Origin: Uliginosibacterium sp. 31-16
GTDB lineage: Bacteria > Pseudomonadota > Gammaproteobacteria > Burkholderiales > Rhodocyclaceae
Direction: 5' to 3'
NCBI RefSeq assembly: GCF_030730865.1
Contig: NZ_JAVALZ010000002.1
Span: forward strand, 434,001-498,000
Length of the DNA stretch: 64,000 nt
Shown here: piece by piece, positions 1-64,000 of the stretch
How positions within the stretch are numbered: the first letter of the stretch is position 1
How the letters are laid out: every line of letters begins with the position of its first letter
Notes under the pieces: model-generated
Database searches by the model: none
The model's input: the letters and a program-made list of their open reading frames with translations, nothing else
What the model was told of the DNA's origin: nothing
Program-made: the position numbers and the translations under genes

Positions 1-888
1 GGCCTGATCGAGGCCATCAACCGTTCCACTGCGGTCATCGAGTTCGACATGGATGGCACGATCATCGAGGCGAATACGATATTCCTCGGCGCGACCGGCT
101 ATCGCAGCGAAGAGCTGGTCGGACAGCACCACCGGATCCTGTGCCCTCCGGCTTTCGCCGCAAGCACCGGTTACACGGACCTCTGGCGCAAGCTCAATGA
201 CGGTCAATTCGTGTCCGGACTGATTGAGCGGGTCACCAAGCAACATGCACCGCTCTGGCTCGAAGCAAGCTACAACCCGATTTTTGACGCACAGGGCAAA
301 CCCTGCCGGGTGGTGAAGATGGCCAGTGACGTGACCGCTCGTGTGCTTCGTGCCCAGGCTGAGCGCAAGAGTGCCGAAACCGCCAGTGAAGTTTCACAGG
401 CAGCAGAAGCTCTCTCTGCTCAGGGGGAGATCATCATCCGCGACACGATCAGCCAGATGGATCAACTGTCTTCTCAAATGGGAGCCTCTTCCCTGCAGGT
501 TTCCGGGCTGGGGCAAAAGACCAGTCAGATCACCTCCATCGTCAACACCATCAAGGAAATCGCAGACCAGACGAATCTGCTGGCCCTGAATGCGGCTATC
601 GAAGCCGCGCGTGCTGGAGAGTCCGGCCGTGGATTCGCCGTCGTGGCGGACGAAGTTCGCAAGCTGGCCGAACGGACAACCCTGTCGACAGCAGATATTT
701 CGAGAATGATCGCGGAAATCCAGGACGAAACCATGCTCGTTATCGGCAACATGGATACGAGCCTCAAAGGAGTTGAAAGCGGAGTAAAGATGGTTTCCGA
801 AGCGGGCGACACAATCAAGAAAATCCACGATGACGCAAGCAAGGTCGTCGCAGTGGTTCAGCAGATCAAAAAATCTACTCTGCAATGA
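1..888 (+). CDS. Methyl-accepting chemotaxis protein with PAS sensor domain (5' partial)
   Basis: The reading frame is open from the first base of the window, so the true start lies upstream. The first about 100 visible residues form a PAS/PAC domain ([20 protein letters not shown] is the PAC end), likely a cytoplasmic redox or ligand sensor. The rest is an MCP signalling hairpin with the conserved tip [20 protein letters not shown] followed by [18 protein letters not shown], the region that contacts CheA and CheW. After the tip only about 70 residues remain and the protein stops at IKKSTLQ, shorter than the usual return helix; neighbouring frames do not continue the family, so no simple frameshift explains it. 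No transmembrane segment is visible in this part. Family assignment is firm; the sensed signal is unknown. Confidence 0.9.
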
Positions 889-946
889 GACACAGGATCC
901 TGCGCAAAATGCGCAGCGATCTCTGGCCCGGACAGTTTCACGCGCA

Positions 947-980
947 AGCCACGCACCGGAGTCCGGGGCGTGGCTTTGTC
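947..980. terminator. Hairpin between convergent genes
   Basis: AGCCACGC (947-954) pairs with GCGTGGCT (968-975), with CCGG pairing inside. It lies between the chemoreceptor stop and the adhE stop, which converge, and a short T-rich stretch follows on the plus strand. Probably terminates one or both transcripts. Confidence 0.55.
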
Positions 981-1030
981 ATTGGCCTGCCTGTCGCATC
1001 AATGCCCTGCGGATCTGGCCGTCATGCCAC

Positions 1031-3631
1031 TCAAAGCGCCTGATAAGCGCGACCGTAATAACTGTCGAGGAGGAGCTGGCGTAGTTCGGCAACCAGGGGG
1101 AAACGTGGATTGGCCCCGGTACACTGATCATCAAAGGCCTGCTCGGCCAGATGATCAACAGCAGCCAGGAAATCCGTTTCCGGAACGCCTGCGGCCTGAA
1201 TGGAGAGCGGAATATCCAGTGCCGCCTTGAACTCATCCAGCCAGGCAATCAAACGTGTCACCCGTTCATCATCGCTATGCCCCCCCAACTCCAGATGATT
1301 GGCAATGTGGGCGTAGCGACACTTGGCCTGCGGCCGGTCGTACTGACTGAAAGCGGTCTGCTTGGTCGGGATATCCACGGCGTTGTAGCGCACCACATTG
1401 CTGATCAGCAAAGCGTTGGCCAACCCATGGGCCAGATGAAACCGGGCTCCCAACTTGTGTGCCATCGAATGACAAACACCCAAAAAGGCATTGGCGAAGG
1501 CCATGCCGGCCAGCGTGGCAGCGTTATGCACCTGCTCGCGAGCCTTCTGGTTGCGCGCACCTTCACCGTAGGCAGCCGGCAGATACTCCTTGAGCAGATG
1601 TAAAGCCTGCAGGGCCTGGGCATCCGAGAACTCATTGGCCATCACCGACACATAGGCCTCCAGTGCATGCGTAACCGCATCGATGCCACCAAAGGCCGTC
1701 AGGCTCTTGGGCAGGTTCATGACCAGATTGGCATCAATGATGGCCATGTGCGGTGTCAGCTCATAATCCGCAATAGGGTATTTGATGCCGGTCTTCTCGT
1801 CGGTGACCACAGCAAACGGCGTTACCTCCGAACCTGTGCCCGAGGTAGTCGGCACCGCGACCAGCACAGCCTTGTCACCCATGCGCGGGAACTTGTAGAT
1901 CCGCTTGCGGATGTCCATGAAACGCAAGGCCAGATCCTCGAAATGCACGTCAGGGTGCTCATACATCACCCACATGATCTTGGCCGCATCCATGGGGGAG
2001 CCTCCACCGATCGCGATGATCACATCGGGCTTGAAGGCCTCCAGAATATGCACGCCTCGACGCACAACCTCCAGGGTGGGATCGGCCTGCACTTCATAAA
2101 ATACTTCCACGGTCATGCCCAGCTGCTTGAGAATGCGGATCGCTTCATCGCAGCAGCCGGTGTTGAACAGATAGGTGTCGGTGACGATCACCGCGCGCTT
2201 CCGTCCAGCCAGGTCCTCCAGAGCAAAAGAAAGCGAACCACGACGAAAATAGATGGACCTGGGAAGCTTGTGCCACAGCATGTTCTCGGCTCTCTTGGCA
2301 ACGGTCTTCTTGTTGATCAGGTGCTTCGGGCCAACGTTCTCGGAGATCGAATTGCCGCCCCACGACCCACAACCCAGCGTCAGCGAGGGCGCGAGCTGGA
2401 AATTGTAGAGATCGCCTATCCCTCCCTGAGAAGAAGGAGTATTGATCAGGATGCGGGCCGTCTTCATGCGGTCTCCGAAATGGCGGATGCGCTCGACCTG
2501 CTGATCCTGGTCGGTATAGAGCACCGATGTATGACCAATGCCGCCCAGCGCCACCAGGGCTTCCGCCTTGCTCACGGCATCCAGGAAGTCGCGGGCGCGA
2601 TACATTGCCAATGTGGGTGAAAGCTTCTCGTGAGCAAAAGCTTCCTCCTTCCCCACGGAGCTGACTTCGCCGATCAGCACCTTGGCACTGGATACAATCT
2701 TGATACCGGCCATGTCAGCAATTCGGCTGGCGGACTGACCCACGATATCGGCATTCAGATGACCTTCGACGAGAATCACCTTGCGAACAGCCTCCACCTC
2801 CTTCTTGCCAAGAAGATGGCCACCAGTCTTGGCAAACCGCTCCTTGACTGCTTCATAGACTGCGTCGACGACAATCACCGATTGCTCGGAGGCGCAGACC
2901 ACCCCGTTATCGAATGTCTTGGACATCAGGATGGAGGCCACTGCCCGCTTGATATCCGCCGTCTCGTCGATCACCACTGGAGTATTGCCAGCGCCCACAC
3001 CGATTGCCGGTTTCCCTGATGAGTAGGCTGCGCGCACCATGGCAGGCCCACCGGTGGCGAGGATCAGGTTGATGTCGGGGTGGCACATGAGGAGGTTGGA
3101 CAACTCGACGCTGGGTTCATCGATCCAGCCAATGATGTCGGCAGGAGCGCCGGCGGCTACGGCGGCTTCGAGCACCAGCCTGGCGGCAGCGCAGGTCGAC
3201 TGCCTGGCGCGTGGATGTGGACTGAAGATGATGCCGTTGCGGGTCTTCAATGCAATCAGGGATTTGAAGATGGCCGTCGATGTCGGATTGGTCGTGGGCA
3301 CGATGCCACACAAGATTCCAACCGGCTCAGCAATCGTGATCGTGCCGGAGTTGTCGTCTTCGGAAAGGATGCCGCAGGTGCGTTCATCCTTGTACTTGTT
3401 GTAGATGTATTCAGAGGCGAAGTGATTCTTGACCACCTTGTCCTCGAACACGCCCATGCCGGTCTCGATAACGGCCATGCGAGCCAAAGGGATACGAGCA
3501 TCGGCGGCGGCCAAGGCCGCACAGCGAAAGATGTGATCGACCTGCGCCTGTGTAAAACGGCCAAAGATCTGTTGGGCGGTTTTGACTCTGCTGACTAACT
3601 CATTGAGCTCCGTACTGTTCGTGATGGCCAT
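1031..3631 (-). CDS. adhE: Bifunctional acetaldehyde-CoA/alcohol dehydrogenase AdhE
   Basis: Converts acetyl-CoA to acetaldehyde and then ethanol, using two NADH; a cytoplasmic fermentative enzyme that forms spirosomes in the known family. The N-terminal half is an aldehyde dehydrogenase with catalytic Cys246 (DNGVVCASEQ), the same position as in E. coli AdhE. The C-terminal half is an iron-dependent alcohol dehydrogenase with GGGSPMDAAK and the metal-binding HSMAHKLGARFHLAHG stretch. Length 867 aa, normal for the family. The start MAITNSTELN aligns with E. coli MAVTNVAELN and has GGGAG eight bases upstream; an ATG one codon earlier (3634) is also possible. It lies 140 bp downstream of the dehydratase on the same strand, with its own possible promoter region between. 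Confidence 0.96.
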   Translation of the reverse strand: MAITNSTELNELVSRVKTAQQIFGRFTQAQVDHIFRCAALAAADARIPLARMAVIETGMGVFEDKVVKNHFASEYIYNKYKDERTCGILSEDDNSGTITIAEPVGILCGIVPTTNPTSTAIFKSLIALKTRNGIIFSPHPRARQSTCAAARLVLEAAVAAGAPADIIGWIDEPSVELSNLLMCHPDINLILATGGPAMVRAAYSSGKPAIGVGAGNTPVVIDETADIKRAVASILMSKTFDNGVVCASEQSVIVVDAVYEAVKERFAKTGGHLLGKKEVEAVRKVILVEGHLNADIVGQSASRIADMAGIKIVSSAKVLIGEVSSVGKEEAFAHEKLSPTLAMYRARDFLDAVSKAEALVALGGIGHTSVLYTDQDQQVERIRHFGDRMKTARILINTPSSQGGIGDLYNFQLAPSLTLGCGSWGGNSISENVGPKHLINKKTVAKRAENMLWHKLPRSIYFRRGSLSFALEDLAGRKRAVIVTDTYLFNTGCCDEAIRILKQLGMTVEVFYEVQADPTLEVVRRGVHILEAFKPDVIIAIGGGSPMDAAKIMWVMYEHPDVHFEDLALRFMDIRKRIYKFPRMGDKAVLVAVPTTSGTGSEVTPFAVVTDEKTGIKYPIADYELTPHMAIIDANLVMNLPKSLTAFGGIDAVTHALEAYVSVMANEFSDAQALQALHLLKEYLPAAYGEGARNQKAREQVHNAATLAGMAFANAFLGVCHSMAHKLGARFHLAHGLANALLISNVVRYNAVDIPTKQTAFSQYDRPQAKCRYAHIANHLELGGHSDDERVTRLIAWLDEFKAALDIPLSIQAAGVPETDFLAAVDHLAEQAFDDQCTGANPRFPLVAELRQLLLDSYYGRAYQAL

Positions 3632-3730
3632 CATGCTTGCTCCCGAAAGAAAAAAACAATCTGGCAATGCGATAGCCCTTGGCCTGACGCGATGAAATTG
3701 CCACATTGTTTTCCAGCTTTCCGGAGAGGC

Positions 3731-3751
3731 GACCTCAATGCTCTTGAGGTC
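3731..3751. promoter_or_regulatory. Perfect inverted repeat upstream of adhE
   Basis: GACCTCAA (3731-3738), five-base spacer TGCTC, then TTGAGGTC (3744-3751). It sits in the 142-bp gap between the dehydratase stop and the adhE start. It could be an operator for adhE or a transcript hairpin. It does not match the FNR consensus (TTGAT-N4-ATCAA). Confidence 0.4.
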
Positions 3752-3773
3752 TGCCACTCAATCCGGTTGTCAC

Positions 3774-5960
3774 TCAAACACTGGCGGGTACTGGCCAGGG
3801 CAATCGGGCCCGCTTGTGAACAGCCAGTGGCACGACACCGTATTCCGCGTCGGTCACGTTATCCATCATGCTGCAGGCAGCGACCTGGAGCTGACGCTGT
3901 TCGATACGATCGCGACGCTGTGCGACCAGACTGGCGCGAGCCACGAGCGGAGCCTCGGACAGCACCTCCAGACCACCTGCCACGAAAACCCGGGCGTCAA
4001 GCAGGTCGATGCGGCGCTCCGAGAGCTGTACCCACAACAGATCACCATCTACCAGCGCACCAATGCCGCCACCTTCATAGGCTTCCGGGACCATGTGCCC
4101 CACGCAGGCCCCTTTGGTGACGCCGGAATAGCGGCCGTCGGTAATCATGATCGAGGTCTTCTCGACCACGCCGTGGTGGCGCAGGTTCTGGCTCGGGGCG
4201 AACATCTCGGGCATGCCGAATGCCTTGGGCCCCTGACCGGCAATCACGAAGGCGAAGGACAGGCTACCTTGCTCAATCATCGCGTGCACACTCTGATCCT
4301 CCGGTGCGCCATTGAAACGGCGCAGTGCGGCGAGAAGTTCCGGCGTGAGCGCAGGCAACGCAGCCAGACGCTCGATGAAATTAGTGGCGCGCATTTCCTC
4401 GTTGCAGTCGATTTCGTTCTCGTAATAGCGCACGAGGAAGACGCGGCCGTTGAAGCGGTTGTACGACTCGGTCGACATGCCCGCCACCTTCAGCGTGCAG
4501 GAAGAGAAGAAGTTGCCGCGCATCACGTCGGTGCCGGAAATGGCACGAATCGGCTGGATGCGAATCACCGATTTTTCCTGCGGCAGCTGTGGTGAAACGG
4601 CAGCCGGGATGGCCGCCACACGCTGGCGCCACGTCAGGCCGGCCACGGTCGGTGCGTCCAGATCCATCGGTACGCCCAGATCGGAGAGCACCTTGAACAG
4701 GCTGGTCATGCCGTGATGCAGACCCTGTTGCGCCTGCTGGGCCAACACAAACGTATCACGCCCCTCAGTAAGGCTGTGGGCAAACACGTCCGGCACGGCA
4801 TGTGCATCGCGGACGCGGGCGTAATCAAAGAGCGAGACGTCGAAACCGGCATGACGCATCACGCAAGGCATGTGCAACATCAGGTTGGACGAGCTGCCGG
4901 TCGCCCCGTGAATGCGGATCGCGTTGGCATAGTTTTTCTCGAGCAGGTTGCACACCGCGTATTCGGGCTTGTTGAACATGCGGAAGAGCAGGTCGACGTT
5001 GTGCTGTACCACATCGGTACTGGCCTCGTCGGTCAGCAGTTCAGCTTCGGCAGGCACGAATCCCAGTGCTGCGACGAGCGTACGCGAGGAATTGCCGGTG
5101 CCGTTGAAGGCGCAGATACCGCCCTTGTCGTCGCAAGTGGCGGCGGCCAGTTCGTTGAGGATCTGTTCGGCTTCCGGATGACTGATCAAGCCATATTCTT
5201 CGGCACGCATGAGAAGGCCAAGGAAAGCCTCGTCCGACGAACATTGCAGGATGTAGTGACAGTTTTCCTCGATGTCGTCGGCGAGCTGGGAGTCGCCTGC
5301 CGCTACCGCTGCATCCTGGATAGCCTGCAGTTTCTGGCGCGTACGCTTCGGGATCGCACCACCCTTCAGCACATGCGCCGGCACGAAGATCGCCCACACA
5401 GGAGCGGTGCCCCGCGCGGGCTGGCGCCGGGCCCGGTCAGCCGAGGCAAGCCCGGAAAGGATTCCGGTCGGAGTCTTGTCGCAGCCCGACAACACATAGG
5501 CCGCGTGATAGCTGTGTCCTTCGAAATTGATGTTCACAGCCATCGCCGTATGGTTACGCGAGGCCAGCGAATAGCTCTGACCGATATTGCTCTGCGCAGT
5601 GCCGTCACAGATCACCGGAATACCGAAGGTAAAAGGCACGCCGCCGTTCTGCCAGATACGCGCAGCGGCTCTCAGGGTGTGCTCGTGATCGAACATGTGT
5701 GCCGGGTGATCCGGCGAGCCCTGAATGATCACCACGCGGGGGCGATTGGCGGCCAGACGCGCCACGATTGCATCCAGCGAATAATCCCCCAACCCTGCAA
5801 AACCCGCCTCGTTGCAGAGGAAATCATCAGCCCGGCGCAACAGCCCGCGCACCGTGATCGGCTCGTTGGCCAACCCTTGAATACAACTGCGATAGGGGTT
5901 GTACGCCTCTTCCATATACAGATCGGCAAACTCGGGATTCACGACAGCAATGTTGTCCAT
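3774..5960 (-). CDS. IlvD/Edd-family dehydratase, divergent long form (sugar-acid dehydratase?)
   Basis: Fe-S dehydratase family that removes water from 2,3-dihydroxy acids or sugar acids. Three candidate cluster cysteines are in the expected family contexts: C118 (GIPVICDGTAQS), C160 (SGCDKTPTGILSG) and C283 (DDKGGICAFNGTGNSS). The C-terminus has the family signature ITDGRYSGVTKGACVGHMVPEA and the GD-L-R-IDL end. At 728 aa it is well over 100 residues longer than IlvD or Edd, with an extra stretch between C160 and C283 (about 180-275), and it is not a close match to the YjhG/YagF xylonate dehydratases. It is transcribed away from a TRAP transporter that is linked to a DgoR-like repressor, with a FadR-type operator between. 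This points to a sugar acid such as a hexonate as substrate; the exact substrate cannot be read from the sequence. Confidence 0.8.
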   Translation of the reverse strand: MDNIAVVNPEFADLYMEEAYNPYRSCIQGLANEPITVRGLLRRADDFLCNEAGFAGLGDYSLDAIVARLAANRPRVVIIQGSPDHPAHMFDHEHTLRAAARIWQNGGVPFTFGIPVICDGTAQSNIGQSYSLASRNHTAMAVNINFEGHSYHAAYVLSGCDKTPTGILSGLASADRARRQPARGTAPVWAIFVPAHVLKGGAIPKRTRQKLQAIQDAAVAAGDSQLADDIEENCHYILQCSSDEAFLGLLMRAEEYGLISHPEAEQILNELAAATCDDKGGICAFNGTGNSSRTLVAALGFVPAEAELLTDEASTDVVQHNVDLLFRMFNKPEYAVCNLLEKNYANAIRIHGATGSSSNLMLHMPCVMRHAGFDVSLFDYARVRDAHAVPDVFAHSLTEGRDTFVLAQQAQQGLHHGMTSLFKVLSDLGVPMDLDAPTVAGLTWRQRVAAIPAAVSPQLPQEKSVIRIQPIRAISGTDVMRGNFFSSCTLKVAGMSTESYNRFNGRVFLVRYYENEIDCNEEMRATNFIERLAALPALTPELLAALRRFNGAPEDQSVHAMIEQGSLSFAFVIAGQGPKAFGMPEMFAPSQNLRHHGVVEKTSIMITDGRYSGVTKGACVGHMVPEAYEGGGIGALVDGDLLWVQLSERRIDLLDARVFVAGGLEVLSEAPLVARASLVAQRRDRIEQRQLQVAACSMMDNVTDAEYGVVPLAVHKRARLPWPVPASV

Positions 5961-6020
5961 GGTGCTTCCATCCAGCGGTGCAGCAAGAGCGAACGTGCTC
6001 AGGAATGCTGCGTTCGAGGT

Positions 6021-6046
6021 AATTGTAGTACAACAAATCTACAATT
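6021..6046. promoter_or_regulatory. FadR/GntR-type operator between dehydratase and dctQ
   Basis: TTGTAGTACAA at 6023-6033 fits the FadR-subfamily operator pattern T-N-G-T-N3-A-C-N-A exactly. It is nested in a larger inverted repeat, AATTGTAG (6021-6028) and CTACAATT (6039-6046). The position between divergent dehydratase and TRAP genes, with a DgoR-like gene in the cluster, makes it the probable binding site of that repressor. TTGACG at 6045-6050 could be a plus-strand -35 box overlapping the site. Confidence 0.7.
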
Positions 6047-6168
6047 GACGTATCATGGAAAACACCTATGGGTGCATAAGTGTTTTTTGTCCTACATTTC
6101 AGTCCAAGCCGAACCCGGGCGCAACGTTTTTTCGCTGTCGTGTCGGCATGATCACGAGGAGAGCTGAC

Positions 6169-6705
6169 TTGAAACTATTGATACCGCGCCTTGAAACCGC
6201 CGTTGAGTGGTTGATGGCACTGGCACTGGCCGTAATGGTTCTGGCCATCGGCAGCAATGTGGTGCTGCGTTATGTCTTCAACACGGGAATCCCTGCCGCC
6301 GAAGAAGTCGCCCGCCTGATGTTCGTGTGGATGATCTTCCTTGGCGCGATCCTGGCTCTGCGCCGGGGCTCGCATCTGGGTATGGAAATCCTCCAGGCCC
6401 ATCTGCCCGCCGGCCTGCGGCGCAGCTGCGCAATTGTCAGCCACCTGCTGATGCTCTATGCACTGTGGCTCTTCCTTGAAGGCAGTTGGGCGCAGACCGT
6501 GATCGGCCTGGACACCTACTCCACCGTACTGGGTTTCCCGACTGCGCTGATGGCCGGCAGCGGCCTGATCTGCGCGCTGGCAATGCTGCCCATGGTCGGC
6601 CTCAACCTGTGGCACATCGTGACCCGCCACCCGGCCGCCCGCATCCCTGGCGAGCCACAGGCGCACAAGCAAGCTCCCGTTTCCGAACCCGAAGTCAGCC
6701 AATAA
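6169..6705 (+). CDS. dctQ: TRAP transporter small permease DctQ
   Basis: Small membrane subunit of a tripartite ATP-independent periplasmic transporter, partnering the large permease and the periplasmic binding protein. Four hydrophobic segments are visible, starting with LMALALAVMVLAIG, and the family motif AAEEVARLMFVWMIFLG is present. I chose TTG at 6169 because a strong GAGGAGAG site ends five bases upstream and the protein then begins LKLLIPRLETAVEW, as DctQ proteins do; earlier in-frame ATG codons (6055, 6148) lack such a site and would add a non-conserved extension. Length 178 aa is typical. First gene of a dctQ-dctM-dctP operon. Confidence 0.88.
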   Translation: MKLLIPRLETAVEWLMALALAVMVLAIGSNVVLRYVFNTGIPAAEEVARLMFVWMIFLGAILALRRGSHLGMEILQAHLPAGLRRSCAIVSHLLMLYALWLFLEGSWAQTVIGLDTYSTVLGFPTALMAGSGLICALAMLPMVGLNLWHIVTRHPAARIPGEPQAHKQAPVSEPEVSQ

Positions 6706-6717
6706 AGGACGCCGATC

Positions 6718-7995
6718 ATGACGCTCGTTGTATTTCTCGGCTCCCTGCTCGGCCTGATGCTGCTGGGCATGCCGATAGCTTTCGTGCTGGTGCTCACCGG
6801 CGTGGCACTGATGTTCCATCTGGACTTCTTCGATGCCCAGTTGGTCGCCCAGAATCTGCTATCAGGCGCCGACAGCTTTCCGCTGATGGCAGTGCCCTTC
6901 TTCATTCTTGCCGGCGAACTCATGAATGCCGGAGGCATCTCTCGGCGGATCATTGATCTGGCCGTCACACTGGTCGGCCACATCAAGGGTGGGCTCGGCT
7001 ACGTGACCATCGCGGCTTCAGTACTGCTCGCGAGCCTTTCCGGTTCCGCGATTGCCGACACCGCTGCGCTTGCCACCCTGCTGATCCCGATGATGCGTGA
7101 CCACGGCTATTCGGTGCCACGCTCGGCCGGGCTGATCGCCGCCGGCGGCATCATCGCCCCGATCATTCCGCCATCCATGCCCTTCATCATTTTCGGCGTC
7201 ACCACCAACACCTCGATCACCAACCTGTTCCTCGCCGGCATCGTGCCTGGCCTGCTGATGGGCCTCGCGCTGATCTTCGTGTGGACCCGCCTGGCAAAGA
7301 AAATGGACGTGACCCCCCAGCCCAAATGCAGCTGGAAGGAACGTGGTCAGGCTGTGGTCAAGGGCATCTGGGCACTGATATTGCCGGTAATCATTCTCGG
7401 TGGCCTGCGCGGGGGGTTCTTCACCCCGACCGAAGCGGCCGTGGTCGCGGCAGCCTACTCGATGTTCGTGGCGATATTCATCTACCGCGAGGTCAAATTC
7501 ACCCAGCTGGTCAAACTGCTGGTCGACGCGGCCCGCACCACCAGCACCGTGATGTTCCTGTGTGCCGGCGCACTGGTGTCCTCCTATATGGTGACCCTGG
7601 CCGATCTGCCACAGCAGGTCACCGAGTTCCTCGGCCCGCTGATGCATGACCCACGCCTTCTGATGGCGGCGATCATGCTCCTTCTGCTGGCGGTAGGCAC
7701 GGTGATGGATCTGACCCCGACCATTCTGGTCATGGCTCCGGTGCTGATGCCCATCGCCGTGAAGGCCGGCATTGATCCGACCTACTTCGGCGTGATGTTC
7801 GTCCTCGTTGGCACCCTCGGCCTGATCCATCCGCCGGTCTGCACCGTACTGAACGTGGTCTGCGGCATCTCGAAGATCTCGCTTGAGAGTGCGACCAAGG
7901 GCATCTGGCCGTTCCTGCTCGCCTACCTCGTGCTGATCGCGCTGTTCGTTGCCTTCCCCGGCATCATCACCGCGCCAGTGACTTGGTTCCGCTGA
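6718..7995 (+). CDS. dctM: TRAP transporter large permease DctM
   Basis: The 425-aa large permease carries the sodium-coupled transport path. It has about 12 hydrophobic segments and family motifs such as GMPIAFVLVLTGV near the start and the SGSAIADTAALATLLIPMM and GGIIAPIIPPSMPFIIFG regions. It starts 13 bases after the dctQ stop with AAAGGA ahead of the ATG. The substrate is set by the binding protein and is inferred to be a sugar acid from the linked dehydratase and DgoR-like regulator. Confidence 0.94.
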   Translation: MTLVVFLGSLLGLMLLGMPIAFVLVLTGVALMFHLDFFDAQLVAQNLLSGADSFPLMAVPFFILAGELMNAGGISRRIIDLAVTLVGHIKGGLGYVTIAASVLLASLSGSAIADTAALATLLIPMMRDHGYSVPRSAGLIAAGGIIAPIIPPSMPFIIFGVTTNTSITNLFLAGIVPGLLMGLALIFVWTRLAKKMDVTPQPKCSWKERGQAVVKGIWALILPVIILGGLRGGFFTPTEAAVVAAAYSMFVAIFIYREVKFTQLVKLLVDAARTTSTVMFLCAGALVSSYMVTLADLPQQVTEFLGPLMHDPRLLMAAIMLLLLAVGTVMDLTPTILVMAPVLMPIAVKAGIDPTYFGVMFVLVGTLGLIHPPVCTVLNVVCGISKISLESATKGIWPFLLAYLVLIALFVAFPGIITAPVTWFR

Positions 7996-8033
7996 TTAGC
8001 CTCGAATGCGTCACCCATCCATTTCCCTTCACT

Positions 8034-8054
8034 CCTCTTCCCGCCGGGAAGAGG
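8034..8054 (+). promoter_or_regulatory. Intercistronic hairpin between dctM and dctP
   Basis: CCTCTTCCCG (8034-8043), one base, CGGGAAGAGG (8045-8054): a perfect 10-bp inverted repeat in the 118-bp gap between the permease and the binding-protein gene. No T tract follows. Probably an RNA stability or partial-termination element that adjusts subunit ratios. Confidence 0.5.
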
Positions 8055-8113
8055 GGCGCTTCAAGAAGCCGCATCCCGGCTTTGCCATCAACGCTGCATC
8101 CGCTGGAGGAATC

Positions 8114-9124
8114 ATGAAACGTCTTTTCAAATCCATTGTCATCAGTCTGGCTGTCGCCGGCAGCCTCGCCTCGGCCCATGCTGCCGACTTCAAACCCCGC
8201 ATCGTCCGCTTCGGCTACGGTCTGGCAGAAGACAGCAATCAGGGCCGGGCCGTGAAATACTTTGCCGACGAAATGACCAGGCTCTCCGGCGGAAAATGGA
8301 AGGTCAAGGGCTTCGGCGCAGCCAGTCTGGGCAGCGATCCGCAGATGCAGAACGCACTCATCGGCGGCGCCCAGGAAGTCATGGTCGGCTCCACCGCAAC
8401 GCTGGTCGGCATCGTCAGCGACTTTGGCGTGTATGACCTGCCCTTCGTGTTTGCCAACGAAAAGGAGGCTGACGCGGTGCTTGACGGCCCCTTCGGCCAG
8501 AAGCTGATGGACAAGTTGCAGACCAAGGGCATGGTCGGTCTGGTGTATTGGGAAAATGGTTTCCGCAACCTGACCAACTCCAAGCGCCCGATCAACAAGA
8601 TGGAAGACATGGCCGGCATCAAGCTGCGCGTGATGCAGAATCCGGTCTACATCGACATGTTCAAGGGCTTCGGGGCAAACGCCGTGCCGCTGGCCTTCTC
8701 GGAGCTGTTCACCGCGCTGGAAACCGGTACCGTGGATGGTCAGGAAAACCCGGTCACAACCATCGAGTCTTCCAAGTTCTACGAAGTACAGAAGTACCTC
8801 GCCATGACCCGTCACGTCTACAGTCCCTGGATCGTGACCGTCTCCAAGAAATGGTACGACGGCCTCTCCGCCGACGAAAAGAAGGCCCTGCAGCAGGCAG
8901 CCGTCGCCTCGCGTGATTTTGAACGCAAGGACAGCCGTGCCGCTTCCACCAAGGCCATGGAAGTGCTCAAGCAAAAGGGCATGCAGATCACCACGCTGAG
9001 TGATGCAGAGCTGACCCGCATGCGCGCCACGACCACGACAGCCGTCGACAAGTTCGCCGCTCAGCCTGGCCACGCCGAAGTGGTGAAGGATCTGCAGGCC
9101 GAGCTCGCCAAACTGCGCAAGTAA
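8114..9124 (+). CDS. dctP: TRAP transporter periplasmic substrate-binding protein DctP
   Basis: Captures the substrate in the periplasm and delivers it to DctQM. The start is the ATG after GGAGGAATC, giving a signal peptide MKRLFKSIVISLAVAGSLAS with cleavage near AHA-AD. The mature part shows DctP features: GGAQEVMVGSTATLVG, KGMVGLVYWENGFRNLTNSK, the conserved arginine in GIKLRVMQNPVYIDMFKGFG, and AFSELFTALETGTVDGQENP. Length 336 aa is typical. An upstream in-frame ATG (8006) would place the signal peptide internally and is rejected. Third gene of the operon. Confidence 0.94.
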   Translation: MKRLFKSIVISLAVAGSLASAHAADFKPRIVRFGYGLAEDSNQGRAVKYFADEMTRLSGGKWKVKGFGAASLGSDPQMQNALIGGAQEVMVGSTATLVGIVSDFGVYDLPFVFANEKEADAVLDGPFGQKLMDKLQTKGMVGLVYWENGFRNLTNSKRPINKMEDMAGIKLRVMQNPVYIDMFKGFGANAVPLAFSELFTALETGTVDGQENPVTTIESSKFYEVQKYLAMTRHVYSPWIVTVSKKWYDGLSADEKKALQQAAVASRDFERKDSRAASTKAMEVLKQKGMQITTLSDAELTRMRATTTTAVDKFAAQPGHAEVVKDLQAELAKLRK

Positions 9125-9132
9125 GCCAGATC

Positions 9133-9165
9133 TGCCATCGGACCGCGCCATGCGGCCCGATGGCA
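9133..9165 (+). terminator. Hairpin after dctP
   Basis: TGCCATCGG (9133-9141) pairs with CCGATGGCA (9157-9165), with CCGC/GCGG pairing inside. It begins eight bases after the dctP stop. There is no clear T tract, so it may be a partial terminator or a 3'-end protecting hairpin before the regulator gene. Confidence 0.5.
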
Positions 9166-9217
9166 CTCCGGTTCCCTGCTAGGATACCGGCTGCCGCAAA
9201 AAACCGGGAAAACCGCA

Positions 9218-9925
9218 GTGAGCACAAAACTGACGAAGACAGAGCGCCTGATCCACGCCTTCGGGCGCGATATCGTGCAGGGAGCACATGCGCCCGGCAG
9301 TGCCCTGCCCTCCGAAGCAGACCTGTGCCAGAAGTACGACACCTCGCGCAATGTGATGCGCGAAGTCATCAAGGTACTCGCCACCAAACGCCTGATTGAT
9401 GCGCAGCGCTATCGCGGTCTGTTCGTGATGCCGCGCACGCAATGGAACTATCTTGATGCGGATGTACTAGAGTGGGCACTGGAGAACGCCGACGACCCGA
9501 TCCTGATCGCCTCATTGATCGAGGTCCGCAGCCTGATCGAGCCGGCCATTTCGCGCTGGGCCGCCGAGCGGGCCACCGCGCTGGATCTTGTCGCCATCGA
9601 GGAAGCGCTGAATGGCATGAAGGCCAACACCACCCGGCGCGAGGCCTTCATGGAAGCCGACATTGCCTTCCACCGTGCGATTGTCGCCGCCACCCACAAC
9701 TTCGTGATCCAGCAACTGGCCGATGCGATCAGCGCCCTGCAGCGCGCGATCTTTGACCATACCTATCTCGCCGAGCCGGATCACATGGCGCTGACGATCA
9801 AGGAACACAGCGATCTGTTCGACATGATCCGCATGAAAAACCCTGTCGTTGCCGAGGAAATGGCTCAAGGCATGATCTCGCGCACGGCCAGCCGCGCGCA
9901 CATCAAACTCGACAGCGCAGCTTGA
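9218..9925 (+). CDS. DgoR-like GntR/FadR-family transcriptional regulator
   Basis: An N-terminal winged helix (ALPSEADLCQKYDTSRNVMREVIKVLATKRLI) is followed by the all-helical FadR/FCD ligand domain. It resembles E. coli DgoR, the D-galactonate operon repressor, over most of its length: the DgoR stretches QWNYLD-DVL-W-LEN and RWAAERAT have near-identical counterparts here. In this family an effector sugar acid releases DNA. It follows the TRAP genes on the same strand and is the likely reader of the operator at 6023-6033. The start is GTG at 9218 with GGGAAAA upstream. Effector assumed to be a sugar acid, not proven to be galactonate. Confidence 0.9.
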   Translation: MSTKLTKTERLIHAFGRDIVQGAHAPGSALPSEADLCQKYDTSRNVMREVIKVLATKRLIDAQRYRGLFVMPRTQWNYLDADVLEWALENADDPILIASLIEVRSLIEPAISRWAAERATALDLVAIEEALNGMKANTTRREAFMEADIAFHRAIVAATHNFVIQQLADAISALQRAIFDHTYLAEPDHMALTIKEHSDLFDMIRMKNPVVAEEMAQGMISRTASRAHIKLDSAA

Positions 9926-9991
9926 TCAAGCGCGAGCCGGTTCAAAACTGCTAGGCTTCCGGGCTTCGTTTCTCCTTGCCGGACCTGCCTC

Positions 9992-10681
9992 ATGAATCAA
10001 GCGTTCACCACCTTCAGCGACATCGCCCACGGCCGCCGCTCAATTCGCCGTTTCCTGCCCACACCCGTAGCGCGCGAAACCGTTCTTGCCATTCTCGACC
10101 TCGCCGCCCGCGCACCCAGCGGCGTGAATACCCAGCCCTGGCATGTACATGTACTGAGTGGCGCCAGCAAGGAAAAACTCAGCGCCGCCATCCTCGCCGA
10201 ATACGCCAGCGCGACGCCCAGCTTCGAACACAAGGGCGAATACGCCTACTATCCGGAGGCTTGGGGCGAGCCCTATCTGGCACGCCGCCGCCACACCGGA
10301 ATGGCCCTGTATTCCCTGCTGGGTATCGACAAGAAGGACACCACCCGCATGCGCGAGCAGTGGGCGCGCAATTACACCTTCTTCGATGCACCGGTCGGGT
10401 TGATCTTCAGCATCGACAAGGTGCTTGGCCAAGGCAGCCTGATCGACTATGGCGGCTTTCTGCAGACCCTGATGCTGGCAGCCCGTGCGCAGGGTCTGGA
10501 CACCTGCGTGCAGGCCGCCTTCTGCGAATACCATCCGATCGTGAAAGCTCAACTGGACATTCCGGACACGCAGATGGTGGTCTGTGGCATGTCGCTGGGC
10601 TACGCCGATCCGGATGCACCGGAGAACGCCTTGGTACTGCCACGGATTCCGTCGGCTGACTTCACGCGCTTTCACGATTGA
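9992..10681 (+). CDS. Nitroreductase-family FMN oxidoreductase
   Basis: Reduces nitro compounds, quinones or related acceptors with NAD(P)H and FMN. The N-terminal GRRSIRRFLPTPV and APSGVNTQPWHVHVLSG motifs are the FMN-binding signatures of the family, and the C-terminal VVCGMSLGYADPDAPEN is also typical. Length 229 aa is normal. It is 66 bp downstream of the DgoR-like gene on the same strand, but no functional link to the sugar-acid genes is evident. Physiological substrate unknown. Confidence 0.9.
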   Translation: MNQAFTTFSDIAHGRRSIRRFLPTPVARETVLAILDLAARAPSGVNTQPWHVHVLSGASKEKLSAAILAEYASATPSFEHKGEYAYYPEAWGEPYLARRRHTGMALYSLLGIDKKDTTRMREQWARNYTFFDAPVGLIFSIDKVLGQGSLIDYGGFLQTLMLAARAQGLDTCVQAAFCEYHPIVKAQLDIPDTQMVVCGMSLGYADPDAPENALVLPRIPSADFTRFHD

Positions 10682-10777
10682 GCAGGAAGTACATATGCTC
10701 GAAGAGCCGCATCCACATTAGCTTTCCAGACAGGCAGGCCGAAAACCGGCGTCAGGCTTTAATCTGCACGCTAACAT

Positions 10778-10810
10778 CCTGAAGAAGCCCAACACATGCG
10801 GGTCTTCAGG
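10778..10810. repeat. Dispersed intergenic hairpin, degenerate copy
   Basis: CCTGAAGA (10778-10785) pairs with TCTTCAGG (10803-10810) around a core containing ATGCGGG. The family and its other copies are described under the findings. It sits in the 391-bp gap between the nitroreductase and the pectinesterase, which otherwise holds only a terminator and no gene. Confidence 0.55.
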
Positions 10811-10834
10811 CATTGGCACGTACCGATACCGGAT

Positions 10835-10861
10835 AAAAAAAGCCCGGCGCGAAGCCGGGCT
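10835..10861 (-). terminator. Rho-independent terminator of the pectinesterase gene
   Basis: AGCCCGGC (10841-10848) and GCCGGGCT (10854-10861) form a stem; on the minus strand it is followed by a run of seven T. It lies about 210 bp beyond the pectinesterase stop codon and is the nearest terminator on that strand. Confidence 0.8.
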
Positions 10862-11072
10862 TGAACAGGAACAGCCAGGAAACAACACAGTTTGACTCAC
10901 GCTCAGGGAGAAATCCCGAAGCAGAGAATCGAAACATGTTACCGGAAACATAATACCTTTTTCCAGCATCTGTGCAAGCGGGTGCCTGCTGTTTTTACGC
11001 GTATTTCCTGCTGGGTCTGTTACAGCGAAATCGTGGCCCGGACAGCACTGCCCGGGCCACGATCCGGATCGC

Positions 11073-13505
11073 TCAGGGCTGGGGTTTCCAGCCGATCGTT
11101 GCAAACACCTGCTCACGTGACAGATAAGGCGCGGCTTCCTCTGCCGTCATGGTGCGTGCCGCCGGCACGCGCCCGGCCAGACTCAGCGGCGTTCCATCAG
11201 GGCGAGTACTGCCAAACTCGCGCCAACCTGCCAGTGCCGTGGCCTTGGCCGGATTGGAGACCGGACTGGTCCACCAGCCTTCGGCAGACACGTGCTTGTC
11301 GATCTTGCTGTTCACGTACACCACGTTGTCAAAATAAGCCGGGCTGCCAGCGCTGCGTGCGAGCACAGTGGCGCCATCCGGCACGCCCTCTTCGCGGGTA
11401 ATACGACTGTTGAGGAAGACATAGCCCTTGTCAGCCGCAGCGGTCACGCGGGCCTGCACAAGGTAGCCACCCTTGGTCGCATCAGTGGAGTCAACCACGG
11501 TACGGATCTCGCTATTCTCGAACAGCGCGGCCTTGGAGCTGCCCCAGATGAAGTCCACGTCACCTGCGATCAGGGTGTTGTAGAACCAGCTGTAGGCATT
11601 GAGCTGCAGCGTGTCCTGACGGCTGATGAAGTTGGCGTTCTTGGCGATCAGACGCTCTTTTTCACCTGCGAAGTAGATCGTCTCGGCCTGACCGTTCACA
11701 CCGACTTTCTTCAGGTGAGTGTTCTTCAGGGTCAGACGGTCGAGCACCAGCATGTCGGCGTTACCCACGGCGAACACGGTACGGCCACCGCCGGAAGCGA
11801 GCGGCTTGTTCGCACCAATCGAGAGGCCGGTGTTCAGCGACTCGTAGTTCTCGCCCTGGATCACCGTGCCCTCACGGCTCTCGCCCTGAATGGTCACGTT
11901 GTCCTTACCGCGCAGGAAGAGAATCTCTTCATAGACGCCCTTCTTCACGCTGATCTTCACCGGCGCTTCCTTCGGCAGCTTCATGGCGTGATCGAGTGCG
12001 CCCTGCACGCTGCGGAAGTCGGCCTTGCTGCCGTCGTCATCGACAACGACGCTGCTCAGGCTCGCCTTCGGTGCTTTGCGGGTCGTGAAGCCCCAGCCTG
12101 CCTTCTTGCCCAGACCGGCAAAGGGCTTGCCAGCCAGCTTCGCGTCCTTGAGCAGATTGTCGGAGAGCGCCACGTAATAGGCCTTGCCATATTCGAGTTT
12201 GCCGGTGTGCGGGCGCACGATGAGCTGCTTGCCGACCACGCGCATCAACTGCTGGTTCACGCCGCGATAGAAACCATCCGGGCTCGGGCCATAAATATTG
12301 CTCTCGCCCTTGGGCTTGATCACGTCGACCAGCTTGTCGGTCTTCGCCTCGAAGATGCGCAGCGAGCCGATGCCGGTCAGCACCGGCGCCGCATCGAAGC
12401 TCAGCGCCAGCTCACCATCGACGTAGGCACCCTTGATGCCGGCGGCCGGACGGGTGCGCTTGGCAAGCGCGCCGTAGTTCGCCGTCGCGAGCACGAACGC
12501 CGGCTCGATGTTGGCCTTGACCGTCTTCTTCAACGCCGGATTGGCGCCACTGGTGAAGGTGATCGTCGCGGAGCCGGCGCCAACGGCGTGCAGCACAACC
12601 TTGTCGCCCTTCTGCGCCACGCTCACCACCTTCGGGTCGCTGGAGGCGACGCTGAAGCTGTCCGGCGTGGTGTCGGCCTTGGTCGCCGCAACCGTGATCT
12701 CGCGATCCGCGCCACCGACTTCCGAATTCCAGTCGCCAGTCTGATCAAGCGCCATCAGCACGGGCTTGACCTTGGCGTCGCCGACGACGATGTCGTCGAT
12801 GGCGAACGAGCGGTTGTCGAGCCACAGGCCGAGCTTGCCACGCGCCGCAATGCTGGCATCCTTGAAGGAACCGGCGAAGTCATCATCAATATAAAAGTTC
12901 AGGGTGTCGCCCTGCATTTCCAGACGCAGCTTGTACCACTGCTCGTTGACGATGGTGCGCGTAGCAAACTGGCGCGCGCGCAGCCACTTGCCACCATTGG
13001 CCTTGTGGAACTCGACCTTGGAACTGGCGCCGTTCTGCACGTTGAGACAGGCCCCGAGCCAGTCATTCACGCTCTGGTAACGACCAAGCAGACAGACGAA
13101 CTTGTTCGAAGTGTTGTTGTTGATCGGCTTGATGCGCGCTTCAACAAAGTAATCCGCCGTCTTCACGCTGGCGAAAGCTTCATCCTTGAGCGCAGCCACC
13201 ACACCTTTGCTCTTGCCGGCGTCGTACTGCAGGTAGCTGTTCGCCCCCTCTTTCTTGATCCCGGCCACGCCATCCGCCACGCCGATGGTTGCAGCGCCAC
13301 CGGCGGGCAGCAGATCCCAGCGTGCCAGCGAGCCGCTCTCGAAGTTCTCGCAGAACCAGATCCCCGGCGCACAGCTGGCAGCAGGCGGCATGGCCGCCTG
13401 CGGTGCCGCCGCTTCCGGGGCTGTCGCCTTGTTGCCGCCACAGGCGGCGAGCACACCGCCTGCCGCCAGAATGGCGGCAAGCATGCTCTTGCGCATCACG
13501 CTCAT
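11073..13505 (-). CDS. Pectin methylesterase lipoprotein with N-terminal carbohydrate-binding-like domains
   Basis: Removes methyl esters from pectin, preparing it for pectate lyase. The signal peptide ends in a lipobox with Cys22 (GVLAACGGNK), so the protein is probably anchored in the outer membrane. Residues about 45-250 look like a concanavalin/LamG-type jelly roll (CENFESGSLARWDLLPAGG), about 260-330 like a bacterial Ig (Big_2) domain ending VGAGSATITFTSG, and then a second Ig-like stretch. The C-terminal third is the family 8 esterase with catalytic motifs RQDTL (about residue 632) and GDVDFIWGS (about 650). The 810-aa length reflects the added domains. The ATG follows GAGGGAGAG. No pectin-related gene is adjacent; a pectate lyase is 7 kb away. 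Confidence 0.9.
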   Translation of the reverse strand: MSVMRKSMLAAILAAGGVLAACGGNKATAPEAAAPQAAMPPAASCAPGIWFCENFESGSLARWDLLPAGGAATIGVADGVAGIKKEGANSYLQYDAGKSKGVVAALKDEAFASVKTADYFVEARIKPINNNTSNKFVCLLGRYQSVNDWLGACLNVQNGASSKVEFHKANGGKWLRARQFATRTIVNEQWYKLRLEMQGDTLNFYIDDDFAGSFKDASIAARGKLGLWLDNRSFAIDDIVVGDAKVKPVLMALDQTGDWNSEVGGADREITVAATKADTTPDSFSVASSDPKVVSVAQKGDKVVLHAVGAGSATITFTSGANPALKKTVKANIEPAFVLATANYGALAKRTRPAAGIKGAYVDGELALSFDAAPVLTGIGSLRIFEAKTDKLVDVIKPKGESNIYGPSPDGFYRGVNQQLMRVVGKQLIVRPHTGKLEYGKAYYVALSDNLLKDAKLAGKPFAGLGKKAGWGFTTRKAPKASLSSVVVDDDGSKADFRSVQGALDHAMKLPKEAPVKISVKKGVYEEILFLRGKDNVTIQGESREGTVIQGENYESLNTGLSIGANKPLASGGGRTVFAVGNADMLVLDRLTLKNTHLKKVGVNGQAETIYFAGEKERLIAKNANFISRQDTLQLNAYSWFYNTLIAGDVDFIWGSSKAALFENSEIRTVVDSTDATKGGYLVQARVTAAADKGYVFLNSRITREEGVPDGATVLARSAGSPAYFDNVVYVNSKIDKHVSAEGWWTSPVSNPAKATALAGWREFGSTRPDGTPLSLAGRVPAARTMTAEEAAPYLSREQVFATIGWKPQP

Positions 13506-13645
13506 ATTCTCTCCCTCGATTGGATCCGGCAGGCCGGAACAGGTGATCGATCAGTGCCGGCAGAACACCGACATTGCGAAACCGCACGATGTTACCGCAA
13601 CCACCCTTCATGAGCTTTGTGATTTTCCCCGCTCAGCACATACAA

Positions 13646-13673
13646 AAAAGGGATGGCAGCAGCCATCCCTTTT
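13646..13673. terminator. Strong bidirectional terminator
   Basis: AAAAGGGATGGC (13646-13657) and GCCATCCCTTTT (13662-13673) form a 12-bp stem with T runs on both strands. On the minus strand it ends the hflX/radical SAM transcript and separates it from the pectinesterase gene. Confidence 0.9.
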
Positions 13674-13803
13674 CAAACCTGAAACACCCTGCAATGCCAA
13701 AAGAATTGATGAAACGACAATTTCAAATAATTTGCTTCAGGCCAGACCTGCAGCCCCGTCGTGCAGCAGGGGCTTTCAAGGGCCTTCAGTCCATTCCCGG
13801 CGG

Positions 13804-15405
13804 CTATCCACCATGCCGCGCCTGCCGCTGCGCCAGTGCTGACGCACCACGACGCGCTGGTGCCCCCCGCTCCGCGAGCAAGCCTTGCAGACATGCCGGG
13901 TTGGAGCGCGCGCCACTGGCTAGATAATCAGCGAGCAATAGCTGACGCGTGGCATCAGCCTCGTGCCCACACTCGACCGTAAAATAGTCGAACAGCGCAT
14001 CGAGCAGCATCTCCGGCGTCAGGCCGGTGGTTTTGCCACTGCGCTGCCACAGCCAGTCGGAGAAAGCCCAGAACGCGGCAAAGGCCGATTCGCCCTGCAT
14101 CAGCCACTGCATTGCCTGCTGGAAGCGGCCGGAGTTGGCGAGCATGTCCCAGTAACGCGCCAGACGCTTGAAGCGCAGCATCGTCGCCGCATCCACCGCA
14201 TCGGTCTGCGTCACGATGTAAGGCGCCGCCGCCTCATACACCATGCCGAAGGCCGCGCTGTGGCGGGCTATCGGCGTGCCCGGCAGGCGCTTGAGAATGC
14301 CCAGCTGGATTTCGTGCGGGCCGAGCGCGTACAGACGGTCAAAGCCCTCGGCAAAGCTCTCCAGCGTCTCGCCGGGCAGGCCGAAGATCAGGTCAGTGTG
14401 CAGGTGAGCGTGGCTCTCATTCGCCAGCCAGTGCAGATTGGCCTCGGACCTGGCGTTGTCCTGACGCCGTGAGATGGTTTGCTGCACGACCGGATTGAAG
14501 CTCTGGATGCCGACCTCGAACTGCAGCACGCCGGGCGGAAAGCGCGCGATCATTTCTTTCAAGCGATCAGGCAGATGGTCCGGCACCACTTCAAAGTGCA
14601 GGAACAGCGCCTCACTAGCCTCACCCGTCAGGCGCTCGAGGAAGAACTGCAGCACGCGCAGCGAGGCATCGATCTTCAGGTTGAAGGTGCGATCGACGAA
14701 CTTGAAATTGCGCGCGCCGCGCCGGTACAGCCCATCCATCGCGGCAAGGAAGGCATCCAGATCGAAGGCCCAGGCGGTCTTGTCGAGCGAGCTGAGGCAG
14801 AATTCGCACTTGAAGGGGCAGCCGCGCGAAGCCTCCACATACAGCAGGCGATGCGCCAGATCAGCGTCGCTGTACTCCGCGTAGGGCATCACGATGTCAT
14901 CGAGCGGCGGCTGTTCGCCGGTGATGACCTTCATCAGCGGCCGCGGGCCATGGATGATCGCGCGACACAAACGCGGAAAACTCACATCGCCCCAGCCGGT
15001 GATCAGGTGATCGGCCAGCTGCACGATGGGCCGGCCTTCCCATTCGTGGCTCACTTCCGGCCCGCCCAGCACGATTTTCAGCCCGGGCCGCGCCACCTTG
15101 AGCAGGCGCACCAGTTCGGTGGTCTGCGCGATATTCCAGATGTAAACGCCAAAGCCGATGACCTGCGGCCCTTCGCCCTCCCCCAGCTCCGCCAGCAACG
15201 CGTCGGCGACTTCCTGCGGCGGGCGGGCGATGGTGAATTCGCGCAGCACGGTCTGTGCGCGCAGATCCTCGCCACCATGCCGCGCCATGTTCGCCAGCAG
15301 ATAGCGCAGGCCCAGCGAAGCATGGATGTATTTGGCGTTGAGCGTGCACAGGATGATGCGCGGCGCTGAGGGAGAAATAGTCGGGGCGTTCGGCATGGGC
15401 GTCAT
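13804..15405 (-). CDS. B12-binding-domain radical SAM protein
   Basis: The N-terminal part (TLNAKYIHASLGLRYLLANM and GFGVYIWNIAQTTELVRLLK) is a cobalamin-binding fold. The middle carries the radical SAM cluster motif CPFKCEFC within ASRGCPFKCEFCLSSLDK, followed by a DUF4080-type C-terminal region. Such proteins usually carry out methylation or ring chemistry; the substrate is not known. The start is ATG 15405 with GAAGGGAT upstream; a second ATG (15396) is possible. The frame stays open further upstream but overlaps hflX and is not conserved. It follows hflX by 44 bp and is probably cotranscribed. Confidence 0.85.
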   Translation of the reverse strand: MTPMPNAPTISPSAPRIILCTLNAKYIHASLGLRYLLANMARHGGEDLRAQTVLREFTIARPPQEVADALLAELGEGEGPQVIGFGVYIWNIAQTTELVRLLKVARPGLKIVLGGPEVSHEWEGRPIVQLADHLITGWGDVSFPRLCRAIIHGPRPLMKVITGEQPPLDDIVMPYAEYSDADLAHRLLYVEASRGCPFKCEFCLSSLDKTAWAFDLDAFLAAMDGLYRRGARNFKFVDRTFNLKIDASLRVLQFFLERLTGEASEALFLHFEVVPDHLPDRLKEMIARFPPGVLQFEVGIQSFNPVVQQTISRRQDNARSEANLHWLANESHAHLHTDLIFGLPGETLESFAEGFDRLYALGPHEIQLGILKRLPGTPIARHSAAFGMVYEAAAPYIVTQTDAVDAATMLRFKRLARYWDMLANSGRFQQAMQWLMQGESAFAAFWAFSDWLWQRSGKTTGLTPEMLLDALFDYFTVECGHEADATRQLLLADYLASGARSNPACLQGLLAERGAPARRGASALAQRQARHGG

Positions 15406-15449
15406 TATCCCTTCAGCACCCTTGGATTGTCCGGCCCCGAAGACCCGCG

Positions 15450-16802
15450 TCAGCCCTGCAGCGCAAAGCGCTCGCGCAGGCGTTCGATCATCTCCGCCTC
15501 GCCGCGCACGCGGAAGGTCGCGCCGTCCTCGCTGGCGCTCTCCGCCAGCACTTCGCAGTGCTCGAAGATCTCGCTGCGGAACTGCTGGGCACTCCAGCCG
15601 AGGAACAGCTCGGCCTCGACCAGATCGCGCTGGAAGAAGCCAACGATGATCTTGTGCAAACGCGCCACGTCCGCCGGGTTGCGCGCGCTCATCACAACGC
15701 AATCCGGGTACTGCGCGCGCAGCATGGCGGTGCACTCGGCCTGCGCCGTCTCGTCGCCCACAAAGTCGATCTTGTTGAAGACACGGATGCGCGGCACGTT
15801 GTCGGCCTCGATCTCAGCCAGCACGTGGTCCGTGACTTCCAGCTGACGCAGCCAGCCCGGATCGCTGGCGTCGATCACATGCAGCAGCAGCTCGGCGTCC
15901 AGTGCCTCGTCCAGCGTCGATTTGAACGAAGCCACCAGCCCGTGCGGCAGGTTCTTGATGAAGCCCACCGTGTCGCTGACCAGTACACGCGGCACGCTCT
16001 CCGGATAGAGCGTGCGCACCGTCGTATCCAGGGTCGCGAAAAGCTTGTTGGCGACCAGCACTTCGCTGCCGGTCAGCGCGCGCATCAGCGTCGACTTGCC
16101 GGCATTGGTGTAGCCAACCAGCGCCACGCCGGCGAGCCCCTGACGTTCCTGGCGACGCGCGCGTTGCGTCTTGCGCTCGGCTTCCATCGCGACGATTTCC
16201 AATTGCAGCTCGGCGATGCGGTCGCGGATCTTGCGGCGATCCAGCTCGGTATGCGATTCACCGGCGCCACGCCCGCCCACGCCGCTGCGCTGACGCCCCT
16301 GCGGGCCGGCCAGTTTGGCCGCCTCGCGCAGGCGCGGCGCCATGTAGCCGAGGCGTGCGATCTCGACCTGCGCCTTGGCGGCGCGCGAACGCGCGTTGCG
16401 ATGGAAAATTTCGAGGATGACCATGGTGCGGTCCATCACCGGCGCACCCACTTCGAGCTCCAGATTGCGCGCCTGTGAGGGCGAAATCTCGTGATCGACC
16501 AGCACCGCGTCGATCTCGCCAAACTCGGGTTCGGCATACACCGGCGAGCCATCCAGCTCGTCGAAACCGGCCTGGCCGTTGATGTATTCAGCGATCTCCT
16601 GACGCTTGCCAATCCCCAGATAGCCTGTTCGATCAAAGCCCGTGCGCTTCTGCACGAAGGTATTCACCACCACGTAGCCCAGGGTCTTGGCAAGTTCGCG
16701 CAGCTCCATCAGCGAAGCCTCGAACTCCACATCACTCACGGTGGGCAACTGCACGGCCGCGACGACTGCGCGCAGCGGCTTGTCTTTCACTTCTTCTTGC
16801 AT
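15450..16802 (-). CDS. hflX: GTPase HflX
   Basis: Ribosome-associated GTPase that splits stalled 70S particles in the known family. The N-terminal HflX domain contains LGIGKRQEIAEYI and ARNLELEVGAPVMDRTMVIL; a linker with GGRGAGESHTELDRR precedes the G domain. G motifs visible: GYTNAGKST at 230-238 (G1), DTVGFIKNLP (G3) and NKIDFV (G4). Length 450 aa is typical for proteobacteria. The usual hfq neighbour is not present in this window; the downstream partner is the radical SAM gene. Confidence 0.96.
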   Translation of the reverse strand: MQEEVKDKPLRAVVAAVQLPTVSDVEFEASLMELRELAKTLGYVVVNTFVQKRTGFDRTGYLGIGKRQEIAEYINGQAGFDELDGSPVYAEPEFGEIDAVLVDHEISPSQARNLELEVGAPVMDRTMVILEIFHRNARSRAAKAQVEIARLGYMAPRLREAAKLAGPQGRQRSGVGGRGAGESHTELDRRKIRDRIAELQLEIVAMEAERKTQRARRQERQGLAGVALVGYTNAGKSTLMRALTGSEVLVANKLFATLDTTVRTLYPESVPRVLVSDTVGFIKNLPHGLVASFKSTLDEALDAELLLHVIDASDPGWLRQLEVTDHVLAEIEADNVPRIRVFNKIDFVGDETAQAECTAMLRAQYPDCVVMSARNPADVARLHKIIVGFFQRDLVEAELFLGWSAQQFRSEIFEHCEVLAESASEDGATFRVRGEAEMIERLRERFALQG

Positions 16803-16875
16803 TCAGGGATGGCTTCTACGAATTGGGCGAAGGCGGATGGTACACGGCTCTGCGCGGAAAACCCGATAAATCCCC

Positions 16876-16918
16876 TGATGCCTGAAAAGCCGCATCCAGC
16901 AGACTTCTTCAGGCATCA
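16876..16918. repeat. Dispersed intergenic hairpin copy
   Basis: TGATGCCTGAA (16876-16886) pairs perfectly with TTCAGGCATCA (16908-16918); the inside reads CCGC-ATCCA-GCAG. It is located between hflX and the SRPBCC gene at 17013. Confidence 0.8.
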
Positions 16919-16960
16919 CCGTTGAAAACGTCGGCCAATCAATGCTCTTCAGGCATACCA

Positions 16961-16993
16961 GCTGAAGAGGCCCGCCAGAAGCGGCTCTTCAGC
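16961..16993. repeat. Dispersed intergenic hairpin copy, inverted orientation
   Basis: GCTGAAGAG (16961-16969) pairs perfectly with CTCTTCAGC (16985-16993); inside is CCGC-CAGAA-GCGG. It ends 20 bp before the stop of the SRPBCC gene and may also serve as its transcript end. Confidence 0.8.
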
Positions 16994-17012
16994 CTGTTGC
17001 CGGGCGGGATCT

Positions 17013-17507
17013 TCAACATAGCGAGCTCAGATACGCGGCAAAGCCCTCCAGCGCGCCTTGCCAGCTCGTATCAAAGCCCATCACCATCGCCGCCTCGCGT
17101 GCCTGAGCCGAGCTGAAGCGGGCGTGAATCGTCAGTCGCGTCTGCGCGCCCTGCCCGGCAAAATGCACGCTCACCCGGCCACGCGGCGGCAAGCCGCTGC
17201 CGCAAGCGTGGCACTCTTCACCCAGCCCCTGGAACACAAGCCTCTCGGGCACCACGATTTCTTCGTAGATGCCCTGACACGGGAAGTCCTCGCCCTGCGG
17301 GCTCTGCATGGAGAGAAAGAAGCGCCCGCCCACGCGCAAGTCGATCTCGCAGCCGGTCGAGATGAAGCCCGGCGGCAGCCACCAGCGGGCCACGTGCGCA
17401 GGCTCGGTCCAGCAGCGGAACACCAGTTCGCGCGGAGCATCCAGCACGCGCGTGATGACGGCATCGCAAAGACTGTCTGCCGACGCCTGTGGCAAAGGCA
17501 TGTTCAT
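17013..17507 (-). CDS. SRPBCC (AHSA1-type) domain protein, last gene of the ArsR operon
   Basis: A START-like ligand-binding fold of the Aha1/CalC group: RVLDAPRELVFRCWTEPAHV, then ARWWLPPGF, RVGGRFFLSM and the C-terminal helix WQGALEGFAAYLSS. Length 164 aa. ATG at 17507 comes two bases after the stop of the upstream VOC gene, so translation is probably coupled. It is one of three SRPBCC paralogues in this operon. Such proteins bind hydrophobic small molecules; the ligand here is unknown. Confidence 0.85.
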   Translation of the reverse strand: MNMPLPQASADSLCDAVITRVLDAPRELVFRCWTEPAHVARWWLPPGFISTGCEIDLRVGGRFFLSMQSPQGEDFPCQGIYEEIVVPERLVFQGLGEECHACGSGLPPRGRVSVHFAGQGAQTRLTIHARFSSAQAREAAMVMGFDTSWQGALEGFAAYLSSLC

Positions 17508-17509
17508 CG

Positions 17510-17944
17510 TCAGGCCTTCGACAGTTCGTAGTTCACCATCCACAGGATGCCGAACTTGTCCGCGCACATGCCGAACAGCGCGCCCCAGAACATCGGCTGG
17601 AACGGCATCTGCACCTGCCCGCCGGCAGACAGCGCGGCGAACAGGCGACGCGCCTCGGCCTCGCTGTCCGGGTGCAGGGACAGCGACACATTGGTTCCCA
17701 TGGTTACGGCCGGGCACATGGGTGGAATGGCATCGCTCGCCATCAGCATGTTCGCGCCGATGGGCAGGGAAATGTGCAGGATCTTGTCGCCCATCTCCGG
17801 CGGCAGCGGCCCGCTATCGGGGCAACCGGGGCCATCCTTGTAGCGCTGCAGCATGAAGAATTCGCCACCGAAAACGGACTTGTAGAAATTGAAGGCTTCC
17901 TCGGCATTGCCGGGAAAGTTCAGATAGGTATTCAGCTTGGTCAT
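17510..17944 (-). CDS. PhnB-like VOC-family protein
   Basis: Glyoxalase/VOC fold of the PhnB type: LNTYLNFPGNAEEAFNFYKS at the start, GGEFFMLQRYKDGP, and the ending MFWGALFGMCADKFGILWMV, the last two being family hallmarks. Length 144 aa. The start follows a GAGAGAAAAG site. Members bind divalent metals or small ligands; a specific reaction cannot be assigned. Fifth gene of the ArsR-led operon. Confidence 0.87.
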   Translation of the reverse strand: MTKLNTYLNFPGNAEEAFNFYKSVFGGEFFMLQRYKDGPGCPDSGPLPPEMGDKILHISLPIGANMLMASDAIPPMCPAVTMGTNVSLSLHPDSEAEARRLFAALSAGGQVQMPFQPMFWGALFGMCADKFGILWMVNYELSKA

Positions 17945-17984
17945 GATCTTTTCTCTCTGTATGGGTGTTGAAGGCAGTGGGCGC

Positions 17985-18332
17985 TTACTTTGAGCGACCA
18001 TCGAAATGATTGACGGGCAAAGCATCGGTATCGACCCCTTCCAGGCAACGGATGTTGATGGCAGCCATCGCTGCGCCACCGGGCGCCACGCCTTCGCCAA
18101 ACGGATGAATGCCGCAGGTCTTGCAGAAGCGGTGCTTGATGACGTGCTTGTTGAAGGTGTAAGTACTCAACGCATCTTCCGGCGTCAGCACGTGCAGGTT
18201 CGCGCGCGGCACGAACCACATCAGCGCCGCCTTGCGCGTGCAGATCGAGCAATTGCAGGCCATCGCCCCGGTCAGCTCGCCTTCCACCTCGAATTTCACT
18301 GCCCCGCAGTGACAGCTCCCTGTGTATTTCAT
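17985..18332 (-). CDS. GFA-family zinc-binding protein
   Basis: Glutathione-dependent formaldehyde-activating (GFA) family. Zinc ligand cysteines are visible in SCHCGAVKFEVEG, CNCSICTRKAALMW and FCKTCGIHPFGEG. Length 115 aa is typical of short family members. The annotated family name comes from one characterised enzyme; most members have unknown roles. Located in the middle of the ArsR/SRPBCC operon, 40 bp before the VOC gene. Confidence 0.9.
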   Translation of the reverse strand: MKYTGSCHCGAVKFEVEGELTGAMACNCSICTRKAALMWFVPRANLHVLTPEDALSTYTFNKHVIKHRFCKTCGIHPFGEGVAPGGAAMAAINIRCLEGVDTDALPVNHFDGRSK

Positions 18333-18354
18333 GTCGCACTCCTGTTGCCTGGTT

Positions 18355-18801
18355 TCAGCCCTGGATATCGGGCTCTACAAGATTCGCCAGCTGCGCCAGC
18401 GATTCCTGCCAGCCCAGGTAACACATCTCGACCGGGATCGCCTCGGGAATCCCCTCCTGCACGATCTGCAGCTCGGTGCCGCAGGCCACCTGCTTCAGGG
18501 TCACCGTCACCAGCATCGCGCCGGGCAGGTTCGGATCGTCAAATCTGTCGGTGTAGCGCAGCAACTCACCGGGCCGCAGCTCCAGATATTCGCCGCCAAA
18601 AGAATGTGTCTGCCCGGTCGTGAAGTTCTCGAAGGACATCCTGAAACCACCGCCGACACGCGCATCCATGTGGGCCACCTTGCAGACAAAGCCGTAGGGT
18701 GGAATCCACTTGGCGAGGGCCTCTGCGTGCACAAAGGCGCGATAGATCTTCTCCGGGCTGCAACGCAGCACGCGGTGAAGCTGAACAGTTCCGGTTGGCA
18801 T
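18355..18801 (-). CDS. SRPBCC (AHSA1-type) domain protein
   Basis: LHRVLRCSPEKIYRAFVHAEALAKWIPPYGF is the typical N-terminal segment, followed by DARVGGGFRMSF and the C-terminal GWQESLAQLANLVE helix. Length 148 aa. A GAGAGAGAAAA site precedes the ATG. It is 22 bp upstream of the GFA gene. Ligand unknown. Confidence 0.87.
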   Translation of the reverse strand: MPTGTVQLHRVLRCSPEKIYRAFVHAEALAKWIPPYGFVCKVAHMDARVGGGFRMSFENFTTGQTHSFGGEYLELRPGELLRYTDRFDDPNLPGAMLVTVTLKQVACGTELQIVQEGIPEAIPVEMCYLGWQESLAQLANLVEPDIQG

Positions 18802-18861
18802 GTTTTCTCTCTCTATTCGGATTGGGTTAGATTGGGTTGATAGCGCAAACGTGCCGCCGTT

Positions 18862-19362
18862 CTATGCCGGCTGGCGCGATGCGCGTGAAAGGTAATCCGC
18901 CAGACGCCCCAAGGTCTGCTTGCCGCCTTCAATGGCACCGAACTCGCGCACCACCAGCTCGCGCGCCTGTGCCGAATCAAAGACCATGCAGATGGTCAGG
19001 CGTGTCTGCGTGTTGCCAAGATCCTCGAAAGTCCAGGTGGCGACGAAGTTCACCGCAGGCCCATCCTCCCGGACTCCTTCATGAGCGTAGACGATTCGTT
19101 CGGGCGCAACGACCTCTCTGAAAACGCTGTTATTCGGATAGTTCGTGCCATCCGGCCCGTGCAGGGTGTGGTCCCACACACCGCCGACACGCACATCCAT
19201 TTTCCTGATCGTCATCGTAAAGCCGTTCGGCCCCCACCAGTGCCCGACCTGCTGCGGGTCCGTCATCGCGGCCCACACCAGTTCGCGCGGTGCTTCCAGC
19301 ACCCGCTCGATGCGGATTTCGTTCGGCGCTCCGGTCAGCTCCCTGCTCTCTGTCGTATTCAT
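18862..19362 (-). CDS. SRPBCC (AHSA1-type) domain protein, first structural gene after arsR-like
   Basis: ERVLEAPRELVWAAMTDPQQVGHWWGPNGF, KMDVRVGGVWDHTLHGPDG and the C-terminal GKQTLGRLADYLS identify the family. ATG at 19362 is chosen because GAGGGAG lies nine bases upstream; in-frame ATGs at 19389 and 19404 would overlap or touch the regulator gene. Length 166 aa. In many bacteria an ArsR repressor is paired with exactly this type of protein. Ligand unknown. Confidence 0.87.
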   Translation of the reverse strand: MNTTESRELTGAPNEIRIERVLEAPRELVWAAMTDPQQVGHWWGPNGFTMTIRKMDVRVGGVWDHTLHGPDGTNYPNNSVFREVVAPERIVYAHEGVREDGPAVNFVATWTFEDLGNTQTRLTICMVFDSAQARELVVREFGAIEGGKQTLGRLADYLSRASRQPA

Positions 19363-19403
19363 GCTCACAGCTCCCTCAAGTTCCGGCATGTCGCCGATCT
19401 GCA

Positions 19404-19742
19404 TCACGTTCTTGTCTGTCCAGCCTGCAAATCCCGCAAATAATCTTCCAGCCGGTCCAGGCGCTGCTCCCAGAATTGCCGGTACTGCTCGATCCAGCCC
19501 GCCGCCTCCTGCAAGGGTTTGGCCTCCAGCTTGCACGGTCGCCACTGCGCCTGCCGTCCCTGCGAAACCAGCCCGGCGCGCTGCAGTACCTTCAGATGCT
19601 TGGTCACCGCCGGCAGGCTCATCGCAAACGGCTCGGCCAGCGCCGAAACGCTGCTCTCGCCCAGCGCCAGCCGGGCCAGGATGGCGCGGCGCGTCGGGTC
19701 TGCCAAAGCAGCAAAGGTGGCACTCAGTTCATCACGCGGCAT
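19404..19742 (-). CDS. ArsR-family transcriptional regulator of the SRPBCC operon
   Basis: Small winged-helix repressor: FAALADPTRRAILARLALGE, then SVSALAEPFAMSLPAVTKHLKVLQRAGLV as the recognition helix region. No metal-binding cysteine pair is visible, so it is the SdpR/PyeR-like non-metal branch. ATG 19742 is chosen; a GTG two codons earlier (19748) is possible. It heads an operon of six genes on the minus strand with gaps of 2 to 60 bp and probably represses it. Confidence 0.9.
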   Translation of the reverse strand: MPRDELSATFAALADPTRRAILARLALGESSVSALAEPFAMSLPAVTKHLKVLQRAGLVSQGRQAQWRPCKLEAKPLQEAAGWIEQYRQFWEQRLDRLEDYLRDLQAGQTRT

Positions 19743-19758
19743 GATCACGGAAAGATTA

Positions 19759-19775
19759 TTTAACCAGTTGGTAAA
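19759..19775. promoter_or_regulatory. Probable ArsR operator
   Basis: TTTAACCAGTTGGTAAA is an imperfect palindrome (TTTA-CCA / TGG-TAAA arms, one inserted base) 17 bp upstream of the regulator start codon. This TTTAACCA-type sequence resembles sites of ArsR proteins paired with SRPBCC genes. Confidence 0.5.
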
Positions 19776-20226
19776 TTAGTCTGCGTGACAAGGCCTGTCA
19801 ACCCGGTCAGCGCATGGGGAAAAGCCCTTCTTCGGGCAAGGCCTGCCTCACTATTGCAGACGCGCACGGCCCGGCAACCCGGAGCACCGCATGGGATGGG
19901 CCTCTGCAGACAGGCAGGCTGAAGAAGTCCGCCAGCAGCGGCTTTTCAGAACGGACGCGCCGCGATCCTTGCCAGAAGAGGGTCTTCAGACAGCCTCCAC
20001 CTGGCAATCGTCAGCGCCAGAGCGGAATTCCGGACGGGATCATCCATGGAATCCAGCCAGCACCCCGGGAACGAACACAAGCAATTGGTTTGAAAGGAAA
20101 TTTCGGTGAATTCGTCAATTATTAAAACAATCGAATCAACTTGCCGAATGCCCATTTCTGGCAGGAGAATGCGCGGTGCAAGCCTCTTGCACACACAAGA
20201 ACAGACCCATTCACTGGAGACAAACC
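19776..20226. other. Gene-free region with hairpin repeats and the pectate lyase leader
   Basis: No credible gene. About 19810-20010 is filled with the intact hairpin above and degraded copies. About 20080-20226 is AT-richer and precedes the pectate lyase start, so it probably holds its promoter; no clear -35/-10 pair could be assigned. Confidence 0.5.
19919..19949. repeat. Dispersed intergenic hairpin copy, inverted orientation
   Basis: CTGAAGAAG (19919-19927) pairs with CTTTTCAG (19942-19949) with one mismatch; inside is CCGC-CAGCA-GCGG. Degenerate relatives flank it at about 19815-19915 and 19980-20000. Confidence 0.75.
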
Positions 20227-20955
20227 ATGTACAGCAAGCTTCTTCTGAGCCTGTGCCTCGCCACGGCGCTCACTTCGGCTTCGGCCACCACCACGATTTC
20301 CGGCACCAAGGATTACGGCGGCGCCACCGTCGGCACCTCCTGCGACGGACAATCCGAATCCCAACAGCCGGTGTTCGTCCTGCAGGACGGCGCCAGCCTC
20401 AAGAACGTGCACCTCAAGAAAGGCGCTGCGGCCGACGGCGTGCATTGTCTGGGCAACTGCACGCTGACCAATGTCGTCTGGGACGGCGTCTGCGAAGATG
20501 CCGCCACCATGAAGGGCGGCTCGGGCAAGGTCATGAACGTCGTCGGCGGTTCGGCCACAAAAGCCGATGACAAGGTCTTCCAGCACAACGGCAAAGGCAG
20601 CACCATCAAGCTGAGCGACTTCCAGACCTACGACCGCATCCAGCGTCTGTGGGCGTCGTGCGGTGACTGCTCGAGCAACGGCGGTCCGCGCTATCTGGTG
20701 GCAACCGGCGTGACCATCAATGGCCCGGTCGTGAAGCCGGATGGCGTGACCGCCGGCTATGTGTTGCGCCTGAACCAGAACTACGGCGACAAAGCCACCG
20801 TGCGCAGCATGAAGATCAAGGGCTACAAGCTTGGCTCGCCCAAGGTCTGCGTGCAGGCCATCGGCGTGCAGCCCGGCGAAAAGCAGGTCAACAAGGGCGA
20901 ATTCTGGAACACCGCCTACTGCGACATTTCCAAGACTGACGTCAAGGCATTCTGA
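20227..20955 (+). CDS. Pectate lyase, PL3 family, secreted
   Basis: Cleaves polygalacturonate by beta-elimination outside the cell. The signal peptide is MYSKLLLSLCLATALTSAS with cleavage near ASA-TT. The mature protein carries the PL3 parallel beta-helix signature DGVHCLGNCTLTNVVWDGVC followed by EDAATMKGGSG and a C-terminal region rich in cysteines. Length 242 aa is typical. The ATG has GGAGACAAACC upstream; an earlier in-frame ATG (20176) would bury the signal peptide. It stands alone with its own terminator. Confidence 0.93.
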   Translation: MYSKLLLSLCLATALTSASATTTISGTKDYGGATVGTSCDGQSESQQPVFVLQDGASLKNVHLKKGAAADGVHCLGNCTLTNVVWDGVCEDAATMKGGSGKVMNVVGGSATKADDKVFQHNGKGSTIKLSDFQTYDRIQRLWASCGDCSSNGGPRYLVATGVTINGPVVKPDGVTAGYVLRLNQNYGDKATVRSMKIKGYKLGSPKVCVQAIGVQPGEKQVNKGEFWNTAYCDISKTDVKAF

Positions 20956-20978
20956 TCCGGCCCGATCGGCAAGCATGC

Positions 20979-21006
20979 AAAAGCCCGCGAACTCGCGGGC
21001 TTTTTT
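20979..21006 (+). terminator. Rho-independent terminator of the pectate lyase gene
   Basis: GCCCGCG (20983-20989) pairs with CGCGGGC (20994-21000), preceded by four A and followed by six T. Confidence 0.92.
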
Positions 21007-21046
21007 GTCTGAAACCATGCGGACTTTCCTGCAGACGATCCCCCGT

Positions 21047-21952
21047 TCAATCCAGCATCTCACGGATCATCGGCAAGGCGTGCTCGGCTGCCCGCACCCC
21101 CTCGGCAATCGACACCGCACTACGGTGAAAATCGGTAATGGCAATGTCCGACAGGCGCGGACGAATCAGCACATCCGCCGGCTCGCCGGCCAGCCGGCTC
21201 TGGGTGATGCGCACCTGCATGATGTTCAGGCTGGTGGCCAGCACTTCCAGCATCGACGGTGCGGCAGGCGCAGCCCCGGCCGCATCCGCCGCCGGCCTGG
21301 CAGGGCGGAAGCGCGACAGGAAACTATCGACGAGGCCATTCCCCGCCGGCACCGCCTCGGCCTGTGAAGCATTCGGCACGCGATAGCGGCGCCCGACCAG
21401 ATCCCAGTTCAGATCCACGGCGATCACGATATCCGCACCCATCGCCCGGCACAGCGATACCGGCACCGGATTCACCAACCCGCCATCCACCAGCAGCCGC
21501 CCATCACACAGCGAGGGAGTGAAGATTCCCGGCAAGGCTATCGAAGCCCGCACCGAATCCACCACCGACCCCTCCCGCAACCAGATCTCGCGGCCGCTAC
21601 TCAGATCGGTAGCCACGCAACCGAATGCCTTCGGCAGCAGCTCGATTCCCTGATCATCAAAGCGCGAGCGGAAGAATTCCACCAGTTTGCCGCCTGCCAT
21701 CAGGCCGCCGCCCATTTTCAGATCGAGAAACCCCACCACACCCTGCCAGCTCAGCTGACTGACCCAGCTCTCGAAGCGCTCCATCTCGCCCGCCGCATAC
21801 GCGGCCCCGACCATGGCGCCGATCGAAGTGCCACACACGATGTCGGGCCGGATGCCCGCCTGCTCCAGCACGCGGATCACTCCGATATGCGACCAGCCCC
21901 GCGCGGAGCCGCTCCCCAGGGCAAGACCGATGCGCGGACGATGTGGTTTCAA
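21047..21952 (-). CDS. rssA: Patatin-like phospholipase, RssA family
   Basis: Patatin fold with Ser-Asp dyad: oxyanion loop GSGSARGWSHIG, nucleophile elbow GTSIG and the Asp motif DGRLLVDGGLVNP. RssA-type start IGLALGSGSARGWSHIGVI. I chose TTG at 21952 because AGGAG lies seven bases upstream and it gives the RssA-like start LKPHRPRIGLALG; the frame is open further upstream without a site. Length 302 aa matches RssA. A lipid substrate is presumed. Confidence 0.9.
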   Translation of the reverse strand: MKPHRPRIGLALGSGSARGWSHIGVIRVLEQAGIRPDIVCGTSIGAMVGAAYAAGEMERFESWVSQLSWQGVVGFLDLKMGGGLMAGGKLVEFFRSRFDDQGIELLPKAFGCVATDLSSGREIWLREGSVVDSVRASIALPGIFTPSLCDGRLLVDGGLVNPVPVSLCRAMGADIVIAVDLNWDLVGRRYRVPNASQAEAVPAGNGLVDSFLSRFRPARPAADAAGAAPAAPSMLEVLATSLNIMQVRITQSRLAGEPADVLIRPRLSDIAITDFHRSAVSIAEGVRAAEHALPMIREMLD

Positions 21953-22040
21953 GGCAGCACTCCTGTTCTGGCGGGCGTCAGGTTGAGAGTACCGACAATA
22001 CCACCGGATGTACTGACGCAACACATGCACCGCCCGACAC

Positions 22041-22079
22041 CTGCCCTGTGACCCGCACCGGGCGGGCATCTTCAGGCAG
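22041..22079. repeat. Dispersed intergenic hairpin copy
   Basis: CTGCC (22041-22045) pairs with GGCAG (22075-22079), with partly matched middle arms; the inner stem is CCGC-ACCGG-GCGG. A degraded second copy follows at about 22100-22145. Confidence 0.7.
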
Positions 22080-22168
22080 CCAAGGCGAACAAGCCCGCCG
22101 GACGCAGGTCTTCAGGCATGCACGTCTGAAAAGCAGGCTGGATGCACGCAGACGCAGGGCATGCCATG

Positions 22169-22197
22169 AAAAAAGCCCGCCGGGTGGCGGGCTTTTT
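22169..22197 (-). terminator. Rho-independent terminator of the large lipoprotein gene
   Basis: AGCCCGCC (22174-22181) pairs with GGCGGGCT (22186-22193) with A and T tracts on both sides; it lies 46 bp beyond the minus-strand stop at 22243. Confidence 0.9.
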
Positions 22198-22242
22198 GGA
22201 TTTGCAACAGGCTGCGCGACTCGCGCAGCCATCATGCGGCCA

Positions 22243-24939
22243 TCAGTTCATTGCCGGATTCCAGTTTCTGTTGAATACCTGCGTGCGCACGCTCTTGCGA
22301 GGTGTAACTCCATTCACGACATTGTTCGGTGCAACGAGCGTGCTGAGAGTCGTGGACGTCACGATCAGGTTTTTAGCACCTGCAAAGAACAGCGTTTTGC
22401 CGTCCGGGCTGATCGCCGCATGAACCACCACAGTCTCGCAGGAAGAATCCGTGCATCCCGGGTAGGCTGTCAGGGTCTTGTAGCCAACAACCGGCAGGTT
22501 GGTCTGGCCCCCGGCTGCCACGCTCGAATCGAAGGCATAGACGCGCGGCAGCGCACTGGTGTTGTCCGGATAGGCGAGGATATACGCACGGGAGCCATCA
22601 GGGGCCATCGCTCCAGCCATCGCGTAGTAGCCGCTGTCGGGCAGTACCACATTACCCACCAGAGCAAAGGAAGCATCGCGCACCTCGCGCTGGTCGAGCA
22701 TCATGCGACGACCATCATCAGACAGACTCGTCCTGATGGAGTAATCCACACCCGCCGGGTTCGACTTGAGAAGCGGATTCGTCGCATCCAGATACAGCAG
22801 CTTCGGCAGCGGAGAAATGCTCGCACTTTGCGTGACGACCATGCGTTCGCCATCGCGCGACGTCGCCATCCATGGGCCACCGTAGAAACTGGTCATCAGA
22901 TCACTTTGTACCGGGCGTGGCTGCATGGTGCGGGTACGGTGATCAAAATAGGCCAGTTGGTTCCACCCCGAACTGGTCATCAGCCACGACCAGCCATTAT
23001 TGGTCGTCGCAATCCCTGTGCTGACATAGGTAAAGTTACGGGCGAAACCATCAGCGTGGGTCAGCGAGAAAGTGCTGGCAAGGCTGTCCGGATCAAGCAG
23101 GCGCAGCGTACCGGGCGTGGCAGTGACCATCAGGCTGTTGCCATCAGGGCTCAGGCCGGCATCCAGCACCGAAGCTACTGCAGCAGAATCAGAAACCCAG
23201 GCACTGCCGTTGAAGCGGAAACGATTAATCGCGTTATCGGTGACATTGACGGCATAGACGGACTGACGCTCGGCGTCATAGACCATGGCGCGCTTGACAC
23301 CAGTGGACGGCACAACGGCTTCAGAAAAATCAACCGGAGCCAGGCTGCGCAGCTTGGCTGACACGGCCTGGGTGCCGAGTGCATTGGGCACTTCAACAAC
23401 ATGGTTGCCTGCTGCGGACGGCGTGACCTTGAACGTAAGGTGCGCGTCATCAACCAGCGTGATCTGGGTCGGCGTGAGGCTGCCCACTTTTGTCCGCGCG
23501 GCCAGATCAGCAATGCCGGAGAAACCACGACCATAGACGTGGACCAGGGTTTCCTTCCCTGAGACCACGGAATACGGACCGAGGTAGTACACCTCAGGCA
23601 GAGCCTTGCTGACCTTGACCGTAAAACTCACCGGCGACATGTTCGCCAATGCGGGAGTGACGGTAACCGTGGCGGTCTTGCTGGAAAAATTGTCCCAGGC
23701 CGTCACGTCACTGCTGCTGACCGAATACTCAATGTTGCTGCCAGTGGCGCCGGCCGCACGCGTGAGGCTCAACCAGGACTGGTTCGAGCTGGCCGTCCAG
23801 GTAGTCGCAACGCCATTGGACTGCACGGGAACGCTGCCAAGCAGTGCTGACGCTACGGTATCGGCCTTCACATTGATATCAACAGCCGCCGGCTGGGCCA
23901 GACCGCTGCCGACCGTCAACACGACAGGCACGCTGACAGCAGTGCCGGGCGCAACGGGCGTGAAGGTAATTGTCGCTGAATAGGTGCCTTTGCTCAGTTG
24001 CGCCGCATTCGCCACCACATTGGCGCCGCTTGCGGTACGCGTAACGCTGAGCCAGGCGCTGCCGGAGGTGTATGCGGTACTGATCGTCACATCGCTTGAG
24101 CTATTCCAGCTGGGCAGCGTGACGGCGAGACTGCTGGGCGCCGAGGTCGCGCCCTCGACGAGGCCGAAGCTCAGCGAGGACGGTGTCACAGCGAGGTCCT
24201 GTTCGCCGCCGACAGGTGCCGAAACGACGTAGCTAACCGGCACAACAGTGCTCTTGCTGCCTGCACTGATGCGGACCGAGCCCGAATAGCTGCCTGAACG
24301 CCACGCTTTGGTCTTGATGGTGACAGACGTAGCTGTTTGCGTCCCGATCTCGAGCCAGTCGCCGCTGACCGCCGTTGCCGTAAATGCGGAGCTGCCGCTC
24401 GGCAGGGTAACGTCAAGCTGGCCACTGCCAGTCTGGCCACTCACCGCATTGATCGTCAGCGGCGAAGGTGTCACCTTCATGCCCGCCTTGACGGTTACCG
24501 TGTAGTTCACCGTAAGGGGTGTGCCACCGATCAGGTTGTTGCAGTAGTAGTCACTGCACGCCAGAAGCTGAACCTTGCCGGTATAAGTGCCGGCCGCGAG
24601 CCCGCTCATCGCCGAGAGAGTGAAAACCCCCTGAGTTTGAGAAACCTGTGAGAACGGGATGCTGTTCGAAATCCCCTGCCCGTCAACAACCGCTCCGACG
24701 TAAAGGGTGCCTGCATAGGTACCATGCGCCGTAACGGTCACGGACGTAGAGGCGCCGTAAATATCGCCTTCTTCATAGCTCAGCGCGATGCTGCTCTTGT
24801 CGGCAGTAAAACTGAAACCGCTGTCACCGCCCCCACCTCCGCCACCACCACCGCCTCCGCCACCTCCGCCACCACATGCAACCAGCAGCGCACTCAAGGC
24901 CAGACAGACCCCAAGGCCAAGCATTCTCCTGAAATTCAC
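22243..24939 (-). CDS. Large poly-glycine lipoprotein with Ig-like repeats and a propeller-like C-terminus
   Basis: Signal peptide with lipobox LVAC (Cys22) followed by sixteen glycines, which probably act as a flexible surface tether. Residues about 40-420 contain repeated units of about 90-100 aa with the pattern P-SLSF...G..L.VT and WLSVTR (also WLEIGT, WLSLTR), like BACON-type bacterial domains. An IPT/TIG-like segment (YYLGPYSVVSGKETLVHVYG) follows. The last 370 residues show strings such as AGLSPDGNSLMV, AAISPDGKTLFFAG and AVYD-ERQSVYAV, typical of a beta-propeller or WD40-like sensor. Length 898 aa. Function unknown; a surface-exposed binding or scaffolding role is likely. Confidence 0.85.
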   Translation of the reverse strand: MNFRRMLGLGVCLALSALLVACGGGGGGGGGGGGGGGGDSGFSFTADKSSIALSYEEGDIYGASTSVTVTAHGTYAGTLYVGAVVDGQGISNSIPFSQVSQTQGVFTLSAMSGLAAGTYTGKVQLLACSDYYCNNLIGGTPLTVNYTVTVKAGMKVTPSPLTINAVSGQTGSGQLDVTLPSGSSAFTATAVSGDWLEIGTQTATSVTIKTKAWRSGSYSGSVRISAGSKSTVVPVSYVVSAPVGGEQDLAVTPSSLSFGLVEGATSAPSSLAVTLPSWNSSSDVTISTAYTSGSAWLSVTRTASGANVVANAAQLSKGTYSATITFTPVAPGTAVSVPVVLTVGSGLAQPAAVDINVKADTVASALLGSVPVQSNGVATTWTASSNQSWLSLTRAAGATGSNIEYSVSSSDVTAWDNFSSKTATVTVTPALANMSPVSFTVKVSKALPEVYYLGPYSVVSGKETLVHVYGRGFSGIADLAARTKVGSLTPTQITLVDDAHLTFKVTPSAAGNHVVEVPNALGTQAVSAKLRSLAPVDFSEAVVPSTGVKRAMVYDAERQSVYAVNVTDNAINRFRFNGSAWVSDSAAVASVLDAGLSPDGNSLMVTATPGTLRLLDPDSLASTFSLTHADGFARNFTYVSTGIATTNNGWSWLMTSSGWNQLAYFDHRTRTMQPRPVQSDLMTSFYGGPWMATSRDGERMVVTQSASISPLPKLLYLDATNPLLKSNPAGVDYSIRTSLSDDGRRMMLDQREVRDASFALVGNVVLPDSGYYAMAGAMAPDGSRAYILAYPDNTSALPRVYAFDSSVAAGGQTNLPVVGYKTLTAYPGCTDSSCETVVVHAAISPDGKTLFFAGAKNLIVTSTTLSTLVAPNNVVNGVTPRKSVRTQVFNRNWNPAMN
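24826..24873 (-). repeat. GGN trinucleotide tract encoding 16 glycines
   Basis: 48 bp of consecutive glycine codons (GGT, GGC, GGA, GGG) directly after the lipoprotein cysteine codon. Codon usage is mixed, but the tract could still vary in length in units of 3 bp without breaking the frame. Confidence 0.85.
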
Positions 24940-25083
24940 GATAACCCCCGGTTAATTTGTTTTTTGCCAGACAAAGCGCCGCGCTGGCGCTTCAAAATCA
25001 ACAAAGCCGCAAATTCTTACAGAAATTAACTCAAATTAATCCTTCTTTAACAAAGAAACCGCTCGTTTTGTTGCATCAAGGCA

Positions 25084-25743
25084 TCACTCCACGGCTTTTT
25101 CATCGTTCTCGTGAAAGGAAGGCAATCCCCGGCCTTCCACATCCCTCCTCCGTCTCCGGTTCCATGTTGCGGCCATTGCCCAGCAGCACAGTCCGCCCAG
25201 ACTCCCTGCCAGATGGGTCAGTGGCACACTGGGCCAAGCCGTGCTGACAACGAGTGACTGCCCTGCCACGATTTCGGCGACCAGCTTCACGCCGAGCACC
25301 AGTGCGGCGAGCGGAAAAACCGGATGCCGATGCGCTTTCCACAGACCTGCCAGCGCCACCACGAACAAGGTGTTGAGCAGGCCGGACAGACCACAGTAAA
25401 ACTCCAGCCCCGGCATGGCCCACCACAGGCACACATCCACCGCCACGACACCCACCAGCGCCGCCAGCAGCATCCGCCTGCGTCCCTGCGCCTCCATCAG
25501 CCAGCCGATGATCGCCAATGCACCGATATCCCACAGTGCGTGACCCGCATCGCTGTGCACCAGATGACCGGTGAGCAGGCGCCAGACTTCACCGGAGGCG
25601 ATGGCTGCTCGGTCGAAGACCAGCGCTGCGGGGGCCGGGCCAAAGCCTGCCCACAGCAGGATGGCCAGAGCCACCGCGAGTCCGGTGAGCCACGGCAGCT
25701 CCACGCTGCCATGGCTGCTACGGATTTGCGTCAGTGCGCTCAT
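25084..25743 (-). CDS. Rhombosortase (rhomboid-family GlyGly-CTERM processing protease)
   Basis: Six hydrophobic segments. The active-site serine is S120 in FYCGLSGLLN and the histidine is H177 in THLAGSLGG; the upstream stretch EVWRLLTGHLVHSDAGHALWD is typical of rhombosortases rather than GlpG. Rhombosortases cut the GlyGly-CTERM tail of exported proteins. Length 219 aa. Its ATG overlaps the stop of the upstream gene (ATGA), and that gene encodes a protein with a matching GlyGly-CTERM tail, so enzyme and substrate are translationally coupled. A plain rhomboid protease is the main alternative. Confidence 0.82.
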   Translation of the reverse strand: MSALTQIRSSHGSVELPWLTGLAVALAILLWAGFGPAPAALVFDRAAIASGEVWRLLTGHLVHSDAGHALWDIGALAIIGWLMEAQGRRRMLLAALVGVVAVDVCLWWAMPGLEFYCGLSGLLNTLFVVALAGLWKAHRHPVFPLAALVLGVKLVAEIVAGQSLVVSTAWPSVPLTHLAGSLGGLCCWAMAATWNRRRRRDVEGRGLPSFHENDEKAVE

Positions 25744-27818
25744 GCCGCCCGACGCAGGCGCAAGGTGGTGAGGAGCAGGCTGAGCAGCGCCAGCACGCTC
25801 CAGCCATCCAGCGCGCCACCACCGCTGCTGTGGCTCGCACGGCTGCCACTGCTCATCGGCTTCTGTGTATCCACCCGATGCGCGACCGGCGCGGTCTGGG
25901 CGCGTTGCTGGCGAGCAGCCTCTTCGATGCCGACCCGCGCCTGATTGCGGCGCTCGATCTTGTTAGCCGCGAACTGGTCTTCGCGCAGCACCAGCATCGA
26001 GGTGTAATCGCTGACCAGCGAATATTCCAGCGCGATATCCGTGGCAGCGCGCTTGAGGTCAGCCTTCTCGCCGAAGTCAGCCATGTCGGATTGCAACTCC
26101 TCAATCGTCGCGTAGGCCCATAGTCGCTCCAGCTCCGGGTTGGCTGTCGTCTTCGCCGGGAAGGCGAATTCGGTGCGGTAGGTCTTCGGCTGGCCCGAGA
26201 TGCGGCCCGTCAGCTCCACCTTGGCCAGACCATCGCCCCAGTAGTGGCCGACCAGCACCAGTTGCTGCCCACGATACAGGCTGCCGATTTCCTTCGGCGT
26301 CAGGTCGGCGGTTTTCACGCCATTGATTTTCACCTGCACACCATGCAGCGCCTGGTGGCTGACCTTGCTCACTGCGGTAAGCAACTGACCAACAATGTCG
26401 TCACTGTTGGAAATGCTGATCGCAAAACCATTGGAGGCGCGCGTCAGTGCTTCAAGCAGCGGGCGGTTGGCGCTGTTGCCCATGATCATGGTGAACAAGC
26501 GAATGTCCTTCTGTTTGACCAGTTCGATGAACTTGCGCTGCGCGGTTTCGCCCACATTGGCGACACCATCGGTCACCAGCACGATGGAGCTGGTGCGGTC
26601 CGCCTCGATGGAATCCAGCCCCTGTTGCACACCGGCATACAGATTGGTGCCATTGCTCGGCTTGATGGCAGCCACTTCGGCGCTATAGCGCTGAACCATG
26701 TCCGGCGTGGCATTGACGTAACCCTTGGTCAGTTCGGTCGAGCGATCATTGAACAGGATGATGCGGAAACGGTCATTCGGGCGCAGCTTGGCCATGGCGC
26801 GCTGCACGCCGTTCGCCAGCGTGGCGTATTTTCCCGTCATGGAGCCGGACATATCCAGCACGAAGATCCAGTCGCTGCCTTCGGTGATCGGTTTCAGGTC
26901 ATCACCCGGCGTCACGGTCAGCATGAAAGTACCGCGCTTGCTCGCATCCGGCTTGTAGGTCACCAGATCCACGCTGCCCGGCAGGCCGGCCTTGTGACGC
27001 CAGTACACCACCAGATCCTTGTCCAGCGTGAAAGCCGCGCCATTCGAGGCTGTCGGGTTGAAGGCCGGGGCAGACTGCTTGCCGCCTTCATTGGCAGCAG
27101 GGCCTGCCGCGCCCTGGCTGGCGAGACTCACCTTCCACTCGCCCGGGCCAACTTGCGTCACCTGAGCCTGGCTCTGGTTTGGCAAGCGAATGCCATCCAC
27201 CGGGTAGCTGGATTTCAGGTGCAGATCAAAGCTGAAGCTGCCACTGACCTTGGGGTTGGCCGTCCAGAACGCCAGCTTCTCTTCATCAACCCCGCCCTCT
27301 TCCAGCGGATACACATAGCGACCAATGCCGGTGTCGACCGCAGCGGTCTGGAAATACACCAGGCGGATGCGCGTGTCCTTGCCTGCGCGCACTGGCGAGA
27401 CGCTGATATCAAAGGTCTTGTAGCTGTCCTTCTCGGTCAGGCCGGCATCACGCCCGGCCTTCTTCTCCTGCTCATAGAGCTGGCGTGCTGCCTGTTTCTC
27501 CAGCACCTCGCCGGTCACCGGCTTGCCGTCGATCCACATCGTGAATTCGCCAACGGCGCCATGCGCGGGCACCGGGAAGGAATAGACCGCTTCGAGATCC
27601 TTGTCGTGCGGATTGTGGAACACCTGCTCCACCGTGGTCACCGCGTAGCCATCCTCGATCACCACCTTCACATGCTGCTCGCGCAGATCAAGCGACGGCA
27701 GACTGCCGTCACTCGGTGTGAGCAAGCCCGCGGCTTGCGCCACCGCGCCAGCCAGCAGGCCGATCAGCATGAGGGCCAGCCGCGCCAGATAACTCGGACT
27801 CTTCCGGAATGCGTTCAT
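25740..27818 (-). CDS. VIT and von Willebrand A domain protein with GlyGly-CTERM tail
   Basis: Exported by a signal peptide (LALMLIGLLAGAVAQA). The VIT domain comes first (EDGYAVTTVEQVFHNPHDKD, YSFPVPAHGAVGEFTM). A vWA domain follows with the MIDAS motif DWIFVLDMSGSMTGK and later SIVLVTDGVANVG, suggesting metal-dependent protein binding. The tail reads SSGGGALDGWSVLALLSLLL and ends RLRRAA: a Gly-Gly motif, a hydrophobic helix and a basic end, the GlyGly-CTERM layout. ATG 27818 is preceded by GTGAGGCAC; the frame extends 23 codons upstream without a ribosome site. Length 692 aa. Probably attached to the cell surface after processing by the next gene product. The role is unknown. Confidence 0.88.
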   Translation of the reverse strand: MNAFRKSPSYLARLALMLIGLLAGAVAQAAGLLTPSDGSLPSLDLREQHVKVVIEDGYAVTTVEQVFHNPHDKDLEAVYSFPVPAHGAVGEFTMWIDGKPVTGEVLEKQAARQLYEQEKKAGRDAGLTEKDSYKTFDISVSPVRAGKDTRIRLVYFQTAAVDTGIGRYVYPLEEGGVDEEKLAFWTANPKVSGSFSFDLHLKSSYPVDGIRLPNQSQAQVTQVGPGEWKVSLASQGAAGPAANEGGKQSAPAFNPTASNGAAFTLDKDLVVYWRHKAGLPGSVDLVTYKPDASKRGTFMLTVTPGDDLKPITEGSDWIFVLDMSGSMTGKYATLANGVQRAMAKLRPNDRFRIILFNDRSTELTKGYVNATPDMVQRYSAEVAAIKPSNGTNLYAGVQQGLDSIEADRTSSIVLVTDGVANVGETAQRKFIELVKQKDIRLFTMIMGNSANRPLLEALTRASNGFAISISNSDDIVGQLLTAVSKVSHQALHGVQVKINGVKTADLTPKEIGSLYRGQQLVLVGHYWGDGLAKVELTGRISGQPKTYRTEFAFPAKTTANPELERLWAYATIEELQSDMADFGEKADLKRAATDIALEYSLVSDYTSMLVLREDQFAANKIERRNQARVGIEEAARQQRAQTAPVAHRVDTQKPMSSGSRASHSSGGGALDGWSVLALLSLLLTTLRLRRAA

Positions 27819-27833
27819 TTTGTGCCTCACAAA

Positions 27834-27960
27834 TAAACAACGTTCAATTAATGCTGCAAAAAAACCTGTTCCCGTATTCGGCAGCATCTAGATGCTCTGC
27901 CTGAACAACAATTGAACAGCGTTTAGTTGCCTTTGTAACACACAAATAAACAACGTTCAA
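27834..27960. promoter_or_regulatory. Three copies of a probable TetR operator
   Basis: TAAACAACGTTCAA at 27834-27847 and again at 27947-27960, and TTGAACAGCGTTTA at 27912-27925 in the other orientation. All fit the imperfect palindrome TTGAAC-NN-YGTTTA. They occupy the whole gap between the divergent VIT/vWA and TetR genes; one is 16 bp from the VIT/vWA start codon and one about 40 bp before the TetR start. This arrangement suggests that the TetR protein controls both directions. Confidence 0.75.
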
Positions 27961-28001
27961 TAATCGGTTAAACTTTCTGGAAACCGGTATTGGAGACCGT
28001 C

Positions 28002-28613
28002 ATGGCCAGACGCAACGATCACAGCAGGGAAGAAATCCGCAGCATGGCGCTGGACGCCGCCGAGAAAATCGTCGCCGAGGAAGGCTTCAAGGGCCTCTCG
28101 GCGCGCAAGCTGGCAGCCGCGATCAACTACACCGTCGGCACGCTCTACCTTGTGTTCGCGAACCTTGATGACATCGTTCAACAGGTCAATGAACGCACGC
28201 TGGATGCCTTGTACGACTGGCTGCGCGCGCATGCGAAAGACGCCGTCACGCCGGAAGAGGCATTGCTGGCCCTGGCCAATGCTTATATCGCCTATGCAGA
28301 AACCCGCTCAGCCCGCTGGAACATGTTGTTCGAGTACGTGGCGGACAACGGCAGCACCCTGCCTCCGGGCTACCTGGTGAAAGCAGAGAAGGTCTTCGGC
28401 CTGGTCGAGGCCTCACTCACGCCGCTGGCCGGACAGAATTCCATCAGCGAAGTCCAGCAGGCAGCACGCGTCCTGTGGGCTGGCGTACACGGCATCTGTC
28501 TGCTGAAGATCCGCCAGCGCATGGACCTGGCCGGCGAGCAAAACGCAGAAGCGATGGCGCACATGCTGGTTGAAAACTTCCTGCGTGGATTCAGGCACGG
28601 CACACAGGCCTGA
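28002..28613 (+). CDS. TetR/AcrR-family regulator of the rhombosortase module
   Basis: The N-terminal helix-turn-helix reads IRSMALDAAEKIVAEEGFKG then LSARKLAAAINYTVGTLYLVFANLDDI. The C-terminal part (LPPGYLVKAEKVFGLVEASL, AARVLWAGVHGICLLKI) is of the WHG-domain type. Length 203 aa. ATG 28002 has GGAG eight bases upstream; a TTG four codons earlier is less likely. It is transcribed away from the VIT/vWA and rhombosortase genes with three matching operator copies between. Ligand unknown. Confidence 0.9.
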   Translation: MARRNDHSREEIRSMALDAAEKIVAEEGFKGLSARKLAAAINYTVGTLYLVFANLDDIVQQVNERTLDALYDWLRAHAKDAVTPEEALLALANAYIAYAETRSARWNMLFEYVADNGSTLPPGYLVKAEKVFGLVEASLTPLAGQNSISEVQQAARVLWAGVHGICLLKIRQRMDLAGEQNAEAMAHMLVENFLRGFRHGTQA

Positions 28614-28626
28614 GCACTGACCAGCC

Positions 28627-28653
28627 GCAGACCCGCACGGCACGGACCTCTGC
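28627..28653. repeat. Dispersed intergenic hairpin copy
   Basis: GCAGA (28627-28631) pairs with TCTGC (28649-28653); the inner part reads CCGC-ACGGC-ACGG. Lies between the TetR and LysR stops. Confidence 0.65.
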
Positions 28654-28726
28654 AGGCAGAACCCGGCCAAACCCTTGTCACGCGGGCTTCTTCAGCCCAT
28701 CCCCTGGCAAATAGCCGCCGTGCGCC

Positions 28727-29683
28727 TCAATGCACGCAGCGCTCCAGCGCCGTCACATTCACGCGCGCAGCGGACCCTGCATCTTCCGCCACCGGCGGAC
28801 AGCGGCTGGCCTCCTCGAAGATCCAGGCGCGGAAGCGCTGGGCCAACGGCGTCAGCGCCACGCCGGCCGGGCTCACGAACCAGTAGGCGCGCGTGTTCGG
28901 CAAGGTCTGCGGAAAGACCTGCACGAGACGCCCGGCATCCAGTTCCTGCTGGCACAGGCTGCGCCGCGACAGAGCAAAGCCGCGCCCATCCAGCGCCGCC
29001 TGCAGCACGATGGCCGAATCATTGAAATACAGGCCGCCCTGCGGCTCCGACCAGTCCAGCCCCACGCATTCAAACCAGCCGCGCCAGAATTCGCCGTCCG
29101 AGCGCAGCAGCGGCCGATCGCGCAGATCTTCCGGTACGGCCGGCGGCGAATCGCCCAGCAACTGCGGACTCGCCACCACCAGCATCTCGTCGCGCATCAG
29201 CAATTCCACCTGCTGGCCCGGCGCCTCGCCGAAGCCGAAGCGGATCGCAATGTCGATGCCATCGCGGGCGAAATCCAGCACCGTCGAGGTCGTCACGATG
29301 TTCAGTTCGATATCCGGCTCCTGCTCGAGGAAACTGCCCAGGCGCGGCGCCAGCCAGCGCGCGGCAAACGACGGCATCGTCGTCACCGTCAGGCGGCGCG
29401 GATTCGCCCGCTGGCGCAGCAGCGCCACCGTGCTGCCGATCTCGCACAGCGCCCGGTTCACACGCGCAGCCAGCTCCAGCCCGACCAGCGTGAGCTGCAC
29501 GCCGCGCCCCTCGCGGTGGAACAAAGCAAAGCCCAGCTGCTCCTCCAGCGCACGAATCTGGTGGCTCACCGCACTGTGCGTCACATTCAATTCCTGCGCC
29601 GCCGCACTGAAACTGCCCAAGCGCGCAGCCGCTTCGAAGACCCGCAACATGCCCAAAGGCGGAAGTCTGGCCGGTGCATCCAT
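28727..29683 (-). CDS. LysR-family regulator, GcvA-like
   Basis: N-terminal helix-turn-helix GMLRVFEAAARLGSFSAAAQ then ELNVTHSAVSHQIRALEEQLG, followed by a LysR substrate-binding domain (TVTTMPSFAARWLAPRLGSF, GIDIAIRFGFG). These strings are characteristic of the GcvA group. Length 318 aa is normal. It is transcribed away from a DUF2917 gene, a pairing seen often in betaproteobacteria, and probably regulates it. Effector unknown. Confidence 0.92.
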   Translation of the reverse strand: MDAPARLPPLGMLRVFEAAARLGSFSAAAQELNVTHSAVSHQIRALEEQLGFALFHREGRGVQLTLVGLELAARVNRALCEIGSTVALLRQRANPRRLTVTTMPSFAARWLAPRLGSFLEQEPDIELNIVTTSTVLDFARDGIDIAIRFGFGEAPGQQVELLMRDEMLVVASPQLLGDSPPAVPEDLRDRPLLRSDGEFWRGWFECVGLDWSEPQGGLYFNDSAIVLQAALDGRGFALSRRSLCQQELDAGRLVQVFPQTLPNTRAYWFVSPAGVALTPLAQRFRAWIFEEASRCPPVAEDAGSAARVNVTALERCVH

Positions 29684-29782
29684 AGGTGAATTAAGCTCAT
29701 GAGTAGTTGAAATTTGCTCGTTTGAACTCTACCCCTTGACCACGCAGAATGCCACTCAAGCAAGACACAAGAGGCGCAGAAC

Positions 29783-30058
29783 ATGCAAGATAAACTCGTC
29801 AATCAAACTCTCAACATCGCCCCCGGCCGACTCTGCGTGCTGACGGCCCGGCCAGGCCAGAGCCTGCATGTTCTAACCGGCCGGGTCTGGCTCACTGAAG
29901 CCGGTCGCCCCGTCGACATCATCCTTGAGGCCGGCGAGAGTCACATGCTGCGCAGTACCGGCAAGCTCCTGATCGAAGCCGCCACCAGCGCCCACCTGCA
30001 TTGGCGCAGCACTGATCCTGTCGCGGTGCCGTACGCAAATCTGGCGCTGGCGGAGTGA
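29783..30058 (+). CDS. DUF2917 family protein
   Basis: 91-aa protein with the family pattern LNIAPGRLCVLTARPGQSLHVLTGRVWLTEAGR followed by D-ILEAGESH, a short cupin-like beta fold. No catalytic residues are known. The start has GAGGCGCAGAAC upstream. It lies opposite the GcvA-like regulator. Function not established for the family. Confidence 0.88.
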   Translation: MQDKLVNQTLNIAPGRLCVLTARPGQSLHVLTGRVWLTEAGRPVDIILEAGESHMLRSTGKLLIEAATSAHLHWRSTDPVAVPYANLALAE

Positions 30059-30085
30059 TGCCGACCTAAACATGATTCACCAAAC

Positions 30086-30126
30086 CCTGCCCGCAGAGCC
30101 GCACCCAGCGGACATCTTCGGGCAGG
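30086..30126. repeat. Dispersed intergenic hairpin, best-preserved copy
   Basis: CCTGCCCG (30086-30093) pairs with CGGGCAGG (30119-30126); inside, AGA/TCT and the stem CCGC-ACCCA-GCGG. Located just after the DUF2917 stop; a degraded partner follows at about 30155-30200. Confidence 0.85.
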
Positions 30127-30513
30127 CAGGCTGGCGAACAAGGACGGGCGCAGTTCTTCAGGCAGGATTACCTGCACGCCTTGCTGGATGCGAGTCTTGA
30201 GAGCACGGCCAGACCTATTCAGCCAACTCCACGAAACGTCCGCCACAAAGGCGGCTCGCGGCATCTCCCTCGATTCAGCCGCCGCAACTCCCCCCAACAT
30301 CCGATGGCTCCATTCGGGCAAAAACCGTGACGGCTTGCTCGTTTTCAAAGACCCTCGTCTGCCTGCGCGCAGGTCCGCAACGCCTTCTGGTTTTCCGGGT
30401 TAACCAGCCTGTTCGCGACGAGTTCGATGGCATATAAGCAGGCAGTTGGCGGCGCCGGATAACGACCGGCCTCACCAGACCGGCATGCCGAAGCTCATTC
30501 AAGAGGGAACGTC
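30127..30513. other. Gene-free leader of the formate dehydrogenase operon
   Basis: Apart from the degraded hairpin near 30155-30200, I see no gene or repeat. The segment from about 30350 to 30513 probably contains the fdnG promoter; no FNR or NarL site was recognised with confidence. Confidence 0.4.
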
Positions 30514-33500
30514 ATGAATACCAGAAAAACCTCCGCGCCCGCCCTGAAGGTCAACCGGCGGCAGTTCTTCAAGATTTCGGCAGCCGGGCTGGGCAGCACC
30601 AGTCTCGCCGTGGTGGGGCTGGCCCCCACCGATGCCCGCGCCGAAGTCCGCCAGTACAAGCTCACCCGCACCCGCGAAACCCGCAACACCTGCACCTACT
30701 GCTCGGTCGGCTGCGGCTTGCTGATGTACAGCCTAGGCGACGGGGCGAAAAACGCGAAAGCCGAAATCATCCACATCGAGGGCGACCCGGATCACCCGGT
30801 CAGTCGCGGCGCACTCTGCCCGAAGGGTGCGGCGCTGCTGGATTTCATCCACAGCCCAGGCCGCCTGAAATACCCGGAGGTACGCGAAGCCGGCAGCAAG
30901 GAATGGAAACGCATCAGCTGGCATGAAGCCATCGAACGCGTGGCCCGCCACATGAAGGCCGACCGCGACGCCAACATCATCGACAAGAACGCTGACGGCG
31001 TGCCGGTGAATCGCTGGGTGTCCACCGCGATGCTGACGGCCTCTGCCTCGTCGAATGAAACCGGCATCATCACCCAGAAATTCATGCGCTCACTGGGCAT
31101 CATCGCCACCGATGCGCAGGCCCGTGTCTGCCACGGCCCCACCGTGTCGGCGCTGGCCTCCACCTTCGGGCGGGGCGCGATGACCAACAGCTGGGTCGAC
31201 ATCAAGAATGCCGACTTCATCCTGGTCATGGGCGGCAATGCCGCCGAAGCGCATCCGGTGGGCTTCCGCTGGGCCATCGAGGCCAAGAAGCAGCGCGGCG
31301 CCAAGCTGATCGTGGTTGACCCGCGTTTCAACCGCACCGCTTCGGTGGCAGATCAATACGTGCCGATCCGCGCCGGCTCGGACATCGTTTTCCTAGGCGG
31401 CATCATCAACTGGCTGATTGCCAACGACAAGATCCAGTGGGATTACGTCAAGGCCTTCACCAACGTCGGCGCCATCATCCAGGAAGGCTACGGCTTTGAA
31501 GAAGGTCTGTTCTCCGGCTATGACGCCGAGAAAGGCAAGTACGACCGCGCCAGCTGGAACTACGAACTGGATGGCAAAGGGCAGATCAAGACCGACCCGA
31601 CCCTGGCGCATCCGCGTTGCGTATGGCAACTGCTCAAGCAGCACTACGCCCGCTACACCCCGGAGGTCGTCAGCAACCTCACCGGCAGCCCGCAGGAAGG
31701 TTTCCTGCAGGTCTGCAAACATCTAGGCGAGACCGCTGCACCCGACAAGGTCGGCACCATCCTCTACGCACTGGGCTGGACGCAGCACACCACCGGCGCG
31801 CAGAACATCCGCACCATGGCGATGATCCAGCTCCTGCTGGGTAACATCGGCATGCCCGGCGGCGGCGTGAATGCCCTGCGCGGCCACTCGAACATCCAGG
31901 GCCTGTCGGATCTCGGCCTGCTGTCGACTTCCCTGCCCGGCTACCTCACCCTGCCGAATGAAAAGGCCCACCCGGATCTCGCCACCTATCTGGCGCAGAC
32001 CACCCCGAAAACGCTTGCCGAAGGCCAGCTCAATTACTGGAGCAACACCCCGAAATTCTTCGTCAGCCTGATGAAGTGGTTCTGGGGTGACAAGGCCACC
32101 CGCGAAAACAACTGGGGCTACGACTGGCTGCCCAAGTGGGACAAGATGTACGACGTGCTGCAGATCGTCGAGCTGATGCATCAGGGCAAGATGAATGGCT
32201 TCATCGTGCAGGGTTTCAATCCGCTGGCCTCCTTCCCGGACGCCAACAAGGTGTCCGCCGCCTTCTCCAAACTGAAGTACATGGTCATCATCGACCCGAT
32301 CGCCACCGAAACCTCCACGTTCTGGCAGAACCACGGCGAAGCGAACAACGTCGACCCTGCCCAGATCCAGACCGAAGTCTTCCGCCTGCCCTCCACCTGT
32401 TTTGCCGAGGAAGACGGCGCCATCGTCAATTCCTCACGCTGGCTGCAGTGGCACTTCAAGGGCGCCGAGCCGCCGGGTGAAGCCAAGTCCGATCAGGAGA
32501 TCATCGGCGAACTCTTCGTGGCCCTGCGCGAACTGTACCGCAAGGATGGCGGCAAGCTCGCCGACCCGATCCTCAACCTCTCGTGGGCCTATCGCGACCC
32601 GAAGAACCCGACGCCCGAAGAGCTGGCCAAGGAACTCAACGGCCGTGCGCTGGCCGACATTCCCGACCCCGCCGACAAGACCAAGGTGCTGGTGAAAAAG
32701 GGCGAGCAGCTGCCCGGCTTCGCCACCCTGCAGGACGACGGCTCCACCGCTTGTGCCTGCTGGATTTTCTCCGGCTGCTGGACGCAGGCCGGCAATCAGA
32801 TGGCGCGGCGCGACAACACCGACACCGGCTTGGGCAACACCCCCGGCTGGGCCTGGGCCTGGCCTGCCAACCGGCGCATCCTCTACAACCGCGCTTCCTG
32901 CGATGTTGCCGGCAAGCCGTGGGATGCCAGCCGCAAGCTCATCGCCTGGAATGGCGAACGCTGGGCTGGCGGCGACGTGCCGGATTTCAAGGTTGACTCA
33001 GCCCCTGCCGCCGGCATGAATCCTTTCATCATGAATCCCGAAGGGGTTGGCCGCCTGTTCTGTGTCGACAAGCTCGTCGACGGCCCCTTCCCCGAGCACT
33101 ACGAACCGATGGAGAGTCCGCTCGGCACCAACCCCATGCACCCCAAGGTGGTCAGCAGCCCGGCCGTGCGCATCTTCAAGAGCGACCGCGAGCGTCTGGG
33201 CACCCACACCGAGTTCCCCTTCGTGGCGACCACCTACCGGCTCACCGAGCACTTCCAGTTCTGGACCAAATCGGTGCGCCTGCTGGCCATTGCCCAGCCC
33301 GAGCAGTTCGTCGAAATCGGCGAAGCGCTGGCGAAAGACAAAGGCATTGTTCAGGGCGACTGGGTCAAGGTCAGCTCCAAGCGCGGTTTCATCAAGGCCC
33401 GCGCCGTAGTCACCAAGCGCATCGCTGCACTCACGGTGAACAAGCAGACCGTGCACCAGATCGGCATTCCGCTGCACTGGGGCTGGGAGACGGTCGCCAA

Positions 33501-33600
33501 AAAGGGCTACCTCACCAACACCTTGCCGCCGGCCGTGGGCGACTGCAACACGCAGACGCCCGAGTACAAGGCCTTCCTCGTCAATCTGGAAAAAGCGTAA
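30514..33600 (+). CDS. fdnG: Formate dehydrogenase-N/O type, catalytic molybdenum subunit (Cys form)
   Basis: Oxidises formate to CO2 in the periplasm. The twin-arginine signal NRRQFFKIS (residues 14-22) directs Tat export. Cysteines C60, C63, C67 and C102 bind a 4Fe-4S cluster. The metal ligand position is Cys206 (AQARVCHGPTVSALASTFGR), where E. coli FdnG has selenocysteine; the codon is TGC. The remainder matches the large molybdopterin-guanine dinucleotide subunit. Length 1028 aa is normal. AGAGGGA precedes the ATG. First gene of fdnG-H-I-fdhE. Confidence 0.95.
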   Translation: MNTRKTSAPALKVNRRQFFKISAAGLGSTSLAVVGLAPTDARAEVRQYKLTRTRETRNTCTYCSVGCGLLMYSLGDGAKNAKAEIIHIEGDPDHPVSRGALCPKGAALLDFIHSPGRLKYPEVREAGSKEWKRISWHEAIERVARHMKADRDANIIDKNADGVPVNRWVSTAMLTASASSNETGIITQKFMRSLGIIATDAQARVCHGPTVSALASTFGRGAMTNSWVDIKNADFILVMGGNAAEAHPVGFRWAIEAKKQRGAKLIVVDPRFNRTASVADQYVPIRAGSDIVFLGGIINWLIANDKIQWDYVKAFTNVGAIIQEGYGFEEGLFSGYDAEKGKYDRASWNYELDGKGQIKTDPTLAHPRCVWQLLKQHYARYTPEVVSNLTGSPQEGFLQVCKHLGETAAPDKVGTILYALGWTQHTTGAQNIRTMAMIQLLLGNIGMPGGGVNALRGHSNIQGLSDLGLLSTSLPGYLTLPNEKAHPDLATYLAQTTPKTLAEGQLNYWSNTPKFFVSLMKWFWGDKATRENNWGYDWLPKWDKMYDVLQIVELMHQGKMNGFIVQGFNPLASFPDANKVSAAFSKLKYMVIIDPIATETSTFWQNHGEANNVDPAQIQTEVFRLPSTCFAEEDGAIVNSSRWLQWHFKGAEPPGEAKSDQEIIGELFVALRELYRKDGGKLADPILNLSWAYRDPKNPTPEELAKELNGRALADIPDPADKTKVLVKKGEQLPGFATLQDDGSTACACWIFSGCWTQAGNQMARRDNTDTGLGNTPGWAWAWPANRRILYNRASCDVAGKPWDASRKLIAWNGERWAGGDVPDFKVDSAPAAGMNPFIMNPEGVGRLFCVDKLVDGPFPEHYEPMESPLGTNPMHPKVVSSPAVRIFKSDRERLGTHTEFPFVATTYRLTEHFQFWTKSVRLLAIAQPEQFVEIGEALAKDKGIVQGDWVKVSSKRGFIKARAVVTKRIAALTVNKQTVHQIGIPLHWGWETVAKKGYLTNTLPPAVGDCNTQTPEYKAFLVNLEKA

Positions 33601-33612
33601 GGAGGCCCGATC

Positions 33613-34515
33613 ATGGCATTGCAATCGCTAGACATCCTGCGCCGCTCGGCCACCACCACGCCCTCCACCCAGGTGCGTGAGCCCATCGAAGTGGCCAAGC
33701 TCATCGACGTAACCACCTGCATCGGCTGCAAGGCCTGTCAGGTCGCCTGCTCGGAGTGGAACGACATCCGTGCCGACGTGGGCGAATGCGTCGGCGTGTA
33801 TGACAACCCGACCGACCTCTCGGCCGAAGCCTGGACGGTGATGCGTTTCACCGAAACCGAAGAGAACGGCAAACTGGAATGGCTCATCCGCAAGGATGGC
33901 TGCATGCACTGCGCCGACCCGGGCTGCCTGAAAGCCTGTCCGTCGCCGGGCGCGATCATCCAGTACAAAAACGGCATCGTCGATTTCCACCAGGAAAACT
34001 GCATCGGCTGCGGCTACTGCGTCACCGGCTGCCCCTTCAACGTGCCACGCATCTCCAAGCTCGACAGCAAGGCCTACAAATGCTCGCTGTGCTCGGACCG
34101 CGTGGCCGTCGGCCAGGAGCCCGCCTGCGTGAAGACCTGCCCGACCGGCGCGATCCAGTTCGGCAGCAAGGAAGACATGAAGGAAGTCGCCGCCACCCGC
34201 ATCACCGACCTGAAGCAGCGCGGCTTTGCCAACGCCGGCCTGTACGATCCGCAGGGTGTGGGCGGCACCCACGTCATGTACGTGCTGCATCACGCCGACA
34301 AACCCCAGCTCTACAGCAAGCTGCCCAAAGACCCCTCGGTCAGCCCACTCGTCTCGCTGTGGAAAGGCTTCGCCAAGCCGCTGGCCACGCTGGCCCTGGC
34401 CGGCGTCGCACTCGGCAGCCTGTTCCACTACGTGACCATGGGCCCGAACGAAGTCTCAAAGGAAACCGAAGACGAGATTGACCGGGAAGACAACGAGAAG
34501 GAAGGTGCGAAATGA
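33613..34515 (+). CDS. fdnH: Formate dehydrogenase iron-sulfur beta subunit
   Basis: Carries electrons from the catalytic subunit to the membrane cytochrome. Four ferredoxin-like cysteine groups are visible: [46 protein letters not shown] and [22 protein letters not shown]-terminal membrane anchor ([17 protein letters not shown]) is followed by a charged tail. Length 300 aa is typical. GGAGG follows the fdnG stop directly, and the stop overlaps the fdnI start. Confidence 0.95.
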
Positions 34516-35132
34516 TCCGCGACCCGAAAGACCTGAAACGCTACACCGCGTCCGAGCGGGCCAACCACTGGGTGGTCGGCATCTGCTTCATCCTCCTCGC
34601 GCTCTCCGGACTGGCCTTCTTCCATCCGGCCTTCTTCCCGCTCACCCAGCTCTTCGGCGGGCCGGTGTGGGCGCGCATCCTGCACCCCTTCATCGGCATC
34701 CTGATGGCGGTTTCATTCCTGTCGATCTTCCTGCGCTTCCGCAAGCTCAACATCATGAATTCCGCGGATATCGAGTGGCTCAAGCGCGCGAAGGAAATGG
34801 TCAATGGCGACGACCACAACATGCCCGAGCAAGGCAAATACAACGGCGGGCAGAAAGCGCTGTTCTGGGTGCTGGCCGTCGGCATGCTGCTGATGACGGT
34901 GTCCGGCGTCCTGATCTGGCGTGCGTACTTCCACTTCGACATCACCGCCGTGCGCCTGGGCGCCGTGGTGCATGCCGGCGTGGCCGCCGTGATGATCGCC
35001 CTGATCTTCGTCCACGTGTATGCCGCCATCTGGGTGAAAGGCACCATCCGCGCCATGTGGTACGGCACCGTCACCCGCGCCTGGGCCAAGCAGCACCATC
35101 GTGCCTGGTACCGGCAGGTCACCGGCAAATAG
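34512..35132 (+). CDS. fdnI: Formate dehydrogenase cytochrome b556 gamma subunit
   Basis: Membrane diheme cytochrome that passes electrons to quinone. Four transmembrane segments and heme-ligand histidines are visible ([52 protein letters not shown]). Length 206 aa. The ATG overlaps the fdnH stop (ATGA). It ends 44 bp before a palindromic element inserted ahead of fdhE. Confidence 0.94.
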
Positions 35133-35176
35133 GCGACAAGCAGGCAGGCATTGATCCGGCCGGTGATGTTCGAACT

Positions 35177-35298
35177 CCGTTCGGCCCGAGTGCGCCCGCA
35201 GGGCGTGTATCGAGGGCGGGGTCCGAGCCCCGGCACCGGGCCGGACACAGTCTGGTTTATCCTGAGATTGTCGAAAGCCCGGCTCTCGGCCCGAACGG
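35177..35298. repeat. Palindromic MITE-like element, copy 1
   Basis: 122 bp bounded by CCGTTCGGCCCGAG (35177-35190) and CTCGGCCCGAACGG (35285-35298), which are inverted repeats with one mismatch. A second element with the same CCGTTCGG ends is at 53925-54014, and both share GTGTATCGAGG inside. This copy separates fdnI from fdhE; the 305-bp gap holds no gene. Confidence 0.75.
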
Positions 35299-35437
35299 CA
35301 CTACGCACGCCAGGTTCAAACAAAGTTTCACCCGATCACTCAACGACATCCGAAACCCCGCTGGCATGAGCGCCCCGGCCTCGCCGCCCGCCCCATGCCA
35401 GCCCCCTCACCACTCATCACGCCAGTTCCCCCACCCG

Positions 35438-36310
35438 ATGACGCCAGCGCACACCCCGCTTTCCTCCGCCCTCACCCCGCCCGCCATCCTGGCCCCCGCC
35501 ACCACACTCTTCTCCACCCGCGCCGCCCGCATGCGGGCGCTGGCCAGTGGGCATGCGCTGGGTGACTGGCTCGCCTGGCTGGCCCGGCTTTTCGAGGCCC
35601 AACAAAACCTCGCGGAACAGCTGCCCGCCTTCACCCTGCCCATCGTCTCAGCACCGCAGATGCCGCTGCTCGCCGCGCACCGGGCCACCCTGCTCGCCCG
35701 CGCGAAAGAGATCCTTCCCCGGCTCGCGCAAAGCTTCCCGTCCGTAGCGATGCCCACAGGCGACGAACTCGACGCACGGCTCGCCGCCGGCCTCAGCCGC
35801 GCCGCGGCCCAGCCTGACACTGCCCCCGCCGAAGCGTGCGACTTCATCATCGCAGCCGCCCTGCAAGTGGTCTGGGCCGACGCCGCCCACCAGGCCCTGC
35901 CCGGCTTCCGCCAGCCCACGGCCGTGCCCGCCGCCGCATGCCCCTGCTGCGGCAGCGCGCCGCACGCCAGCCTCGTCTACGCCGGCGAAGGCAAGGACGG
36001 CCTGCGCTACCTCGAATGCAGCTTGTGCGCCACCCGCTGGAACGCCATCCGCGCACGCTGCACCCACTGCGACACGGGCGAAGTCGTCCAGTACTTCGGG
36101 CTCGAAGGCGGCAGCGAAGCCGTGCGCGCCGAAGCCTGCGACACTTGCCACAGCTACATCAAGACCTTCTTCCCGAAACACGACAGCCAGATCGACCCGC
36201 AAGCCGACGACCTCGCCACCCTGGCGCTGGACGTGCTGGTTGGCGAGCAAGGCTATGCACGCAGCACACCCAACCTCTTCCTTGGCGCAGGTGAAGCTGT
36301 CCCGGCCTGA
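35438..36310 (+). CDS. fdhE: Formate dehydrogenase accessory protein FdhE
   Basis: Needed for assembly of active respiratory formate dehydrogenase. Four CxxC pairs, probably metal-binding, are visible: CPCCGSAP, CSLCATRW, CTHCDTGE and CDTCHSYI. The N-terminal RAARMRALASGHALGDWLAWLARL matches FdhE. The start is uncertain: ATG 35438 gives 290 aa and is preferred; ATG 35366 is in frame, and neither has a good ribosome site. The frame is open much further upstream across fdnI, which is not coding. Confidence 0.88.
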   Translation: MTPAHTPLSSALTPPAILAPATTLFSTRAARMRALASGHALGDWLAWLARLFEAQQNLAEQLPAFTLPIVSAPQMPLLAAHRATLLARAKEILPRLAQSFPSVAMPTGDELDARLAAGLSRAAAQPDTAPAEACDFIIAAALQVVWADAAHQALPGFRQPTAVPAAACPCCGSAPHASLVYAGEGKDGLRYLECSLCATRWNAIRARCTHCDTGEVVQYFGLEGGSEAVRAEACDTCHSYIKTFFPKHDSQIDPQADDLATLALDVLVGEQGYARSTPNLFLGAGEAVPA

Positions 36311-36368
36311 TTTGTCCGGCTGATCGCACCCACGCCCTGCGTGGGCGCGCAGCCTGGGACGCTCTGCA

Positions 36369-36417
36369 CCTGCCTGCCCGTAGAGCCACTACTGGCGGAC
36401 CTCTGCGGGCAGGCAGG
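36369..36417. repeat. Dispersed intergenic hairpin, longest arms
   Basis: CCTGCCTGCCCG (36369-36380) pairs perfectly with CGGGCAGGCAGG (36406-36417), with AGAG/CTCT continuing inward around CCAC-TACTG-GCGG. A degraded second copy is at about 36430-36490. It follows fdhE. Confidence 0.85.
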
Positions 36418-36497
36418 CTGGTAATCAAGGATGGGAGCGGGTCTTCAGGCAGGCCGGCCTGCAGGCCACGCCGGATGCGGGTCTTGAGAAACTAACA

Positions 36498-36522
36498 AAA
36501 AACCGCCGGAGTGGCGGTTTTT
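36498..36522. terminator. Rho-independent terminator after fdhE
   Basis: ACCGCC (36502-36507) pairs with GGCGGT (36513-36518) with A run before and T run after, so it works on both strands. It ends the fdn operon about 190 bp past the fdhE stop. Confidence 0.88.
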
Positions 36523-36539
36523 CATTCAAGGTCATGCGC

Positions 36540-36668
36540 TTGGCGCGAATCCATTCAATCTGTAGGGTGCGCATTGCGCACCAATCCAGAATTTCATCCC
36601 CAAACGGACTGGTTAAGGATGTTAAGCGGATGCAAACGCCAGTTCCGCGTGCGCGGTGCGCACCCTAC
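36540..36668. repeat. REP pair flanking the RAYT gene (left side)
   Basis: Direct copy GTAGGGTGCGCATTGCGCAC begins at 36562; an inverted copy, GTGCGCGGTGCGCACCCTAC, is at 36649-36668. Each is itself a small hairpin. The stretch GGCGCGAATC-ATTCAATCT before the first copy is repeated at about 37470-37489. Confidence 0.8.
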
Positions 36669-36712
36669 CCGGTTACACGCGGCTCGCTTGCCCGCGCGAA
36701 TCAAGTGACGCG

Positions 36713-37261
36713 CTACTCGTCGAACCGATATTCCGGCAACTCCGCATCGCCGCCCGCCCAATCCACCGGATACACCCCGGCGCGCACGAGGCGGTGAAAG
36801 GTGGAATGCGGCCATTCCGCCACGGCGCCCACCAAGCCGTGTTTCACCGGATTGATGTGCACGTAATCCATGTGTGCAGCGTAATCCGCATCGTCGCGGA
36901 TTTGGTGTTCCCAGAAACGGCGTTGCCATAGCGTCGATTCGCGTCGGGCAATGCGCGAGGCATTGCGCCATTCGGCCCGTTCGTAATCCGTCGCCACGGC
37001 GCGGGTGACAAGTAGTTTGATACGCCCCCAGCGCCGCCCAAAATCCGCGTCACCCGGCGGCAGCGTCCAGATGCAATGGAGATGATCCGGCAACAGCACC
37101 CAGGCATCAATGGCAAAAGGCATATCCGCCCGCACCCGCCGCACGGCATCGCGCAAAGCCACACGCAAAGGGTCATCGGTAAGGATGCGTTGGCGGCGGT
37201 GCATCACCACCGTGAAGAAGAAGGTAGCACCGGCAGCATTTGAACGACGGTAGCTCGACAT
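36713..37261 (-). CDS. REP-associated tyrosine transposase (RAYT)
   Basis: Y1/HUH single-strand transposase related to IS200/IS605 TnpA. The metal-binding HUH motif is HLH at 60-62 ([14 protein letters not shown]), and the tyrosine region is [19 protein letters not shown] followed by NPVKHGLV. Length 182 aa is normal for a RAYT. It is bracketed by GTAGGGTGCG-type REP palindromes on both sides, the hallmark of this group. RAYTs are domesticated and thought to move or maintain REP elements. The gene appears intact. Confidence 0.92.
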
Positions 37262-37355
37262 GGATCAGCCGCAACGCGGAAAGCGCCGATCATCGCCACC
37301 CACACGCCCTCTCGCAAGCCGTCCGGAAGGACGCCACGCAGCACATGCCAAAAAC

Positions 37356-37603
37356 GTAGGGTGCGCATTGCGCACCAATCCCAACCATCCACCCACCGTC
37401 GGCCGCTTGAAGGGGATCGTGCGAGAACGGACGCGGGGTCAGCGTGCGCGGTGAGCACCCTACCTGGCTGGCGCGAATCGATTCAATCTGTAGGGTGCGC
37501 ATTGCGCACCAATCCCAACAATCCAACCACCGTCGGGTCGCTTGAAGGGCATCGTGCGAGAACGGACGCGGGGTCAGCGTGCGCGGTGCGCACCCTACCA
37601 GGT
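37356..37603. repeat. Tandem BIME-like REP array (right side of RAYT)
   Basis: Two head-to-tail units of about 110 bp (37356-37466 and 37490-37602). Each starts with GTAGGGTGCGCATTGCGCAC, contains a shared middle (GTCGG..CGCTTGAAGG, then ATCGTGCGAGAACGGACGCG) and ends with the inverted GTGCGCGGTG-GCACCCTACC copy. The units differ at a few bases only, so the duplication is recent. No gene is present in 37262-37618. Confidence 0.85.
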
Positions 37604-37618
37604 TTTGAGAAAGCGGAC

Positions 37619-37714
37619 GTTCAACGTGAAAGTGAGGGGCGTCCGGAGCACGAAGCACGGAGGGAACCTGCAAGCGCAGCTTGCAGGCTGTCCCTCTCTA
37701 CTGAATGGTTAGGC
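37619..37714 (-). mobile_element. Integron attC site of the 81-aa cassette
   Basis: Read on the minus strand: R'' GCCTAAC (37708-37714), L'' GAGAGGGAC (37690-37698), a central palindrome CTGCAAGC-GCA-GCTTGCAG (plus strand 37668-37686), L' CGCCCCTCAC (37632-37641) and R' GTTGAAC (37619-37625). R'' fits RYYYAAC and R' fits GTTRRRY. The internal layout is the same as in the next attC, but the central palindrome differs by compensating changes. The REP array ends only 15 bp away. Confidence 0.85.
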
Positions 37715-37727
37715 CTTAGATTGATCA

Positions 37728-37973
37728 CTACTCACCGCTAGTGTTGGTCCTTACGTTCAATTTCCACCGAATCCTCCCTTGAGCCTGGGTGTGCTGGTGG
37801 TGGTTCTGCGGGGGAAATGGATCGTTTTCATTGGAAGTAATTTCCCGATTGCAGCCTAGGCAAATATAAATTCCAGAGACAGGAACTGTGTCACCTGGCT
37901 CATACGTACTCTTCCACCATGGCTGCGTCGGCTCAATTTTCTTTAAAACAGAGTGATTGGCGTAGTTTGACAA
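37728..37973 (-). CDS. Cassette-borne small zinc-ribbon-like protein
   Basis: 81 aa. The middle reads WWKSTYEPGDTVPVSGIYIC, then a C38-x2-C41 pair and H58, H59, H61 near DPFPPQNHHQH, which could bind zinc. Similar short proteins with GD-VPVSGIY and PFPPQNHHQH strings occur in mobile regions, from memory. It is the only gene in a 405-bp integron cassette (37625-38029) and its stop lies just before the attC R'' site. Lower GC than the surrounding chromosome. Function unknown. Confidence 0.75.
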   Translation of the reverse strand: MSNYANHSVLKKIEPTQPWWKSTYEPGDTVPVSGIYICLGCNREITSNENDPFPPQNHHQHTQAQGRIRWKLNVRTNTSGE

Positions 37974-38023
37974 TTGTTTCTCCCTTGCATTGTTGTAGGT
38001 GAGGCTGTTGCAAATTTTCTGCG

Positions 38024-38113
38024 GCCTAGCGTAGAAGTGAGGGGCGGCCGGAGCGAAGCGTAGGGAACCACAAGCGCAGCTTGTGGCCGTCCCTCTCGAC
38101 TGCCGGGTTAGCC
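38024..38113 (-). mobile_element. Integron attC site of the 318-aa cassette
   Basis: Read on the minus strand: R'' GGCTAAC (38107-38113), L'' GAGAGGGAC (38089-38097), central palindrome CCACAAGC-GCA-GCTTGTGG (plus strand 38068-38086), L' CGCCCCTCAC (38037-38046) and R' GCTAGGC (38024-38030). R'' is the exact complement of GTTAGCC at 39084-39090, the start of the same cassette, as expected for a closed circular cassette. Confidence 0.88.
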
Positions 38114-39064
38114 CGGAAACTTGAGGCTATATTGGCCGTCATCTTCCAATGGAGTCGCTTTGTGAATAATGATCGTTGGTCGCTTCTCTGCGACCAGACG
38201 CTGCTTTGTCAGGCGGCTTACTGTTCCCTCGATGACGCATTTGAGAAAAAGGGCATATTTGAAACGTCTTACATTGCCGAAATCTGGAATGCAGTTAAGA
38301 ACATGGCCCTCGTACTCAAAGCCAACTGAATTTGACGCTTCGCTACCACGGATCAACTTTCCTTCAAGTTTAACCGTCTTCCCGTGCTCCAGCTCCGGAA
38401 ACAGGAAGTCCTCATCTGCATCTAAGGTATCTTCTGAGAACAAAATTTTGTCGATTTCGCCCACAGTTACTTCTTCGCAAACTCCGCCCTTCATTACACC
38501 AATTGATAAAGTTCTTTCGGCTCTAACGACCGTCGTCATTTTTACGATCAAACGCTGCGGTATCGATGCGTACCAATTGAAGAACTCTGTAGGAATAAAT
38601 AAAACTTCTCCTGCATCGTTTGGGATTCCAACTTCATTTCCATTCTCCCGCCAAAGGACATTTTGTGTTTCCCATCCTTTAGACTTTTTTGTGTGCTTTA
38701 CCAAGCGCACAAGATATTGCATTGCACTCATGGATTTTTTTAGGACATCTTTGAGGCCAATATCCTTGCAATCGTTTTCAGCCATTTTCTCTCCGGCCTT
38801 TTTGAGATAGGAGAGCGCAAACGTACCTGCTCCGGCCCCCATGGCACCAAGAACAATTGCAATCCACGATCCGCCCTCGGTTCTAACCGGAATTTCGTAG
38901 TCCAGTTTTGCGAACTCGGTCGATTGTTTTTCATTAAAAAAACGTAGTGCCTCGTCAAGCCCAATTAGTGCCATGCCTGCGCTTCCGGCGTCTATGACGC
39001 CATGCGGCACAGCGCTTCCTGAGTATTTGATGAATCCGACATCTTCGTGAGCGAGATCATTCAT
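38108..39064 (-). CDS. Cassette-borne membrane-associated protein of unknown function
   Basis: 318 aa, no family recognised. It starts 20 bp inside the cassette boundary and its TAA stop lies within the attC R'' core, the tight fit typical of integron cassettes. One hydrophobic helix is visible (SWIAIVLGAMGAGAGTFALS, about 66-85); the N-terminal part has GVIDAGSAGMALIGLDEALRFF, and the long C-terminal part is mixed and soluble-looking. Codon use and base composition are clearly more AT-rich than in the neighbours, indicating recent acquisition. A defence or stress role is only a guess from the cassette context. Confidence 0.8.
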   Translation of the reverse strand: MNDLAHEDVGFIKYSGSAVPHGVIDAGSAGMALIGLDEALRFFNEKQSTEFAKLDYEIPVRTEGGSWIAIVLGAMGAGAGTFALSYLKKAGEKMAENDCKDIGLKDVLKKSMSAMQYLVRLVKHTKKSKGWETQNVLWRENGNEVGIPNDAGEVLFIPTEFFNWYASIPQRLIVKMTTVVRAERTLSIGVMKGGVCEEVTVGEIDKILFSEDTLDADEDFLFPELEHGKTVKLEGKLIRGSEASNSVGFEYEGHVLNCIPDFGNVRRFKYALFLKCVIEGTVSRLTKQRLVAEKRPTIIIHKATPLEDDGQYSLKFPG

Positions 39065-39083
39065 AGAGGCACTTTAGTAAGAG

Positions 39084-39139
39084 GGCTAACGTTAAATTTG
39101 AACAGCAATATTGCGCCATAGCTTGCCGATCTGTTGTAC
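39084..39139 (-). mobile_element. Cassette boundary and possible third, short attC
   Basis: GTTAGCC on the minus strand (39084-39090) marks the recombination point where the 318-aa cassette begins. Upstream, AACGTTAG is preceded by TTCAAATTT, like the end of many attC sites. A degenerate R'' (GTACAAC, 39133-39139) and weakly complementary CGGCAA/TTGCTG arms would make a 56-bp attC. The boundary is well supported; the full third attC is not. The rest of the gap to 39366 is AT-rich and holds no gene. Confidence 0.5.
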
Positions 39140-39366
39140 AACCTGCCAAGCGTAAACTCATGGAGACCCGCTCAGCGTCTGCGTCTGCGTCTCCACAATA
39201 CTGCCGCATCTCTTTCGACTTACTAAACCGGCAGAAAAAGCAGCAGTGGCGAACGGTAGCTTTTGAGCGCCAGCCTAAACCGTCCGCTCCTGGCCGACAC
39301 CTGCTAGACCGCGATCGACAAAATATAAATGGTTTTTAACCCATTTAAATCAAAGCGTCCCTAAGC

Positions 39367-39744
39367 TCACCCCAGCACATGCGTAGCCAGCACCTGCTGC
39401 AGGTCGTAGATATTCACTTTCTTATTGAATTTCTTTGAAATCGGCTCGGGGTCGCTGCCGACCCAGATTTTCAGTTCGGCATCCAGATCGAAGGTGCCGG
39501 CGGTTTCGATGCTGAATTTGGTGATCTTGCTGTAGGGCACGGACAGGTAATCGATCTTGCTGCCGGTGAAGCCCTGGATATCGACGAGGATCAGGCGCTT
39601 GCTGGTGAACACGAAGGTGTCGCGCAGCACGACGAAACCGATTTCGATGGATTCATTCTCGACCAGCAGGCGGCCATAGTCGGCGGCGAGTTTGTCGGGT
39701 GGCACGACGCCGGCATTGCCGAGCAGGCCAGACAGGATTCCCAT
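39367..39744 (-). CDS. PH domain-containing protein
   Basis: 125-aa bacterial pleckstrin-homology-like domain (bPH_1 type): ESIEIGFVVLRDTFVFTSKR, then LILVDIQGFTGSKIDYLSVPYSKITKFSIETAG. A single compact domain, no signal peptide. AAGGAG lies upstream of the ATG. High GC like the core chromosome, so it lies outside the cassette array. Role unknown. Confidence 0.9.
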   Translation of the reverse strand: MGILSGLLGNAGVVPPDKLAADYGRLLVENESIEIGFVVLRDTFVFTSKRLILVDIQGFTGSKIDYLSVPYSKITKFSIETAGTFDLDAELKIWVGSDPEPISKKFNKKVNIYDLQQVLATHVLG

Positions 39745-40105
39745 GCGGCGTCTCCTTGCAGTTGTGTTCGCGGGCTCTGCGGCCGGTTGCTTGCCATCGC
39801 GCAGCGGGCGCTGCGAATGCTTACGGGATTCTAGGACTGCGCAAGGTCTTGCGGGGAAGATGGATACCGATCCAGATCAAGAATGCCGGATAAATGCGCG
39901 GGAACGTGAATTGCATCACGCTGCGCAGGGCCTGCTGCGGGCATGACGGGCCCGAGACAGATGATTGTTTGGGGCCGCAGTCGCCAGACGTGGCTGGGTG
40001 GCCGGATGTTTCGCCGCGCCAGCCGAGGAGTGGCGGCACGCTGCGGGCCAGCCCGGGTAAAATGCGGCCCCGACTCAGCCCCCTCTTTTTGCCCCTGTGC
40101 CCGCA
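39745..40105. other. Gene-free gap between divergent genes
   Basis: 361 bp between the PH gene and the membrane protein gene. It should hold both promoters, but I see no repeat, strong promoter or operator. Long open frames cross it on the minus strand but have no family features. Confidence 0.4.
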
Positions 40106-41140
40106 ATGAATCCCAAGCTTCGCAAGACCCTGAAAGTGGCGACCATCGCCTTTGCCGCAATTGGCATCTTCCTGTGCGTGGTGATCGCACTGGCCATGCT
40201 GAGCGACCGAAACAAGTCCGCCGAGCTGGATGCTGACACGCGCCTGCTCACCGACATTTACGCCGGCACCGGCACGCGCTTCGGGCTGGTCTCCCGCTAT
40301 GTGGACACGGTGATGAACCGGCCGACCGTGCATCACCAGCTGCTGCAGTTGCTGGCGCACGAGGATTCGCCGGACGGCAAGCGCCAGCTGCTGGTGATCG
40401 GCTACCGCGAAATGCGCCCGGAGATCAGCACCAAGATTGAAACCGGCAGTGTGGATATCGCCAAAATGGCGGCAGCGGGCACGCTGGACATGCTGGTCGA
40501 TGTGGAAAATACCGCCTGGTACGTGATGGCGAGCTTGCGCGAGAAGAAGAACGGCGAATGGGTCGAAGTCGCCAGCCAGAGCGGCATCCTCCCCGGCGAG
40601 CTGGGCGAGACGCCGCCGGTGGTGAGCTTTCCGAAACTGTCGGCCAAGCAGGCGGGCTTCAGCCTGCGCAACAGCAGCGGCGAAGAGCAGTATTACCAGC
40701 GGCAGGGGCAGGACTTCGTCAGCGTGCTGCACCTTACAACCCGACTCGACGATCTGGACAGCTGCCTCGCCTATCGCAGCGAGAAACGCGCGGAGGAAAC
40801 CGCGGCTAGCGAAAGCGCGGCGGAGAAAGCCCGGCAAGCGGCCTCTGCGCCGGCAAGCGAGGAGAACGCAGAGGCAGAGGACGAAGAAGGCATGGTCGAA
40901 ACCGAACCGGATTTCTGGTGCGTGAAGGCCAGCCTGCAGGTCAACAGGCTGGATTCGATCAGCCACGGCTACCATGACATCGAAGTGCTCGCCGAGGGTG
41001 AAGGCGCGGCACGTCAGCCGATGAAAAAGCGTTACATGCTGCGTTACATGCCGCGCTACAAGGTTTACGGTTTTGGCGAAGGCCCGAACCACACCGCACT
41101 CAGCGACGTGATGAGCGATTTCGCAGCAGCGCTGCCCTGA
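40106..41140 (+). CDS. Membrane-anchored protein of unknown function
   Basis: 344 aa with one N-terminal transmembrane segment (VATIAFAAIGIFLCVVIALAML) and a long extracytoplasmic or cytoplasmic domain. An acidic and alanine-rich linker (about 230-270, EKRAEETAASESAAEKARQA then SEENAEAEDEEG) splits the domain, which ends in a basic beta-rich part (KKRYMLRYMPRYKVYGF). No family recognised. ATG 40106 is used; a GTG three codons earlier (40097) is possible and neither has a clear ribosome site. It precedes a repeat-containing gap before the convergent acs. Confidence 0.7.
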   Translation: MNPKLRKTLKVATIAFAAIGIFLCVVIALAMLSDRNKSAELDADTRLLTDIYAGTGTRFGLVSRYVDTVMNRPTVHHQLLQLLAHEDSPDGKRQLLVIGYREMRPEISTKIETGSVDIAKMAAAGTLDMLVDVENTAWYVMASLREKKNGEWVEVASQSGILPGELGETPPVVSFPKLSAKQAGFSLRNSSGEEQYYQRQGQDFVSVLHLTTRLDDLDSCLAYRSEKRAEETAASESAAEKARQAASAPASEENAEAEDEEGMVETEPDFWCVKASLQVNRLDSISHGYHDIEVLAEGEGAARQPMKKRYMLRYMPRYKVYGFGEGPNHTALSDVMSDFAAALP

Positions 41141-41186
41141 GCCGGCGCGTATAGGCAAGCGCGCCACAGGTGCGCGCAGCCCCCTC

Positions 41187-41213
41187 GCACAGCCGCATGG
41201 GGCGGGCCTGTGC
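41187..41213. repeat. Dispersed intergenic hairpin copy
   Basis: GCACAG (41187-41192) pairs with CTGTGC (41208-41213) around CCGC-ATGGG-GCGG. Confidence 0.75.
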
Positions 41214-41268
41214 AGCCACCCTGCCCGCTGGGCCTCACAGGGCGCGGCTCTGCAGGCACACCTTCCGG

Positions 41269-41291
41269 AGAGTGCCGCCGGGAGCGGCTCT
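41269..41291. repeat. Dispersed intergenic hairpin copy, inverted orientation
   Basis: AGAG (41269-41272) pairs with CTCT (41288-41291) around CCGC-CGGGA-GCGG; a further degraded copy lies between this and the previous one. Confidence 0.65.
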
Positions 41292-41334
41292 GCAGGCATG
41301 CCACAAACCAGCCCGCAGGTCTGCGCAATGGAAA

Positions 41335-41364
41335 GCGGGGCAAGCGCTTCCGCCCTTGCCCCGC
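41335..41364 (-). terminator. Hairpin terminator of acs
   Basis: GCGGGGCAAG (41335-41344) pairs perfectly with CTTGCCCCGC (41355-41364); TTTCC follows on the minus strand. It starts 20 bp after the acs stop. Confidence 0.75.
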
Positions 41365-41384
41365 CGGTATCCGACCACAGAAGG

Positions 41385-43367
41385 TCAGGCCGAATGCTTG
41401 AGCTGCTCCAGAATCGCGGGATTCTCGAGAGTGGAAACGTCCTGGGTGATTTCCTCGCCCTTGGCCAACGCCCTCAGCAGGCGGCGCATGATCTTGCCGG
41501 AGCGGGTCTTGGGCAGGTTGTCGCCGAAGCGGATGTCCTTGGGCTTGGCAATCGGGCCGATTTCCTTGGCCACCCAGTCCTGCAGCTGCTTGATCATGGC
41601 CTTGGCGGCGTCGCCCGTCGGGCGGACCTGTTTCAGCACCACGAAGGCGCAGATGGCCTCGCCGGTCAGGTCGTCCGGGCGCCCCACTACCGCGGCTTCT
41701 GCCACCAGCGGATTGGCTACCAGCGCGGATTCGATTTCCATGGTGCCCATGCGGTGGCCGGAAACGTTCAGCACATCGTCGATGCGGCCCATGATGGTGA
41801 AGTTGCCAGTCTTGGCGTCGCGCATGGCGCCATCGCCAGCCAGATACAGGCGGCCGCCGAGGTCGTCGGGGTAGTAGCTCTTGCGGAAGCGGTCCGGATC
41901 GCCGTAGATGGTGCGGATCATCGACGGCCAGGGTTTCTTGACGACGAGGAAGCCGCCCTTGCCCCATTCCACATCGTGGCCGGTTTCATCCACGATGGCG
42001 GCCTGGATGCCGGGGAACGGCAGGGTGCAGGAGCCCGGCACCAGCGGCGTGACGCCGGGCAGCGGAGTGATCATGTGGCCGCCGGTTTCGGTCTGCCAGA
42101 AGGTATCCGCAATCGGGCAGCGCGAGCCGCCGATCTGCTCGTAGTACCACATCCAGGCTTCGGGGTTGATTGGCTCGCCGACCGAACCGAGCAGGCGCAG
42201 GGAATCGAGCTTGTAGTTCTTCGGATGCACTTTCGGATCAACATCCGACGCCTTGATCAGCGCGCGGATGGCGGTGGGCGCGGTGTAGAACACGCTGACC
42301 TTGTGCTTCTCGATGGTCTGCCAGAAACGCCCGGCATCCGGATACGTGGGCACGCCCTCGAACACGATTTCGGTGGCGCCGCAGGCCAGCGGGCCATAGG
42401 TGATGTAGGTGTGACCCGTGACCCAGCCGATATCGGCGGTGCACCAGAAGGTGTCTTCGGGCTTGATGTCGAAGGTCCACTTCATGGTCAGGATGGCATG
42501 CAGCAGGTAGCCGCCGGTGGAGTGCTGCACGCCCTTCGGTTTGCCGGTGGAGCCGGAGGTGTAGAGCAGGAACAGCGGGTGCTCGGCGCCGACCCATTCG
42601 GGCTCGCAGCTCGCCGACTGGTTGGCGATCAGCTCGTTGAGGAAAACGTCGCGGCCTTCCTGCATCGGGATCTGCGCGCCGGTGCGGCGATACACGATCT
42701 GGGTATGGATGCTTTCGCAGCCGCCCATCGCCAGCGCTTCGTCGATGACGCTCTTGAGGCCCAGGCTCTTGCCGCTGCGACATTGCTCGTCGGCGGTGAT
42801 CACGGCAATCGCGCCGGCGTCGATGATGCGTTCATGCACGCTCTTGGCGGAGAAACCGCCGAACACCACCGAGTGCACCGCACCGATGCGCGCGCAGGCC
42901 TGCATGGCCGCCACGCCTTCGATCGACATCGGCATGTAGATGATGACGCGGTCGCCCTTCTTGATGCCGCGCGACTTGAGGCCGTTGGCAAATTTGCAGA
43001 CCAGCGTGTGCAGCTCGCGGTAGGTGACCTTGGTGGCGGTGCCGTCGTCGGCCTCGAAAATGATTGCGACCTTGTCGGCGTTACCGTTCTCAAGGTTGCG
43101 ATCCAGACAGTTGTACGAAACATTCAGCGTGCCATCGGCGAACCAGTGATAGAACGGCGCTTCGGATTCGTCCAGGCTCTGGGTGAACGGGGTTTTCCAG
43201 CTCACGTGCTCGCGGGCCAGACGGGCCCAGTAACCGGCGTAGTCGGTTTCGGCTTCCTTGCACAAGGCCTCGTAAGCAGCCATGCCGGAAATCGTGGCGC
43301 GCGCCACCGTCTCTGCGGACGGCTGGAATACGCGGGTTTCCTGCATCACGGAATTGATTGCGCTCAT
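41385..43367 (-). CDS. acs: Acetyl-CoA synthetase
   Basis: Activates acetate to acetyl-CoA through acetyl-AMP. The AMP-binding loop is [20 protein letters not shown], followed by [35 protein letters not shown] and [16 protein letters not shown]. The acetylatable lysine is in [14 protein letters not shown]. Length 660 aa is normal. The Pat-type acetyltransferase that is known to control this lysine is encoded 4.4 kb away, and an acetate transporter gene lies between. TTGACA at 43473-43478 on the minus strand may be its -35 box, but a matching -10 was not clear. Confidence 0.97.
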
Positions 43368-43592
43368 CTCTCTGTGTCTCCATTGGGTTTTGTGCGTGCT
43401 TCCCTCGGGATCGCGCGGGCGTAGACCCTGAGAGGTGCAGCGATGCTAGCGCACCGCCGGGCGTTTGATCATTGTCAATACCCCTTATGTCCAAAGGTGC
43501 ATACAAACTTGGCGGCACACACGGCAGACACACGCCGGAACCGGTGCGAAGGGCTCTTCCGGGCAGATTCGGCCAGCGCAGCACCCTGCTGG

Positions 43593-43615
43593 AGACCCGC
43601 TTCTGGCGGGCGTCT
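43593..43615. repeat. Dispersed intergenic hairpin copy
   Basis: AGAC (43593-43596) pairs with GTCT (43612-43615) around CCGC-TTCTG-GCGG. The 336-bp gap between acs and the ATPase gene holds this copy, the next one and the acs promoter, and no gene. Confidence 0.7.
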
Positions 43616-43664
43616 TGAGGCGTACCTCCTGAACCCGCAAGCCCCATGCGGCTGTAGCGGGATG

Positions 43665-43703
43665 CTGCCCGCAAAGCCTTGTCCGGGGCCGCTCTTCAGG
43701 CAG
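43665..43703. repeat. Dispersed intergenic hairpin copy abutting a stop codon
   Basis: CTGCC (43665-43669) pairs with GGCAG (43699-43703), with partly matched inner arms. The element ends at the base before the ATPase stop codon (43704-43706), so it is the 3' end of that message. Confidence 0.65.
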
Positions 43704-46388
43704 TCATCGACGCCAGCGTGCCACCAGGACCTTTTCGCTTTCCACCACCAGCAGAATCAGCAGACCGCCCAGCGCAATGCGTCCCCAGCTGGCCAGCGAC
43801 ACATCGCCGGTGCCAAACCAGGTCTGCAGCCACGGAACATAGGTGAAGGCCAGCTGCAGGCTCATGACGATGGCGATGCTGATCCAGGCTGGCCGGTTGC
43901 CGAAAATGCCTTCCAGCGACAGTACGCTGCGCTCCAGATCACGACAGTTGAGTAGGTAGGCAACCTCACCCACCACGACCATGTTCACCGCCACCGTGCG
44001 TGCGCTGGCCAGACTGGCTCCGGCAGCCAGCTCCCAGCGGAACAGGATCAGTGCAGCCGCCGTCATCAGACTGGTAACGATCAGGATGCGCCAGCCGAGA
44101 AAACCGGTCAGCAGCGGCTCGGCCGGATCACGCGGCGGGCGCTGCATGCTGCCGGCAACCACGGGCAGGAAGGCCAGTGACAGCGACAACGTGACTTCGG
44201 TGACCATGTTCACCCACAGTATCTGCACCGGCGTGATCGGCATCTGCATGCCCAGCAGCATCGCCACGAGGATGGCGCCGGCTTCGCCACCGTTGGTGGG
44301 CAGAATGTAGAGGATGGCCTTGCGGATGTTTTCATAGACCGTGCGCCCTTCTTCCACGGCATGGCTGATGGAGGCGAAGTTGTCGTCAGCCAGCACCATT
44401 TCGGCGGCTTCCTTGGCCACCTCGGTACCCTTCTGCCCCATTGCCACGCCCACGCTGGCACGCTTGAGCGCCGGCGCATCGTTCACGCCGTCTCCGGTCA
44501 TCGCGACGACTTCGCCGCGCGCCTGCAGCGCTTCGACCAGACGTAGCTTGTGCGCCGGGCTGGCGCGCGCAAAGATGTCCGTCTGCTGGGCTGCGTCGCG
44601 CAGCTCTTCGTCGTTCATGGCCTCGATCTGGGCGCCGGTCAGGCTGCGGAATTCCGGCTCGCCCAACCCGAGCTGCTGGCCGATGGCACGCGCGGTGATG
44701 GCATGGTCGCCGGTGATCATCTTGACGCGAATGCCGGCGTCGCGACACAGCGCCACGGAGCGCTGCGCCTCCTCGCGCGGCGGGTCGATGATGCCAACGA
44801 GGCCGAGCAGGACGAAGTCATTGCCGAGTGTTTCGAGCGGCAGTTCAGCCTGTGCTGCATCAGGCATCGCACTGGCCAGCGCCAGCACGCGCAGCCCCTG
44901 ACTGGCGAGCTTGTCGTTCTGCGCCTCCCAGCGCGGCAGATCTAGCGGCACATCACCGGCCAGCGTGCGTTGCAGTCTGCACCGGGCCAGCACGGCTTCC
45001 GGTGCGCCCTTCAGGTAAATCGCCGTGTCATGCAGGGTGGCCATGAAGCGGTTTTCTGCGGCGAACGGGATCACGTCGCGGCGTGGAGCACGGGCGTCTT
45101 CAGCCGCCTGTTGCAAGCCGGCCTTCATCGCCAGGGCACACAGCGAACCTTCGGTCGGGTCGCCCTGCAGACGCCACTGCGCGCCGTCGGCATGCACCTG
45201 AGCGTCGTTGCACAGCAGCCCGGCCCGCGCCAGTTCGCCCAGCACGGCGTATTCACGTGGCTCGATGCGCTGGCCGTCAAGATGGATACCGCCCTCCGGC
45301 CCGTAGCCTACGCCACCGACCTCGAACAGATGCTCGCTGGTGGCCACGCGTTGCACGGTCATCTCGTTGCGGGTCAGGGTTCCGGTCTTGTCGGTGCAGA
45401 TTACCGTGACCGAACCCAGCGTTTCGACCGCCGGCAGGCGCCGCACGATAGCATTACGCCGCGCCATGCGCTGTACGCCGATGGCGAGCGTGATGGTCAC
45501 GATGGCCGGCAGCCCCTCCGGAATCGCCGCCACGGCAATCCCCACCGCCACCATGAACATCTCGCCCCAGCTGTAATGCCCCAGCCATACGCCGCAGACG
45601 AAGGCCACCGCGGCCAGTATCGCGATGGCGACGGTGAGCACGCGCGAGAACTGCGCCATTTTGCGCAGCATGGGCGTATCGATTTCCTCGACACTGGCGA
45701 GCATGGCGCTGATCTGGCCGATCTCGGTGCGGGAGCCGGTCTCCACCACCAGCCCCCGGCCGGCGCCATACACCACCAGGGTGCCGGAGAAGGCCATGCA
45801 CAGCCGGTCTCCCGGCACACTCTCGGCAGACACAGGCTGCAGGCTCTTCTCCACGGGCATGGCTTCACCGGTCAGGGCGGACTCCTCGATGCGCAGGTTC
45901 TTCGCTTCGAGCAGGCGCAGATCGGCCGGCACACGATCCCCCTCAGCCAGCAACACGATGTCACCGGGCACCAGATCAGCCGCATCCACGCTCTGGCGCT
46001 GTCCATCGCGCAGCACTGCGGCCGTGGGCGTGAGCATGGAGCGGATGGCCTCCAGCGCGGCTTCGGCCTTGCCTTCCTGGATGAAGCCAATCAACGCATT
46101 GAGGATGGTCACCCCGACAATCACACCGGCATCAACGTAGTGCCCGAGCAGCAGGGTGACTACGCCAGCGCCCAGCAGCACCAGCACCAGCACATTGTTG
46201 AACTGGGCGAAGAAGCGCAGCCAGGCGGAGCGCCGCAGCGGCGGTGGCAGCAGATTGGGGCCGTGTACAAGAAGGCGTTCGCTCACGGCGGTGGCGGACA
46301 AGCCGGACGGGGTGGCATCAAGGGTCTGCATGGCGGCGTCAGCCGTCTGTGCATGCCAGACAGAGGGCTTCGCACTTTCCTTGTTCAT
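43704..46388 (-). CDS. P2A-type cation-transporting ATPase
   Basis: ATP-driven cation pump of the calcium/SERCA-like group. The phosphorylated Asp is in ICTDKTGTLT (about residue 331); other motifs are LTGEAMPVEK, the membrane helix 4 motif IPEGLPAIVTITLAIG, KGAPEAVLARC, and the hinge MTGDGVNDAPALKRASVGVAMG. Ten hydrophobic segments are expected and visible. Length 894 aa is typical. IPEGLP favours calcium or a related divalent ion; the ion is not proven. Confidence 0.93.
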   Translation of the reverse strand: MNKESAKPSVWHAQTADAAMQTLDATPSGLSATAVSERLLVHGPNLLPPPLRRSAWLRFFAQFNNVLVLVLLGAGVVTLLLGHYVDAGVIVGVTILNALIGFIQEGKAEAALEAIRSMLTPTAAVLRDGQRQSVDAADLVPGDIVLLAEGDRVPADLRLLEAKNLRIEESALTGEAMPVEKSLQPVSAESVPGDRLCMAFSGTLVVYGAGRGLVVETGSRTEIGQISAMLASVEEIDTPMLRKMAQFSRVLTVAIAILAAVAFVCGVWLGHYSWGEMFMVAVGIAVAAIPEGLPAIVTITLAIGVQRMARRNAIVRRLPAVETLGSVTVICTDKTGTLTRNEMTVQRVATSEHLFEVGGVGYGPEGGIHLDGQRIEPREYAVLGELARAGLLCNDAQVHADGAQWRLQGDPTEGSLCALAMKAGLQQAAEDARAPRRDVIPFAAENRFMATLHDTAIYLKGAPEAVLARCRLQRTLAGDVPLDLPRWEAQNDKLASQGLRVLALASAMPDAAQAELPLETLGNDFVLLGLVGIIDPPREEAQRSVALCRDAGIRVKMITGDHAITARAIGQQLGLGEPEFRSLTGAQIEAMNDEELRDAAQQTDIFARASPAHKLRLVEALQARGEVVAMTGDGVNDAPALKRASVGVAMGQKGTEVAKEAAEMVLADDNFASISHAVEEGRTVYENIRKAILYILPTNGGEAGAILVAMLLGMQMPITPVQILWVNMVTEVTLSLSLAFLPVVAGSMQRPPRDPAEPLLTGFLGWRILIVTSLMTAAALILFRWELAAGASLASARTVAVNMVVVGEVAYLLNCRDLERSVLSLEGIFGNRPAWISIAIVMSLQLAFTYVPWLQTWFGTGDVSLASWGRIALGGLLILLVVESEKVLVARWRR

Positions 46389-46589
46389 ATTGACCTCATC
46401 GGGAGAACAACACGCAACAGATCTCCATTAATTCTATTAACGGATCCATAAAAAGGCTCTTGGGAAATGCCCTGTTAAATTTGATCCAGACGAATTGCAC
46501 GCAAAACAATCGATGGCACACTCCGCGCCGGCTCCGGATTGCCGAAGCCCTTGCCGCTGCACACCGCCTACCGTTCCAGGAGTTTTTTG

Positions 46590-47201
46590 ATGGCCGATCA
46601 CGCCAACCACGCCGATTTCACCGCCAACCCTGCCCCGCTGGGCCTGCTGGGTTTTGGCATGACCACCATCCTGCTGAACCTGCATAACGCCGGTCTGTTC
46701 GGCATGAATTCGATGATCCTCGCCATGGGCATTTTTTACGGCGGCATCGCCCAGGTGATCGCCGGCGTCATGGAATGGAAGAAGGGCAACACCTTCGGCA
46801 CCGTCGCCTTCACTTCCTACGGTTTCTTCTGGATGGCGCTGGTCGGCCTGGTCAGCTTCCCGAAGACCGGCCTGATGGAAGCCACCAGCACCGGCGGCCT
46901 GGTCGCCTTCCTGGTGATGTGGGGCATCTTCACCGCGATCCTGTTCGTCGGCACCTTCAAGCTCAACCGCGCCACCCAGGTGATCTTCGGCTCGCTGACC
47001 CTGCTGTTCGCATTGCTTGCACTGGGCGACGCAACCGGCAACGAGACCATCAGCCACATCGCCGGCTGGGAAGGCATCTTCTGCGGCGCTTCGGCCATGT
47101 ATGCCGCCGCCGCCCAGATCCTGAACGAAATCTACGGCTACGAACTGCTGCCGCTGGGTAACAAGCCCGCTGCCGCAGTTGCCCTGAAGAAGGCCGCCTG
47201 A
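46590..47201 (+). CDS. satP: Acetate/succinate transporter, SatP (AceTr) family
   Basis: GPR1/FUN34/YaaH family, a six-helix channel-like carrier for acetate. The family motif [23 protein letters not shown] is at the start, and [24 protein letters not shown] follows. Length 203 aa. ATG 46590 has AGGAG seven bases upstream; an earlier in-frame ATG (46539) lacks one. Divergent from the ATPase gene and near acs and pat, forming an acetate-use neighbourhood. Confidence 0.94.
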
Positions 47202-47237
47202 GGCGGATCTTCAGACAGCACTGCTGAAGACCCTTAC

Positions 47238-47272
47238 GGGGCGCCGCTGCGCAGGCAGGGCGCCCCATTTTT
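47238..47272 (+). terminator. Rho-independent terminator of satP
   Basis: GGGGCGCC (47238-47245) pairs with GGCGCCCC (47259-47266) and is followed by A and five T. Confidence 0.9.
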
Positions 47273-47382
47273 CGTGACATATGCACAGAATTAACACTTT
47301 TCTACGCTCTCGCGGTCTTTCCCGGATTGCTGCAAGCCTTGTATACAGCTAGTTTCAAACCATTCCCAACCGGAGAATGGCC

Positions 47383-47625
47383 ATGCTGCAAACTGCCATC
47401 TATTGCAAGACACACAAGGGCGCCGAAGAAATTGCCACGCGCGCTCATCATCTGCCCTCGCGTTTGCGCAGCACCCTGATCCTGATCGACGGCCACACAC
47501 CGTGGAACGAGCTGTGCAAACGGCTGATGATCGGAGAAGCGGCCGAAGCAGCAGTTCAAACCCTGCTGGCTGAAGGCTTCGTGCAAAGCATCGACGACGA
47601 ACCACCGACCGTCATCGAGATGTAG
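47383..47625 (+). CDS. Small conserved-type hypothetical protein
   Basis: 80 aa: HKGAEEIATRAHHLPSRLRS then TLILIDGHTPWNELCKRLMI and a short helical end. The pattern resembles small winged-helix-like proteins found in betaproteobacteria, some with repeats of the ARAHxLPxRLR string; no function is known. ATG 47383 is chosen because CGGAG lies seven bases upstream; the ATG two codons earlier is too close to it. Confidence 0.7.
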   Translation: MLQTAIYCKTHKGAEEIATRAHHLPSRLRSTLILIDGHTPWNELCKRLMIGEAAEAAVQTLLAEGFVQSIDDEPPTVIEM

Positions 47626-47731
47626 GACGCACCGTCCGGATGGGCGTGCCAATGCCCTACTGTCGCCCCGGATACGGCATACTGAGCTGAGTCAGGCAGC
47701 CGCCTGTCAGCCGCCTCGCCGGGGTGCCTCC

Positions 47732-50434
47732 TTGGACGAAAAACACTACCTGTCACCGCTTTTCGAGCCACGCAGTGTGGCCATCATCGGAGCCACCGAG
47801 CGTGAGAACGCCCTTGGTGCAATCCTGGTCGCCAACATGCTGGCGGCGGGCTACAAGGGCACGCTCTACGCGGTCAATCCAAAATACAAATCGGTGCAGG
47901 GAGTTCCCTGTTTCGCCGATATCCGGGAAGTGCCGGGCAAGGTCGATCTGACCGTCATCGCCACACCAGCCGGTACCGTTCCCGGGCTGATCGATGAATG
48001 CGGCCAGGCCGGTGTCCGGGTCGCCGCCGTGCTCTCGGCCGGTTTCGGCGAGAGTGGCGCACTGGGCGCCCAGCTGGAAATCGACACCGTGCGCATCGCC
48101 CGTGGCTACGGCATGCGCCTGCTGGGACCGAACAGTCTGGGCGTGGCACGGCCGCTGCTGGGGCTGAACGCGACCTTTGCCTCCAGCGGCGCGCTGAATG
48201 GCTCGATCGGCTTCGTTTCACAATCCGGCGCGCTGTGCGCCGCGGTGCTGGATTACGCGCGGCCCAATCAGGTCGGCTTTTCCACGGTGGTGTCGCTGGG
48301 CTCTTCAGCCGAGCTCGATTTTGGCGAGATCCTTGATTATCTGGTGTGGGACTTCCGCACCGAAGCCATCCTTGTTTACATCGAAGGCATCCGCGATGCG
48401 CGCCGCTTCCTCAGCTCGCTGCGAGCGGCGGCCCGCGTGAAACCGGTGATGGTGCTCAAGGTTGGCCGTCACCCGGTCGGCTCGCGTGCCGCGCAGGCCC
48501 ACACGGGTTCAATGACCGGCGATGACGCGGTATTCGACGCGGCGCTGCGGCGTTCCGGCGTGGTGCGTCTGAACACGCTGACGCAGCTGTTCAGCAATCT
48601 GAAAGGCTTGTTCGTACACTTCCGCCCGCGCGGCAACCGCCTGGCGATCATCACCAATGGCGGTGGCCCCGGCGTGATGGCGGCAGACCGCGCCGGCGAT
48701 CTGGGCATCGTTATGGCAAGACTGGCGCCTGAAACCATCGCCCGCCTGGAGAAAGTGCTGCCGACCCACTGGTCACGCGAGAATCCGGTCGATCTGGTAG
48801 GCGACTCCAGCCCGGAACGCTACGCCCGCTCACTCGAAGCGCTGCTGATGGATGACAACGTGGATGGTGTGCTGTGCCTGCTTTCGCCCCTGGCAATGAG
48901 CCAGCCGAGCGAAGTGGCGCGCCGCGTGGTCGAACTGAGCAAGACTTCCGACAAACCCATCGTCACCTGCTGGCTGGGTGACGATGCCTGTCTGGAAGCG
49001 CGCGAGATCTTTCGCATGGCCAGAATTCCGTCGCTGCGCACGCCGGAGAGCGCGGTCGACCTGTTCTCGCACATCAGTTCGTATTACCGCAACCAGCAGC
49101 TGCTGACCCAGGTGCCCGGTCCGCTCGAATACGAAAAAGCACCGATGCGCGAATTGGCCATCGGCCTGATCGACAGCGCCCTGAAGGATCGTCGCACCAT
49201 CCTGCGCCGGCATGAGGCACAAGGACTGCTGGCCGCCTTTCACGTGCCGGTGGCGGCAATGCGCGTGGTGCATTCGATCAGCGATGCGGAGAGAGCGGCA
49301 GCCCAGATGGGCTACCCGGTCAGCCTGCGGCCGAATGCGGCGCTCTATGGCACCCGCCTGCAGCACCTGAGCGCACGCCATGATCTGGCCAGCAGCGTGG
49401 GCCTGCATCTGGCCTGGGAAGAGCTCACCAGCCAGATCGAGCAGCACCTGCCCGAGGCGCTCGGTGCCGGTCTGTGCGTGGAACCGACCTGGCACAGCCC
49501 GTATGCACGCGAGCTCATGCTGCGTGTGTGGCGTGATCCGGTTTTCGGGCCGGTAATCGGTTTCGGCGAACGCAGTCTTGACCCGAACTACTGGCCAGAC
49601 CGTGCCGTGGCCCTGCCCCCGCTGAACGCCTTTCTGGTGCGTGACCTGCTGCACGACACCCATGCGGAGCGCCTGCTGGGCCCGCTGGAGGGAATGCCAG
49701 CGGCAGATTTCGACGCGCTGGAGCATCTGCTGCTGCGCATTTCCGATCTGGTCTGCGAGCTGCCCATGCTGCGTTCGCTGGAAATCAATCCGCTGTATAT
49801 CGATGATCGCGGGATTCTTGCCGCCGAGGCGCGCATCGAGATCGGGCGCAACGCCCGTCAAAGTGCACGCTACGAGCACATGGCCATTCATCCTTACCCC
49901 ACCAATCTGGTGTGGAGCTGGCAGCTCAAGGATGGCACCCCGGTCACGATCCGCCCCATCAAGCCGGAAGACGCGGAAATGAACCAGGGCTTCGTGCGCG
50001 ATCTTTCGCCGGAAACCAAGTATTTCCGCTACATGAGCGCGCTGCGCGAGCTCTCGCCGGCACTGCTCTCGAAACTCACCTTGATCGACTACGACCGCGA
50101 GATGGCCTTCATCGCGACCTGCCTCGAAAACGGTCAGGAAAAACAGCTGAGCGTCAGCCGTTTCAACACCAATCCGGACGGCACGAGTTGCGAGTTTGCC
50201 ATCGTTGTGGCGGATGCCTACCAGCACAGCGGGCTGGGGCGACGCATGATGGAAGCCATCATCAGCACGGCCTACGCACGCGGCCTGACGAGCATGAAAG
50301 GTGAATTTCTCACCAGCAACGAACGCATGCTGCGTTTTGTCGAACGCATCGGTTTCGTGCTGCACACCGACCCCGAAGATAAAACATTGAAACACGGTAC
50401 ACTGGACCTTGCCAAAGCGAACGCCCGCAACTGA
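47732..50434 (+). CDS. Pat/PatZ-type protein acetyltransferase (acyl-CoA synthetase-like plus GNAT)
   Basis: The first about 720 residues form an NDP-forming acyl-CoA synthetase-like module: CoA-binding PRSVAIIGATERENALGAIL, FVSQSGALCAAVLDYA, ATP-grasp region near GAGLCVEPTWHSPYARELML. The last 160 residues are a GNAT domain with the acetyl-CoA loop YQHSGLGRRMMEA. In relatives such as Salmonella Pat the GNAT part acetylates a lysine of Acs and switches it off, with the synthetase module sensing acetyl-CoA. Length 900 aa matches. Start TTG at 47732 is inferred; GGGG lies seven bases upstream and no ATG is available in frame. Confidence 0.9.
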   Translation: MDEKHYLSPLFEPRSVAIIGATERENALGAILVANMLAAGYKGTLYAVNPKYKSVQGVPCFADIREVPGKVDLTVIATPAGTVPGLIDECGQAGVRVAAVLSAGFGESGALGAQLEIDTVRIARGYGMRLLGPNSLGVARPLLGLNATFASSGALNGSIGFVSQSGALCAAVLDYARPNQVGFSTVVSLGSSAELDFGEILDYLVWDFRTEAILVYIEGIRDARRFLSSLRAAARVKPVMVLKVGRHPVGSRAAQAHTGSMTGDDAVFDAALRRSGVVRLNTLTQLFSNLKGLFVHFRPRGNRLAIITNGGGPGVMAADRAGDLGIVMARLAPETIARLEKVLPTHWSRENPVDLVGDSSPERYARSLEALLMDDNVDGVLCLLSPLAMSQPSEVARRVVELSKTSDKPIVTCWLGDDACLEAREIFRMARIPSLRTPESAVDLFSHISSYYRNQQLLTQVPGPLEYEKAPMRELAIGLIDSALKDRRTILRRHEAQGLLAAFHVPVAAMRVVHSISDAERAAAQMGYPVSLRPNAALYGTRLQHLSARHDLASSVGLHLAWEELTSQIEQHLPEALGAGLCVEPTWHSPYARELMLRVWRDPVFGPVIGFGERSLDPNYWPDRAVALPPLNAFLVRDLLHDTHAERLLGPLEGMPAADFDALEHLLLRISDLVCELPMLRSLEINPLYIDDRGILAAEARIEIGRNARQSARYEHMAIHPYPTNLVWSWQLKDGTPVTIRPIKPEDAEMNQGFVRDLSPETKYFRYMSALRELSPALLSKLTLIDYDREMAFIATCLENGQEKQLSVSRFNTNPDGTSCEFAIVVADAYQHSGLGRRMMEAIISTAYARGLTSMKGEFLTSNERMLRFVERIGFVLHTDPEDKTLKHGTLDLAKANARN

Positions 50435-50469
50435 CAATCCCGTTTGCGCCCGCCTGACCCGGTCATTTC

Positions 50470-50781
50470 ATGCCTACCCATTCCATTCACGTCATCACCC
50501 TTGCCGACGCCGAGCCGGAACATGTCGACACCGTGCGCGAGATCCTGCAGGAGATGGCCGATCTTCACCGTCAGGAAGAAGGCTGCATGCGCTTTGATGT
50601 GTATGCCGATGCCGCACGCCCGGGTCGCTTCAACACCATCGAGGTGTGGGAGAGCCTCGCTGCCCACAAGCGCCATCTGAATTCGGCGCTGGTCACCCGC
50701 AGCGTACTGATGCTGATCGGCAAGATGCGTGGCCTGCCGGATATCCGCATCCTGCAGCCTGTCAGCGAGATGAGAGATTGA
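50470..50781 (+). CDS. Antibiotic biosynthesis monooxygenase (ABM) domain protein
   Basis: 103-aa single ABM domain like YgiN: HVDTVREILQEMADLHRQEEGCMRFDVYAD followed by NTIEVWESLAAHKRHLNS. Such proteins act as small cofactor-free monooxygenases on quinols or as heme-binding relatives. Its stop overlaps the TTG start of tag, so the two are probably coupled. Substrate unknown. Confidence 0.87.
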   Translation: MPTHSIHVITLADAEPEHVDTVREILQEMADLHRQEEGCMRFDVYADAARPGRFNTIEVWESLAAHKRHLNSALVTRSVLMLIGKMRGLPDIRILQPVSEMRD

Positions 50782-51392
50782 GCGGACACCCACACGAGTC
50801 CGGTGACGGGCGCTGCCGCTGTGCCTGGCTGGGCACCTGGGCCGGCGCTGCCGACCCGCTGTACCGCACCTACCACGATGCCGAGTGGGGTGTCGCACAG
50901 CGGGATCCGGTGCGGCTCTTCGAGATGCTCACGCTGGAAGGCGCACAGGCCGGGCTTGCCTGGATCACCATCCTGAAGAAGCGCGCCAACTATGGCCGTG
51001 CGTTCGAGGGCTTTGACGTGCGCAGGATTGCCCGCTACACGGATGCCGATGTTGAACGCCTGATGCAGGATGCCGGCATCGTGCGCAACCGCCTGAAGAT
51101 CACCTCCACCATCGACAACGCCCGCGCCTGGCTGGCGCTGGAAGCCGAAACGGGCGACGTGCCCGCGTGGCTGTGGAGCTTTGTCGGCGGCAGCCCACGC
51201 CAGAACGCCTGGCGCGGCATGGGCGAGATTCCGGCCAGCACGCCGGAGTCCGACGCCATGTCGAAAGCGCTGAAGAAGCGCGGTTTCCGCTTCGTCGGCA
51301 GCACCATCTGCTACGCCTTCATGCAGGCAACCGGCATGGTCAATGACCATACCGTCGATTGCTACCGCTACGCCGAACTGTCGAAACGCTGA
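50778..51392 (+). CDS. tag: 3-methyladenine DNA glycosylase I
   Basis: Removes 3-methyladenine from alkylated DNA. Zinc ligands as in E. coli Tag: the N-terminal cysteine region GRCRCAWLG, His in YRTYHDAEWGVAQRD, and His and Cys in NDHTVDC. Core motifs LEGAQAGLAWITILKKRANY, ALKKRGFRFVGSTICYAFMQ are nearly identical to the family. Length 204 aa. The start is TTG at 50778, overlapping the TGA of the ABM gene by three bases, since no other in-frame start precedes the conserved cysteine. Confidence 0.94.
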   Translation: MSGHPHESGDGRCRCAWLGTWAGAADPLYRTYHDAEWGVAQRDPVRLFEMLTLEGAQAGLAWITILKKRANYGRAFEGFDVRRIARYTDADVERLMQDAGIVRNRLKITSTIDNARAWLALEAETGDVPAWLWSFVGGSPRQNAWRGMGEIPASTPESDAMSKALKKRGFRFVGSTICYAFMQATGMVNDHTVDCYRYAELSKR

Positions 51393-51472
51393 GGTCTTCA
51401 ATACAAACCCGGATTGGCTTTGGCTTCCGGCAGCAGTATTCTTGCAACTTCAAAATTTGCCAGACAAAGATC

Positions 51473-52330
51473 ATGCCGACTCCCATCGCCGAAGACATCG
51501 ACTACCACGGTCTCCCTGCCATCCATCTGCGCGCGCCCGACGGCGCCGAGGCCATCGTGCTGCTGTACGGCGGCCATCTGGTTTCCTGGAAACCGGCGGG
51601 CGGCGAAGAACGCCTGTACATGTCTGACAAGGCAATTTTCCAGCTGGGCACGCCAGTGCGTGGCGGGGTGCCCGTCTGCTTCCCGCAATTCGGCAATACC
51701 GGTCCGCTGCCCCAGCACGGTTTCGTACGCACCCGCATGTGGGAAAAGGTCGCAGCCCGCGCTGGCGACGATTTCGCCATGGCCGCCCTGCGCATCACCG
51801 ACAGCGAAGAAACCAGGGCGATCTGGCCGCATGCTTTCCAGGCCGAACTGAGCATCGGCGTGACCAACGCCCGCATCGATATCGAATTCGAAGTCGAGAA
51901 TACCGGCGATCAGGCCTTTGAATTCGCCGCCGCCCTGCACACCTACCTGTGCGTCAAGGAGGTCGAGGAAGTCAGCCTTGAAGGCTTGCGCGGCCAGCGT
52001 TACCGCAACCTGCTCAACAAGGATGCGATAGAAGAAGTCGTCGATACCGGCACTGCCGTGGTCATCGACCGCGAGACCACCCGCCTCTACTACGAAACCG
52101 AAAATCCGCTGCTGCTGCGCGAGCACCGCCGCTCGCTCGGTATCAATGCCGAAAGCATGCCTGATACCGTTGTGTGGAATCCCTGGGAACACACCTGCGC
52201 CACCATTGCCGATCTGCCTGCCAACGGATTCCGTCGCTTCCTGTGTGTCGAGGCCGGGGCAATCCAGAAACCGGTGCAACTGGCTCCCGCCGAAAGCTGG
52301 TGGGGCCGCCAAACGCTGGTGGCCATGTAA
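51473..52330 (+). CDS. D-hexose-6-phosphate mutarotase (YeaD-like)
   Basis: Aldose-1-epimerase fold acting on glucose-6-phosphate-type sugars. Family strings: GAEAIVLLYGGHLVSWKPAG, GGVPVCFPQFGN, QHGFVRTRMWE, catalytic His in FAAALHTYLCV and Glu near FLCVEAGAI. Length 285 aa. ATG 51473 is preferred over the earlier in-frame ATG (51359), which would overlap tag. Confidence 0.92.
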   Translation: MPTPIAEDIDYHGLPAIHLRAPDGAEAIVLLYGGHLVSWKPAGGEERLYMSDKAIFQLGTPVRGGVPVCFPQFGNTGPLPQHGFVRTRMWEKVAARAGDDFAMAALRITDSEETRAIWPHAFQAELSIGVTNARIDIEFEVENTGDQAFEFAAALHTYLCVKEVEEVSLEGLRGQRYRNLLNKDAIEEVVDTGTAVVIDRETTRLYYETENPLLLREHRRSLGINAESMPDTVVWNPWEHTCATIADLPANGFRRFLCVEAGAIQKPVQLAPAESWWGRQTLVAM

Positions 52331-52348
52331 GCCTCACCAGCTCGGCAC

Positions 52349-52395
52349 AAGGCCTGCAGCACACCGGATTGATCCGGCGTGCTTCAGGCCTTTTT
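52349..52395. terminator. Long bidirectional terminator between convergent genes
   Basis: AAGGCCTG...AGCAC-CCGGAT and ATCCGG-GTGCT...CAGGCCTT form a stem of about 20 pairs with three mismatches around a TG loop, followed by a T run on the plus strand. It overlaps the last codon and stop of emrB on the other strand. Confidence 0.85.
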
Positions 52396-53904
52396 CATGG
52401 GCGCACGCAGCAGCAATACCAGCGGCGCCGCGACGAGCGTGACCCACATCATCAGGCGAAAATCCTGCAGGTAGGCCAGAGTAGCCGCCTGGCGGGTGAC
52501 TTCGGCATTCAGGCTGACCAGCCCGCTTGTCGTGCTCAGGTTGTAGACGCCCGCCTCGACCGCACGCTGCAGGGATTCGTTGAACGGATTGATGTAGCTG
52601 GAAAAGGCAGCATGATTGCGCTGGGTATTCTGGGCCAGCGCGGTAATGACCACCGAGATGCCGATGGAGCTGCCGATATTGCGCATCAGACTGTACAGCC
52701 CGGTGCCTTCGGTGCGATAGCGCTGTGCCAGCGTCGAAAAGGTCAGCGTGGACAGCGGCACGAAGATAAAGCCGAAACCCATGCCCTGCACGACGCCGGT
52801 ACTGACGATGGTGAAGCCGGTCGTTTCGGTGGTAAACCAGGTCATCTGCCACAGCGACAGGCAGGTCAGGCCAAGCCCGGTCAGGATCAGAGCCCGCGCA
52901 TCGATACGGCTGACAAGCTTGCCAACGATCATCATCGCAAACATGGTGCCGAAGCCACGCGGCGCAAGCAGCAGGCCCACGTCGATCACCGGATAGCCCA
53001 TCAGGTTCTGCATGAACGGTGGCAGCAAAGCCATCGTGGACAGCAGCAGCACACCGACGATGAACACGAAAATCAGCCCGACACTCAGATTGCGATCGCG
53101 GAACAGCGCCGGCTCGATGAAGGGATGCTCATGCGTGAACATGTGGGCAAGGAACAGATAAAAACACAGGCAGGCCAGAGCCGCTTCAACAATGATCTCG
53201 GTACTGGCAAACCAGTCCAGCGAATGGCCGCGATCCAGCAGCATCTGCAAGGCTCCGATGGATATTGCCAGCAAGGCAAACCCGAGCAGATCAAAAATAC
53301 GGCTGCGATCAATGGTGGTTTCCTTCACGTAGGCTGCAATGCCCAGCCATGCAAGGATGCCGAAAGGCAGGTTGATGTAGAAAACCCAGCGCCAGTTGTA
53401 ATACTCGGTAAGCCAGCCCCCCAGACTGGGGCCGAGGATCGGCCCGATCATCACCCCCATGCCCCACAGCGCCATCGCCGCGCCGATCTTCTCGCGCGGA
53501 TAGGTGTCGAGCATCACGGATTGCGACAGCGGCACCAGCGCCGCACCGAATACGCCCTGCAGCAGGCGGAAGATCACGATCTGGGTCAGGTTCTGTGCGG
53601 CACCACACAACATCGAAGTCAGCGTGAAACCAACCACCGACCACAGAAAGATGCGTTTGCGCCCAAAGCGTGCAGCCAGAAAACCGGTCAGCGGCAGAAA
53701 GATGGCCGAGGCCACGATGTAGGAGGTCAGCACCCAGGATATCTGATCCTGCGTGGCGCCCAAAGCGCCCTGCATGTGCGGCAGGGCGACGTTGGCGATG
53801 GTAGTGTCCAGCGCCTGCATGATGGTCGCCAGCATGACCGCAACGGTGATGGCGCCGCGATGGCTTTTCTCCGGCGCGGCAGTGGTTGTAGTGTTGCTGC
53901 TCAT
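52384..53904 (-). CDS. emrB: EmrB-type MFS multidrug efflux permease (DHA2)
   Basis: Proton-driven inner-membrane exporter with about 14 transmembrane segments. DHA2 motifs: DTTIANVALPHMQGALGATQ, then WVLTSYIVASAIFLPLTGFLAARFGRKR, QGVFGAALVPLSQSVMLDTYP and WGMGVMIGPILGPSLGGWLT. Length 506 aa is typical. Third gene of marR-emrA-emrB. The outer-membrane partner (TolC type) is not in this window. Confidence 0.95.
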   Translation of the reverse strand: MSSNTTTTAAPEKSHRGAITVAVMLATIMQALDTTIANVALPHMQGALGATQDQISWVLTSYIVASAIFLPLTGFLAARFGRKRIFLWSVVGFTLTSMLCGAAQNLTQIVIFRLLQGVFGAALVPLSQSVMLDTYPREKIGAAMALWGMGVMIGPILGPSLGGWLTEYYNWRWVFYINLPFGILAWLGIAAYVKETTIDRSRIFDLLGFALLAISIGALQMLLDRGHSLDWFASTEIIVEAALACLCFYLFLAHMFTHEHPFIEPALFRDRNLSVGLIFVFIVGVLLLSTMALLPPFMQNLMGYPVIDVGLLLAPRGFGTMFAMMIVGKLVSRIDARALILTGLGLTCLSLWQMTWFTTETTGFTIVSTGVVQGMGFGFIFVPLSTLTFSTLAQRYRTEGTGLYSLMRNIGSSIGISVVITALAQNTQRNHAAFSSYINPFNESLQRAVEAGVYNLSTTSGLVSLNAEVTRQAATLAYLQDFRLMMWVTLVAAPLVLLLRAPMKKA

Positions 53905-53924
53905 GCGATTGATCCAGTGACAAT

Positions 53925-54014
53925 CCGTTCGGCCCGGGTGCCGCGCTTCGCGCGGTGTATCGAGGACTGGGCCGTGGCCTCGATATGGCGCCGCGCGCCA
54001 CCCGGCACGAACGG
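53925..54014. repeat. Palindromic MITE-like element, copy 2
   Basis: 90 bp with CCGTTCGGCCCGGGTG (53925-53940) at one end and CACCCGGCACGAACGG (53999-54014) at the other, and an inner TATCGAGG/CCTCGATA pair, so nearly the whole element folds back on itself. It lies between emrA and emrB and shares ends and an internal string with the element at 35177-35298. Confidence 0.75.
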
Positions 54015-54041
54015 TTTGAAAGAGTCCCGAAAACCGGCCTG

Positions 54042-55118
54042 TTACAAGGAGAGACCGAGCAGGCGGCGCTTGTGGCCGGTAGCAATCTCCACATCCGCGC
54101 TCAGGCCGGCACGCAGTGGCGGCTGCTCAGCCTTGGCTTCGATGCGGATGCGCACCGGCACGCGCTGGGCGATCTTCACCCAGTTGCCAGTGGCATTCTG
54201 TGCGGGAATCACCGAGAACTCGGCTCCGGTGGCGGGCGACAAGCTGTCGACAGAGCCCTGCCAGACCTGATCCGGGAAGGTGTCGATATGGATCTTCACC
54301 GGCTGGCCGGGGTGCATGAAGGTCAGGTCGGTTTCGGTGAAGTTGGCCTCCACCCACAACTCGCCCCCTGCAACCAGCGACATGGCGGTCGTGCCGGCAC
54401 TCAGATACTGACCCGGCTTGGGCAGCTTGCTGACGGTACCGGCCACCGGTGCGCGTACTTCAACACGCGCCAGATTCAGCTTGGCCTGTTTCAGTTCGGC
54501 CTTGGCAGAAAGCCAGGACGGGTGATGCTCCACCGGCAGATCCACACTGCCGCCCAGACTCTGCGCGATGCGGTTCAGATCCTGCTCGAGTGCCAGCACC
54601 TGCTGCGCGGCGAGTTCGGAAGCCTGTTTCGAGTCATCCAGCTTGGAGACCGGGATGAAATTTTTGGCGGCCAGATCGGCCTGACGCGCGCGATCCTTGT
54701 CGGCAAAGCTCGAGCGTGTACGCGCTACCGTGATTTCGGCCTGTTTGCCGCGATAGCTGGCTTTCAGTGCCGCAAGATCAGTGCGTACCTGCGCCATCTT
54801 GGCTTCGGCCTTGGCCACCGCCACCGCGAAGGGCTCGGGATCAAGGCTGAACAAGGGCTGCCCGGCCGTGACAGCCTGATTCTCCTGCACCAGTACTTCT
54901 TTCACCGGCCCGGCCACCTCGGCGCTGATCGACAGCTTGTCCGCCTTCACATAGGCATTGTCGGTCTCCACCGAGCGCCCGCCACGCAGGTAGACCACCC
55001 CGGCGCCCAGCGCCAGCAGCAGCGGAACGACGAGCAGCAGGATCAGGCGCAGACGGCTGTTGCGCACTTGAACAGGTGGCGTGGCTTGCGGTGTCGGGGT
55101 CACATCGGTGTTGCTCAT
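54042..55118 (-). CDS. emrA: EmrA-type membrane fusion protein
   Basis: Periplasmic adaptor of the efflux pump. One N-terminal membrane helix (LRLILLLVVPLLLALGAGVV), then YLRGGRSVETDNAYVKADKL, an HlyD biotinyl-lipoyl-like pair, a coiled-coil hairpin (about 130-210) and the closing RVPVRIRIEA segment. Length 358 aa. The ATG overlaps the marR stop (ATGA), so the two are coupled. Confidence 0.95.
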   Translation of the reverse strand: MSNTDVTPTPQATPPVQVRNSRLRLILLLVVPLLLALGAGVVYLRGGRSVETDNAYVKADKLSISAEVAGPVKEVLVQENQAVTAGQPLFSLDPEPFAVAVAKAEAKMAQVRTDLAALKASYRGKQAEITVARTRSSFADKDRARQADLAAKNFIPVSKLDDSKQASELAAQQVLALEQDLNRIAQSLGGSVDLPVEHHPSWLSAKAELKQAKLNLARVEVRAPVAGTVSKLPKPGQYLSAGTTAMSLVAGGELWVEANFTETDLTFMHPGQPVKIHIDTFPDQVWQGSVDSLSPATGAEFSVIPAQNATGNWVKIAQRVPVRIRIEAKAEQPPLRAGLSADVEIATGHKRRLLGLSL

Positions 55119-55579
55119 GAAACATCTTCTCGTGAGTGTTGGCGCATCTGCGCTAGGTTGGCGCGCATCTGGATCAGCGCGGAATGCAGCACAGCGACCT
55201 GCGTGGCATCCAGCCCACGCAATGCGGCCTGCTGAAGAAACTCTCCGTGCCGGCGCACTTCTTCCAGATAAGGCGTTGCGGCAGCGGTCAGGTAAAGCTG
55301 ATAGGCCCGACGATCGTGAGGATCGGCGCGACGCTCGATCAAGCCCTCCTCCTGCAACGAATCAAGCAGGCGGGCCAAAGTGATCGGCTGGATATCCAGG
55401 TGTTCGGCCAGATCCACCTGACGCAGGCCTTCCTGGCGTGCCAACTGGACCAGCGCACGCACCTGCGCCACCGTCAGGCCGGCGCCGGCATCAGCCTGCA
55501 ACTGCTGGGTAAAGGCCTGACGCAGCAGGCGCGCCACATCCGTAACCAGAAATCCCAAGCGTTCCTCAGACGTCTTCAT
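55115..55579 (-). CDS. MarR-family regulator of emrAB
   Basis: 154-aa winged-helix repressor: TVAQVRALVQLARQEGLRQV, DLAEHLDIQPITLARLLDSLQEEGLIERRADPHDRR (wing with conserved Asp-x-Arg). It is first in the operon with emrA and emrB, and a near-perfect palindrome overlaps its promoter, so autoregulation and drug-responsive control of the pump are likely. Confidence 0.92.
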   Translation of the reverse strand: MKTSEERLGFLVTDVARLLRQAFTQQLQADAGAGLTVAQVRALVQLARQEGLRQVDLAEHLDIQPITLARLLDSLQEEGLIERRADPHDRRAYQLYLTAAATPYLEEVRRHGEFLQQAALRGLDATQVAVLHSALIQMRANLAQMRQHSREDVS

Positions 55580-55589
55580 TGCCGTCAGC

Positions 55590-55637
55590 CAATATAGTAA
55601 GCAATGCTTATTATATTGCTTGCAGACAATTTGTCCA
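55590..55637 (-). promoter_or_regulatory. marR-emrAB promoter with MarR operator
   Basis: Operator: CAATATAGTAAGC (55590-55602) and GCTTATTATATTG (55606-55618), inverted with one mismatch and three bases between. On the minus strand, TGGACA (55632-55637) and TATAAT (55610-55615) are spaced 16 bp and form a -35/-10 pair. The operator covers the -10 box. Confidence 0.78.
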
Positions 55638-55716
55638 GCCGACGAATCAAACAGATTGCAAAATCCTGCTTTGCAGTGCTTGACGCACCCCCGACACGGG
55701 CAGTAAGGTTCGTCTC

Positions 55717-55854
55717 ATGGCTACGTTCACGTCCGCCCTCGCTCTGACTCTCTCCCTCGCCTTGGTGCTCATCGCCAAGCGCGCACTGCAGGCTCGTCGC
55801 CTGCAGCCCCTGCGTCTGCAATCGCAGCGTCTGCTGCGCCGCACGCGCAGATAA
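55717..55854 (+). CDS. Possible 45-aa leucine-rich small protein upstream of leuA
   Basis: ATG to TAA encodes [20 protein letters not shown] followed by a very basic tail ending RRTRR. It contains 12 leucines and resembles a single-pass membrane microprotein; a second view is an upstream leader of leuA. AAGG is nine bases before the ATG. Divergent from marR. It could be a chance frame. Confidence 0.35.
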
Positions 55855-55950
55855 AACCCCCACCCCCTCGTTCCGGTTGTTGTGTTCCCTGCCCTCAGGC
55901 AGGTTTGAGCGTTTGCGCGTCTGGCGCATCCATCCCAAGGGAGATTCCAC

Positions 55951-56088
55951 ATGATCATGCTGCTGACCACTTTGCTGCGACTGCGCCCCGGGCACCGGGC
56001 CATGATTTCGTGGTTGCCCGCTGCCCCTGCTTCGGCCACACCCAGCAAATTCCGAATGCAATGGAGAACCCGATCATGTCGATGTTGA
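55951..56088 (+). CDS. Leucine-rich leader peptide overlapping leuA
   Basis: Begins [12 protein letters not shown], five leucines within eight residues, after a strong AAGGGAG ribosome site. The frame runs 45 codons and stops at 56086-56088, thirteen bases inside leuA, so ribosome behaviour in the leader could affect leuA translation. A CCTGCC-CTCA-GGCAGG hairpin followed by TTT lies just upstream (55888-55906), and CCCGG-GCA-CCGGG just after the leucine codons. This is the layout of leucine attenuation; the exact switch structures were not worked out. Confidence 0.55.
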
Positions 56089-57737
56089 AGAATCCCGCCA
56101 GCAAATACGCCGCTTTCCCCGCCATCAATCTTCCGGACCGCCAGTGGCCCGGCAAGACCATCAAGCACGCACCGATCTGGATGAGCACTGATCTGCGTGA
56201 TGGCAATCAGGCGCTGTTCGAGCCGATGTCCATCGAGACCAAGCTCGCCTTCTTCGAGATGCTCACCCGCGTGGGCCTGAAGGAAATCGAGGTCGCCTTC
56301 CCCGCCGCCTCGCAAACCGAATTCGATTTCGTCCGCCGCCTCATCGAGGAAAAGCGCATCCCCGATGATGTCACCATCGAAGTGCTCACCCAGGCGCGCG
56401 AGCACCTCATCGAGCGCACCTTCGAAGCCTTGCGCGGAGCCCGCCGCGCCATCGTGCACATCTACAACGCCACCGCCCCGGAGTTCCGTCGCACCGTCTT
56501 CGGCGTCGATCGCGCCGGCTGTATCCGTCTTGCCGTGGACGCCGCCACCCGCGTGCGCGAGCAGGCTGCGCGCTATCCGGAAACCGAATGGGTGTTCCAG
56601 TACAGCCCGGAAGTCTTCAGCGCCACCGAACTCGATTTCGCCCTCGAAATCACCGAGGCCGTTGCCGACGTGTGGCAGCCCACGCCCGCGCGGCCGATGA
56701 TCCTCAACCTGCCCGCCACCGTGGAAGGTGCAACACCCAACGTCTACGCCGACCAGATCGAGTGGATGAGCCGCCACCTCACGCGCCGCAACGCCACGCT
56801 CATTTCGGTACACCCGCACAACGACCGCGGCACCGCCGTCGCCGCCGCCGAACTGGCCTTGATGGCCGGCGCGGACCGCGTCGAAGGCTGCCTCTTCGGC
56901 AATGGCGAGCGCACCGGCAATGTGGACCTCGTCACGGTTGCCCTCAACCTCTACACCCAGGGGGTTGATCCCGGCCTCGATTTCTCGAACATCAATGAAG
57001 TGGCCCGCGTGGTGGAAGAGGCCACCCGCCTGCCGATTCATCCGCGTCATCCGTACGTGGGGGACCTCGTGTTCACGGCCTTCTCCGGCTCGCACCAGGA
57101 TGCCATCAAGAAAGGCTTTGCCGTGCAGCAGGCGGACGCACAGTGGGCCGTGCCCTACATGCCGATCGACCCGCACGACCTTGGCCGCAGCTACGAATCG
57201 GTGATCCGCGTGAACAGCCAGTCCGGCAAGGGTGGCATCGCCTGGCTGATGGAAAACGCCTACGGCCTGAGCATGCCACGCCGCATGCAGGTGGAATTCT
57301 CCGGCGTAGTGCAGCAGCACATGGACGACACCGGCGCCGAGATGACGGCCAGCGATCTGTGGCAGCTCTTCGAATCGGCCTACCTGACCGCCGAAAGCCC
57401 CTTGCGCCTGATCGACCACCGTCTCGACGAGTCGCGTGAGCGCCACGGCATCACTCTGGAGGTGGAAGCTGGCGGCATGCCCCGCACACTTGCCGGCACC
57501 GGCAACGGGCCGCTCGCTGCTGCGCTGGCCGCGTTGGGCGTACAGGCCGCGATCCACAGTTTCGAGGAGCATTCCCTCGGCACCGGCAGCGATGCCCGCG
57601 CCGTGGCTTTCGTCGAGATCACGGTGCCCGGTCGCCCCGGCACCGTGTTCGGCGCCGGCTGCTCGACCAGCATCATGGAAGCATCCTTGCGCGCCCTCGT
57701 CTCGGCACTGAATCGTTCCGGCGTCACGGCAGGCTGA
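56076..57737 (+). CDS. leuA: 2-isopropylmalate synthase (class II)
   Basis: First committed step of leucine synthesis: acetyl-CoA plus 2-oxoisovalerate. The TIM-barrel metal and substrate motifs are [11 protein letters not shown] and [20 protein letters not shown], then [20 protein letters not shown]; the C-terminal 130 residues form the leucine-sensing regulatory domain. Length 553 aa fits the longer class II enzymes. ATG 56076 is chosen with TGGAGA upstream; 56061 is possible. The open frame extends further upstream across the leader, which is not conserved. Confidence 0.95.
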
Positions 57738-57759
57738 AGACCCGCATCCGGCGGACTTC
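57736..57759. repeat. Dispersed intergenic hairpin copy touching the leuA stop
   Basis: GAAG (57736-57739) pairs with CTTC (57756-57759) around CCGC-ATCCG-GCGG. The first arm overlaps the leuA stop codon. Confidence 0.75.
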
Positions 57760-57779
57760 TGCGGGCACCCTGCTTGAAG

Positions 57780-57798
57780 AAGTCCGCCAGACGCGCTT
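57780..57798. repeat. Dispersed intergenic hairpin copy, inverted orientation
   Basis: AAG (57780-57782) and CTT (57796-57798) flank CCGC-CAGA-CGCG. A degraded third copy runs to about 57850 and reaches the end of the mscS gene. Confidence 0.6.
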
Positions 57799-57840
57799 AT
57801 ACAGACAGGCTATCTGCAGACCAAGGCGGGAAGCGGCTTT

Positions 57841-58665
57841 TCAGCCCTGTCCTAGCAGCCGGACTTCCCGCTGCGGGAAAGGCATGCGGATGCCGCGGGC
57901 GCGGAAGGCCTCCAGCACGGCCTGATTGATCTCACCGATGGCCTGCGGATTGTCGGCCACGCTCACCCAAGGCTTGATGGCAATCACCACGCCGGAGTCT
58001 GCCAGCGTGGTGATCTGCACCAGCGGTGCCGGCTCGGCAAGCACGCGCGGATTCGCCTGCAGCACCTCCAGCACGGTCGCCAGTGCCTGATTGTGGTCGC
58101 TGTCGTAAGCGACCTGAGCACGCAGATCAAGCTGACGGATGTGGCCATAGTTGTGCAGGATCTCGCCAACGATCTTGCGGTTGGGCACCACCACACGCGA
58201 ATTGTCGGCATGCAGCAGCACGGTGTTGAACAGGCTGATGTCGCTGACCACGCCCTCCACGCCGATGATGCTGACGTACTCGCCGATGCGGAACGGATGG
58301 GTCAGGATGATGGTAAGCCCGGCCACCAGATTCGACAGCAGCCCCTGCATCGCCAGTGCCACGCCGGCCCCCGCCACGCCCAGCCCGGCAATCAGCGGCA
58401 GGAGTTCGACGCCCAGATTCTGCAGGGCAATCACGCCGAACAGCGCCAGCACCAGAATGCGCAACACGCGCACCAGCAGCAATTCAAGATCCGGCTCCAG
58501 ATGCAGGCGGCTCAATGAACGCTTGAGCATCTTGCCCGCCCAGCGCCCGGCATAGAATCCGGCAGCCAGAATGACCAGCGCCACCAGCAGTTTTGGCCCG
58601 AAGCTCACCGCCTGGGTCACAACCAGCGTTTGCGCCTGATCCAGCAAAGCCAGCGATTTATCCAT
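57841..58665 (-). CDS. MscS-family mechanosensitive channel (short)
   Basis: 274 aa. Three N-terminal membrane segments, the last being the pore-lining glycine/alanine helix LIAGLGVAGAGVALAMQGLL followed by SNLVAGLTIILTHPFRIGEYV, then a soluble MscS beta and C-terminal domain. ATG 58665 is chosen since AAGGAGG lies seven bases upstream. It follows a larger MscS paralogue by 62 bp, and both proteins end in FPQREVRLL. Opens under membrane tension to release solutes. Confidence 0.93.
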   Translation of the reverse strand: MDKSLALLDQAQTLVVTQAVSFGPKLLVALVILAAGFYAGRWAGKMLKRSLSRLHLEPDLELLLVRVLRILVLALFGVIALQNLGVELLPLIAGLGVAGAGVALAMQGLLSNLVAGLTIILTHPFRIGEYVSIIGVEGVVSDISLFNTVLLHADNSRVVVPNRKIVGEILHNYGHIRQLDLRAQVAYDSDHNQALATVLEVLQANPRVLAEPAPLVQITTLADSGVVIAIKPWVSVADNPQAIGEINQAVLEAFRARGIRMPFPQREVRLLGQG

Positions 58666-58727
58666 GCTCATGCCTCCTTGCAAAAGCCCGCAATTCAAGC
58701 CGGAATCAGACCAGCATCAGGCCCGAA

Positions 58728-59966
58728 TCAGGCCGGATTCAGCAAACGCACCTCGCGCTGCGGGAAGGGAATCTCGATGCCCTCCTCGCGGAAGCGCCGC
58801 AGGATGGCCCGGTTGATGTTGGAGCGGATTTCGAGGCTGCCCTTCTCGGGGTCATTGATCCAGAAGCCCAGCTCCAGCGTCATGCCGCTGTCGTCAAACG
58901 AAACGAGAAAGGCCTTTGGCGCCGGGTCGGCAATGACCCGCGCCTCCTGCAGGGGCAGCTCTTCGAGAATCTGCAGCGCACGCTCCACATCGCTCTGGTA
59001 GGCCACCTGAACCTTCACCGCCACCCGCACGCGCGGATCGGCGAAGCTGTCGTTGATCACTACCGACCCCACCAGCGTCTCGTTCGGCAGCAGGAAATGC
59101 GAGCCCGAGCCCGCCCTGAGCACGGTGTAACGCGTGGTGATCTGCATCACCTCGCCACGGTCGGAGCCCACCTGGATCACGTCGCCCAGCCGGATCGAAT
59201 GGTCGAGCAGGATGATGAAACCGGACACGTAGTTGCTGGCGATCTTCTGCATGCCAAAGCCCAGTCCGACCCCCAGCGCACCGCCGAAGACCGACAGGGT
59301 GGTGATGTCCAGCCCCACCAGCTCCATCCCCACGAGCACTGCGATCAGGATCAGCAGGGCTTTCACCACCCGCGAAAGCACGATCTGCACGCTGCGATCC
59401 ATGCCCACGACCTGCAGCAGGCGCGCTTCGATCACCCCGCCCAGCCACAGGGCCAAGACCAGCGCGCCGAGTACCGAGGCCAGCCCCTGGCAGACGCCCC
59501 ACAGCGTGATATGCGTCTTGCCCAGCGGCAGCACGAAGGTGTCGAGCCACTGGATCAGCTCGGGCAGGATGCCCAGCAGATCGAGCGCAACGCCCAGCCA
59601 CACCAGCGCCGCAATGCTGCGCCCGAAGCTGGTCACCCAGGGCGATTTGGGAAAGGCGCGCTGCACCGCAAACACCACCATGCGGATGCCGACCATGGCC
59701 CACAGCAGCTGCACGGCCACTGCCACGAAATGCAGCTTCCAGCCGTTGTGATGGGCAACGAAACGCAAGGCCGACAAGAGCAGGATGGCCAGCAGCGGAA
59801 ACGCCAGCGAGCGCAGCCCGCCCACTGACGACTCGCGATTGACCTTGCTGCGCAGACCACGCGCCAGCAACACCGCCAGCGCCAGCAAGGCCGCCAGCAC
59901 CAGCAGCTCGCGCAGGGATGCGGGGGTTGTCAGCAGCACCAGCACATCGGTCAGCAAACCATCCAT
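58728..59966 (-). CDS. MscS-family mechanosensitive channel with extra N-terminal helices
   Basis: 412 aa. Several additional membrane segments (LLVLAALLALAVLLARGL, LAFPLLAILLLSALRFVA) precede the MscS core, whose pore helix is LSVFGGALGVGLGFGMQKIA followed by SNYVSGFIILLDHSIRLGDV. It is the second MscS gene in the pair and lies 12 bp after the RsmB-type methyltransferase gene. The duplication is old, since the cores differ widely. Confidence 0.92.
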   Translation of the reverse strand: MDGLLTDVLVLLTTPASLRELLVLAALLALAVLLARGLRSKVNRESSVGGLRSLAFPLLAILLLSALRFVAHHNGWKLHFVAVAVQLLWAMVGIRMVVFAVQRAFPKSPWVTSFGRSIAALVWLGVALDLLGILPELIQWLDTFVLPLGKTHITLWGVCQGLASVLGALVLALWLGGVIEARLLQVVGMDRSVQIVLSRVVKALLILIAVLVGMELVGLDITTLSVFGGALGVGLGFGMQKIASNYVSGFIILLDHSIRLGDVIQVGSDRGEVMQITTRYTVLRAGSGSHFLLPNETLVGSVVINDSFADPRVRVAVKVQVAYQSDVERALQILEELPLQEARVIADPAPKAFLVSFDDSGMTLELGFWINDPEKGSLEIRSNINRAILRRFREEGIEIPFPQREVRLLNPA

Positions 59967-59978
59967 GCGCGACAGTCC

Positions 59979-61244
59979 TCAGGCAATCCGCTCGAACACC
60001 GCTGCGAAGAAGCCATCGGTGCCGTGGGTCAGCGGGTCCAGCCGCAGGCGCTCGCCGGTATCCAGCGCAATCTTGCTCTGCGCCAGCACTTCGTTGGCCG
60101 GGACTTGTCTGTACTCGGGATGCGCAGCCAGGAAGGCGTCGACGATCACATCGTTCTCCACTTCCAGCAGCGAACAGGTGGCATACACCAGGCGCCCGCC
60201 CTTCTTCACCAGACGCGAAGCCGAGGCCAGAATGCTGCCCTGCTTCTCGGTCAGTTCGATCACGCCGGGTTCGGTCTGGCGCCACTTCAGATCCGGATTA
60301 CGGCGCAGCGTACCGAAGCCGCTGCACGGCGCGTCGACCAGCACGCGATCCATCTTGCCGGCCAGACGCTTGATGCGGGCGTCGTTCTCATGATCGATCG
60401 CCGCCGGATGCACGTTGGACAGGCCGGCACGCGCCAGCCGCGGCTTGGCCTTCTGCAGACGTTTCTCGGATACGTCGAAGGCGTACAGACGCCCGGTCGA
60501 GCGCATCAGCGCGCCCAGCAGCAGAGTCTTGCCGCCGGCACCGGCGCAGAAGTCGGCCACCATCTCGCTGCGCTTGGGCGCGACGAGGAAGCCCAGCAGC
60601 TGCGAGCCTTCGTCCTGCACCTCGATGCTGCCATCGAGAAACAGCGGATGCTTCTGCAGCGAGACCTTGTTTTCCAGGCGGATGCACAGCGGCGAATACA
60701 GCCCGGCGCTGGCGGCAATCCCCTCGATCTTGAAACGCTCCAGCACCGCGTCGCGCTCGACCTTCATCGGGTTCACGCGCAGATCCAGCGGTGCCGGGCG
60801 GTTGAAGGCACCGGCCAGTTCGAGCAGACGCTCTTCGCCGAATTGCCCGGCCAGCCGCGCCGCGAGCCAGTCCGGCATGTTGGTGCGCTCGCCCAGCGTC
60901 GTCGGCGTCCACGCCGCGGCCTTCACCTCGGCGATCCAGTCCAGCTCGTTCTTCGACAGCAAGGGCGCCAGCATGCGCTGTGAGTAGCCCTCGACGCGGA
61001 TCAGCCAGGCCAGCACGAGCTTGCGCGCCCGCACCGATTCGCCGACGATGGCCTGCACCTGGCGCAGATTGCGCAGCACGCCATACACGGCTTCGGCGAT
61101 GAAGGCACGGTCATGCGCGCCGGCATTGCGATTCTGGCGGAAGAAGGAGGACACCACGCTATCGGCGGGGTACTGGAAACGCAGCACGTCTTCGAGTACA
61201 TCGGAGGCGGCTTCGAGCTGAGCGGAGGTAATGTTCGTAGTCAT
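59979..61244 (-). CDS. RsmB/NOP2-family RNA m5C methyltransferase
   Basis: SAM-dependent cytosine-5 methyltransferase of the Sun/NOP2 family. Motif I is VADFCAGAGGKTLLLGALMR; the catalytic cysteines are in VDAPCSGFGTLRRNPDLKWR (motif IV) and VYATCSLLEVEND (motif VI). An N-terminal NusB-like helical part is short. Length 421 aa. ATG 61244 begins MTTNITSAQLEAASDVLEDV; the frame extends 16 codons upstream. The target is probably rRNA; RsmB itself (C967 of 16S rRNA) or a paralogue cannot be separated here. Confidence 0.88.
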   Translation of the reverse strand: MTTNITSAQLEAASDVLEDVLRFQYPADSVVSSFFRQNRNAGAHDRAFIAEAVYGVLRNLRQVQAIVGESVRARKLVLAWLIRVEGYSQRMLAPLLSKNELDWIAEVKAAAWTPTTLGERTNMPDWLAARLAGQFGEERLLELAGAFNRPAPLDLRVNPMKVERDAVLERFKIEGIAASAGLYSPLCIRLENKVSLQKHPLFLDGSIEVQDEGSQLLGFLVAPKRSEMVADFCAGAGGKTLLLGALMRSTGRLYAFDVSEKRLQKAKPRLARAGLSNVHPAAIDHENDARIKRLAGKMDRVLVDAPCSGFGTLRRNPDLKWRQTEPGVIELTEKQGSILASASRLVKKGGRLVYATCSLLEVENDVIVDAFLAAHPEYRQVPANEVLAQSKIALDTGERLRLDPLTHGTDGFFAAVFERIA

Positions 61245-61398
61245 CCCGCGATTATCCCATTTGTGCGGGGTTTGCCGCCAATCAATTCCCATCCGTCACG
61301 GGTTCAGGCGGCAGAACAGCCGCAAGCAGCCCCGCCGCGGGGTGACCGGATCATGCAAGCTCTGGGCACGCGAGCGCCAAAAGGAGTTTCAAAGGGCG

Positions 61399-62460
61399 TT
61401 AATGCCCCTCCGCCACATCCTTCGTCCGCGCCAGCAAGACCCCGTCGATTTCCACTTCTGCCGCCTTCAGGTCGACCACCAGCCCGCCCAGTTCGATGCG
61501 AATCCGCGCGGGCGCGTTGCGCCAGGCCGGTGCCAGCCAGACCTCGATCAGGGTTCCGTTGTTGGCGCGCGTGGTGAAGCGCCGCGCCTCGATCTGCCCG
61601 GCAGGCAGGCGCAGATACTCGCGGCCGGCAGCCACCAGCACCGAATCAGCCACCCAGAAATCACCCACGACGAAGAACGCGGCCTTGTCCAGCGTCTCGT
61701 CCAGCGTCATCAGCAGTTGCGGCAGCGCCGAAATCGTCACCGCCAGCCCCTTGATCTGGCGCTCGCGCGTATCCGCCCCGCGCTGCATCATGACCTTGCC
61801 ACCCGCCTGATCGATGAGGCTCGTGGAATGCTTGCTCATGCGCTGATCGCTACTGGTCTCACTGATGATCTGGCTGCCCGCCAGGCGCCCGGTCGAGCGG
61901 AAATCCAGCGCCGTATCCGGCCCGGCAAGACCGGCTGAAAGACGACTCTGGAAACGTTCGCCGTCATGCTCCCAACTGGCCTGACCATTCGCATTCAGCG
62001 CAATGAAGCCCCCCGCCGTGCCGCTATAAAGCACCCGCCCCTGCCTCGGCAAGCGTTGTGCGACGTGCCTCTGCGAGGAGGCATCGCCAGCAGCCGCGCT
62101 GGCCGTGGCTGCTGGCGAAGACTGCCCGGAGAAGTCCGCCACAGGCGGCTCTGCAGGCAGGCTCTGAGCAGGCTCGGGCGTTTCAGGTGCGGCAGGCGGT
62201 TCAGCCGCAGCGGTTGTGTCAGGCGGCAGGCGGGCGGTCGGCGCATCCGCCGGCAAGGGCGCCGGCGCCGGTCGTGGCCGCCGTTTGGGCGTGCCCGCCG
62301 CAGACTTCGCAGCAGGCGCCGGCGGCGCACTCAGGGTAGCTTCGAGGCGCGGCGCCTCGGCGGGCATTTCAGGCAGATTCCAGCCCGGCGCAATCAGCCC
62401 GGCCAGATGCAGGGCCAGCGAGCCCAGCAGGGCGACGGTCAGCGGGCGCGGGCGTCGCAC
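61399..62460 (-). CDS. DUF3108 domain protein
   Basis: 353 aa: one N-terminal membrane segment (LTVALLGSLALHLAGLIAPG), a proline- and alanine-rich linker (about 35-130), and a C-terminal DUF3108 domain (GRVLYSGTAGGFIALNANGQ, GLAVTISALPQLLMTLDETL, FTTRANNGTLIEVWLAP). TonB-like layout but no TonB C-terminal fold. The start is GTG 62460, nine bases after the purN stop. Probably periplasmic; function unknown. Confidence 0.85.
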   Translation of the reverse strand: MRRPRPLTVALLGSLALHLAGLIAPGWNLPEMPAEAPRLEATLSAPPAPAAKSAAGTPKRRPRPAPAPLPADAPTARLPPDTTAAAEPPAAPETPEPAQSLPAEPPVADFSGQSSPAATASAAAGDASSQRHVAQRLPRQGRVLYSGTAGGFIALNANGQASWEHDGERFQSRLSAGLAGPDTALDFRSTGRLAGSQIISETSSDQRMSKHSTSLIDQAGGKVMMQRGADTRERQIKGLAVTISALPQLLMTLDETLDKAAFFVVGDFWVADSVLVAAGREYLRLPAGQIEARRFTTRANNGTLIEVWLAPAWRNAPARIRIELGGLVVDLKAAEVEIDGVLLARTKDVAEGH

Positions 62461-62469
62461 GGCCTCATC

Positions 62470-63111
62470 TCATGCGTCCACCGGTGGCACGCACCAGCCT
62501 TCCGGCCCGCTCTGTGCGTCACGCAGCGTCACCCGGCCATTCTCGACGATCAGCCGCTCTTCCACGAACCAGCGCACCGCCTGCGGGTAGATGCGGTGCT
62601 CCTGCTTCAGCACGCGCGCCGCCAGAGCCTCTTCATCATCGCCCGGCAGCACCGGCACCACGGCCTGAGCCACGATGGGGCCGGAATCCAGCTCGGGCGT
62701 CACGAAATGCACCGTGGTGCCCGCCACCTTCACGCCCGCCTCGATGGCCCGGCGATGCGTGTGCAGGCCGGTGAAACACGGCAGCAACGAAGGATGGATG
62801 TTGAGCATGCGTCCCATGTAACGGCGCACGAAACCATCCGTAAGGATGCGCATGTAACCGGCCAGCACCACCAGATCCGGCGCAAAGCGGTCGATCTCGG
62901 CGGCGAGCGCGGCATCGAACTCGTCGCGCCCGGCAAACAGCTTGTGATCCAGGGCCACGGTTTCGATGCCGAAACCACGGGCAATGCTCAGTCCTCCGGC
63001 GTCCGGCCGGTTGGAAATCACCGCCGCGATGCGCGCGCCGGGAATGCCCGCCCGCACGATGGCTTCCATGTTGCTGCCGCGACCGGAGATGAGGATGACG
63101 ATGTTTTTCAT
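62470..63111 (-). CDS. purN: Phosphoribosylglycinamide formyltransferase 1
   Basis: Third step of purine synthesis, formyl transfer from 10-formyl-THF to GAR. Visible: ISGRGSNMEAIVRAG (phosphate loop), AGYMRIL, the catalytic Asn/His in NIHPSLLPCFTGLHTHRRAI and Asp in GTTVHFVTPELDSGPIVAQA. Length 213 aa is typical. Between dedA and the DUF3108 gene on the same strand. Confidence 0.96.
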   Translation of the reverse strand: MKNIVILISGRGSNMEAIVRAGIPGARIAAVISNRPDAGGLSIARGFGIETVALDHKLFAGRDEFDAALAAEIDRFAPDLVVLAGYMRILTDGFVRRYMGRMLNIHPSLLPCFTGLHTHRRAIEAGVKVAGTTVHFVTPELDSGPIVAQAVVPVLPGDDEEALAARVLKQEHRIYPQAVRWFVEERLIVENGRVTLRDAQSGPEGWCVPPVDA

Positions 63112-63154
63112 GATTTCAATTCAGGACTCGATTCGGGCCAGTCGGGCCGGCAGC

Positions 63155-63823
63155 TTACTGCTGCGCGGCGGCCTTGCGGCTGCCCAGCCAGGCAATGAAC
63201 ACCGGCAGCATCGACACCACGATGATGCCCACGACAAAGAACATCAGGTTGTTCTTCACGAAAGGAATGTTGGCGAGGAAATAGCCGGCAAAAGTCAGCG
63301 AGAAAATCCAGATCGCGCCGCCCAGAATGTCCAGCGGCAGGAAGCGGCGGTAACTCATCTCGGCAACGCCGGCCACGAAAGGCGCAAAGGTACGGATGAT
63401 GGGCATGAAACGCGCAATGATGATCGTCTTGCCGCCGTGCTTTTCAAAGTAGCCGTGAGTCTTGTCGAACGCCGCACGATTGAAGAAGCGCGAGTGCTCC
63501 CACTTGAAGACGCGGTGCCCGAGGCTGCGACCGATCCAGTAATTCAGGTTGTCACCCAGCACGGCCGCCACAAAGAGTGACGTCGACAGCAAGGTGATAT
63601 CCATGCCCCCGGCTGCCGCCACCCCCCCCGCGACAAACAGCAGCGAGTCGCCCGGCAGGAAGGGCGTCACCACCAGCCCGGTTTCGCAGAAGATGATCGC
63701 GAACAGGATCACATAGATGTAACTGCCGTATTCGGCCACCAGCTGCGGCAGGAACCTGTCCAGGTGCAGCACGATGTCGAAGAACTGCGAGACCAGTCCG
63801 ATGAATTGCGCGAAGAGTTCCAT
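63155..63823 (-). CDS. DedA-family membrane protein
   Basis: 222 aa with four to five membrane segments. DedA motifs: FCETGLVVTPFLPGDSLLFV with the conserved Glu and PGDS, then GDNLNYWIGRSLG, FEKHGGKTIIIARFMPIIRT, FAPFVAGVAEMSYRRFLPLD and NILGGAIW-type end (DILGGAIWIFSLTFAGYFL). Members are undecaprenyl phosphate or phospholipid flippases linked to proton gradient. ATG 63823 is used; the open frame upstream is not conserved. 43 bp ahead of purN. Confidence 0.93.
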   Translation of the reverse strand: MELFAQFIGLVSQFFDIVLHLDRFLPQLVAEYGSYIYVILFAIIFCETGLVVTPFLPGDSLLFVAGGVAAAGGMDITLLSTSLFVAAVLGDNLNYWIGRSLGHRVFKWEHSRFFNRAAFDKTHGYFEKHGGKTIIIARFMPIIRTFAPFVAGVAEMSYRRFLPLDILGGAIWIFSLTFAGYFLANIPFVKNNLMFFVVGIIVVSMLPVFIAWLGSRKAAAQQ

Positions 63824-63890
63824 ACGATGGCAAAGCCTGAAGGTGCGAGGCCGCCATGATACCGGAGCGCTGCCGCAATTCGCGCCAGCC

Positions 63891-64000
63891 ATGCAGAATG
63901 TGGCGCAAACCTCAGGGCAAGGACACGGCAGGCGTTTCGACGACGAAGAGAGCCGCAACCTCGAAGACCGCCGCGGCAACCGCATCCCCGGCGGCGGCCA
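63891..64000 (+). CDS. Start of a YpfJ-like neutral zinc metallopeptidase (3' partial)
   Basis: The frame reads through the window end. Residues RRFDDEESRNLEDRRGNRIP and GGG match the N-terminal pattern of the KPN_02809/YpfJ family (ES-NVEDRRG ... GGG), whose zinc site (HExxH) would lie outside the window. The start codon is uncertain: ATG 63891 or GTG 63900. It is divergent from dedA. Only the short N-terminus can be seen, so the call is tentative. Confidence 0.5.
   Translation, partial: MQNVAQTSGQGHGRRFDDEESRNLEDRRGNRIPGGG

Follow-up and report, generated by a model that had tools for sequence, protein, structure and literature searches.

An integrase-less integron unit with a candidate attI-type site, present in several copies in Uliginosibacterium sp. 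31-16

Introduction

Recombination between attC and attI, catalyzed by the integron integrase IntI, takes place at G^TT. Sets of attC sites and cassettes with no intI nearby, known as CALINs, occur about as often as complete integrons in complete genomes (2961 versus 2760), and two attC sites suffice for IntegronFinder 2 to report one (PMC9024848). The origins proposed for them are off-target insertion, loss of intI, or rearrangement (PMC8618304), and in Xanthomonas they are found at multiple loci (PMC12444791). A locus of Uliginosibacterium sp. 31-16 that carries two gene cassettes raises the question of which of these routes produced it. The sequence can tell such origins apart where an attI site is still attached to the array, since insertion at a random site leaves none whereas loss of the integrase does. 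In this study, we examine the attC sites of the locus, the sequences that border its cassettes on either side, and their recurrence in the source genome and its relatives.

Materials and Methods

The window is the whole stretch of DNA analyzed, 64,000 nucleotides of the genome of Uliginosibacterium sp. 31-16 (G000; 3.9 Mb, 8 contigs, 99.75% complete). The genus is placed in the Zoogloeaceae, Betaproteobacteria. The comparison set comprised 61 genomes, namely the source genome and 60 relatives; eight belong to Uliginosibacterium, G000 to G007 among them, and G012 and G036 represent other genera. Searches over more than 40 genomes ran with stricter filters. The left element was modeled by profile R3 and the right tail by profile R2. 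Loci picked by the tail pattern are a selected sample, as are loci picked for attC motifs. Positions of the CTG-N10-CAG box in the first nine units were miscomputed, and the position at G000:C5 given below is the recomputed one.

Results

The two elements of 90 and 96 bp on the minus strand that the preliminary description had proposed as attC sites are present (Table 1). With filters off, a covariance model placed them at the top of its 12 matches in the 64-kb window, site 2 at 93.3 bits (E 1.1e-25) and site 1 at 91.3 bits (E 4.6e-25), the third-best match reaching 13.4 bits. The 34 training sites of this model include none from the source genome, but the window's own sites served as BLAST queries in collecting them, so that the model is not independent of these queries. 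Some of the training sites lie in arrays that reach an integrase gene (G026:C3, G024:C1), which ties the attC family to true integrons. The proposed cassette structure was likewise confirmed. The start of cassette 1, GTTAGCC at 39090, agrees with its own R'' GGCTAAC at 7/7 positions, that of cassette 2, GCTAGGC, agrees with GCCTAAC with the single mismatch claimed, and the crossovers fall where they had been placed. The gene of cassette 1 ends within R'' (TAA at 38108-38110), and the central palindromes of the two sites differ by compensating changes.

Table 1. Coordinates of the features at the locus, numbered along the window
Feature	Position	Strand	Remarks
Left element: candidate attI-type site with conserved upstream arm	39088..39297 (~210 bp)	-	Copies in the source genome and relatives; arm begins TCGGCCAGGAGCGGACGG at 39297
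Direct repeat 2	39132..39142	-	-52 from crossover G; 2 mismatches to GTTATNCAGCA
Direct repeat 1	39112..39122	-	-32 from crossover G; 3 mismatches to GTTATNCAGCA
Cassette 1	38030..39089	-	Between crossovers 39090^39089 and 38030^38029; start/R'' match 7/7
Cassette 1 ORF (318 aa)	38108..39064	-	No Pfam, NCBIfam or PADLOC family
attC site 1 (90 nt)	38024..38113	-	R'' GGCTAAC; R' mutated to GCTAGGC; 91.3 bits
Cassette 2	37625..38029	-	Bounded by the crossovers of attC 1 and attC 2
Cassette 2 ORF (81 aa)	37728..37973	-	No Pfam, NCBIfam or PADLOC family
attC site 2 (96 nt)	37619..37714	-	R'' GCCTAAC; R' GTTGAAC; 93.3 bits
Right tail, first 28 nt only	37598..37625	-	From crossover G; R2 match C2:471599-471627, E 1.9e-4
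REP-type palindromic repeats (GTAGGGTGCGCA...) cutting the tail	37335..37602		Repeat families D1, D2, I1-I9; comparable repeats adjoin other tails
Y1 (IS200-like, RAYT-type) transposase gene	36713..37261	-	PF01797, 24.3 bits (cut-off 23); adjoins REP repeats, outside the integron unit

The covariation signal over the 34 training sites is mixed. Paired cells (85.2% versus 76.9%) and cells altered on both sides (62 versus 24.4) exceeded all 500 shuffles; pairs altered on both sides (10 versus 8.8) and further pair types (28 versus 29.1) did not go beyond them. Folded as single-stranded DNA, the two sites showed a mild gain over shuffled sequence on the minus strand (z -2.05 and -2.34), the plus strand giving z -2.17 and -1.28. 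Rfam yielded zero matches in the window at its gathering thresholds. Across the source genome the attC model detected 6 sites at E<=0.01, or 9 matches at six loci under a looser limit, and sites of this family were present in 43/61 genomes.

That the window contains no integrase, as had been stated, was borne out and extends to the whole of the source genome, in which no integron integrase scored above the cut-off of TIGR02249 (best 81 bits versus 265; six rows below the cut-off, at four places). Integrases above the cut-off were found in 34/61 genomes, two of the eight in the genus (G001, G005) among them. Of the components of a complete integron, the intI gene is thus lacking in the source genome, and an attI-type site at the start of the array is recognizable from its repeats and their spacing, that is, by sequence only. 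The earlier label of CALIN holds insofar as two attC sites occur with no intI, but it is incomplete, as an attI-type site lies on the left of the cassettes and a recurrent tail on their right. Because attI sites other than those of class 1 escape IntegronFinder (PMC9024848), a plain CALIN would be reported for such an architecture.

The left element of the window is a candidate attI-type site. The attI1 site is built of DR1, DR2, L and R boxes (PMC12901181), and in a reference attI1 from the class 1 integron of an E. coli plasmid the two repeats lie at -51 and -32. Among 11 aligned copies of the left element, repeats resembling GTTATNCAGCA with 0-4 mismatches were found at -52 and -32, shifted in one copy to -53 and -35. 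Like a class 1-type attI, the window copy has a pair of direct repeats, ~20 nt from each other, upstream of an R box; at the place of the L box CCCTAAA it has TTCAAAT. A stricter scan of 36,161 GTT positions, run on loci chosen for integron features, returned 11 distinct matches, nine of them copies of the element and two attI1-type sites beside intI; its degeneracy keeps the window copy out of this set.

Profile R3 gave 13 strong rows, 11 of which had been training rows (G000:C2:362580 and G007:C22 were new), in 5/61 genomes, all Uliginosibacterium: six in the source genome and seven spread over four of its congeners. Three of the eight weaker rows (E 0.001-0.009) fall at attI sites, namely the one belonging to a complete integron of G012 (E 0.001), one adjacent to intI in G036 (E 0.009), and one at G000:C5. 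Copies within the source genome are 42-74% identical and three cross-species pairs 79, 79 and 86%, a divergence that suggests that the copies are old. An arm, TCGGCC..GCGGAC, is conserved beside several of the type-1 copies of the source genome, as copies of this first kind are termed here. The left element had zero matches in plasmids. Among contigs of named genomes, a scan that may omit records of the window's own genome found its pattern in 3 stretches, which belong to Uliginosibacterium gangwonense DSM 18521 and the MAG CTSoil_126. In the related genus represented by G036, an attI1-like site adjoins an integron integrase near the start of a contig (G036:C20:1-330, L183); no cassette was recognized there, and GTTGAACTAAACC follows the crossover.

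The array at G000:C5 begins with a different, attI1-like left element that has a CCCTATAACAA box. A CTG-N10-CAG box lies at -120 and a stretch resembling the start of intI at -147; the corresponding positions in the G012 integron are -123 and -149. A search restricted to loci chosen for attC or tail motifs, in G001 and G006 as elsewhere, returned matches to this second type at eight more loci, in G002, G003, G004 and G007, the one at G003:C109 being a BLAST match without the crossover end. The L box of these copies reads CCCTATAA, CCCATAA or CCCTAAA. In a tally of seven rows that leaves out G003:C109 and G004:C9 (wrong GTT anchor), four rows had a cassette start that agreed with the next R'' at 7/7 positions, two had 6/7 and one had 5/7. 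Altogether, attI-type copies occur in 6/8 genomes of the genus.

Traces of an integrase were sought by tblastn over 1.5 kb of upstream sequence at 12 copies, with eight queries of which two were not integrase frames. The site at G007:C2 abuts a divergent, IntI1-like N-terminus of 41 aa that is 65.9% identical (E 1.8e-13, valid for the small set searched). Among the best 20 matches, nothing below E 0.7 was obtained for the six type-1 copies of the source genome. The CTG-N10-CAG box lies at -118 in G007:C2 and at -123 in attI1, G036 and G012. Among the six type-1 copies of the source genome, C2:362 has it at -298, and none was found within 350 bp of the other five, the window's included. The left element reads as a putative attI that lost intI.

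The source genome contains six confident type-1 copies and one copy of the second type, and the cassette genes that come after them are unrelated. The window locus is one of at least seven loci there that bear an attI-type site but no intI. Among the longest ORFs of 12 units there was no similar pair at E 1e-3. The families found in the cargo were Abi_C/AbiJ-like (C1:948), DUF2971/PDC-S31 (C3:258) and DUF3800 (C2:362), and the other ORFs in the subset sent to family searches had no or weak matches. With R'' anchors chosen by eye, the first cassette start agreed with the next R'' at 7/7 positions in 7/9 units (C1:990, 5/7; C3:258, 4/7), an outcome with a probability of 1.2e-7 if each agreement is assumed to have a chance of 1/16. 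For three attC-like loci of the source genome, the searches performed did not recover a left element: a weak attC cluster at C3:691-692k, and attC-like sequence before a tail at C4:40.7k and C1:370.9k. As to cassettes in other genomes, the same CGGCGACTGTGGGAAGTCCCTTTTTAG sequence precedes three attC sites in two genera (L008, L047, L048; G019, G002), in G002 at contig starts, which suggests one shared cassette. G014 (L042-L044) has long arrays of near-identical attC sites with repeated cassettes on short contigs, and also an array beside an integrase gene.

The left neighbor gene of the window locus was matched in only 1/7 of the other genomes of the genus, and over 9 kb around the locus this gene was all that matched the corresponding place in that relative. 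No empty site was found among the genus genomes. A sister unit lies by nrdB, a locus matched in 8/8 genomes of the genus. There, both flanks are collinear between the source genome and G002, and they enclose 1,115 bp including the unit in the former versus 71 bp in the latter. This implies that units come or go, although divergence at the boundaries obscures the route. At this locus the left-element and tail profiles detect a unit in the source genome only, with none in G006. In G005 the outer arm is weakly matched (E 0.002), and inspection by eye shows an attI-like site with a cassette start. In G001, intI lies alongside nrdB; integron parts are thus seen 3' of nrdB in 3/8 genomes.

On the right, a recurrent tail of ~50 bp with the consensus ACGTTGAACGTCCGCTT..CTGACCGTCCGC..GGGTCGA takes over from the last attC site precisely at the crossover. 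All six type-1 left elements of the source genome have a tail match on the same strand 0.6-1.7 kb downstream, three of these tails being training rows of the tail model. The exact motif GACNGTCYGCTTTGGGTCG, with at most one mismatch, was found in 3/61 genomes. Sorted by eye, the 16 tail matches of the source genome follow attC-like sequence in eight cases, REP-type repeats in seven and neither in one. With 7/16 preceded by REP-type repeats, the tail is a wider repeat and not specific to integrons, and for the same reason the proposal that it is the right half of attI was discarded as the sole account. The repeats that abut the tail at those seven places are of the GTAGGGTGCGCA type and a second, GTAGGGCGGGTCA type. 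In the window, several GTAGGGTGCGCA repeats lie beside the Y1/RAYT-like transposase gene, between 36541 and 37602. At four loci of G010 and G005 (L083, L084, L137, L142) the last attC leads instead into GTTGAGGCTGTAGAAAA...; the three in G005 are alike over ~80 bp, and this looks like the end of an insertion sequence at an attC crossover.

Terminal inverted repeats beat 99% of shuffles in 1/8 units. Compared with the inverted tail profile, 6/13 left arms matched at a similar place, with a best score of 7.9 versus 6.9 in shuffles; a putative inverted homology between left arm and tail is suggestive at best. A TATGAG match seen by eye to flank one unit was dropped, as it falls in conserved sequence.

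Discussion

The locus is probably an integrase-less integron unit, made up of an attI-type site, two cassettes and a tail, that descends from a class-1-like integron and has lost intI. Its ancestors, like those of the other loci in the source genome, would have been class-1-like integrons of the IntI1/attI1 type, in which an IntI1-like enzyme joined cassettes at the G^TT of attI. Deletion of intI would then have left the attI core with its cassettes, and the intI-less units would subsequently have been duplicated or inherited. With no integrase encoded today, the array would stay frozen until an integrase enters the cell or one encoded on a different replicon acts on it. Unrelated cassettes join the attI-type sites at the same crossover; the sites may be competent for recombination by IntI1, and the cassettes may be expressed.

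The copies in the source genome might have a single intI-less origin or several. Under one proposal, which we consider possible rather than likely, the genus Uliginosibacterium harbors non-autonomous mini-integrons as a family, each an intI-less unit of an attI site with few cassettes and a tail, dispersed over the chromosome and loaded in trans. Loading in trans, itself a somewhat doubtful element, would allow a single enzyme to fill many small docking sites rather than one array. Since copies within the source genome are only 42-74% identical and cross-species pairs 79-86%, the alternative to one dispersed platform is that several integrons decayed independently. This second proposal, in which every unit was acquired and decayed separately as a class-1-like integron with no intI-less dispersal, is possible as well, although we would not favor it. 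The high divergence among copies of one genome is in its favor, as are remnants at different stages: the 41-aa IntI1-like piece and CTG-N10-CAG box of G007:C2, and the box at -120 with the intI-start-like stretch at -147 that the second type retains. Repeated loss of intI is moreover known in Xanthomonas (PMC12444791). It fits less well with the six type-1 copies of the source genome, upstream of which the best 20 tblastn matches included none below E 0.7, and the arm TCGGCC..GCGGAC shared by several copies agrees with one common deletion.

Two further explanations deny the left element any role as attI. An ordinary CALIN would result if an integrase located elsewhere inserted cassettes off target at an attG, with plain DNA as flanks; the lack of intI above the cut-off in the source genome would agree with this, as would the strong dissimilarity of attG from attI and attC (PMC12901181). 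Such insertion leaves unrelated flanks, however, whereas those found here belong to one conserved family built like attI. With repeats spaced as in attI1, the same left element precedes cassettes at six loci of the source genome and seven elsewhere in the genus, and we consider this explanation very unlikely. It is also highly improbable that the element is a promoter or RNA-coding repeat that stands before cassettes by chance. One promoter-like match does lie at 39322-39349, a short distance upstream of the element in the window, and the outer part of the element is conserved with no known function, but the spacing of the repeats is that of attI1, R3 also matches attI sites beside intI, an IntI1-like remnant adjoins one copy, and Rfam has no match in the window.

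What is new here is an integrase-less, attI-bearing, multi-copy integron unit. Such units were undescribed in the titles and abstract openings searched, and no literature pairing Uliginosibacterium with integrons was found, most subscription journals lying outside the scope of both searches. If units do spread without intI and are filled in trans, integrons would gain a distributed form with many sites, one that searches ignoring attI outside class 1 would have missed.

Among known systems, CALINs (PMC9024848, PMC8618304) resemble the locus in having at least two attC sites with cassettes and no intI nearby; the unit described here differs in its recognizable attI-type site at the start of the array and in its recurrence in the genome, and attI at CALINs goes unmentioned as far as those accounts extend. 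Cassettes were likewise kept after loss of the integrase in the intI-inactivated integrons of Xanthomonas (PMC12444791) and Treponema phagedenis (PMC3607928). Xanthomonas also has CALINs at several loci, but its ancestral platform resides at one locus (ilvD), and the available account reports no attI at the dispersed CALINs (PMC12444791). MITE-flanked or transposon-borne integrons, as far as they are described, share the idea of a non-autonomous, dispersed carrier of cassettes, and differ in that the units here lack convincing inverted repeats or an established target duplication. The chromosomal class 1 integrons of Betaproteobacteria (PMC5460862, PMC8618304) have in common with the units the attI1-type repeats, a betaproteobacterial chromosome and, through one copy, an IntI1-like remnant; by comparison with those integrons, the units have no intI, occur in several copies per genome and hold few cassettes each. 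Class-1-type attI sites in a betaproteobacterial genus bear on the origin of class 1 integrons.
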